Of a stretch of DNA of 32,871 nucleotides, positions 1 to 32,871 are shown in pieces. The DNA is taken from assembly GCA_028875575.1 (NCBI GenBank), contig JAPPDF010000099.1, positions 1 through 32,871 on the forward strand, written 5' to 3'. A program made the translations under genes and the position numbers. The notes under the pieces were generated by a model. That model was not told the origin of the DNA. It saw only the letters and a program-made list of their open reading frames with translations, and did no database searches. The stretch comes from Acidobacteriota bacterium (GTDB taxonomy: Bacteria; Acidobacteriota; Terriglobia; Versatilivoradales; Versatilivoraceae). Each line of letters begins with the position of its first letter. Within the stretch, counting starts at the first letter, position 1.

Positions 1-125
1 CTTGAGGGGGAGTCGGTGAGACAAGGGCTCCGCCCGCAGTCGAACCGGTGGGGGGTAACGCGGCGCTCCGTGGGTGGAGGTCGGCGGTGGGTGGTGTCGT
101 TTTGGTGACGCTGTGCGTTCCGGGA

Positions 126-400
126 GGGTGCCTTCTATTCGCCGTCGATGCGACGACAGCGGGTAGGTGTGACGTGGGGTGGCTTTTATTTGGGGAAGCA
201 ATGCGTTCCAGGACGGGTGCTTCCTATTCGCCGCATTCGCGGCTAGGTTGGCGCGGAACCATACGACCCCGGGTTGACACCCGGGGCCACCCTGAGCCGC
301 TGCTACGCAGCTCTATAAGGATGGCCTGTAGTAAGCGTTTCCTTGCCTACCCACTCCAACCGCAGCTTCGCAGCTCTCCCTTAACCCATAACGCTGCAAG
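126..400 (+). repeat. Dispersed ~290-bp repeat R, copy A
   Basis: This stretch has no convincing gene. It is one of five copies of a repeat family also found at 13088-13380, 14535-14760, 15416-15706 and 15754-16001. Shared blocks are a GCCGC-ATTC-GCGGC hairpin near 220-235, a CCCCGGG.. palindrome near 269-288 (degenerate here), a GAGCCGC..GCAGCTC palindrome near 294-314 followed by TATAAGGATGGCC, and CCGCAGCTTCGCAGCTC near the end. Copy A keeps the full 5' part, with GATGCGACGACAG near 150, that copy D also has. Open frames through it are low-complexity readings of the repeat. Bases 1-125 show nothing recognisable. Confidence 0.75.
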
Positions 401-427
401 GGGAAAGGTGCTTTTCTTATTGGGATA

Positions 428-453
428 GTGGCCCGGGAGTCAGCCCGGGCCAC
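428..453. repeat. Perfect 10-bp inverted repeat downstream of the oxidoreductase gene
   Basis: GTGGCCCGGG and CCCGGGCCAC are separated by six bases, giving a perfect 10-bp stem. It lies 43 bp past the stop codon of the minus-strand oxidoreductase. There is no T-run on either strand, so it is either a weak or factor-assisted transcription end or a REP-like palindrome at the edge of repeat copy A. Confidence 0.5.
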
Positions 454-495
454 CTACAACTAATCACTATCCACTCTCCACTAACCACTGCCGTT

Positions 496-1668
496 CTACG
501 CCCGGTTGCCGCCGTAGGCTCCTCCAATCAGGTCGCCCCGCTGGAACCGCGAGAGTGAGAAGCGGCTGATGTCTGCCGAGCGGGCCTCGCCGTCAACGAT
601 CTCCTCGGCCATCAGCTCGCCCACCCCCGGGGCGATCTTGAATCCGTGGCCGCTGAAACCTGCGCACATGTAAAAACCCTCGACCCCCTCCACCCTCCCC
701 AAGATTGGATTCCAGTCGGGTGTGACGTCGTAGAGGCCGGTATAGGCTTCAATCGCCAGCGCCCCGTCGAAGGAAGGAAAACGCTGCAGGAACCGGTCGT
801 GGGTCTCCCGGACGAAGTCGGCATCGGCCGAGCGCTCGTAGCCGTCGGGGTCCACCTGCTGGTACTCCTTGGGAAATCCGCGGCCAACCAAGGTTCGCGA
901 GGATCCGTGGGGACGGTAGTAAATGGCCTTGGCCATGTCCGAGAACACCAATCGGGGAGGGCCTCCCACCTCGGAGGTCTCCATCAGGATCTCCTCCTCC
1001 CGGGTCACCTGGATGGGCGCCTGCACCCCGGCCCAGGCGGCCACTCTATCGGCCCAGGGGCCAGCGGCGTTGACCACCACCTCGGTCGAGATCTCCCCCT
1101 GCGCGGTGCGCACGCCGGCGATCTTCCGGCTCTCCACCCTCAACCCCTCCACGGGCGTCAGGGGCAGCAGTTGCCCGCCCCGATCCCGGAAGCGCCCGGC
1201 ATAGGCGGCGGTGGTGGCATGGGGGTCGGCGTAGCCCGCCCCCGGCTCCCAGGCGATCCGGTGCACGTCGCTCAGGTCGATTCGGGGCTCCATCTCCAGC
1301 AACTGCCTCTTGTCGATCTCGCGGGTGTCGATGCCCATGCTCCTCTGCATCTCCAGGTTGCGGCTGAAGCCCTCCGAAACGTATTCGGGAACCAGGAAGG
1401 CCCAGCCGCAATTCACGAACCCCGGGCTCCCACCGATCTCATCGTCGAAACTGTGGAAGATCTCCACCGACCGCTTCACCAGGCGCACCAGGTCCGGGTG
1501 GGAATAGTGCTGCCGGATGATGGCGGCCGAACGGCCCGTCCCTCCCGAGGCGATCAGCCCCTTCTCCAGCAGGACCACCTTGCGCAGTCCGGCTTTGACC
1601 AGGTTGTAGGCCGTGCTGGCGCCGTTGACTCCGGCCCCGATCACCACCGCGTCGGCTGTCCGGTGCAT
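496..1668 (-). CDS. FAD-dependent oxidoreductase, DAO family (sarcosine oxidase beta / glycine oxidase-like)
   Basis: A 390-residue flavoprotein. The N-terminus carries the Rossmann FAD-binding fingerprint VVIGAGVNGASTAYNL (residues 8-23) followed by an acidic strand end (LLEKG, 33-37). The C-terminus has YTGLYDVTPDWNPILG and CAGFSGHGFKIAPGVGELMAE, typical of SoxB-like members of the DAO superfamily, which oxidise the C-N bond of N-methyl or alpha-amino acids. A clear Shine-Dalgarno (AAGGAGG) precedes the ATG. The gene lies 42 bp downstream of thiE in the same direction, so it could be a ThiO-type glycine oxidase for thiazole synthesis. The sequence reads more like the sarcosine/dimethylglycine branch, and thiG and thiS are not in view. 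The flavoenzyme fold is sure; the substrate is not. Confidence 0.9.
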   Translation of the reverse strand: MHRTADAVVIGAGVNGASTAYNLVKAGLRKVVLLEKGLIASGGTGRSAAIIRQHYSHPDLVRLVKRSVEIFHSFDDEIGGSPGFVNCGWAFLVPEYVSEGFSRNLEMQRSMGIDTREIDKRQLLEMEPRIDLSDVHRIAWEPGAGYADPHATTAAYAGRFRDRGGQLLPLTPVEGLRVESRKIAGVRTAQGEISTEVVVNAAGPWADRVAAWAGVQAPIQVTREEEILMETSEVGGPPRLVFSDMAKAIYYRPHGSSRTLVGRGFPKEYQQVDPDGYERSADADFVRETHDRFLQRFPSFDGALAIEAYTGLYDVTPDWNPILGRVEGVEGFYMCAGFSGHGFKIAPGVGELMAEEIVDGEARSADISRFSLSRFQRGDLIGGAYGGNRA

Positions 1669-1710
1669 CTTGCCTCCTTGCCCTTGTCCTCTCTTCGCCG
1701 CCTTGCAGAC

Positions 1711-2361
1711 CTACAGTGTCCGACTTTCGGCCTGACGGGCCAGGTCCCGGTAGCCGGCGGCCCGCTGCCGGACGTCATCGGCCAGCAGCAGGTCCCGGAT
1801 GACGGCCACCGAGTCCACTCCCGACTCGAACAGCGGCCGAACGTTCTCCAGGGTGATTCCGCCGATGGCCACCAGCGGCTTGGCGACTTGCTCCCGGATG
1901 GCTCGGAGCTCCTGCCTGTCAACTACCGGATCGGGATTTTCCTTGGTCCGGGTGGGAAAGACCGGCCCGATGGCAACGTAATCCACCGGAATTTCCTGGG
2001 CCTGGCGGGCCTGGTCCAGCCCATGGGTAGAGAGACCGATGATGGCCTGCTCGCCCAGAATCCTGCGGGCCTCGGCGGCAGGCAGGTCCTCCTGGCCCAC
2101 ATGGACCCCGTCGGCCCCGCTGACCAAGGCCAGGTCCGTGCGGTCGTTGACGATGACCTTCAACCCGAGAGGGCGCGCCAGGGACACCAGCCGGCGGCAC
2201 TCCCGGAACAGATCCCCGGAAGAAAGGTGCTTGCCCCTTAGTTGGACCCACCGCACCCCGGCGCCGGCCAGCCCGTCCAGGACCGGTTCCAGCGGCCGCT
2301 GCAGCACCGCCAGGTCGATGATGGGATAGAGCGGGAAGAGCTTGGTGCCTTGGGACGGCAT
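1711..2361 (-). CDS. thiE: Thiamine-phosphate synthase ThiE
   Basis: A 216-residue cytoplasmic TIM-barrel enzyme that joins HMP-pyrophosphate and thiazole phosphate to give thiamine phosphate. Family motifs are all present: QLRGK (40-44), VNDR (71-74), DGVHVGQEDL (84-93), GLSTH (109-113), IGPVFPTRTK (131-140) and AIGGI (165-169). The usual N-terminal YxITD is the variant YPIID. Length is normal for the family. No strong ribosome binding site is visible before the ATG; it starts 72 bp after the accC stop and is probably co-transcribed with accBC. No other thi genes are in the window, apart from the possible ThiO-like flavoprotein just downstream. Confidence 0.95.
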   Translation of the reverse strand: MPSQGTKLFPLYPIIDLAVLQRPLEPVLDGLAGAGVRWVQLRGKHLSSGDLFRECRRLVSLARPLGLKVIVNDRTDLALVSGADGVHVGQEDLPAAEARRILGEQAIIGLSTHGLDQARQAQEIPVDYVAIGPVFPTRTKENPDPVVDRQELRAIREQVAKPLVAIGGITLENVRPLFESGVDSVAVIRDLLLADDVRQRAAGYRDLARQAESRTL

Positions 2362-2433
2362 GGGCCTGGAAGGAACGCCTCCTCCGTACCGGCACGGACG
2401 CCGGAAACCGGCTCCCCTAGCGCCGGGCGCGGG

Positions 2434-3765
2434 TCAGGCGTAGCGCTCCATGAACCCGGTATCCAGGCGGCCGGCCAGGAAATCGGGTTCCTTCATGATC
2501 CTCTGGTGCAACGGAATGGAAGTGCTCACACCCTCAACGATGAACATTTCCAGGGCCCGCTCCATCCGGCGAACGGCTTCCGGGCGGCTGGGAGCGTGCA
2601 CCACCAGCTTGGCGATCAGGGAGTCGTAGTAGGGAGGAACCTGACACTCGGAATAGACGGCCGTGTCCACCCGCACCCCAGTGCCTCCCGGCACGTGGAA
2701 GACGGTGATCCTCCCAGGCGAGGGCCTGAAGGTCTCGGGGTCCTCGGCATTGATCCGGCATTCGATGCTGTGGCCCCGAAGCCTGGGCGGCTCCTCCAGC
2801 TCCAGGGGTTCCCCGGAGGCCATCCGGATCTGCAACTTGACCAGGTCGACGCCGGCGACCATCTCGGTGACGGGGTGCTCCACTTGAATCCGGGTGTTCA
2901 TTTCCATGAAATAGAAGTTCCGATCCTCGTCCACCAGGAACTCCACCGTTCCGGCGCCGGAGTATCCCACCTCGGCCAGCGCTTCTTCCACCTGCCCGCC
3001 GATCCGTTCCCGAGTTTCCTCGTCCACGATCACGGAAGGCGATTCCTCGATCAGCTTCTGGTGCCGCCTCTGGATGGAACACTCACGCTCCCCGAAGTGA
3101 ACCACCTTGCCGTGCTGGTCGCCCATCACCTGGAACTCGATGTGGCGTGGCTTTTCCAGGTACTTTTCCAGGTAGAGATCGGGCACCCCAAAGGCCAGTC
3201 GGGCCTCGTTCTCGGCGGTGGAAAAAGCGGACGACAGCTCGCCGGGGCTGCGCACGATTCTCATGCCGCGACCCCCTCCCCCGGCCGCGGCCTTGACGAT
3301 GACGGGATAGCCGATGCCGGAGGCAACCTCCAGCGCCTGATCCAGGGATTCCAGGGCCCCCTGGCTCCCCGGAAGCACCGCCAGCCCTGACTGGACCATG
3401 CGTGCCCGGGCCCTGGCCTTGTCGCCCATCAGCCGAATCACCTGGGGCGAGGGTCCGATGAAGCGGACGTTGCAGGCTTCGCAGACCTCGGCGAAGTAGG
3501 CGTTCTCGGCAAGGTAGCCGTAGCCCGGGTGAACGGCGTCCACGTCGGTGACCTCGGCCGCGCTGATGACGCTGGGAACGTTGAGGTAACTCTCGGAGCT
3601 GCGGGCCGGACCCACGCAGACGGCTTCGTCGGCGAAGCGGACGTGCAGCGAGTCCCTGTCAGCCTCCGAAAAGACGGCAACCGTCCGGATACCCAACTCT
3701 CGGCAGGCGCAGATCACGCGCAATGCGATCTCGCCACGGTTGGCCACCAGGACTTTCTTGAACAT
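2434..3765 (-). CDS. accC: Biotin carboxylase subunit of acetyl-CoA carboxylase (AccC)
   Basis: A 443-residue ATP-grasp enzyme that carboxylates biotin on BCCP using ATP and bicarbonate, the first half-reaction of fatty-acid synthesis. The start [17 protein letters not shown] is the classic biotin carboxylase N-terminus. Other motifs are the Gly-rich ATP loop AAGGGGRGM (160-168), [12 protein letters not shown] (226-237) and the catalytic [10 protein letters not shown] (288-297). A GGAAG site precedes the ATG by five bases. Length matches stand-alone AccC (~445 aa). It follows accB by 147 bp, the usual accBC arrangement; the carboxyltransferase genes accA and accD are not in the window. Confidence 0.97.
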
Positions 3766-3784
3766 GAAGACTTCCGCCGTTCTC

Positions 3785-3807
3785 AGGCGGGTTCGACCCG
3801 CCTTTTT
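3785..3807 (+). terminator. Terminator-like hairpin in the accB-accC gap, oriented against the operon
   Basis: AGGCGGG-TTCGA-CCCGCCT is a perfect 7-bp stem followed by five Ts on the plus strand. In that orientation it would end antisense transcripts running into the accB-accC gap; read from the accBC side it has no T-run. No plus-strand gene precedes it. It may instead be an mRNA-stabilising or processing hairpin in the accB-accC transcript. Confidence 0.35.
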
Positions 3808-3912
3808 GAAGTTTTGGGAGGGGCTCAGGCTGGAGGGGGGACCGGAGGAGATCCGGTACGGTCCCTGGAGAGGCCTCCGGCCCGGCCGCCGCCACCCGGT
3901 CCGGACCGCAGA

Positions 3913-4401
3913 TCATCCGGTTCGGCGAATCCCGAAAAGCGCCTGATTGTACTCCACGGGCTCGCCGTTGTTCACGTAGATCTCCGCAATTTCCCCGTCG
4001 GCATCCGAGGGGATCTCGTTCATCAGCTTCATGGCCTCGACGATGCACAGGATCTGTCCGGACCGCACCCTGTCCGCTACCTGGACGAAGGGATCGGCTT
4101 CCGGTTTGGCCGCCCGGTAAAAGGTCCCCACCATGGGGGATCGAATCAGGTGCAGGTCGGGTTCGGCGGCAGCGGGAGGGGGTGCCTCCGCGCCCGAGGG
4201 GGATTCCGCTCCGGCAGCACCCGGCAGTTCCGGGGCGGTTCCGGCGGCGGTGCTCTCCACTGTCACGGTGGGCGAGCCGGCTGGAGATGAGGGGGCCTCC
4301 TTGCGGATTCTGATCTTGACTCCGGTCCGCTCCAATTCCAGCTCGGTGATTCCGCTGTCGCAAACCGCCTGAATCAACTCCCTGATCTGATCGATGTTCA
4401 T
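3913..4401 (-). CDS. accB: Biotin carboxyl carrier protein of acetyl-CoA carboxylase (AccB)
   Basis: A 162-residue biotin carrier. The N-terminal domain begins MNIDQIRELIQAV, followed by an Ala/Pro/Ser-rich linker (about 36-80) and a C-terminal biotinyl domain with SPMVGTFYRA (88-97) and EAMKLMNEI; Lys125 is the biotinylation site. I chose the ATG at 4401 because an AGGAG lies eight bases upstream and the protein then begins at the family's usual MNI/MDI. A longer frame to 4446 adds an Arg-rich, non-conserved extension without a ribosome site. It works with AccC just downstream and has its own promoter at 4495-4523. Confidence 0.95.
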   Translation of the reverse strand: MNIDQIRELIQAVCDSGITELELERTGVKIRIRKEAPSSPAGSPTVTVESTAAGTAPELPGAAGAESPSGAEAPPPAAAEPDLHLIRSPMVGTFYRAAKPEADPFVQVADRVRSGQILCIVEAMKLMNEIPSDADGEIAEIYVNNGEPVEYNQALFGIRRTG

Positions 4402-4494
4402 CCGGTCGCTCCTATTTCCTGCCGGCCGACGGAACGGTTTCGCCACCGGCCCATCCGGCCGCGGCAGAAGCCGCTGTCGCCGGAATAGCGGCTA

Positions 4495-4523
4495 AGTATA
4501 GCCAGAGCCATCGGCAATTACAA
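4495..4523 (-). promoter_or_regulatory. Sigma70-type promoter of accB-accC(-thiE)
   Basis: On the minus strand TTGTAA and TATACT are separated by exactly 17 bp, matching the -35 and -10 consensus in four and five of six positions. Predicted transcription starts near 4488, giving an mRNA leader of about 87 nt before the accB ATG. The region lies in the only AT-richer patch of the gap. Confidence 0.55.
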
Positions 4524-4618
4524 TATCCAGGATCGACAAGAGGGCACCCCAGGGTCAGGAGAGAATTGTCCGCGAAGAAATCCACACGGGTCCATGTAGC
4601 AAGATCGGAAGACTATGG

Positions 4619-5194
4619 TTATCTCCGTTCACTTTCAATCGGTCCGCTCATCCTGTTCTTGATCCAACCGAGGTCGGTTGCGACTTTGCCCATTTCGACT
4701 TGAAGACCGGATACGCCCTTTCGGAGATCGGACAACTCATTCCGGACGCCCTGGATGTCCGTCCTCGTTTCCTTTCGGAGAGCGGCCACTTCACCCTGGA
4801 CACCCTGGATGTCCGTCCTCGTTTCGGATCGGAGAGCGGCCACTTCACCCTGGACACCCTGGATGTCCGTCCTCGTTTCGGACCGGAGCTTGGCCACTTC
4901 ACCCTGGACACCCTGGATGTCCGTCCTCGTTTCCATTCGGAGAGCGGCCACTTCACCCTGGACGCCCTGGATGTCCGTCCTCACTTCCGTCCTGACACCA
5001 CGGATTTCCGCTCCGAGATCCGTCCTGACACCACGGATTTCCGTTCTGAGGTCGTCGATGTTCTTGCCAATGGCGGCATGGGCCTGGCCGGCATTGCGCC
5101 ATAGCCCCACACCTACCCCAATGATTGCGATGAGGATGGTCAAAACGGAACCAAACCCAAACAAGGGCAACCACTGGATCAACTGGTTATCCAC
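4619..5194 (-). CDS. Membrane-anchored coiled-coil protein with 18-residue tandem repeats
   Basis: A 191-residue protein of unknown function. One N-terminal membrane helix (about 8-32, LFGFGSVLTILIAIIGVGVGL) is followed by a charged helical region. The helix is built from units of 18 residues of the form TRTDIQGVQGEVAALRxE, four good copies and a diverged fifth, encoded by a 54-bp minisatellite. A period of 18 residues equals five turns of a straight alpha helix, so the rod should be long and nearly untwisted. The start is GTG at 5194, six bases after GAAAGGAG; an in-frame TTG at 5200 touches that site and is unlikely. The topology resembles the four small one-TM coiled-coil proteins at 10293-14426, to which it may be distantly related. 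It may interact with the inner membrane or periplasm, but no function can be assigned. Confidence 0.75.
   Translation of the reverse strand: MDNQLIQWLPLFGFGSVLTILIAIIGVGVGLWRNAGQAHAAIGKNIDDLRTEIRGVRTDLGAEIRGVRTEVRTDIQGVQGEVAALRMETRTDIQGVQGEVAKLRSETRTDIQGVQGEVAALRSETRTDIQGVQGEVAALRKETRTDIQGVRNELSDLRKGVSGLQVEMGKVATDLGWIKNRMSGPIESERR
4751..4983. repeat. 54-bp minisatellite inside the coiled-coil gene
   Basis: The block CTGGATGTCCGTCCTC recurs at 4751, 4805, 4859, 4913 and 4967, a spacing of exactly 54 bp each time, with near-identical sequence between. There are four full units and a partial fifth. Because 54 is a multiple of three, copy-number change would lengthen or shorten the protein rod by 18 residues without a frameshift. 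Confidence 0.9.
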
Positions 5195-5268
5195 CGCCAA
5201 CTCCTTTCGACTTGACGACTACAATTCTACTATCGTTGGACCCGATCCGTACCCTTCCGCTCAAGATT

Positions 5269-5291
5269 GAGGGGTGCGGGTGCCACCCCTC
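5269..5291 (-). terminator. Hairpin downstream of pilQ, possible operon end
   Basis: GAGGGGTG and CACCCCTC are separated by seven bases, a perfect 8-bp stem 51 bp past the pilQ stop codon. On the minus strand it is followed by CAATCTTGAG rather than a T-run, so it would be a weak intrinsic terminator at best. It also lies upstream of the coiled-coil gene at 4619-5194. Confidence 0.35.
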
Positions 5292-5342
5292 GCACCGTCC
5301 GACCCTGTTCTCAAGAAGGCTCCCCTCCTGAGTTCCCCAGCC

Positions 5343-6761
5343 CTACAAAATCCTCGGCGAAAGGAAGAACAGCAGTTCCCGGGTTTCCCGGACCAGGGAG
5401 CGGTTCCGGAACAGGGCGCCCACGATCGGGATTTCTCCCAGCCCGGGCACCTGGCTGCGGCTGTCTTGCCGGCTGTCGATGAGAATTCCACCGATCACCA
5501 CCGTGCCGCCGTTTTCCACCAGGATGGTGGTAGTGGTCTGGTGGGTGTTGACCGTGGGAATCCCCTGGACCTGGCGGGAAAAATCGGGAGTGGAATTTTC
5601 GATATCCACACTCAGCAGGATGGCGTCCTGCCGGGTTATTCGCGGGGTCACGGTGAGCCGCAGCACAAAATCGATGAAGCGGGCCGAGACGGTGTTGTTC
5701 ACGGTAGTCTGGATGGGGATCTGAATTCCCTGCTTCACCACCCCTTGCACGTTGTTCTGGGTCAGGATTTTGGGCTTGGAGAGCAGCTTGGCGTTCCCCT
5801 TGCGCTCGGCGGCGGTAATGAGGGCATCCAGAACAAAGTCGGACGCCAGGCCGGCGGCGAGGTTCAGGGGACTGGCCGGCACGCCCGTTCGAAGGTCGAG
5901 GCTCAACCGCGAGTTTCTCTCCTCCGTGTCCGGCTCTCCGCCGGCGACTGGAGCCTCCAGCACCGGAAAGCGGCTGAAGCCAGGCTCGGGACTCGATTCC
6001 TTCTGCTGCCCTCCACCCCCATGATCCCCGTAGAGCGCGCTCCATCGGATCCCGATGTCCTGCAGAAAACTCCGGCTGGCAGCCACCACCCGGGCTTCGA
6101 TCTCCACCTGGCGGACCTTGCGGTCCAGTTGGCGCAAGAGGGCTTCCACCGCATCCAGCCTGGAAGGAATGTCCGAAATGACCAGGGCGTTGGTGCGTTC
6201 ATCCACGATGATGTCTCCACGGGGGGAGAGAGCCTTCTTGAGAATCGGGCTCAGTTCCGCCGCCTTGGCGAAGCTGGGCCGGCGAATGCGGATCTCGAGC
6301 TCGGCGGCCGCCATTCTGGCCTGGGCCAGCCGCTGTTGTTGCTGCTGTTCCGCCTCCAGGGTCGACAACCTGGCGATCCTGAGCACGTTGCCGCTCAAGT
6401 GCCTGCCCATGCCCTGGTTCTCCAGCACCACGTCCAGAGCCTGGTCCCAGGGGACCTCCTTGAGAAACAGGGTGAGAGACCCTTCCACGTCGGGGTCCAG
6501 CACGATGTTGAGGCCGCTGATCCCGCCGATGAGCCGAAAGAAGTCCTTCAAGTCGGCGTCTTTCAGATCCAGAGAGATCCTTTCCCCGCTGTCCCCGGCC
6601 TCGGCCGGGGACGCCGGAGGCCGCGCCTCGGCGGCAGGCTCGGGTTTCGACCCGCCGGACTCTGCCGCATGGCACCAGCCCCAGGGCCCGACGACTCCCA
6701 GCCAACAAAACCACAGCCGGCATCCCCAACGAGCCGGGCGACGCCGGACACTAATTCCCAT
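5343..6761 (-). CDS. pilQ: Type IV pilus secretin PilQ (short form)
   Basis: A 472-residue outer-membrane secretin that forms the gated channel for the pilus fibre. A signal peptide (residues 1 to about 32, Arg-rich then hydrophobic, ending CHA-A) is followed by an STN/secretin N0 domain (about 61-130), a Gln-rich segment (QQQQQR), a secretin N-domain with ILKKALSPRGDIIVDERTNALVI, and the C-terminal secretin barrel ending VPGLGEIPIVGALF..ELLFFLSPRIL. The ATG at 6761 is preceded six bases upstream by TGGAGG and overlaps the end of pilOP by 11 bp, which implies translational coupling; an upstream ATG at 6785 has a poorer site. Most PilQ proteins are 600-900 residues with AMIN domains before STN. 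This one has none, so it is a compact version. Confidence 0.92.
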   Translation of the reverse strand: MGISVRRRPARWGCRLWFCWLGVVGPWGWCHAAESGGSKPEPAAEARPPASPAEAGDSGERISLDLKDADLKDFFRLIGGISGLNIVLDPDVEGSLTLFLKEVPWDQALDVVLENQGMGRHLSGNVLRIARLSTLEAEQQQQQRLAQARMAAAELEIRIRRPSFAKAAELSPILKKALSPRGDIIVDERTNALVISDIPSRLDAVEALLRQLDRKVRQVEIEARVVAASRSFLQDIGIRWSALYGDHGGGGQQKESSPEPGFSRFPVLEAPVAGGEPDTEERNSRLSLDLRTGVPASPLNLAAGLASDFVLDALITAAERKGNAKLLSKPKILTQNNVQGVVKQGIQIPIQTTVNNTVSARFIDFVLRLTVTPRITRQDAILLSVDIENSTPDFSRQVQGIPTVNTHQTTTTILVENGGTVVIGGILIDSRQDSRSQVPGLGEIPIVGALFRNRSLVRETRELLFFLSPRIL

Positions 6762-7725
6762 GGCCGGCCTCCACTGGCCCCGCATGCAGCTTCTTTATCA
6801 CCCGGAGGGTCCGTGTCCGTCCGGCGCCACCGTCAACCCGGTGCGCGAAGACCACTCCGTCCCTTCCGATCTCCAACACCTGCCCGTCGAACAGTCGATC
6901 GCCCTTTTTCAGCACAAAGGACCGGTCACGCAGACCGGTGACCAGGGCCGTGAATTCCCCACCGGCCTCCACCAACCCCACCAGCTTCAGTTCCGATACC
7001 CGTTGTCCCTTCAAGCCCCGCGGCCTGACCAGGGCGGGCGCGTCGCGAGGAGCGGATGCGGGAGCCCGCGGCAGGCGGAAGGGATCGCGCCTCCCCCTGG
7101 CCCGGTAGCGAAAGGTTGTCCGCCGGGCGGGCTGAGCAGGTTCGACAGGAGCCTCGACCGCAGCGGCAGCCGGCCGGTAGCGGTGGAGGACAGCGGTAAG
7201 GTCGGCGGTGAGGGTGTGAGGGGAATCCTCGGAGCCGGCAGCCGAGATCCGCAGGTCTTCCAGACTTACAATGGAGGCCAGCCCGGCCAGCTTGCCGCAG
7301 AAGTCTCCCAGGCCGTGGTAGGCGCCGGCCAGCACCAGCCCATGCGGCTGTTGGGAGAAGGTCTCGCCTTCCTGTCCGGGCATCTTCCGAATCCCCTTCA
7401 CTTTCAATCCGGACTCCGCTGCCGCCTCCTGCAGTTGACGCAGCAGGCTGGTCGCCGCTTCCTTCTCCGGGAGCGCAGCCTGCAGGCTCGCCAGCCTGGA
7501 GGCCAGCCGTCGGTTCCGGCTCGACCGGTCCTGGAGCCGCTGCTGCAGCTCCGCTCCCTGCTCCAATTCCCGGCTCAATGCGTCCAACTGCTGCCGCTGC
7601 AACTCGATTTCAGCCCCGAAGCCGGAGACAAGGAGATACCAGCCCAGAGCCAGGACCAGGCCTCCCAAAGCCAGGGGTATGCCCAACCAATTCAGCCAGG
7701 GAGAAATGGCAGTGGCGAGGGTCAT
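6751..7725 (-). CDS. pilO-pilP: Fused PilO-PilP type IV pilus inner-membrane alignment protein
   Basis: A 324-residue protein combining two normally separate subunits. The N-terminal half is PilO-like: one membrane helix (13-33), a coiled coil (about 38-90, many Gln/Arg/Leu) and the ferredoxin-like PilO core (about 90-185, SLLRQLQEAAAESGLKV..). After an Ala/Pro-rich linker (186-202) comes a PilP-like half starting with the signature YRARGRRDPF (207-216) and ending in a beta-rich domain (LKLVGLVE..VLKKGDRLFDGQVLEI). PilP is usually a lipoprotein that binds PilN/PilO and the PilQ N0 domain; here it would be tethered through the PilO helix instead. The ATG at 7725 sits just before the membrane helix. 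The frame continues to 7794, but that part is read from the inverted repeat that bounds the inserted GxxExxY gene, so I excluded it. Confidence 0.88.
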   Translation of the reverse strand: MTLATAISPWLNWLGIPLALGGLVLALGWYLLVSGFGAEIELQRQQLDALSRELEQGAELQQRLQDRSSRNRRLASRLASLQAALPEKEAATSLLRQLQEAAAESGLKVKGIRKMPGQEGETFSQQPHGLVLAGAYHGLGDFCGKLAGLASIVSLEDLRISAAGSEDSPHTLTADLTAVLHRYRPAAAAVEAPVEPAQPARRTTFRYRARGRRDPFRLPRAPASAPRDAPALVRPRGLKGQRVSELKLVGLVEAGGEFTALVTGLRDRSFVLKKGDRLFDGQVLEIGRDGVVFAHRVDGGAGRTRTLRVIKKLHAGPVEAGHGN

Positions 7726-7770
7726 GGGGTCGCTTCTTTGTCGGGTTCGACCTGGTGCAAAATGCTGTCT

Positions 7771-7799
7771 AACCACAAAATGCACAAAAGTCACAAAAT
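7771..7799 (+). repeat. Left inverted repeat bounding the GxxExxY insertion
   Basis: AACCACAAAATGCACAAAAG.. here matches, in reverse complement, 8180-8206 (ACCACAAAAGGCACAAAAACAC..). About 22 of 27 positions agree. The repeat lies at the 3' end of the GxxExxY gene and includes its stop codon. The AT-rich CACAAAA text is unlike the surrounding GC-rich pil genes. Confidence 0.7.
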
Positions 7800-8168
7800 G
7801 AATTTCTTGATTTCCAGTCGTGGCGATCCGAAGTTGATCAGCATGGCGTCGCGTTGACCGGATGCACGCAGATAGCCCAGCACTTGTCCGGCATGTTCGG
7901 GAGTCAGCACTTTGCAGGCTTTCAATTCAAGGATGAGGCAGTTTTCTACAAACAAGTCAGCAAAGTAGTTGCCAAGGATCGCACCGTCCTCATCCCGTAC
8001 CTGCAGGGCTCTTTGTCGTTCGACAGCCAGTCCAATTTTTCTCAGACGGTGGGCCATCCCGTTTTCGTATACCTTCTCGAGATGCCCGTTGCGAAGATAT
8101 CCATGCAGGTCGAAGGCCGTCTGCCGGATCTGATCGCACAAATCCCTCATGCCTTGGTCGTTTCTCAT
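7791..8168 (-). CDS. GxxExxY protein (PD-(D/E)XK nuclease-like)
   Basis: A 125-residue protein of the GxxExxY family. The name-giving motif GHLEKVY occupies residues 28-34. The restriction-nuclease-like core follows, with Asp71 and ELK (81-83) in the arrangement D..ExK of PD-(D/E)XK enzymes, and a C-terminal GQVLGYLRASGQRDAMLINFGSPRLEIKKFI. The biological role of the family is not established; its genes are often scattered between unrelated genes. Here it separates pilN from pilOP, genes that are usually adjacent, and is bounded by imperfect inverted repeats, so it is probably an insertion. Its direction matches the operon, which may let the pil transcript read through it. Confidence 0.9.
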   Translation of the reverse strand: MRNDQGMRDLCDQIRQTAFDLHGYLRNGHLEKVYENGMAHRLRKIGLAVERQRALQVRDEDGAILGNYFADLFVENCLILELKACKVLTPEHAGQVLGYLRASGQRDAMLINFGSPRLEIKKFIL

Positions 8169-8179
8169 CGTTCCGCTCT

Positions 8180-8206
8180 ATTTGTGTTTTTGTGCCTTTT
8201 GTGGTC
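8180..8206 (-). repeat. Right inverted repeat bounding the GxxExxY insertion
   Basis: This is the partner of 7771-7799; read on the minus strand it gives ACCACAAAAGGCACAAAAACAC. It lies 12 bp before the GxxExxY start codon. Just outside the two repeats stand TGCTGTCTAAC (left) and TGCTGCTAAC (right), which may be a decayed target duplication, though this could be chance. Confidence 0.65.
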
Positions 8207-8287
8207 ATTGCTGCTAACGCTCCCGCTGCGGAATGCTGCAAACGCCTCAATAGATAATCTCCGGGCTCTGGGCACCTCCCGAGCCTT

Positions 8288-8911
8288 TCACTCCAGATCG
8301 CCCGTTCCGCCGGACGCCTCCTCCACCCCCTTGCCGGGTTCCTCGGGAACAGCCCCCACAAAGGAAACGGCGAAGGCGTAGTGGCCGTTCTGTTCCTGGA
8401 AATGGATGAGTTCTACTCCATGGAATTCGGCGGCGTGCTGCAAACGAGCGATGAACTCCGAAACCCGGGAGGATTCCCCCGAGACCAGGCCGCGGAGCGA
8501 GAAAGCCCCGTCCTTCCGGCTCAGTTCCCGAAGACGCAGCCCCGGAACCACCTCGACGCAATCGCTCAGCACATCCAGCACCCTGACCGGATACGCCTGG
8601 AGCGCCCTGAACCGCTCAATGTCCCGGATACGCCGCTCCATCCCCCGGCCCTGTTGTTCCAGCCCCTGAAGTTCCCGGGCCAGGTCCTGGTGGTCCTGCT
8701 TCTGCCGGCGCACCTGCTGAATGCGAGCCTCCAGCCGCTGACCAAGGGCCGCCTGCTCCATGCGCCAATTCAGGACGACGGTCGCCGCGCCCAGGGTCAT
8801 ACCCAGGGCCAACAACCTCTGAAGAGTGCGACCCCGGTCGACCCGGCCCGACCGTGCCGGCGGACCCGCCAACCCGGCTCCGGCATCGCCCAGCAGGTTG
8901 ATCCTAATCAT
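8288..8911 (-). CDS. pilN: Type IV pilus inner-membrane protein PilN
   Basis: A 207-residue PilN. The N-terminus MIRINLLGD is the conserved short cytoplasmic segment that docks into PilM. It is followed by a single membrane helix (about 32-47, LLALGMTLGAATVVLNW), a coiled coil rich in Gln/Arg/Glu (about 50-100), and the periplasmic ferredoxin-like domain (..YPVRVLDVLSDCVEVVPGLRLRELSRKDGAFSLRGLV..). It pairs with PilO to form the alignment complex of the pilus machine. The start overlaps the end of pilM by 8 bp, so the two are translationally coupled. The C-terminal tail after about residue 185 is Gly/Glu-rich and not conserved. Confidence 0.93.
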   Translation of the reverse strand: MIRINLLGDAGAGLAGPPARSGRVDRGRTLQRLLALGMTLGAATVVLNWRMEQAALGQRLEARIQQVRRQKQDHQDLARELQGLEQQGRGMERRIRDIERFRALQAYPVRVLDVLSDCVEVVPGLRLRELSRKDGAFSLRGLVSGESSRVSEFIARLQHAAEFHGVELIHFQEQNGHYAFAVSFVGAVPEEPGKGVEEASGGTGDLE

Positions 8912-9956
8912 GGAAGCCCCTTAGAGCCAGACCCACCGCCACCGCCAGGCTGGGAGCCTTCCGGTAGAGAGTCTCCTCCCCGACACCTCTCCCGACGGCA
9001 ATGCTCCTGAAGGGGTCCAAGGGCTCCAGGGGAAGATCGAGCCCGTTCTGCATCCGGTCGATCAGCCCCGCCAGTTCGGAGCACCCGCCACTCACGTACA
9101 CCCGCTGTATGGATTCGCCCTCGTCGGCGGCTTCAAACAGGTCCAGGGTCTTGCGAATCTCCAGCACCAGGGTCTCCGTCGCCGATTGGAGAAGTGCGGC
9201 CGACGGACAGGCTTCCAGGGCTTCCACCGCGCTCTCCTTTTTCAACCGCTCGGCTTCCTCGAAACCGATCCCGAGCTGCTTCTGCAGCAATTCGGTCAAC
9301 TGGTGGCCGCCTGCCGACAAGTCACGGGTAAACAGCGGGAGGCCGCCCCGGGTCACCACCACGTTGGTGACGCCGGCTCCGATATGGAGCAGGGCGGCCG
9401 TAACCGAGGAGCCGGGACCGTAGTTGGCCTCGTAGGCGTTCTGCAGGGCAAAGCCGTCCACATCCACGATCACGGGAGAGAGGCCGGCCCCGGCGATGGC
9501 CTGGAGGCGGCTCGCAATCCTCTCCTTGCGGGCTGCCACCAGCAGAACCTGGGTGTCGTCCCTGCCGGTGACGCTTGCCAGAACCTGGTGGTCCAGATGC
9601 ACGTCCGACAGATCGAAGGGAATGACCTGCCGGGCTTCCCACTGGATGGATTCCTCCAGTTCTTCCCGGCTCATCGCCGGCAGGGTGAGCTTCTTGACGA
9701 TCACCGAGTTTCCCGAAACCGAGGTGGCCACCCTTCGGGACCTGATCCGGCTGCGGCTGAAGACCCTGCGGATGGCTGCTGACACCGAGTCCGCATCCTC
9801 GATGGCCCCCTCGGCCACCGCCCCCGGCTCCAGGGGCTCCAGCCCGGCTCGAACCAACTCGAAACCGGACCGGACACGGCGCAGTTCCACCGCCTTGACG
9901 GCGCTGGATCCCAAGTCCAGGCCTGCCAGGGATTCGGCTCCGGAAAACAGACCCAT
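8904..9956 (-). CDS. pilM: Type IV pilus actin-like ATPase PilM
   Basis: A 350-residue cytoplasmic actin/FtsA-like protein that binds the PilN N-terminus. The phosphate-1 motif GLDLGSSAVKAVEL (12-25) opens the fold; other conserved parts are ESIQWEARQVIPFDLSDVHLDHQVL, the nucleotide-binding LLHIGAGVTNVVV and YVSGGCSELAGL. I chose the ATG at 9956, seven bases after GCAGGAG; an in-frame TTG two codons earlier is too close to that site. This is the first gene of the pil operon, and a near-consensus promoter lies about 170 bp upstream. Confidence 0.94.
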   Translation of the reverse strand: MGLFSGAESLAGLDLGSSAVKAVELRRVRSGFELVRAGLEPLEPGAVAEGAIEDADSVSAAIRRVFSRSRIRSRRVATSVSGNSVIVKKLTLPAMSREELEESIQWEARQVIPFDLSDVHLDHQVLASVTGRDDTQVLLVAARKERIASRLQAIAGAGLSPVIVDVDGFALQNAYEANYGPGSSVTAALLHIGAGVTNVVVTRGGLPLFTRDLSAGGHQLTELLQKQLGIGFEEAERLKKESAVEALEACPSAALLQSATETLVLEIRKTLDLFEAADEGESIQRVYVSGGCSELAGLIDRMQNGLDLPLEPLDPFRSIAVGRGVGEETLYRKAPSLAVAVGLALRGFHD

Positions 9957-10126
9957 CCGCAAACTCCTGCAAAGCCACGTGGGGAGGGGAAAAGGAGGGA
10001 GAATGCGGCAGAGCGCGGACGCCCGGAGGAGAGCAATCAGGGGACCGCTTGCCGGTCTGCTACGGTCTCAAAAACCGAACCGACCGACCGACGAGGAAGA
10101 TGCAACGGGAGGGAGTAAACAGGAAA

Positions 10127-10155
10127 ATCTTAAGGTGAAAGGGAACCGCTGTCAA
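10127..10155 (-). promoter_or_regulatory. Sigma70-type promoter of the pil operon
   Basis: On the minus strand a perfect -35 (TTGACA) is followed after exactly 17 bp by TAAGAT. Transcription would start near 10120 and leave a leader of about 160 nt before pilM, containing several purine-rich GGAG stretches. This is the best consensus promoter in the window. Confidence 0.65.
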
Positions 10156-10198
10156 GTTGGTATGACGCAGGCATACCCCTCTCAAGCCCAGCTTGCCA

Positions 10199-10292
10199 TG
10201 ATACAATAACCAATGATCCGCCAACATCGGAAATTCATGACTTGTCTGATCGCCCTCTCGGCAGGTTCGTTACAGTGAAAGGAGCATCGACA
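10199..10292 (+). promoter_or_regulatory. Conserved promoter and leader of small coiled-coil gene 1
   Basis: TGATACAAT at 10199-10207 is an extended -10 (TG-N-TACAAT). The -10 lies 91 bp before the ATG at 10293. The leader shares the blocks GACTTGTCTGATC..CCCTC.CGGCAGGTTCGT..ACAGTGAAAGGAGCATCGACA with the leaders at 10649, 13471 and 14029. No clear -35 is visible, as is common with extended -10 promoters. Confidence 0.5.
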
Positions 10293-10529
10293 ATGAAGAT
10301 CAGCCCGGAGTTGATCGCTATTTGCATCCTTGGCGTAGCTTTGGTCAGCCTCGGATGGAAGGTCTCGACCGACACCCGACAGGAGTTGAAGCAAGAAATT
10401 TACCATGTCCGAGAAGACGTGGCCGTTCTTGGCGATCGCATCGGCAGCCTGGAGCAGCGCATGGCCCGATTGGAAGGCTGGATTGAGGGTCGCTTTACCG
10501 AGGAATTGAAGGCCAAGCCCGCCAAGTAG
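10293..10529 (+). CDS. Small one-TM coiled-coil protein, paralog 1
   Basis: A 78-residue protein. MKISPELIAICILGVALVSL forms a short membrane anchor, GWKV marks the boundary, and the rest is an amphipathic charged helix ending in the family signature RMARLEGWIEGRF before a Lys-rich tail. The ATG is preceded by AAGGAG at eight bases. It is one of four paralogs (with 10744, 13566 and 14124) that share sequence and leader. Its function is unknown; the anchor-plus-coiled-coil shape suggests a membrane-associated oligomer. It has its own promoter and terminator, so it is monocistronic, divergent from the pil operon. Confidence 0.75.
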   Translation: MKISPELIAICILGVALVSLGWKVSTDTRQELKQEIYHVREDVAVLGDRIGSLEQRMARLEGWIEGRFTEELKAKPAK

Positions 10530-10568
10530 CTGCTCCTTGCTGTCACTGCCTACGCAACTTTCTGAAAG

Positions 10569-10591
10569 CCCCGGCCGGCGGCCGGGGTTTT
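10569..10591 (+). terminator. Intrinsic terminator of small gene 1
   Basis: CCCCGGCC-GGC-GGCCGGGG is a perfect 8-bp GC stem followed by TTTTCTGTTT, 39 bp after the stop codon. AAAG precedes the stem. Confidence 0.85.
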
Positions 10592-10648
10592 CTGTTTCCA
10601 GCCCCCCAAGCGCTGTGCAGACTCCCTCCACTCATGTTCCGCCTATCG

Positions 10649-10743
10649 TGGTAGACTGGGAACGTGAGTTGTCAACAACAGAAATCATTGACTTGTCCGA
10701 TCTCCCTCGCAGCAGGTTCGTCACAGTGAAAGGAGCATCGACA
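10649..10743 (+). promoter_or_regulatory. Conserved promoter and leader of small coiled-coil gene 2
   Basis: TGGTAGACT at 10649-10657 is an extended -10, with the hexamer 92 bp before the ATG at 10744. The leader repeats the family blocks GAGTTGTCAACAACAGAA, GACTTGTC.GATCTCCCTC and GTGAAAGGAGCATCGACA. Confidence 0.55.
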
Positions 10744-10944
10744 ATGAATATCAGTCCGGAGTTGATTGCCATCGCCATTCTCGGAGTATCCCTGGTCAGC
10801 CTGGGATGGAAGGTGACCGGAGACTTGAGCGGGGAAATCCATCTTGTCCGAGAAGATGTGGCCGATCTCAGAGAACGGATGGCTCGGCTGGAAGGACTGT
10901 TCGAGGGATTTACCAGGGGAGAATTGATCAAGGAAAAGAAGTGA
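10744..10944 (+). CDS. Small one-TM coiled-coil protein, paralog 2
   Basis: A 66-residue protein, the shortest of the four paralogs. It has the same anchor (MNISPELIAIAILGVSLVSL) and GWKVTGDL junction. The coiled coil lacks one heptad block compared with paralog 1, and the signature is changed to RMARLEGLFEGF with a charged tail (GELIKEKK). AAGGAG precedes the ATG by eight bases. The start was chosen there because all paralogs begin at this point and upstream codons are leader sequence. Function unknown. Confidence 0.75.
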   Translation: MNISPELIAIAILGVSLVSLGWKVTGDLSGEIHLVREDVADLRERMARLEGLFEGFTRGELIKEKK

Positions 10945-11000
10945 CGGCAGCCCCGGGCTCATCCCTGGGGCCGGACGCTGACGCAACCTTGGCGGCAACG

Positions 11001-11033
11001 AAAAACCCCCGGGTCGAGCCCGGGGGTTTTTTG
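11001..11033. terminator. Bidirectional intrinsic terminator
   Basis: AAAAACCCCCGGG-TCGAG-CCCGGGGGTTTTT is a perfect 13-bp inverted repeat with A and T runs on the two sides. It can end the plus-strand small gene 2 transcript and the convergent minus-strand HEAT-repeat gene, whose stop lies 67 bp to the right. Confidence 0.9.
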
Positions 11034-11099
11034 TTTTCGTCACCGGCAGAAACTTCGGAGTCTGGGGGAAACTCAAAAAGCCTCGACTGAACCACGCCC

Positions 11100-12452
11100 T
11101 TACCGCGCCCCGATGCGGCGCAGGGCCCGGGTGGCTTCCGACACCACCCCGGTGTCGTCGTCCTTCAAAAGGGGCCGCAGTTTCTCGGCGGTAGCGCTGT
11201 CCCCGATCTGCCCCAGGACCAGGCAGAGTCGCCTGCGGATCAAGGGGTTGCTGTCATTCAGGTAGTTCACCAGCTCCGGCGCCACCCGCGTCTTCAATTC
11301 GAGCAGGTAGGCCTGGGCTTGCTGGTGGATCGTCCGCTCCTTGAGGGCCGCCACCATCTGGTCCAGGTACTCCGTGCGTCCCAGGCCGTAGAGAGCAAAG
11401 CTCATGGCCAGCCGAGGGGCGGGCTTCTTCTCGGCCAGAAAGGCCTTCGACACATCCCCCGCCACCGAATCATCTCCCGCCCGGCCGATGCCCTCGGCGG
11501 CAAACTGGCGGTACCTGGGACCTCCGTCGCTCAGGTGGCGCCGAAACACGGGCAGCGATCTGGGGTCGCCGATGAGCGCCATGGCCTCCAAGCAATTCAG
11601 CCGGACATCGCGGCCGGGATTCTGGTCGTAGAGTGTCTGAATCTGAGGCAGCGCCTCCAGGCTCTTGAACAGGCCCAGGGTCAGGAGGGCCTCGTTGCGC
11701 ACCTTCTTGTTGGTGTTCAGAAGATAGGGCTGGACCTCCCCTGCCACCGAGCGGTCCCTGATCTTGTAGAACGCCCGCAGAATGGCCACCTGCAGATTGG
11801 GCTCGGCGCCGTTCATCCCCTCCACCATCTTGGGAATGGCCGCCTTTCCACGCAACACCCCCAAGGCGTTGGCCGCATAGAAGCGTACCTCTCTATGGGA
11901 GTCGCGCAGGCGCGCGGCAATGCCGTCAATGACCGCCGGAGCCACCTTCACGTCGGGCTCGATGACGGTGTCGTCGCTGGGTACCGGGCCGCTGAAGGGA
12001 TTCAGCCGCGCGTAGAGGCGCTTGGCCTCCCGGGTCAGGAAAGAGCTGGCGTCCTTCTCGGTATAGAGGTTGACCAGGGCGATGACGGCCTCCCGGCGAA
12101 CTTCGGGCACCCCGTCCTCGAGAGCCTTCAACAGCATGGTGACGGCGCCGGTATCCCTGATCAGACCCAAGGACTTGACGGCTGCGCGGCGAACCTCGGG
12201 ATCCTTGTCCCCTACCGCCCCCAGCAGCGGGGGCGTAGCCTCCCGGCTGAGCGTCTCGCCAAGCTCGCGGGCCGCCTTCCTGCGGTCACCGGCCTTCTTG
12301 CTTTTCAGCTTTTCTCGCAGTCCCTCAATAGAATCCCCCATGGCAAAGGGGACCAGCGGGGCTCCGGCGGGGCACAGGAGGAGCAATCCACTCGCCAGGC
12401 CCACCAGCAGGATGCGGCAGAACTCTTTTCTCGCCCTGCAGGAAACGCTCAT
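11100..12452 (-). CDS. Exported HEAT-repeat (PBS-lyase-type) protein
   Basis: A 450-residue protein with a signal sequence or signal anchor (about 1-37, ILLVGLASGLLLLCPAGAPL). It is then almost wholly alpha-helical HEAT repeats of about 31 residues, such as DRRKAARELGETL..ATPPLLGAVGDKDPEVRRAAVKSLGLIRD and LIRRRLCLVLGQIGDSATAEKLRPLLKDDDTGVVSEATRALRRIG at the end. HEAT solenoids are scaffolds for protein binding; no catalytic motif is visible, so no partner can be named. GAGGG precedes the ATG. It lies 92 bp after the DUF2085 gene in the same direction and shares the bidirectional terminator at 11001-11033. Confidence 0.88.
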   Translation of the reverse strand: MSVSCRARKEFCRILLVGLASGLLLLCPAGAPLVPFAMGDSIEGLREKLKSKKAGDRRKAARELGETLSREATPPLLGAVGDKDPEVRRAAVKSLGLIRDTGAVTMLLKALEDGVPEVRREAVIALVNLYTEKDASSFLTREAKRLYARLNPFSGPVPSDDTVIEPDVKVAPAVIDGIAARLRDSHREVRFYAANALGVLRGKAAIPKMVEGMNGAEPNLQVAILRAFYKIRDRSVAGEVQPYLLNTNKKVRNEALLTLGLFKSLEALPQIQTLYDQNPGRDVRLNCLEAMALIGDPRSLPVFRRHLSDGGPRYRQFAAEGIGRAGDDSVAGDVSKAFLAEKKPAPRLAMSFALYGLGRTEYLDQMVAALKERTIHQQAQAYLLELKTRVAPELVNYLNDSNPLIRRRLCLVLGQIGDSATAEKLRPLLKDDDTGVVSEATRALRRIGAR

Positions 12453-12544
12453 GCTTCCCTCTCTTCTGACTCAGACCGATCCAATCCGGGATGGAGCTGC
12501 GCTCTTGCGGACGCCACACTCTTGCAGCTGCTTCACCCTCCAGG

Positions 12545-13057
12545 TCATTGTCCCATATTCCCGCGGTGGGGTACAGGCCGCGCGAGGGGTCGGCACTCCA
12601 GGTACAGCGTCACATAGAGCCCCAACGCCGTGCCTGCCAGACCGCCGGTGACGACCCGCGACCAGAGGGTGCTGTGCCACACTCCCGCCAGGTCCAGGCC
12701 GGCGTCCAGGGCGGTGAGCAGGAGCGGGCCCAGCAGCAGGGCCCGATGGCCCAGAATCCAGCCCGCGTGCCCCCGGACCGGCGCAGCCAGCAGCACGCCC
12801 AGGAACCCGCCCAGGTAGAGAGCCAGGCAGCGGGTGCATACCGGCAGGAAGACGCCCGCAAGGCTGAGGGACCGTTGGGGGTCCTGGTGGCAGAGGTGGG
12901 AAAAGAGGAACCGAACCGACAGGGCCACCCCGGCCTCTCCCTGGAGAACCAGCCAGGGGAACAGCAGAATGGCGGCGCAGCAAATCCCGGAACCCGCCAG
13001 CAGAAGTGGCCAAGGCCAGCGACGGCGGGACTGTCGGGAAGAATGGGTGGGGTTCAT
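12545..13057 (-). CDS. DUF2085 family integral membrane protein
   Basis: A 170-residue membrane protein of unknown function. The family hallmark SHLCHQDPQRS (53-63) followed by PVCTRCLALYLGGFLG (72-87) is present; the Cys and His residues suggest metal or redox binding. There are about four membrane helices (18-38, 68-92, 100-120 and 130-152), and the N-terminus is Arg-rich (cytoplasmic). No strong ribosome site precedes the ATG. It probably heads a two-gene unit with the HEAT protein. Its upstream side runs directly into repeat copy B. Confidence 0.85.
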   Translation of the reverse strand: MNPTHSSRQSRRRWPWPLLLAGSGICCAAILLFPWLVLQGEAGVALSVRFLFSHLCHQDPQRSLSLAGVFLPVCTRCLALYLGGFLGVLLAAPVRGHAGWILGHRALLLGPLLLTALDAGLDLAGVWHSTLWSRVVTGGLAGTALGLYVTLYLECRPLARPVPHRGNMGQ

Positions 13058-13087
13058 GGAGGTCCGGCTGCCCGGGTTATTACGTCT

Positions 13088-13380
13088 GGGGCGTCATTCT
13101 GGAGAAGCTGTGCGTTCCGAACGGGTGCTTCCTATTCGCCGCATTCGCGGCTAGGTTGGCGCGAAACCGATACGACCCCGGGCTGCCGCCTCCGCTACCC
13201 AGAGGACTCCGGGTTTGCTGCCAAACGCGACTCCCCCCGGCCTCCTCTTTGCTCACCCCGCAGGCGACACGAGGCCGCGGCTTCGCAGCTCTATAAGGAT
13301 GGCCTGTAAGAAACGTTTCCTCGGTTCAACACGTCAACCGCAGCCTCGCAGCTCTCGCCTAAGCAACGACACTGCCTGCG
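13088..13380 (+). repeat. Dispersed repeat R, copy B
   Basis: It begins GGGCGTCATTCTGGAG and contains GGTGCTTCCTATTCGCCGC, GCCGCATTCGCGGCTAGGTTG, GCTCTATAAGGATGGCCTGTA and ends CGACACTGC. Compared with the other copies, the central CCCCGGG palindrome is broken by about 80 bp of unrelated sequence (13190-13270). The copy separates the DUF2085 gene from small gene 3. Confidence 0.75.
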
Positions 13381-13470
13381 GATAGGATTTTTCAATAGTG
13401 TATCTACGGCGGGTAATTCAATTCCCGCCTCGCGCCATACAGGCTTTCTTCTTTCGAGTCGGGCCTATTG

Positions 13471-13565
13471 TGGTAGTCTTTTTCTGTGAGTTGTCAACAA
13501 CAGAACCATTTGCCTTGTCTGATCTCCCTCTCAGCGGGTCCGTTATACTGGGAGGAGAATCAGCG
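13471..13565 (+). promoter_or_regulatory. Conserved promoter and leader of small coiled-coil gene 3
   Basis: TGGTAGTCT at 13471-13479 is the extended -10, with its hexamer 92 bp before the ATG at 13566. The leader again has GAGTTGTCAACAACAGAAC, CTTGTCTGATCTCCCTCTC and ends GGAGGAGAATCAGCG. Confidence 0.55.
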
Positions 13566-13856
13566 ATGACCATCAGTGCGGAATTGATTGCGATCGGCAT
13601 TCTGGGGGTATCCCTGGTCAGCCTCGGATGGAAGGTGACCGGAGACTTGCGCCAGGAAATCCACCAGGTGACCGTAGACCTCCGACAGGAAATCCACCAG
13701 GTACGCCAAGATGTTACCGTACTTGGCGATCGCATCGGCGGCCTGGAGCACCGCATGGGCAAGCTGGAGCAGCGCATGGCCCGGTTGGAAGGCTGGATCG
13801 AGGGTCGCTTTGTCAAGCAACCGGAGTTGAAGGCCAAGCCGGCACCCAGCCGCTGA
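13566..13856 (+). CDS. Small one-TM coiled-coil protein, paralog 3
   Basis: A 96-residue paralog: membrane anchor MTISAELIAIGILGVSLVSL, GWKVTGDL junction, then two copies of DLRQEIHQV, the shared QDVTVLGDRIGGLEHRMG block, signature RMARLEGWIEGRF and a tail KQPELKAKPAPSR. The extra RQEIHQV unit explains its greater length than paralogs 1 and 2. The ATG follows GGAGGAG with a spacing of about nine bases. With paralog 4 it forms a tandem duplication offset by 558 bp that includes promoter and 3' flank. Just after the stop, CCGAGTGTC/GACGCTCGG can pair but lacks a T-run. Confidence 0.75.
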   Translation: MTISAELIAIGILGVSLVSLGWKVTGDLRQEIHQVTVDLRQEIHQVRQDVTVLGDRIGGLEHRMGKLEQRMARLEGWIEGRFVKQPELKAKPAPSR

Positions 13857-14028
13857 CCGAGTGTCACTCCCACCTGACGCTCGGCAGGTTCGTATCTGTC
13901 TCCCTTACATTAATTGGTATCCCCGAAGACGCTGCCGGTGCTTCAGCGCGCGCGGCATCCCAACGGTTTGCCGACTCCCGCATGAGGGAAATCCGCTTGA
14001 GCTCAATTCGTTCAAGTCGGGCCTTTCG

Positions 14029-14123
14029 TGGTACACTGGCTTCGTAAGTCTTCAACAAAAGAACATCTTGCCCTGTCTGATCTCCCTCTCGGCAAGTCCG
14101 AAAAAGTGGAAGGAGAATCAGCG
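14029..14123 (+). promoter_or_regulatory. Conserved promoter and leader of small coiled-coil gene 4
   Basis: TGGTACACT at 14029-14037 is the extended -10, with its hexamer 92 bp before the ATG at 14124. The leader has TCTTCAACAAAAGAAC, CCTGTCTGATCTCCCTCTCGGCA and AAGGAGAATCAGCG. Confidence 0.55.
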
Positions 14124-14426
14124 ATGACCATCAGCGCGGAATTGATTGCGATCGGCATTCTGGGTGTGTCCCTGGTCAGCCTTGGATGGAAGGTGACCGG
14201 AGACTTGCGCCAGGAAATTCACGACGTGCGCAATAAGGTGACTAGTGAGCTGCGCCAGGAAATCCACCAGGTACGCCAAGATGTTACCGTACTTGGCGAT
14301 CGCATCGGCAGCCTGGACCACCGCATGGGCAAGCTGGAACAGCGCATGGCCCGGTTGGAAGGCTGGATCGAGGGTCGCTTTGTCAAGCAACCGGAGTTGA
14401 AGGCCAAGCCGGCACCCAGCCGTTGA
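14124..14426 (+). CDS. Small one-TM coiled-coil protein, paralog 4
   Basis: A 100-residue paralog, identical to paralog 3 in the anchor and the last ~50 residues except for a few substitutions (GSLDHRMG for GGLEHRMG). It differs in the middle, where HDVRNKVTSELRQ replaces HQVTVDLRQ. AAGGAG precedes the ATG. The same Lys/Pro-rich tail is present. The near-identity with paralog 3 points to a recent tandem duplication. Function unknown. Repeat copy C follows about 110 bp downstream. Confidence 0.75.
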   Translation: MTISAELIAIGILGVSLVSLGWKVTGDLRQEIHDVRNKVTSELRQEIHQVRQDVTVLGDRIGSLDHRMGKLEQRMARLEGWIEGRFVKQPELKAKPAPSR

Positions 14427-14534
14427 CTGAGGGTCGCTCCCGCCTGACGCTTGGCACGTTCGTATCCATCTCCCCTACATAAAATCGTTCACTTCGCGAC
14501 GCTACCGGCGCCAGCGATCCAATGGCTTGCGCCT

Positions 14535-14760
14535 AGGGTGGCGTTCTGGAGGGGTTGTGCGTAATCCGACGGTGCTTCTAATTCGCCGCCTACGCGGCTA
14601 GGTTCGTGCAGAACCCATACGACCCCGGGCTGCCGCCCGGGGCGACCCTAAGCCGCAGCTACGCTGCTCTAAAAGGATGGCCCGTAGGGTACGCTTCCTC
14701 GGACGAACCACGCCAACCGCGGTTTCACCGCTCTCCCCGAAATCACGACACTGCATGAAC
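14535..14760 (+). repeat. Dispersed repeat R, copy C
   Basis: A more diverged copy with GGTGGCGTTCTGGAG, GGTGCTTCTAATTCGCCGCCTACGCGGCTAGG, a perfect CCCCGGGC-TGCC-GCCCGGGG palindrome (14622-14641), AGCCGCAGCTACGCTGCTCT, AAGGATGGCCCGTAG and the terminal CACGACACTGC. It ends a few bases before the IS200-like element's left hairpin and is inverted relative to copies D and E on the other side of the transposase. Confidence 0.75.
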
Positions 14761-14766
14761 GCGACG

Positions 14767-14786
14767 ATTTAATGCGACCATTAAAT
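14767..14786. repeat. Perfect hairpin at the possible IS200 left end
   Basis: ATTTAATG-CGAC-CATTAAAT, an 8-bp perfect stem with a 4-base loop, AT-rich in a GC-rich setting and 130 bp upstream of the transposase start. IS200/IS605 transposases recognise such subterminal hairpins in single-stranded DNA. Confidence 0.65.
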
Positions 14787-14915
14787 GTCACGACACCGCG
14801 TGGACGTATCGATCTAAAATTGTCCCCTTTCTCCCTCACATCATTGTGCCGCAAACGCGGCCTCAACAAGATTCCATGGGCCTCAGCCCACGGAACTCAA
14901 TGGAGGGAATCAGCC

Positions 14916-15380
14916 GTGGCCAGCTACACCAAACTGACCTACCACGTAGTGTTTGGCACCAAATACCGCGCCAAATCGATTCGGCAGCAGATCCGGGAGC
15001 CGCTCTACCAGTATATCGCACACGTTATTCGGGACCGGTCAGGACATCTGATAGAAATCGGCGGCATTGAAGACCATTTGCACGTGCTGGCCAATTTTTC
15101 GCCGACAAGCTCCGTGTCCGACATGGTTCGGGATATCAAGGCCAACGCCGCACGATGGGTTAACGGACTCACAGAAACCAAGAATCGCCTGGCATGGCAA
15201 AAGGGCTTCAGCGCGTTCACCGTGAGCTCTTCCAGTATCACACCCGTTCGAGCCTACATCCTCAATCAGCGCGAACATCATCGGACGTGCACCTTCGAAG
15301 AAGAATACACCGAACTCCTTAAACGCCACCAAATCGAGTTCGACCCTCGCTACCTGTTCGAAGCCGAACACCGAGGGTGA
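14916..15380 (+). CDS. tnpA: IS200-like Y1 transposase (TnpA)
   Basis: A 154-residue HUH/Y1 transposase. It starts ASYTKLTYHVVFGTKYR, the standard N-terminal strand. The metal-binding HUH motif is DHLHVL (His54, His56), and the nucleophile is Tyr114 in AYILNQREHH. All catalytic residues are present and the length is standard, so the enzyme may be active. The start is GTG at 14916, nine bases after GGAGG; upstream codons encode non-conserved residues and overlap the leader hairpin. Such enzymes cut and rejoin single-stranded DNA at hairpin-marked ends. Confidence 0.9.
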   Translation: MASYTKLTYHVVFGTKYRAKSIRQQIREPLYQYIAHVIRDRSGHLIEIGGIEDHLHVLANFSPTSSVSDMVRDIKANAARWVNGLTETKNRLAWQKGFSAFTVSSSSITPVRAYILNQREHHRTCTFEEEYTELLKRHQIEFDPRYLFEAEHRG

Positions 15381-15415
15381 TCTGATCTCCCAATCTCACT
15401 TCCGGGAATAACTCG

Positions 15416-15706
15416 AAAAAACCCTGTCCCATCGCAGTGTCGCGACCCAAGGGGGAGCTGCGAAGCTGCGGTTGACGTGGCTATCCAAGGAAACCTCCCC
15501 TACAAGCCATCCTTATAAAGCAGCGTAGCTGCGGCTCAGGGTAGCCCCGGGCGGCAGCCCGGGGTCGTTGCGGTTCCGCACCAACCCAGCCGCGTATGCG
15601 GCGAATAGAAAGCACCCGTTCGGCAACGCATTGCTTCTCCAAGTAAACACCGCCCCACGCCACGTCTACCCTCTGTCGTCGCATCGGCGGCGAATTGCCC
15701 GCACCC
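15416..15706 (-). repeat. Dispersed repeat R, copy D
   Basis: A full-length inverted copy. It includes the CCCCGGGC-GGCA-GCCCGGGG palindrome (15545-15564), the GCCGC-GTAT-GCGGC hairpin (15589-15602), and the outer block with GTCGTCGCATCGGCGGCGAATTG that matches the left part of copy A. Copy E repeats it almost base for base 338 bp further on. Confidence 0.8.
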
Positions 15707-15753
15707 ATTGGATAAGGTTGATCATGTCTCCCAACGCCACGTCCGGGGATTTA

Positions 15754-16001
15754 AAAAAACCCTGTCCCATCGCAGTGTCGCGACCCAAGGGGGAGCTGCG
15801 AAGCTGCGGTTGACGTGGCTATCCAAGGAAACCTCCCCTACAAGCCATCCTTATAAAGCAGCGTAGCTGCGGCTCAGGGTAGCCCCGGGCGGCAGCCCGG
15901 GGTCGTTGCGATCCCGCGCCAACCCAGCCGCGTATGCGGCGCATAGAAAGCACCCGTTCTGGAACGCATTGCTTCTCCAAGTAAACACCGCCCCACGCCA
16001 C
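15754..16001 (-). repeat. Dispersed repeat R, copy E
   Basis: Nearly identical to copy D (few substitutions over ~247 bp) at a constant offset of 338 bp, starting AAAAAACCCTGTCCCATCGC and ending CGCCCCACGCCAC, where homology to D stops. D and E are therefore a recent direct duplication, with E lacking D's outer ~43 bp. The sequence 16002-16050 before the next gene shows nothing. Confidence 0.8.
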
Positions 16002-16050
16002 AATTACCCCCCTTCGCCACCTTCACCGCTCAATCCTAGAGCCCCCCTCC

Positions 16051-17256
16051 TCACGACTCCGGCACCCCCGGCAAATCACACCGCCGAGGCCTATCACTCC
16101 GAAACCCCAACGCATAATCCGCCTGCATGAGCGTGTGGATCTCCCTCGTCCCCTCGTAGATCACCGCCCCCTTGCAGTTCCGGTAGAAGCGACCCACCGG
16201 ATACTCGTCCGAGAAGCCGTTGGCGCCGTGGATCTGGACCGCGTCGGAGGCGGCCCGCTCCGAGGCCACGGTGGCGTGCCACTTGGCCAGGGAGGTCTCG
16301 CGGTTGTTGCGCCGCCCCTGGTTCTTGAGCCAGCCGCAGCGCAGCCACAGCAGCCGGGAGGTCTCGTAGTCCCGCACCATCCCGGCGATCATCTCCTTGA
16401 CCAACTGGTGGCGGGCGATGGGCACCTCGAAGGTGCGTCGCCCCAGGGCGTACTTCCTGCTGGCGTCCAGGCAGGCCCGAATCAGCCCGGTGGCCCCGGC
16501 CGCCACCGTGTAGCGCCCCTGCTCCAGGGCGAACATGGCGATCTTGAACCCCTCGCCCTCCTTTCCCAGCCGGTTGGCGGCAGGGACCCGAACATCCTGC
16601 AGGCTGAAGTGGCCGGTATTCCCGGCCCGAATGCCCCACTTCCGATGGTGGGTCCCGCTGGAAAAACCCTTCATGGAGCGTTCCACCAGGAAGGCGCTCA
16701 AACCGCGGTGGTCCCGGCGTTCCCGCTTGTCGGGATCGGTCCAGGCAAACACCAGGAAGTGGTCGGCCACGTCGGCCAGCGAGATCCAGGTCTTTTCGCC
16801 GTTGAGGATGTAATGGGCGCCGTCGCGCCGGGCCGTGGTGCGGATTCCCACCACGTCGCTGCCGGCATCGGGTTCGGTCAGGCCGAAGGTAGCGAGCTTT
16901 TCTCCCCGGGCCTGGGGCTTGAGCCAGCGCTCCTTCTGCTCCTCGCTACCCCAGCTCAACAGCGTCAGGCCGTGCAGCGCCAGGTGCACCGAGAGAATGA
17001 CCCGCAGGGAGGTGTCTCCGTATTCCAGCTCCTCGCAAGCCAGCCCCAGGCTGATGTAGTCGAAATCGAAACCGCCGTGGCGGGAGGGGATGCAGAGACC
17101 CAGCAGGCCCAGCCTGGCCATCTTGGGCAGCAGGGATCGGTCGAATCGGCCTTCGGAATCGTTGCGGCCGATGTCCGGAAGCACCTCCCGGGACACGAAC
17201 TGCCGCACCAACTCCTGCACGCTCAGATGGACCTCGGAGAGATCGAAGCCGATCAT
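16051..17256 (-). CDS. Acyl-CoA dehydrogenase family protein
   Basis: A 401-residue FAD enzyme that removes two hydrogens from an acyl-CoA and passes electrons to ETF. Conserved parts are the N-terminal helical domain, ATFGLTEPDAGSDVVGIRTTA with GEKTWISLADVADHFLVFA (FAD/substrate site), ERAASDAVQIHGANGFSDEYPVGRFYRNCKGAVIYEGTREIH, and the likely catalytic Glu in YEGT. The YEGTREIHTLMQADYALG ending resembles glutaryl-CoA-dehydrogenase-type members, but the substrate cannot be fixed. The start is the ATG at 17256 with GGGGGAG five bases upstream; codons further upstream are Arg/Trp-rich and not conserved. It lies 76 bp after a CopD-like gene in the same direction. Confidence 0.92.
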   Translation of the reverse strand: MIGFDLSEVHLSVQELVRQFVSREVLPDIGRNDSEGRFDRSLLPKMARLGLLGLCIPSRHGGFDFDYISLGLACEELEYGDTSLRVILSVHLALHGLTLLSWGSEEQKERWLKPQARGEKLATFGLTEPDAGSDVVGIRTTARRDGAHYILNGEKTWISLADVADHFLVFAWTDPDKRERRDHRGLSAFLVERSMKGFSSGTHHRKWGIRAGNTGHFSLQDVRVPAANRLGKEGEGFKIAMFALEQGRYTVAAGATGLIRACLDASRKYALGRRTFEVPIARHQLVKEMIAGMVRDYETSRLLWLRCGWLKNQGRRNNRETSLAKWHATVASERAASDAVQIHGANGFSDEYPVGRFYRNCKGAVIYEGTREIHTLMQADYALGFRSDRPRRCDLPGVPES

Positions 17257-17332
17257 GCCACTCCCCCAAGCCGTCCCTGCCTCCGAAACCCGCGGGTCTC
17301 CGGCCGCAAGGGAACGAACCGCGCCGGACCGA

Positions 17333-17767
17333 TCAGGAATGCAGGGAACCGAGATAGACCGAGACGACCACCACCGCCAATGCCACAATAAGGCCCCAGG
17401 TCAGCAGGTGGCTTCGCGGAGAGAGCGGGTCGGAACCGGGTGAACGCCCGGCAAGAGCCGCGATGACGAGCGCCAGCACCGCAAGCGCCAGCACCAGCTT
17501 GGCCAGGAAGACCTCCAGGTTGGGTGCCAGGTTGGCTCTCCAACCCAGGTGGATGTTGTAGAGACCGGAAATCAGGGTCCCGGCGATACCGCCGTGGACC
17601 AGCATCTTGAGGCGAATCTTGAGGCTCAGAAAGAAGTCGCGGCGGCTCTCCTGGCTCCGGTTTGCCAGGGCGGGCCGCAGCACCAGCACCAGAAAGGCGG
17701 TCGATCCGATCAGGACGGCCACCGAGGACAAGTGCAGCCAGCGCATCAGCAGGTTCAACCACTCCAT
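17333..17767 (-). CDS. CopD-like four-helix membrane protein
   Basis: A 144-residue integral membrane protein with four helices (about 5-30, 53-72, 82-106 and 120-141). The first helix has MRWLHLSSVAVLIGSTAFL; the His there and a second in MLVHGGIAGTLISGLYNIHLGW resemble heme- or copper-ligating His of CopD/DUF2269-type proteins. It is shorter than full CopD. The ATG at 17767 follows AAAGGAG at eight bases; the upstream Arg-rich frame is not coding. Role unknown, possibly a small membrane redox or metal protein. Confidence 0.8.
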   Translation of the reverse strand: MEWLNLLMRWLHLSSVAVLIGSTAFLVLVLRPALANRSQESRRDFFLSLKIRLKMLVHGGIAGTLISGLYNIHLGWRANLAPNLEVFLAKLVLALAVLALVIAALAGRSPGSDPLSPRSHLLTWGLIVALAVVVVSVYLGSLHS

Positions 17768-18034
17768 GGACCCATCTCCTTTGGCCGGTTTGGAAGGCTG
17801 CGGGCGAACCCGCAAGCAGGCCCGCCGCGCCCTGCCGGCCATGGTACCACAAGTCGGAGCTCCCTCTAGGACGGGGATTCCCCTAATCCGACCGGCGTCG
17901 GGGGAGGCCCCGGGCAGACAGCCGCGCCCCGGGAAAGTGCTTGTTTGGAGGGGATGACTCTGGTACTACTAGCCTGCGTTTCTTACTGGAGCGCATCCTG
18001 GCCGGCAGGCCCAACGCCGACGGACTCAAGCGCC

Positions 18035-18988
18035 ATGAACTGCCACATCCTCTATCACGACAACTGCTTCGACGGCGCCTGTTCGGCCGCCGTCTTCATG
18101 CGCTTCTACCTCTCCAGGATCGAACCCGGGTCCGGCTTCCGGCTGTTCGGCATGGCCCACCAGCCCCGCCAGACCTTTCCCGACCACCTCTTCGGAGGGG
18201 ACGACAACGCCATTGTGGACTTCAAGTACGCCAGCCACGAGCGGCTGACCTGGTGGTTCGACCACCACTACAGCGCCTTTCTGACTCCCGAGGACGAGGC
18301 CCACTTCCGCAGCCGGAACAGCGACCGCATGTTCCACGATACCAGCTACAAGTCCTGCACCAAGATGATCGCCACCATCGGCCACAGCCGCTTCGGCTTC
18401 GACCCGGGAATGCTGGAAGACCTCATCCACTGGGCCGACATCGTGGACGGCGCCCTCTACGCCAGCGCCCGGGAAGCGGTCGAGGTGGGCGAACCGGCCC
18501 AGAAGTTGGCGGCCGTCATCGAGGCCAACCGCGACACCGCCTTCTCCCACCGCATCATCCGCCAACTCTCCCGGCAGCCCCTCAACCAGGTAGCCACCCA
18601 AGCCGAGGTGATGGACCGCTACCGGCCCCTGCACCAACGCCATTCCGAGAACATCCGCATCATCGCCGATGTCTGCGAATGCATTCGCGGGGTGACCTTC
18701 TTCGACCTGATCCCCTTCGGCCTGGAGGGCTACAACAAGTTCATCCCCTACCATCTCCACCCCGAAGGCGATTACCACGTCAGCCTGATGCAATCTCCCC
18801 AACGCACCAAGATCTCGGTAGGCTCTAACCCCTGGAGTCCCAACCCGCGCCGCCACAACCTGGCCCGCATCTGCGAGCGCTACGGCGGCGGCGGGCATCC
18901 GGTGGTGGCTGCCATCTCCTTCCCTCCCGACCAACCCCAAAAAGCAAGGCAGGCGGCGCGGGAGATCGTGGAAGAACTGCAGGGATAA
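18035..18988 (+). CDS. DHH/DHHA1 family phosphoesterase
   Basis: A 317-residue protein with the metal-binding motifs of the DHH superfamily (RecJ, NrnA/NrnB, GdpP): HDNCFDGACSAA (8-19), AIVDFKYA (59-66), FDHH (75-78) and the C-terminal DHHA1 motif RYGGGGHPVVAAIS. Family members hydrolyse phosphodiester bonds in short RNAs or cyclic dinucleotides; the HxNCxDG form of motif I fits the NrnB-like branch, but the substrate is not known. I start it at the ATG at 18035, where homology should begin. The frame is open to 17945, with a GGAGGGG touching an ATG at 17954, so a ~27-residue extension cannot be excluded. It stands alone, just before the REP/RAYT island. Confidence 0.85.
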   Translation: MNCHILYHDNCFDGACSAAVFMRFYLSRIEPGSGFRLFGMAHQPRQTFPDHLFGGDDNAIVDFKYASHERLTWWFDHHYSAFLTPEDEAHFRSRNSDRMFHDTSYKSCTKMIATIGHSRFGFDPGMLEDLIHWADIVDGALYASAREAVEVGEPAQKLAAVIEANRDTAFSHRIIRQLSRQPLNQVATQAEVMDRYRPLHQRHSENIRIIADVCECIRGVTFFDLIPFGLEGYNKFIPYHLHPEGDYHVSLMQSPQRTKISVGSNPWSPNPRRHNLARICERYGGGGHPVVAAISFPPDQPQKARQAAREIVEELQG

Positions 18989-19035
18989 AAAGGAGTCGTC
19001 CGCCAAGGGCCGGGAACGGGGAAGGAGCAAAGACC

Positions 19036-19505
19036 CACCCGGGAGCGCGGGCGTCTCGCCCGCATTAGACTTGGCAGAACGGAAACAAACCCCACAAAGG
19101 CCGGTTTGGCGCGCTTTGCGAGGCAGTGGCCCCTGGATGGCAGGTCGTTTACACGAATAAGGTTACGGGCGGGACCCACCCGGGAGCGCGGGCGTCTCGC
19201 CCGCACAAGACCCGGCAAAACGGAAACAAACCCCGTAAAGGCGGGTTCGGTGCGCTTTGCGAGGGAGTGACCCTGGATGGCAGATCGTTTACACGAATAA
19301 GGTCGCGGGCGGAACCCACCCGGGAGCGCGGGCGTCTCGCCCGCATAGGACCTGGCAGAACGGAAACAAGCCCCGTAAAGGCGGGTTCGGTGCGCTTTGC
19401 GAGGCAGTGGCCCTGGATGGCAGGTCGTTTACACGAATAAGGTTGCGGGCGGGACGCCCGCGTTCCCGGGTGAAGGTTGCGGGCGGGACGCCCGCGCTCC
19501 CGGGT
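19036..19505 (+). repeat. REP array of internally deleted RAYT-like units
   Basis: Three direct units start at 19036, 19177 and 19317 (periods 141 and 140 bp), followed by a partial unit and two inverted REPs at about 19445-19471 and 19477-19503. Each unit starts with the REP palindrome GGGAGCGCGGGCGTCTCGCCCGC and continues CA.AGGACCTGGCA, which matches the RAYT gene's first codons near 19600-19635. It then jumps to about 80 bases matching the RAYT gene's last codons: in the right frame each unit reads PVKAG.VRFARQWPWMAGRLHE-stop against PVKAGLVRLAKERPWMDGCLQE in the intact gene. The units therefore look like deletion derivatives of a RAYT element, or remnants of several. Confidence 0.8.
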
Positions 19506-19583
19506 GGCGTCCATACTTCATTGGTAACCATATGCACTGCACCGCCTTCTTGAAACGTTCTCCCTGTGGAGGCAATACGACTC

Positions 19584-20204
19584 ATGAAGAAAGACCCTCC
19601 TGGAGCGAGAACGTCCCGCCCGCACAAGGCCTGGCACGATCGTGGCTACCTCCCGCACTTCGATGAAGCGGGAACGGTGCAATTTCTCACTTTCCGACTT
19701 GTCGACGCGGTTCCCTCCGCAATCGTCGCCGACTGGAAGACCGACCTGAAGCTCAGTGGTGGCGAAAAGGCCAACGATCCCCGCTGTGCACGCCTTCGCG
19801 GCCAAATCGAGCGTTTCGCCGATCAGGGACACGGCGCCTGCTGGCTGAAAGACGCCCGCGTCGCAGCAGTGGTCCGGGATGCACTGCTGCATTTCGACGG
19901 TGAGCGCTACCGTCTTCTGGCGTGGGTCATCATGCCCAATCACGTGCATGCGGTAATCGAGACACTGCCCGGCTTTCCCTTGGACGCGGTCATCCACTCC
20001 TGGAAATCGTTCACCGCCAAGCGGGCGAATCGACTGTTGGGCCGGACTGGCGCTTTCTGGATGGGAGACTATTTCGACCGCTATGTTCGCGATGAGGCAC
20101 ATCTCTGGGACGTCATGCGTTACATGGAAGAGAACCCCGTAAAGGCCGGTTTGGTGCGCCTCGCAAAGGAGCGGCCATGGATGGATGGCTGTTTGCAAGA
20201 ATAA
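19584..20204 (+). CDS. REP-associated tyrosine transposase (RAYT)
   Basis: A 206-residue Y1-type transposase of the REP-associated class. The HUH motif is MPNHVHAVIE (His120, His122). The downstream segment DYFDRYVRDEAHLWDVMRYMEENPVKAGLV (162-191) is the classic RAYT C-terminal block; a Tyr in YFDRY is the likely nucleophile. It is expected to recognise and mobilise REP hairpins as single-stranded DNA. Its own 5' end (PGARTSRPHKAWHD) is written in a degenerate REP, and a perfect REP lies just after its stop at 20223. The ATG at 19584 follows GGAGG by 11 bases; a GTG at 19566 would overlap that site. No frameshift or missing motif is seen, so it may be functional. Confidence 0.9.
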   Translation: MKKDPPGARTSRPHKAWHDRGYLPHFDEAGTVQFLTFRLVDAVPSAIVADWKTDLKLSGGEKANDPRCARLRGQIERFADQGHGACWLKDARVAAVVRDALLHFDGERYRLLAWVIMPNHVHAVIETLPGFPLDAVIHSWKSFTAKRANRLLGRTGAFWMGDYFDRYVRDEAHLWDVMRYMEENPVKAGLVRLAKERPWMDGCLQE

Positions 20205-20222
20205 GGTTGCGAGCGGGACCCA

Positions 20223-20430
20223 CCCGGGAGCGCGGGCGTCTCGCCCGCATAGGACCTGGCACAGCCTCGGCCATCTCCTCCACCCGGGTCGACTGGCAAC
20301 GACGCCAGCACTCCGATTCAGCCGTGCCCATGCTGTTGCCGCTAGCCGGGTGGCCGGGTGCCACATCGCAGGGAAACTGAGCGGCACGCAACGGTATGGC
20401 TTGCGGGCGGGACGCCCGCGCTCCCGGGTG
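20223..20430 (+). repeat. 208-bp REP-bounded unit, copy 1
   Basis: It starts with a forward REP (CCCGGGAGCGCGGGCGTCTC..) and ends with an inverted REP (GCGGGACGCCCGCGCTCCCGGGTG), enclosing about 150 bp that do not code. The same unit recurs at 20592-20797 with an offset of 369 bp and only about four differences. The DNA between the two copies (20431-20591) has no gene; it contains TTTGTGTCACTTCGTGGATCTCTC, AT-richer text common in intergenic insertions. Confidence 0.8.
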
Positions 20431-20591
20431 GGCATCCTCCCTTCCCTCTTGCTCCTCAACGGGAAGCGCGCCGGCTTGCCGGGCCGCAGCCCGTGTCGAT
20501 GCGACCGAGGCGTCATGCTTGGTGGTCCTTTGTGTCACTTCGTGGATCTCTCTATTTTCTGTTGTTGCAAATAAGGTTGCGGGTGAGCCCC

Positions 20592-20797
20592 CCCGGGAGC
20601 GCGGGCGTCTCGCCCGCATAGGACCTGGCACAGCCTTGGCCATCTCCTCCACCCGGGTCGACTGGCAACGGCGCCAGCACTCCGATTCAGCCGTGCCCAT
20701 GCTGTTGCCGCTAGCCGGGTGGCCGGGTGCCACATCGCAGGGAAACTGAGCGGCACGCAACGGTATGGCTTGCGGGCGGGACGCCCGCGTTCCCGGG
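20592..20797 (+). repeat. 208-bp REP-bounded unit, copy 2
   Basis: Near-identical to 20223-20430. Its right inverted REP ends CCCGGGTGG and joins directly to TAGAATGTG, creating an extended -10 for the following operon. Confidence 0.8.
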
Positions 20798-20806
20798 TGG
20801 TAGAAT
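20798..20806 (+). promoter_or_regulatory. Extended -10 of the glycosylation operon, formed at a REP edge
   Basis: TG-G-TAGAAT: the TG belongs to the end of the REP, and TAGAAT lies immediately outside. Transcription would start near 20813, leaving a 43-nt leader before the ATG at 20856 and only 10 nt before the alternative ATG at 20823. No convincing -35 is seen because that position falls inside the REP hairpin. Confidence 0.4.
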
Positions 20807-20855
20807 GTGATTAACTCTCTGGATGAGAGTATCTTGCCAGCCTCCGAGAACCGGG

Positions 20856-22016
20856 ATGAACGACACGCCGAAGGAACCGAACGACCTCGAGAGTCCCGGC
20901 CCCCGCCAGGCAGTTTCCATCATCGTGCCGACGTTTCGCGAGGCGGCCAACATTCCGCGCCTGGTTGAGCGCATTCATGCCGCGCTCTCCGATAGCGGAA
21001 TCTCCTGGGAGCTGCTGCTGGTCGACGACGACTCGGAAGACGGCAGCGAGGCGGTGGTCGCGGAACTGGCGGATCGCCTGCCGGTGCGCATGGTGACACG
21101 CCGCCAACTGCCCCGGGACCTGTCACTCTCCGTTATCGAGGGAATCCGGCTCTGCCGGTTCGACCGGATGGTGGTGATGGATGCCGATCTGTCCCATCCT
21201 CCCGAGCGCATCCCCGACTTGCTCACTGCCCTCGACGCCGATTGCGACATGGTCGTCGGCAGCCGCTACGCGCCGGGAGGTGTCATCGATCGGACCTGGA
21301 GCCGGTGGCGCGTTTTGAATTCCCGCGTGGCAACTGCATTGACGCTTCCGCTCGTCAGTTGCTCCGATCCGATGGCCGGGTTTTTCGCAACCGACCGCCG
21401 TGCGCTCCCGGACCTGCGGACGCTGCAACCCATCGGCTACAAGATCGCCCTGGAGCTCATGGTGCGCGGACAATTGCGGGTCAAGGAACTGCCCATCGAC
21501 TTCCGCGACCGCAGTCTGGGCTCCAGCAAGATGAACTGGAGACAGCAGCTCAACTTCCTGCGTCACCTCTGCCGCCTGTACCGGTTCAAGTTCGGCGGGA
21601 TAGTTCGGGTGCTCTGCTTCGGGCTGGTGGGCGCCAGCGGCTTCCTGATCGATGTTGCCGGTTACTTCTGCCTGCAGTGGATCGGCCTCGATCACCGCCT
21701 GGCGCGTTTCCTGTCCTTCTGGCCGGCGGTCACCTGGAACTGGCGGCTCAACCGCAGCCTGACCTTCGGCGAGCGTCCGCCCCAGCCCCGGGTGCGCCAA
21801 TGGGGCAAGTTCGTGGCCAGCAGTCTGGTCGGTCTCACCGTGAACGTCGGCAGCTACACCCTCCTGACCAGCTATGTCGACGTCTTCGCCCATCATCGAT
21901 TGCCGGCGCTCCTGTTGGGTGTCGCTCTCGGCACCCTCTTCAACTTTCTGCTTGCGAACCTTTATGTCTATCGCCTGCATGCGGGAACGCATAAACTCAA
22001 GGCTTCACGGAAATGA
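20856..22016 (+). CDS. GT2 polyprenyl-phosphate sugar synthase (DPM1-like) fused to a GtrA domain
   Basis: A 386-residue fusion. Residues 19-235 form a GT-A fold of the DPM1/GtrB type: SIIVPTFREAANI, LLVDDDSEDGS (54-64) and the metal-binding VMDADLSHPPERI (107-119), then VGSRYAPGG and the KELPIDFRDRSLGSSKM block. Residues about 255-375 form a four-helix GtrA domain (RVLCFGLVGASGFLIDV..FLSFWPAVTWNWRLNRSLTF..). It should transfer mannose or glucose from a nucleotide sugar to polyprenyl phosphate and help move the product across the inner membrane. It would then supply the GT-C enzymes encoded next. The ATG at 20856 fits the putative promoter; an in-frame ATG at 20823 is possible. Its stop overlaps the next start (ATGA). 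Confidence 0.9.
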   Translation: MNDTPKEPNDLESPGPRQAVSIIVPTFREAANIPRLVERIHAALSDSGISWELLLVDDDSEDGSEAVVAELADRLPVRMVTRRQLPRDLSLSVIEGIRLCRFDRMVVMDADLSHPPERIPDLLTALDADCDMVVGSRYAPGGVIDRTWSRWRVLNSRVATALTLPLVSCSDPMAGFFATDRRALPDLRTLQPIGYKIALELMVRGQLRVKELPIDFRDRSLGSSKMNWRQQLNFLRHLCRLYRFKFGGIVRVLCFGLVGASGFLIDVAGYFCLQWIGLDHRLARFLSFWPAVTWNWRLNRSLTFGERPPQPRVRQWGKFVASSLVGLTVNVGSYTLLTSYVDVFAHHRLPALLLGVALGTLFNFLLANLYVYRLHAGTHKLKASRK

Positions 22017-23680
22017 CCAGGCGAAAGAGGCCACTGATAAGCCGGCGCCGAGCGAAGCGGTCCACCTGGCAGCCTGTCCTGCCGCGGATTCAGGCGGCGC
22101 TCGAGGTGCTGCTTCACCCGAGGGTCACCGGCCGAACCTGGAAATATCTGCCGCTGGTACTGGCGCTGGCATTTGCGGCGCGCGCCGCGGTGGCTTTGTC
22201 GGGCGACTTCGTGCTACACCCCGACGAGATCATGCAGTACCTGGAGCCGGCGCACCGGCTGGTCTTCGGCAGCGGCATCACCTACTGGGAGTACTTCTAC
22301 GGTGCACGCTCCTGGCTGGTACCCGGAACGGTGGCCGGCCTCCTCATGCTGTTCGACGCCGTCGGCCTCGGTCAGCCCTTCTGGTACGTCGGCGGCGTCA
22401 AGCTGCTGTTCTGCGCAATCTCGCTGGCGATTCCGGCAGGCATGTACGTCTTTGCCCGACGCCACTTCGGGGAAACCGCCGGGAGGGCGGCCTTGCTGGC
22501 GGGAGCCTTCTGGTACGAGTTGGTCGGCTTCGCCCACAAGCCCATGACCGAGTTCGTAGCCGCCGCTCCGCTGATGGCGCTGCTGGCGCTCTGTGTGCGG
22601 CCCTCCGTGGAGGATGCCCGGACGGTCTGGACTGCAGCCTTTCTCGCTTGCATCACCGCAGCCATTCGGTTGCAGTACGCACCGATTGCCCTCCTGTTAT
22701 TGGGGATCGTGTTTCTGCGAACCGGGAAGAGGATGCAGCTCATACTGGCTGGGGCCGGATTCACCGCCGCCTTCGGCCTGTTGGACGCTGTCACGTGGGA
22801 TGGCGGTCTCTTCCACTCCTACGTCACCAACATCCGCTACAACCTTATCCTGGGTTCAATGCGTACCGGTGAGAGTCCGGCCTACCAGTACCTCATCTGG
22901 CTCACTCTCTCGGGCCTGGGGTTGAGCGTGCTTTGCGTTGCGGCGGCATTTCGCCACCTGCGGCGCTACGGCTTTCTGCTGGGGCTGATCGCCCTGGTCC
23001 TGCTGGTCCATTCCCTGCAAGCCCACAAGGAGTACCGCTTCATCTTTGCCGTCATTCCGCTCTGGCTCCTGACCGGTGCCGACCTGACGGCGGGCCTGGC
23101 AGTCGACGGAAACAAACTACGTCGTCTTGCCGGACTTGCAGCCGCCGGGTTCGCCGCCCTTTCGCTGGCGGGAATCCTGAACGCGCTGCCCTACCAGGGC
23201 CGAGTGTACAAAGCCTGGTCGCGGGAGACCGGAGTGGTGGGCTTCGTCCGAAACCGCGACCCAATCTTTCCCGCCTATCGCTTCCTTGCCCGAGCACCCG
23301 GCGTCAGCGGGGTGTGGCAGGTCGACCGCCCCTATATCAACCTTCCGGGATACTACTACCTGCACCACAAGATCCCCTTCTACGACCTGGACACCGGAAG
23401 GGGTCTCGAAGGGAACGTGCAGGTGGTTTCTTCCCTGGTCAGTCACATCGTATCCGCGGACTCCAGGTTTTCCGTACCCGGATATTCCCTGGAGCGAGAA
23501 TTCGGCGAAGTCCGCATCTTGCGCCGCGACCAGAACGAGCCTCCCGTCCGACCCTGGATCGACCATGCTCCCGTCCTGCTAACCAAACGCTCTCTACGGA
23601 TCATGAGGCAAATGGACCCGGACGGCCCCTCTCAGCCAGCCAATTTCGGGATCCGCTTCGCAGACCCGGAGAGGCCGTAG
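22013..23680 (+). CDS. GT22-like (GPI/ALG9-type) GT-C mannosyltransferase
   Basis: A 555-residue polytopic enzyme of the GT-C fold. The first periplasmic loop has HPDEIMQYLEPAHRLVFGSG (from residue 69), where Asp71/Glu72 are the expected catalytic acid pair. The downstream HSLQAHKEYRFIFAVIP (about 331-347) contains the HKEYRF motif of the ALG9/PIG-B family. Between are about ten membrane helices; the C-terminal ~130 residues are a soluble, probably periplasmic domain. Enzymes of this class take sugar from polyprenyl-phosphate-mannose. It begins four bases inside the preceding gene (ATGA) and the next gene starts three bases after its stop, so it is the second gene of a tight operon. The acceptor is unknown. 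Confidence 0.85.
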   Translation: MTRRKRPLISRRRAKRSTWQPVLPRIQAALEVLLHPRVTGRTWKYLPLVLALAFAARAAVALSGDFVLHPDEIMQYLEPAHRLVFGSGITYWEYFYGARSWLVPGTVAGLLMLFDAVGLGQPFWYVGGVKLLFCAISLAIPAGMYVFARRHFGETAGRAALLAGAFWYELVGFAHKPMTEFVAAAPLMALLALCVRPSVEDARTVWTAAFLACITAAIRLQYAPIALLLLGIVFLRTGKRMQLILAGAGFTAAFGLLDAVTWDGGLFHSYVTNIRYNLILGSMRTGESPAYQYLIWLTLSGLGLSVLCVAAAFRHLRRYGFLLGLIALVLLVHSLQAHKEYRFIFAVIPLWLLTGADLTAGLAVDGNKLRRLAGLAAAGFAALSLAGILNALPYQGRVYKAWSRETGVVGFVRNRDPIFPAYRFLARAPGVSGVWQVDRPYINLPGYYYLHHKIPFYDLDTGRGLEGNVQVVSSLVSHIVSADSRFSVPGYSLEREFGEVRILRRDQNEPPVRPWIDHAPVLLTKRSLRIMRQMDPDGPSQPANFGIRFADPERP

Positions 23681-23683
23681 CCG

Positions 23684-25624
23684 ATGGCGCAGCGAAAGAA
23701 AACGAGGCCGAATCGGCGCAAGCGACTAGCCTTGAGGCTGGATTCTTCACCTCAAGTTAGTGCCTCCGCCGTAGCCGAACCCGAAAAGACACCGGCATCC
23801 TCGGGTCCCGGCGAGGCCACCCGGTCTTTGGACCTGTTCTCGCGTCGGGACGCCCTGGGCGCTCTGGCCCTCGCCCTGCTGGCGGCGGTCTGCTACCTGC
23901 CGGCGATGCTTTGGGGCGGCTTTGTTTGGGATGACTACATCTGGTACCAATCCCAGGCAGTCCTGGAGTGGTCCGGTCTCGGCAACATCTGGTCCTGGCC
24001 CTCGATCATTGAGAAGGAGCGACACTACTGGCCGCTGACCTATACCACCTTCTGGCTGGAACACAAGATCTGGGGACTGGAGCCGGCCGGCTATCACGTC
24101 GTCAACGTGCTGCTGCACCTGCTCAACTCCCTGTTGCTGTGGCGATTGCTGCTCCGCTTGGCCGTGCCCGGGGCCTGGATCGTGGCTGCCGTGTTCGCCG
24201 CTCATCCGCTGCACGTGGAATCGGTGGCCTGGATCATCGAGCGCAAGGACGTGCTTTCCGGCCTTTTCTACCTCACCGCCGTGCTGGTCTGGCTGCGCTT
24301 CCTGGAACAACCCCGACCCTGGCGCTATGGCCTCGCACTCTTGCTGTTTGTAGCAGGCCTGTTGAGCAAATCGGTGGTAGTGACACTGCCGGTGGCGTTG
24401 CTGATCGTCCAGTGGTGGAAGACTGGCCGCATCACGGGGAAGGATCTGCTGCGCCTGGCGCCGTTCTTCCTGGTGGCGCTGCTCATTACCCTGGCCGATC
24501 TCTACTCTTACGACCTGGGGAGGCACAACCTGGACTACTCATGGCCCGAGCGGGTGCTCATCGCGTCCCGGGCCCTGTGGTTCTATGCAGGGAAACTGGC
24601 CTGGCCAACCGATCTCTCAGTCATCTACCCACTCTGGAACATCAGCCTGAGCGACCCTTGGGCCTGGCTGTACCTGGCCGCCGCCACGGTGCTGGCGGCG
24701 GTGCTGTGGCTCACGCGCCATCGGATTGGGCGTGGGCCGCTGGCCGGGGCGCTATTCTTTGTGGTGACGCTGTCGCCGGCTCTGGGCTTCGTGAATTACG
24801 GCTACATGGTCTACTCTATGGTAGCCGACCGCTTTCAATACCTGGCAGGCATTGGGGTGATGGCAGTCATCATCGGCGTCGCCGTGCATGCCGCCAGCCG
24901 GTTGCCGCGCGGACTGAAGATGGGGGCAGCAGGTCTCCTGATCGTGTTGTTGGCGCTACTTGGAACGACGACCTGGCGCCAGGCAGGAATCTACCGGGAC
25001 GATCTCACATTCTTCAGTCACATTGTGTCGCTCAACCCCATGGCGCGGAACGCTCACCGCAATCTCAGCAGGGAGTTGAGCAAGGCAGGCCATATGGAGG
25101 AAGCTCTGGCCGCTGCCAAGGTCGCCTCGGAACAGCTCCCGGATGAAGCCCGCTCATATACCTTGGTTGGCGAGATACTTGCCAATCTCAAGCGGATGGA
25201 CGAGGCCGAGGACAACTTTCGCCGCGCGCTGGAGCTCGGACTGAGCAGGGCCAGAGAGATTCGGTTTCTTGCCTTTCTGGGACGGATGTCGTGGCAGTGG
25301 GGTCGGATTGAATCAGCGGAGGACTTCTCGCGGCGAGCGTTGGAACTCGACCCGCGCAACAAGGAAGCACTCGAGTATCTAGCCGCGTCCTATTTGAGCC
25401 GGAAGCGTTACCAAGAGGCACTCAATCAGTACCGGAAACTGTCGGAAGTCGATCCCGACAATGCAACGACGCACAACAACATTGCCGGGCTCCTGCACCA
25501 CTTGGGCCGGTCGGAAGCAGCGGTCCGGAGCTTCAAACGCGCGCTCTCTCTGGACCCCACCCACGAAGAAGCCCGCATCGGCCTCGAAGAGGCGCGCAAG
25601 ACCCTGCAGCAAGCGGTGGAATAG
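23684..25624 (+). CDS. TMTC-like GT-C membrane glycosyltransferase with C-terminal TPRs, paralog 1
   Basis: A 646-residue protein. A basic N-terminus (MAQRKKTRPNRRKR) and a Ser/Pro-rich linker lead to about ten membrane helices (60-450) and then about five TPR units (460-646). The first loop has GGFVWDDYIWYQS with the Asp83-Asp84 pair expected of GT-C enzymes. The stretch AHPLHVESVAWIIERKDVLSGLFYL and VADRFQYLAGIGVMA are hallmarks of the TMTC/DUF1736 family, whose animal members O-mannosylate cadherins from dolichyl-phosphate-mannose. The TPRs may face the periplasm and hold the acceptor protein. It starts three bases after the GT22-like gene. The TPR region is the most diverged part among the three paralogs. 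Confidence 0.87.
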   Translation: MAQRKKTRPNRRKRLALRLDSSPQVSASAVAEPEKTPASSGPGEATRSLDLFSRRDALGALALALLAAVCYLPAMLWGGFVWDDYIWYQSQAVLEWSGLGNIWSWPSIIEKERHYWPLTYTTFWLEHKIWGLEPAGYHVVNVLLHLLNSLLLWRLLLRLAVPGAWIVAAVFAAHPLHVESVAWIIERKDVLSGLFYLTAVLVWLRFLEQPRPWRYGLALLLFVAGLLSKSVVVTLPVALLIVQWWKTGRITGKDLLRLAPFFLVALLITLADLYSYDLGRHNLDYSWPERVLIASRALWFYAGKLAWPTDLSVIYPLWNISLSDPWAWLYLAAATVLAAVLWLTRHRIGRGPLAGALFFVVTLSPALGFVNYGYMVYSMVADRFQYLAGIGVMAVIIGVAVHAASRLPRGLKMGAAGLLIVLLALLGTTTWRQAGIYRDDLTFFSHIVSLNPMARNAHRNLSRELSKAGHMEEALAAAKVASEQLPDEARSYTLVGEILANLKRMDEAEDNFRRALELGLSRAREIRFLAFLGRMSWQWGRIESAEDFSRRALELDPRNKEALEYLAASYLSRKRYQEALNQYRKLSEVDPDNATTHNNIAGLLHHLGRSEAAVRSFKRALSLDPTHEEARIGLEEARKTLQQAVE

Positions 25625-25636
25625 CGCCTTCACACC

Positions 25637-27673
25637 ATGGTTGACACAAGGAAGAAAACGAGACCGAATCCGCGCAAGCGATCAGCCCTGAGGTTAGCTT
25701 CATCACCTCAAGCCAGTGCCTCCGGCGTAGCCGAACCCGGAAAGTCACCCGCATCCCGGGTTCCTGGCAAGGCCAACCGGTTCTTCGGCCGATTCTCGCG
25801 CCGGGGCGCGCTGGTCGTCCTGGCGCTCGCCCTGCTGGCAGGGGTTTGCTACCTGCCGGCGATGCTCTGGGGCGGCCTGATTTGGGATGACTTCATCTGG
25901 TTTCAGTCCCCGGCTGTCCTGGAATGGTCCGGCCTCGGCGCCATCTGGTCCTGGCCGTCGAGTATTGAGCAGGAAAAACACTACTGGCCGCTGACCTATA
26001 CCACCTTCTGGCTGGAACACAAGATCTGGGGACTGGAGCCGACAGGCTATCACGTCGTAAACGTGCTGCTGCACCTGCTCAACTCCCTGCTGCTGTGGCG
26101 ACTGTTGTTGCGCCTGGTCGTGCCCGGGGCCTGGGTCGTGGCTGCCGTGTTCGTCGCACATCCGCTGAACGTGGAGTCGGTGGCCTGGATCATCGAGCGC
26201 AAGGACGTGCTTTCCGGCCTTTTCTACCTACTTGCCGTGATCGTTTGGCTGCGCTTCCTGGAACAACCGCGACCCTGGCGCTATGGCCTGGCGCTGCTGC
26301 TGTTCGTAGCAGGCCTGTTGAGCAAATCGGTGGTGGTGACGCTGCCGGTGGCCTTGCTGGTCGTACAGTGGTGGAAGACGGACCGCATCACGACGAAAGA
26401 TCTGCAGCGCGTGGCGCCATTCTTCCTGGTGGCGCTGCTCATTACCCTGGCCGATCTCTACTCCTACGACCCGGGGAGGCACGACCTGGACTACTCCTGG
26501 CCCGAGCGGGTGCTCATCGCGTCCCGGGCCTTGTGGTTCTATGCCGGGAAACTGGTCTGGCCAACCGATCTCTCGGTCATCTACCCGCGCTGGAACATCA
26601 GTCTCGGGGACCCCTGGGCCTGGCTGTACCTGGCCGCCGCCCTGGTGCTGGCGGCGGTGCTGTGGCTCATGCGCCACCGGATTGGGCGTGGTCCGCTGGC
26701 CGGAACGTTGTTCTTCGTGGTGACGCTGTCACCGGTTCTGGGTTTCGTGAATCACGGCTACATGGAGTACTCTCTGGCAGCCGACCGCTTTCAATACCTG
26801 GCCGGCATCGGGGTGATGGCAGTCATCATCGGCGCCGCCGTGCACGGCGCCAGCCGGTTGTCGGGTAAATGGAAGATGGGAGCGACAGGGCTTCTGGTAG
26901 TGTTACTGGCGTTTCTCGGAACGAGGACCTGGCGCCAGGCGGGAATCTACCGAGACGATGTCACTTTCTTCAACCATGTTATTTCTCTCAATCCCAAGGC
27001 ACTGAACGCTCATCGCAATCTCGGCCTCGGTTTGATCAGGGCGGGCCGCCTGGAGGAAGCTCTGGCCGCTGCCAGGATCGCCGTGGCACAGCGCCCCGAT
27101 TTCACCGAACCCTATTTCCTGCTCGGCGAAATACTAGTGAGACTCGATCGGTTAGACGATGCCAAGGCGAACTTTCGGCGCGTCCTCGAGATCGATCCAC
27201 GCCAAGTGAAGAAACTCAATGATTTCGCCGAGTTTTGTTTCGAGCAGAAGCGTTACCGTGAGGCGCTCGATCTCTTTCGGATGCTGCTGGAGGTCGATCC
27301 CGACAATGCAGCCACCCACTCCAACCTCGGGGCGATCCTGCACTCCCTGGGCCAACTCGATGAGGTCGAAAAACACTTCGTGCGAGCCCTGCAAATCGCC
27401 CCACGCCACAAGGAGGCACTCGGTAATCTCGCCTGGTTGCGCTTCGAGCAGAAGCGTTACCGTGAGGCGCTCGATCTGTTTCGCATGCTGTTGGAGGTCG
27501 ATCCCGACAATGCGACTACCCACTCCGACATTGGCGTGACCCTTTACCACCTGGGTCAGGCAGAAGCAGCGCTCCGGAGCTTCAAACAGGCTCTCTCCGT
27601 GGACCCGACTCTGGAAACGGCCCGAACCAACCTCAAAGAGATACGCAAGACCCTGCAGCAAGAGGTGGAGTAG
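25637..27673 (+). CDS. TMTC-like GT-C/TPR protein, paralog 2
   Basis: A 678-residue paralog of the preceding gene, 12 bp downstream, with nearly the same membrane part: GGLIWDDFIWFQS, HPLNVESVAWIIERKDVLSGLFYL, AADRFQYLAGIGVMA. It is 68 residues longer than paralog 3, equal to two 34-residue TPR units. The repeated phrase EQKRYREALDLFRMLLEVDPDNA occurs twice, 204 bp apart, showing an in-frame duplication of two TPRs. The N-terminal MVDTRKKTRPNPRKR is almost shared with paralog 3. Probably the same reaction with a different acceptor range. Confidence 0.87.
   Translation: MVDTRKKTRPNPRKRSALRLASSPQASASGVAEPGKSPASRVPGKANRFFGRFSRRGALVVLALALLAGVCYLPAMLWGGLIWDDFIWFQSPAVLEWSGLGAIWSWPSSIEQEKHYWPLTYTTFWLEHKIWGLEPTGYHVVNVLLHLLNSLLLWRLLLRLVVPGAWVVAAVFVAHPLNVESVAWIIERKDVLSGLFYLLAVIVWLRFLEQPRPWRYGLALLLFVAGLLSKSVVVTLPVALLVVQWWKTDRITTKDLQRVAPFFLVALLITLADLYSYDPGRHDLDYSWPERVLIASRALWFYAGKLVWPTDLSVIYPRWNISLGDPWAWLYLAAALVLAAVLWLMRHRIGRGPLAGTLFFVVTLSPVLGFVNHGYMEYSLAADRFQYLAGIGVMAVIIGAAVHGASRLSGKWKMGATGLLVVLLAFLGTRTWRQAGIYRDDVTFFNHVISLNPKALNAHRNLGLGLIRAGRLEEALAAARIAVAQRPDFTEPYFLLGEILVRLDRLDDAKANFRRVLEIDPRQVKKLNDFAEFCFEQKRYREALDLFRMLLEVDPDNAATHSNLGAILHSLGQLDEVEKHFVRALQIAPRHKEALGNLAWLRFEQKRYREALDLFRMLLEVDPDNATTHSDIGVTLYHLGQAEAALRSFKQALSVDPTLETARTNLKEIRKTLQQEVE
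27241..27648 (+). repeat. 204-bp internal duplication of two TPR units
   Basis: CGAGCAGAAGCGTTACCGTG begins at 27241 and again at 27445. The first ~90 bp of the two 204-bp units are almost identical; the second halves have diverged and only the TPR pattern is kept. The length is exactly two 34-residue TPRs. Confidence 0.8.
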
Positions 27674-27685
27674 CCGCTTCACACC

Positions 27686-29518
27686 ATGGTTGACACAAGG
27701 AAGAAAACGAGGCCGAATCGGCGCAAGCGATTGGCCTCGAGGCCGGCTTCCTCAGCTCGAGCCAATGCCTCCGCCGCAGCCAAACCCGGAAAGGCAGCGG
27801 CATCCTCGGTTCCTGGCGAGGCCACCCGATTCCTGGACCGGTTCTCGCGCCAGGACGCCCTGGCCGCCCTGGCTCTCTGCCTGCTGGCAGCGGTCTGCTA
27901 CCTGCCGGCGATGCTCTGGGGCGGCTTTGTCTGGGATGACGACATCTGGTACGAGTCCCAGGCGGTCCTGGAGTGGTCCGGCCTCGGCGCCATCTGGTCC
28001 TGGCCGTCGGGCATGGAGAAGGAGAGACACTACTGGCCGCTGACCTATAGCACCTTCTGGCTGGAACACAAGATCTGGGGACTGGAGCCGGTCGGCTATC
28101 ACGTCGTCAACGTGCTGCTTCACCTGCTCAACTCCCTGCTGCTGTGGCGACTGCTGCTGCGCCTGGCCGTGCCCGGGGCCTGGATTGTGGCTGCCGCCTT
28201 CGCCGCCCATCCGCTGCACGTGGAGTCGGTGGCCTGGATCATCGAGCGCAAGGACGTGCTTTCCGGCCTCTTCTACCTCACCGCCGTGCTGGTCTGGCTG
28301 CGCTTCCTGGAACAACCGCGTCCCTGGCGCTATGGCCTGGCGCTCCTGCTATTCGTAGCGGGCCTGTTGAGCAAATCGGTGGTGGTGACGCTTCCGGTGG
28401 CGCTGTTGATCGTCCAGTGGTGGAAAGCGGGCCGCATCACGGGGAAAGACGTGCAGCGCTTGGCGCCGTTCTTCCTGGTGGCGCTGCTCATTACCCTGGC
28501 CGATCTCTACTCCTACGACCTGGAGAGGTTCAAGCTGGACTACTCGTGGCCCGAGCGGGTGCTCATCGCGTCCCGGGCCCTTTGGTTCTACGCGGGGAAA
28601 CTGGCCTGGCCAACCGACCTCTCGGTCATATACCCACTCTGGGACATCAGCCTCGGGGACCCCTGGGGCTGGCTGTACCCGGCCGCAGCCATGGTGCTGG
28701 CGGGGGTGCTGTGGTTGGCGCGCCATCCGATCGGGCGCGGGCCGCTGGCCGGGGCCTTGTTCTTTGCGGTGACGCTTTCGCCGGCTCTGGGCTTCGTGAA
28801 TTACGGCTACATGGGGTACTCCCTGGTAGCCGACCGGTTCCAATACCTGGCCTGCATCGGGGTGATGGCGGTCATCATCGGGGCCGCCGTGCATGGCGCC
28901 AGCCGGTTGCCGGATCGATGGAAGATGGGGGCGACAGGTCTTGTGGTGGTGATGCTGGCCCTACTTGGAACAACGACCTGGCGCCAGGCGGGAATCTACC
29001 GAGACACAGTCACTCTCTTCAATCATGTTGTATCTCTCAATCCCAACGCAAGAAACGCTCACCGCAATCTCAGCATCGGTTTGATGAATGCAGGTCGCCT
29101 GGAGGAAGCACTGGCCGCTGCCACGATCGCCTCGGCACAGCGCCCGAATGAAGGCCGCTCCTATTCGTTGCTGGGCCGAATACTCGAGGATCTCCAAAGG
29201 ATGGAGGAGGCAGAGGAGAACTATCGCCGTGTCCTGGAGCTCAACCCGCGCAACAGGGAGGCACTCAAGTATCTCGCCACGTCGTATTTCAACCGGAAGA
29301 GCTACGGGGAGGCGCTCGATCTGTATCGGAGACTGGCGGAGGTCGAGCCCGACAATGCCAAGACGCACAACAACATCGGCGCCACCCTGTACTACCTGGG
29401 CCGGCCGGAAGCGGCGGTCCGGAGCTTCAAACAGGCGCTCTCTCTGGACCCGACGCTGGAAGGCGCCCGTACCGGCCTGGAAGAGGCCCGCAGGACTTTG
29501 CGGCAATCGGGGGAATAG
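27686..29518 (+). CDS. TMTC-like GT-C/TPR protein, paralog 3
   Basis: A 610-residue paralog, the shortest of the three, starting 12 bp after paralog 2 with the same CTTCACACCATGGTTGACAC junction. The catalytic loop is GGFVWDDDIWYES, with an extra Asp; HPLHVESVAWIIERKDVLSGLFYL and VADRFQYLACIGVMA are kept. About four TPRs follow (455-610), ending GARTGLEEARRTLRQSGE. It is the last sure gene of the operon that starts at 20856. High similarity of the membrane parts, including at DNA level, suggests recent tandem duplication or gene conversion; the TPR parts differ more. Confidence 0.87.
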   Translation: MVDTRKKTRPNRRKRLASRPASSARANASAAAKPGKAAASSVPGEATRFLDRFSRQDALAALALCLLAAVCYLPAMLWGGFVWDDDIWYESQAVLEWSGLGAIWSWPSGMEKERHYWPLTYSTFWLEHKIWGLEPVGYHVVNVLLHLLNSLLLWRLLLRLAVPGAWIVAAAFAAHPLHVESVAWIIERKDVLSGLFYLTAVLVWLRFLEQPRPWRYGLALLLFVAGLLSKSVVVTLPVALLIVQWWKAGRITGKDVQRLAPFFLVALLITLADLYSYDLERFKLDYSWPERVLIASRALWFYAGKLAWPTDLSVIYPLWDISLGDPWGWLYPAAAMVLAGVLWLARHPIGRGPLAGALFFAVTLSPALGFVNYGYMGYSLVADRFQYLACIGVMAVIIGAAVHGASRLPDRWKMGATGLVVVMLALLGTTTWRQAGIYRDTVTLFNHVVSLNPNARNAHRNLSIGLMNAGRLEEALAAATIASAQRPNEGRSYSLLGRILEDLQRMEEAEENYRRVLELNPRNREALKYLATSYFNRKSYGEALDLYRRLAEVEPDNAKTHNNIGATLYYLGRPEAAVRSFKQALSLDPTLEGARTGLEEARRTLRQSGE

Positions 29519-29613
29519 GGCGTTCGCGACAATGGCACGACTGTGCAAACCGAGCCGCCAGGCGAAGGCTGATGCGGCGGGGGAGCGAACGTCGAGCCGG
29601 GCCGGAAGCGACA

Positions 29614-29889
29614 ATGCGGGCCCCGAGCGTGGAGGTTCACGTTTCTTCGGAAGGCACTCAAGTCAGCGGTGTCGTGCAGAAGAACTCGGCCGGGGAAGCG
29701 GTGGAAGGGACAACCGTGCTGGAATTGGCAAAAACAGGTGGGCTTGCGGCCGTGGCGGTGGTGACCGCGGTGTTGGCCTGGCACTTCCCGGGTCGACTCT
29801 ACGGCCTGCAGGAAGTCCTGTTGGCCGCTGCTGCGGTAGGGATCGCGGTGGTGACGGGTCTTCCCGCAATCGCCGGCATCCGGCGATAA
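29614..29889 (+). CDS. Possible small two-TM membrane protein
   Basis: A 91-residue frame from ATG 29614 (an alternative ATG at 29572 adds 14 Arg-rich residues). Residues 1-40 are polar (VEVHVSSEGTQVSGVVQKNS). Two hydrophobic stretches follow: LAKTGGLAAVAVVTAVLAW (about 38-56) and VLLAAAAVGIAVVTGLPAIAG (about 67-87). GGAAG lies a few bases before the ATG. It follows the third TMTC-like gene by 95 bp and could be the operon's last gene. No family is recognised; the coding evidence is only the length and the membrane segments. Confidence 0.4.
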   Translation: MRAPSVEVHVSSEGTQVSGVVQKNSAGEAVEGTTVLELAKTGGLAAVAVVTAVLAWHFPGRLYGLQEVLLAAAAVGIAVVTGLPAIAGIRR

Positions 29890-30005
29890 TTCAAGGACCG
29901 ACTCCGGGGGCTGCCCGCAAACGGCGATGCGGAACAGCCGTTGAAGGGTATTACTGCCCCCTTGCGTTGAAAAACGGTGCTGTTCATTCGAGAGAGTACG
30001 GACAC

Positions 30006-30037
30006 AAAAAAAAGGCCGGCGCCCGGAGGCGCCGGCC
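30006..30037 (-). terminator. Intrinsic terminator of the secreted-protein gene
   Basis: On the minus strand GGCCGGCGCC-TCCG-GGCGCCGGCC is a perfect 10-bp stem followed by eight Ts, 29 bp after the stop of the gene at 30066-31700. It also meets the convergent glycosylation operon. The rest of 29890-30065 shows no gene. Confidence 0.92.
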
Positions 30038-30065
30038 AGGTGAAGGAAACGACAGGGCAGGCCGG

Positions 30066-31700
30066 TTACTCGATATCCTCCGTTCGCTCGGCCGGATCGG
30101 TGATGACCTCGGCCATGTAGCCGTGGGAAACGTCCACGGCGGCCCCGTCGGCGAAGTTACCCATGACAAAGGCCATGCCCCGGGCGTGCTGGAATCCTGC
30201 CCTGATGATGGCGTAGCCTTCCATTCCGGCCATGGCGGTATTGCCGCAATCGAAGGTGGTGGTCGATCCGGCCGCCATGTCGGGGCTGACGGTTACAACT
30301 ACGGGCTCGACCGTATCATCGGCAGACAGCACCGGGTCACTCGGGAATCCGTACATGACGACGGAGCCGTTCTGGTCTTTGGCCTCGTCGAAGGCGCCGA
30401 AGATGTTGGCGTCGGCGGAGGTGTTGGACACCGAGATTCCCGTGGTCCAGCCGGGATTGGCCCCGCAGGTCACGAAGAGATAGAGCAGGTAGGTCACGCA
30501 CTCGGAGACGACCAGCCAGCCCTCTCCCGTGTTATTACCGTCGTCGTCCATGGGATTCTGCAGCTCGGCCTCGAAGGACAACTCCGATTCCAGATCGAGC
30601 TTGACTCCCTCGGTAGACCGGTCGGCCGGCGGAAAGAGCATGGCGGCGATATCCACCGAAGCATCGCTTCCGAAATCGACCTCATCGGGCGTAATCTCGA
30701 AGCTGCGGGCAGCGTTGAGGGGGGTATCTCCTAGGGGCTCTCCATCGGTGTTGGTTGGGGTTCTGCTGTGACGTGTTTCCCGCGCGTAATTGTAAACGAC
30801 CACCTCGCCGTTGCTGCTGGACTCGGGATCGTCCTTGGTCAAGGTTCCGTTAATCCTATTGACCTTCGTTTCGTCAGCTAGAGTAACCTCAACCAAGCTA
30901 TCGACGGATGGAGGCCATTTGACGGAGGCGCCGTCGGGCAGATTGTGCAGGACAATCTTGATTGAGGCGGTCTCTGAACCGATACCGTCACCCCCTGACG
31001 GCCCCCAGGCCCCTATACGGCCGAGGGCATCGACACCAAAGCCTTCGGCAACCGTAATGGAAGGCTTCTCTGTGGTCGAACAGGCCAAACTGGAGGCTTG
31101 CTTGGCCGTCACTTTCAGACCGGCAGCCACCACGGCCACCGGGCCCGAAACGCCACCTGAAGCGTCGCCTCCGCCTAGAGGTTGTGTATTCGCATCGGTC
31201 GTCGATGTGACATTGACACTAATCTCATCGTCGACGGCCAAAGCGGAAGCATCCACTCTGACTCCAACTACCTTGAAATCCGCTGGTGTGTCAGCGTCTT
31301 CGATTGTGATTGTAATGACCCCCGTACCACCTTTGTTTGAGATGGAGGCTGCCGCGATGGTGTCGTCACAATCATCTGCATAGTTGGTTCCGCACTTGAG
31401 CACGAACCCGGCCGTGGTATCCCCCCTGGCGGAGTCGGCGTTGGTGATGAGCAGTCCGTAGCCGATCTTGATAATCAGATCATCGTTCTGAGCTCTATCG
31501 ATAGAATGTTCGGTACGATCTGCATCTGCTGCCCAATCGAACTCCAAGTCGCTCACCAGCGCGTTGTTGGCGTATTGGGCCACCTTCGCAAGCGGCGCAT
31601 CAGTCCGGACATTGAAACCTCCATTCACGTCTTGCCCGTAAACCACCTGCCCTGCGACCAATGTAAAGATCAGCAGAGCAAACAGGATTTTCAATCTCAT
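30066..31700 (-). CDS. Secreted acidic Thr/Ser-rich protein of unknown function
   Basis: A 544-residue exported protein. The signal peptide is MRLKILFALLIFTLVAGQVV with likely cleavage near residue 22. The mature chain is rich in Asp, Thr, Ser, Gly and Ala, with beta-like segments such as GTGVITITIEDADTPADFKVVGVRVD and few basic residues. Paired Cys (KCGTNYADDCDD; SECVTYLLYLFVTCGANPGWTTGISVSNTS; DCGNT) suggest disulfides. Between 395 and 525 the pattern GWTTGISVSNTSADANIFG..MYGF..HARGMAFVMGNF looks like a repeated adhesin-like or envelope domain. GAGGAG precedes the ATG by six bases. It is transcribed alone, converging on the glycosylation operon. Its low-charge, Thr/Ser-rich body would be a plausible acceptor for those enzymes, but that is a guess. 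No catalytic motif was seen. Confidence 0.8.
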   Translation of the reverse strand: MRLKILFALLIFTLVAGQVVYGQDVNGGFNVRTDAPLAKVAQYANNALVSDLEFDWAADADRTEHSIDRAQNDDLIIKIGYGLLITNADSARGDTTAGFVLKCGTNYADDCDDTIAAASISNKGGTGVITITIEDADTPADFKVVGVRVDASALAVDDEISVNVTSTTDANTQPLGGGDASGGVSGPVAVVAAGLKVTAKQASSLACSTTEKPSITVAEGFGVDALGRIGAWGPSGGDGIGSETASIKIVLHNLPDGASVKWPPSVDSLVEVTLADETKVNRINGTLTKDDPESSSNGEVVVYNYARETRHSRTPTNTDGEPLGDTPLNAARSFEITPDEVDFGSDASVDIAAMLFPPADRSTEGVKLDLESELSFEAELQNPMDDDGNNTGEGWLVVSECVTYLLYLFVTCGANPGWTTGISVSNTSADANIFGAFDEAKDQNGSVVMYGFPSDPVLSADDTVEPVVVTVSPDMAAGSTTTFDCGNTAMAGMEGYAIIRAGFQHARGMAFVMGNFADGAAVDVSHGYMAEVITDPAERTEDIE

Positions 31701-32081
31701 TGGATTCTCCTCTTGGATTCTTGACTATTGTTGGTGATGCACACTAGAAGATGAACACCACAAACGAACTAGTATGCCGTTAAGAAATGAAATAACTTCA
31801 GCTATCGACATGGAAGTCGTCGCAATCACGCTATGGAACTTGCGGATATTCGGGAAAGCGTTGTCCTATCTTATCCGCTTCAATGGGTATGGATGGTAAC
31901 AGTAGTGACATAATCATATGACCTATCATGATAGTTTCCGCCACTGACCGAGTATGCCGTTGAAGAGGGCGATTCTTGTCAGGTCCATCAACATTTTCGT
32001 GGACAGGGCAGGCAACCTCTTTCCAGCGGCGGCAGGAAGCGGAGTTACCCGCTGTCCCATCCCCAAGTCAACGGGGCCGGC
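31701..32081. promoter_or_regulatory. AT-rich upstream region of the secreted-protein gene
   Basis: A 380-bp gap markedly richer in A/T than its neighbours, with no gene. It holds the perfect palindrome CTATCATGATAG at 31923-31934 and the 11-bp direct repeat AGTATGCCGTT at 31771-31781 and 31951-31961, exactly 180 bp apart. It probably carries the promoter of the minus-strand gene at 31700, but no hexamer pair stands out. Confidence 0.4.
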
Positions 32082-32396
32082 TCAACTGCCATTCCTGGCA
32101 TCGGGATCCCGCTTGTTCTGTCTCTGCGCGTAGTAGTAAGCGTCGTTGGCTCTTCGCTGCCGGGTCGCGCAATCGGGGCAACGGATGGACCGAGGTCCGG
32201 TCGGCGTGAATTCCTTCCCGCATTCGTGCCTCTTGTCGCCTTCCAGCCAACCGATGCAGATCAGCGATTTCCTGGACCTGCCGTTGCCTCGCCCGGGCGT
32301 CTCCTCCACCACGTCGCGAAGCACTTCTTCGAGCATGTCGGCCGCCTTGTGCAGGGCCGACGCCTGGCGTCTCAAGAGTTCAATGGTTTCCTGCAT
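32082..32396 (-). CDS. Small zinc-ribbon protein with N-terminal helix
   Basis: A 104-residue protein. The N-terminal part is helical (MQETIELLRRQASALHKAADMLEEVLRD). The middle has Cys/His ligands, LICIGW..RHECGKEFTPTGPRSIRCPDCATRQRR, a CxxC-type zinc ribbon like those in small regulatory or phage-borne proteins. The C-terminus is basic (YYYAQRQNKRDPDARNGS). The start is the ATG at 32396 because GAGGTGAT, a near-perfect anti-16S match, lies six bases upstream; the frame runs to a TTG at 32420 without such a site. It could bind DNA or RNA. Its gene lies between two AT-rich patches with CTATCNNGATAG palindromes. Confidence 0.6.
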   Translation of the reverse strand: MQETIELLRRQASALHKAADMLEEVLRDVVEETPGRGNGRSRKSLICIGWLEGDKRHECGKEFTPTGPRSIRCPDCATRQRRANDAYYYAQRQNKRDPDARNGS

Positions 32397-32871
32397 CCAC
32401 CCATCACCTCGCGCAAGCAACCTCTGGCCGAGGCTTTTCCAACCTGTCAGTCCACTTCAGACATGATAGCCACCCGTATAAACAGATAGTAGTCAGGAAA
32501 TAATCGATGGTTAAAACCTATCAGGTGCAAATATATACCATATCGGTCAACAGAAATTAAACATTAATTAACCTATCGGGATAGTTTCGATTCGAGATCG
32601 CTGGCGCAGCGGCGCTCCGCCGGGACCGCCCCTGGCTCGGATGGTGCAACGATGCGGTCACTGCCCGGCCATCGGCTGCGCACCAGCGGCCTGAACGCGG
32701 GGATGACCGCGGCGCAGGACTGCAGCGTCAGGTCGCCGGCGGCCGTCCGGCCCATTCGGTTGCACCCAACCCTGCCGGAGTGTTCGTTCCACTGACAGGT
32801 GACAGGTTGCCCATCGGGGACGGGTAGCAGGCTCCGGGAAACGCGTCTGCACCTCCGACAGCGGCCGCTGC
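32397..32871. other. AT-rich control region and unresolved window edge
   Basis: Bases 32440-32600 are AT-rich and hold ACCTATCAGGT (32515-32525), AATATATACCATATCGG, TTAATTAA and the palindrome CTATC-GG-GATAG (32573-32584). This is probably the control region of the zinc-ribbon gene on the minus strand; TTGACC is present on that strand but lacks a -10 at the right distance. From 32573 to the window end a minus-strand frame of 99 codons stays open and ends LESKLSR-stop; it could be the 3' end of a gene that starts outside, but I recognise no domain in it. Confidence 0.35.

Follow-up and report, generated by a model that had tools for sequence, protein, structure and literature searches.

An operon for putative polyprenyl-phosphate-sugar-dependent periplasmic glycosylation with TMTC-like GT-C/TPR proteins in an acidobacterium

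The DNA analyzed here (hereafter the window) is an entire contig of 32,871 bases from an acidobacterial genome of 4.49 Mb. All five open reading frames of an operon proposed in an initial annotation were found on the plus strand between 20856 and 29518; they encode a GT2-GtrA fusion, a GT22-family GT-C glycosyltransferase (hereafter the GT22 protein) and three GT-C/TPR proteins, designated T1, T2 and T3 (Table 1). The genes are tightly packed, with a 4-nt ATGA overlap at the first junction and gaps of 3, 12 and 12 nt at the following ones. The start of the GT2-GtrA gene is uncertain by 11 codons, as an in-frame ATG is present upstream at 20823. Repeats and an IS200-like transposase gene precede the operon, and the window also carries a HEAT-repeat gene and a row of oxidoreductase, ThiE-type and biotin carboxylase genes.

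Table 1. Coordinates of the operon genes and of other features in the window
Feature	Coordinates	Strand	Description
FAD-dependent oxidoreductase, ThiE-type, biotin carboxylase genes	499-3765	-	Genes in a row
HEAT-repeat protein	11100-12452	-	PF13646, six stretches
IS200-like transposase	19566-20204	+	REP-associated type; PF01797
GCGGGCGGGACGCCCGC repeats	20400-20820		Directly upstream of the operon
GT2-GtrA fusion	20856-22016	+	386 aa; PF00535 + PF04138
GT22-family GT-C glycosyltransferase	22013-23680	+	555 aa; PF03901, HPDE motif
GT-C/TPR protein T1	23684-25624	+	646 aa; PF13231 + TPR; DD83/84, R187xD189, K229, R383
T1/T2 junction	25615-25650	+	Near-identical to T2/T3 junction at 27664-27700
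GT-C/TPR protein T2	25637-27673	+	678 aa; PF13231 + TPR; active-site residues as in T1
GT-C/TPR protein T3	27686-29518	+	610 aa; PF13231 + TPR; AF2 model; GT-C + TPR fold matches
Secreted protein	30066-31700	-	544 aa; no Pfam match

The gene order and close packing recur in three further species of the genus (G001, G003 and G006), which argues that the five-gene arrangement is not due to chance. Across the genus, the core GT2-GtrA/GT22/GT-C-TPR arrangement is retained, and the number of GT-C/TPR copies (1-3) is lineage-specific: G001 has one operon copy, and in G006 a single GT-C/TPR gene is accompanied by two GT22 genes. Homologues (35% identity) of the secreted protein encoded downstream occur near the operon in G005 (locus L046) and G001 (L041), which suggests a common chromosomal location of the operon in three species. 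Because it adjoins the operon in these species, the secreted protein was considered as a glycosylation acceptor; no evidence for its glycosylation emerged, and it was not adopted as one.

In pairwise comparisons, T1, T2 and T3 are 84-90% identical in the GT-C part and 56-69% identical in the TPR part, which agrees with the initial description of three genes differing mostly in their TPR domains; T2 exceeds T3 by about two TPRs. In the phylogenetic tree, one clade (SH-aLRT 100) comprises T1, T2, T3 and one G005 copy, and a separate clade (SH-aLRT 90) comprises the three G003 copies of the operon type, so that the G003 expansion was independent of that in the window. By this tree, T1, T2 and T3 arose from a single enzyme by recent tandem duplication, and the near-identity of the T1/T2 and T2/T3 spacers indicates that gene and spacer were duplicated together. 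The presence of three isoenzymes, which the initial annotation described, is not a property of the system, since relatives have one copy, three copies by independent duplication, or two GT22 copies. The dN/dS values of the GT-C part (0.20-0.32) suggest that all three paralogues are constrained. The dS values are higher in the TPR part (0.41-0.71) than in the GT-C part (0.28-0.30), a pattern consistent with gene conversion of the latter. Because dS is also raised, the faster divergence of the TPRs is suggestive, and no proof, of acceptor diversification, and it is no simple sign of the proposed three acceptor ranges.

The GT2-GtrA protein matched the dolichol-phosphate-mannose synthase (DPMS) of Pyrococcus furiosus (PDB 5mlz) over residues 19-360, i.e., across both domains, with an E-value of 1.2e-49. 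Matches to ArnC-type enzymes (E 1e-15) and to GtrB-type proteins (sll0501, E 3e-7) were far weaker. In an alignment with archaeal DPMS, the protein keeps DAD 109-111, R137 and SK 224-225; we take the DAD motif and the aligned basic residues to be catalytic, with the P. furiosus structure in mind. The two proteins share a GT2 domain followed by a GtrA-like membrane domain, and the present one differs in being bacterial, in having Ser instead of Gln two residues after DAD, and in being linked to GT-C genes. The match to both domains and the GT2 DxD motif support the earlier assignment of a DPM1-like enzyme, and the protein is probably a DPMS-like polyprenyl-phosphate-hexose synthase, the hexose probably being mannose. 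Flipping of the lipid-linked sugar by the GtrA part, which had been proposed as well, is at most a possibility, as a GtrA-like part is also the plain membrane domain of archaeal DPMS.

GDP-mannose is a plausible donor. In two Binatota-type MAGs, the GT2-GtrA gene directly adjoins the gene for ManC (a GDP-mannose enzyme). In the genome that contains the window, searches with TIGR01479 and PF22640 detected no full ManC and no recognizable ManC-type beta-helix domain, and RmlA and GalU are present; both observations would fit a pathway of the same design that uses another sugar, e.g., glucose or a deoxy sugar, and such a pathway could be combined with either a protein or a glycan acceptor. We consider a sugar other than mannose rather unlikely, given the DPMS match, the ManC neighbors in Binatota-type MAGs, and a GMPPB/Rv3264c-like protein in the same genome. 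The latter is a candidate mannose-1-phosphate guanylyltransferase that scored 312 bits against a family cut-off of 440 and matched a GMPPB structure at an E-value of 4e-51.

The GT22 protein matched PF03901 with an E-value of 7.7e-32, and its HPDE motif (H69-P-D-E72) is invariant in five sequences of the genus. A structure model of this protein built from 3 sequences had a pLDDT of 36 and was left out of the analysis.

T1, T2 and T3 matched PF13231 (E 4e-6 to 8e-6) and TPR families, and a sequence-profile search found no solved structure for the GT-C part. An AlphaFold (AF2) model of T3 from 50 sequences (pLDDT 91.8, pTM 0.88) contains a complete GT-C fold followed by 4-5 TPRs, and most active-site residues are intact, as the initial annotation required. 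The top 50 Foldseek matches by E-value were taken up by TPR proteins, and the GT-C folds emerged from a second look with VIA-align, in which 310-340 residues of the GT-C part aligned with yeast STT3 (Z 21.0), AglB (19.6), ArnT (18.2) and Pmt4 (18.0); residues 440-610 matched TPR proteins. From loop charges and helix count, the TPRs are predicted to be periplasmic and not cytoplasmic. The N-terminus of T3 has 15 basic residues and most cytoplasmic loops are basic, which agrees with this location. The model has 11 membrane helices if helix 288-307 is read as a peripheral loop helix, the same number as was proposed for TMTCs, and this reading would place the DD motif and the TPRs on one side of the membrane.

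We further tested the seven TMTC motifs of PMC7801869 against the T1/T2/T3 family. Motif M1 (DD, in EL1) is present in T3 as D84/D85 and in 50 of 50 sequences, and M3 (RxD) and M7 (ERxxY) are present as R188xD190 and D383-R384xxY387, the latter with Asp for Glu. In M4, KE(T/Q)xxT, K230 (invariant in 50 sequences) and T235 are kept and Glu is replaced by Ser231; in M5 (DW), Asp is absent (Y316-P-L-W319); M2 is largely different, with only Y and P kept. M4 and M5 of TMTCs contain metal and phosphate ligands, with the Glu of M4 and the Asp of M5 as proposed metal ligands. PF08409 (TMTC_DUF1736) was absent from T1, T2 and T3 (hmmscan, E up to 1). It was also not found in the genome, in a weak search in which control genomes likewise gave no match, and among 24 relatives it was detected in one, weakly (E 0.0017). 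Membership in the PF08409 family was therefore rejected. Of the initial designation as TMTC-type enzymes, the GT-C part followed by TPRs and the DD, RxD, K..T and xRxxY elements stand; missing are PF08409, the Glu of M4 and the Asp of M5. The proteins are thus TMTC-like, and they are not TMTCs: they share with the metazoan O-mannosyltransferases TMTC1-4 the order of a GT-C part and lumenal or periplasmic TPRs together with these elements (PMC7801869), and differ in the domain and residues just named, in most of M2, and in being encoded in an operon with GT2-GtrA and GT22.

Among 61 related genomes, GT-C/TPR proteins occur in 51, mostly with 28-45% identity outside the genus. GT22 homologues are essentially confined to the genus in this set, and the best GT2-GtrA outside the genus has 41% identity. 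In the genome that contains the window, a further and more remote GT-C/TPR protein (29% identity) is encoded away from the operon (contig C66; L200:2443-4452, minus strand). A scan of GTDB genomes revealed that the closest relatives are outside the class of the window: GT-C/TPR proteins with 51-62% identity were found in Latescibacterota, Nitrospirota, Binatota, Holophagales and one Gammaproteobacteria MAG. Five of nine such genomes have GT2-GtrA with 60-72% identity, a split form is additionally present in the Gammaproteobacterium, and GT22 identity reaches 66%. This cross-phylum distribution is new here, having been missed by the initial annotation, whose suggested check of neighborhood conservation had a positive outcome: the three gene types co-occur both in genus relatives and in other phyla.

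The cross-phylum GT-C/TPR relatives and the window genes form one clade (SH-aLRT 100, 24 rows). In alignment A4, H115, W117, D190 and R384 are common to all 13 clade members included and occur together in one of the 37 other sequences, from BRC1 (L108, HGW-BRC1-1); this protein, with its HW/D/R active-site residues, has no close GT2-GtrA or GT22 homologues nearby. Across 79 GTDB loci, linkage to close GT2-GtrA/GT22 homologues is essentially limited to the window's clade. Arrangements within it vary. GT2, GT22, GT-C/TPR and GtrA are four genes in the Gammaproteobacterium (L168), with a GT2-GT22 spacing of about 1.5 kb; in Latescibacterota L161 a pair of GT22 genes precedes GT-C/TPR genes, Nitrospirales L163 has GT2-GtrA and then a GT-C/TPR fragment, and L084, which is labeled Gemmatimonadetes and placed by rpoB next to a Latescibacterota MAG, has GtrA and then GT-C/TPR. 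In Holophagales L085 (SB0667), a Calx-beta/PKD surface-protein gene (L085:3-2594, plus strand), a candidate acceptor, ends where GT2-GtrA begins, and GT-C/TPR comes next.

Within the genus, rpoB is 96% and GT2-GtrA 83% identical, whereas in comparison with Nitrospirota/Binatota rpoB is 59-62% and GT2-GtrA 64-70% identical over the full alignment. GT2-GtrA thus evolves faster than rpoB in the genus and yet is more similar across phyla, which points to transfer; the operon belongs to a cross-phylum subfamily that has probably spread horizontally, a conclusion well supported though short of proof. Vertical inheritance with loss elsewhere, which would concern the history and not the mechanism, is improbable in view of these identities. 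In AU tests, trees that group the genus with Holophagales (p 0.21) or with relatives from its own class (p 0.09) were not rejected, and we do not use these tests as proof of horizontal transfer. The rpoB tree, from which one row with a wrong-strand ORF (G075) was left out, the identities of the other rows being unaffected, places the window near Holophagales (Acidobacteriota).

With regard to function, extracytoplasmic glycosylation of some kind is very likely, and the operon would most likely serve polyprenyl-phosphate-sugar-dependent protein O-mannosylation in the periplasm, whose chances we put at about even. In such a pathway, GT2-GtrA would transfer a hexose, likeliest mannose from GDP-mannose, onto polyprenyl phosphate at the cytoplasmic leaflet, as its DPMS match suggests. 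The lipid-linked sugar would then reach the periplasmic leaflet, perhaps via the GtrA domain or an unlinked flippase. By analogy with animal TMTCs, the GT-C/TPR proteins would glycosylate Ser/Thr of envelope proteins that their periplasmic TPR superhelix presents, and the GT22 protein may take the same donor to extend this sugar or to place one on a different acceptor.

Glycolipids are known substrates of GT22 enzymes. As lipids and glycans are also glycosylated by both GT22 and GT-C enzymes, the gene content does not imply that the acceptor is a protein. The operon could instead decorate a glycan or lipid of the envelope, be it lipopolysaccharide, capsule or a glycolipid, in the manner of GtrABC, the TPRs being a polysaccharide-assembly scaffold. 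The combination of GT2, GtrA and a GT-C transferase is indeed the layout of GtrABC O-antigen modification systems, and same-class GT2-GtrA fusions are paired with other large membrane proteins, the one tested matching PMT_2. We nevertheless regard such a target as possible and the less probable of the two: the best match is DPMS and not GtrB, OST and PMT-type folds roughly equal or surpass ArnT in score, and no O-antigen or prophage genes were recognized among the scanned ORFs of the window. The present system also differs from GtrABC in the fusion of GT2 with GtrA and of the GT-C enzymes with TPRs. For protein O-mannosylation there is a bacterial parallel. Pmt belongs to the PMT/GT39 enzymes and lacks TPRs. 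In actinobacterial Ppm1/Pmt (Streptomyces coelicolor, PMC5882110), a polyprenyl-phosphate-mannose synthase likewise feeds an extracytoplasmic GT-C enzyme, and the present operon differs in that it combines a GT2-GtrA fusion of DPMS type with a GT22 partner and with GT-C enzymes that are fused to TPRs.

Animal TMTCs act on cadherins. A mobile, self-contained TMTC-like O-mannosylation system in at least five phyla of sponge symbionts, modifying adhesin-type surface proteins in a host-like manner, can be envisaged, and we consider it doubtful in this full form. The jk18x7bins MAG belongs to an Ircinia sponge data set according to the literature, and the RHO3, SB06xx, OX6383xx, Plut and PNGst MAGs look sponge-derived, judging by their names alone. 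Sponge symbionts have been described as laterally transferring repeat-protein and attachment genes (PMC8163846), and with cross-phylum spread of the operon, surface glycosylation would be one more trait that sponge-associated bacteria exchange.

A search of titles and abstracts on the TMTC family (GT105) returned no described function for a bacterial GT-C/TPR protein. By joining these common TMTC-like proteins with a synthase of DPMS type and with a GT22 enzyme, the operon offers a concrete hypothesis for the donor and a small, expressible gene set. A bacterial TMTC-like enzyme could also be easier to study than animal TMTCs.
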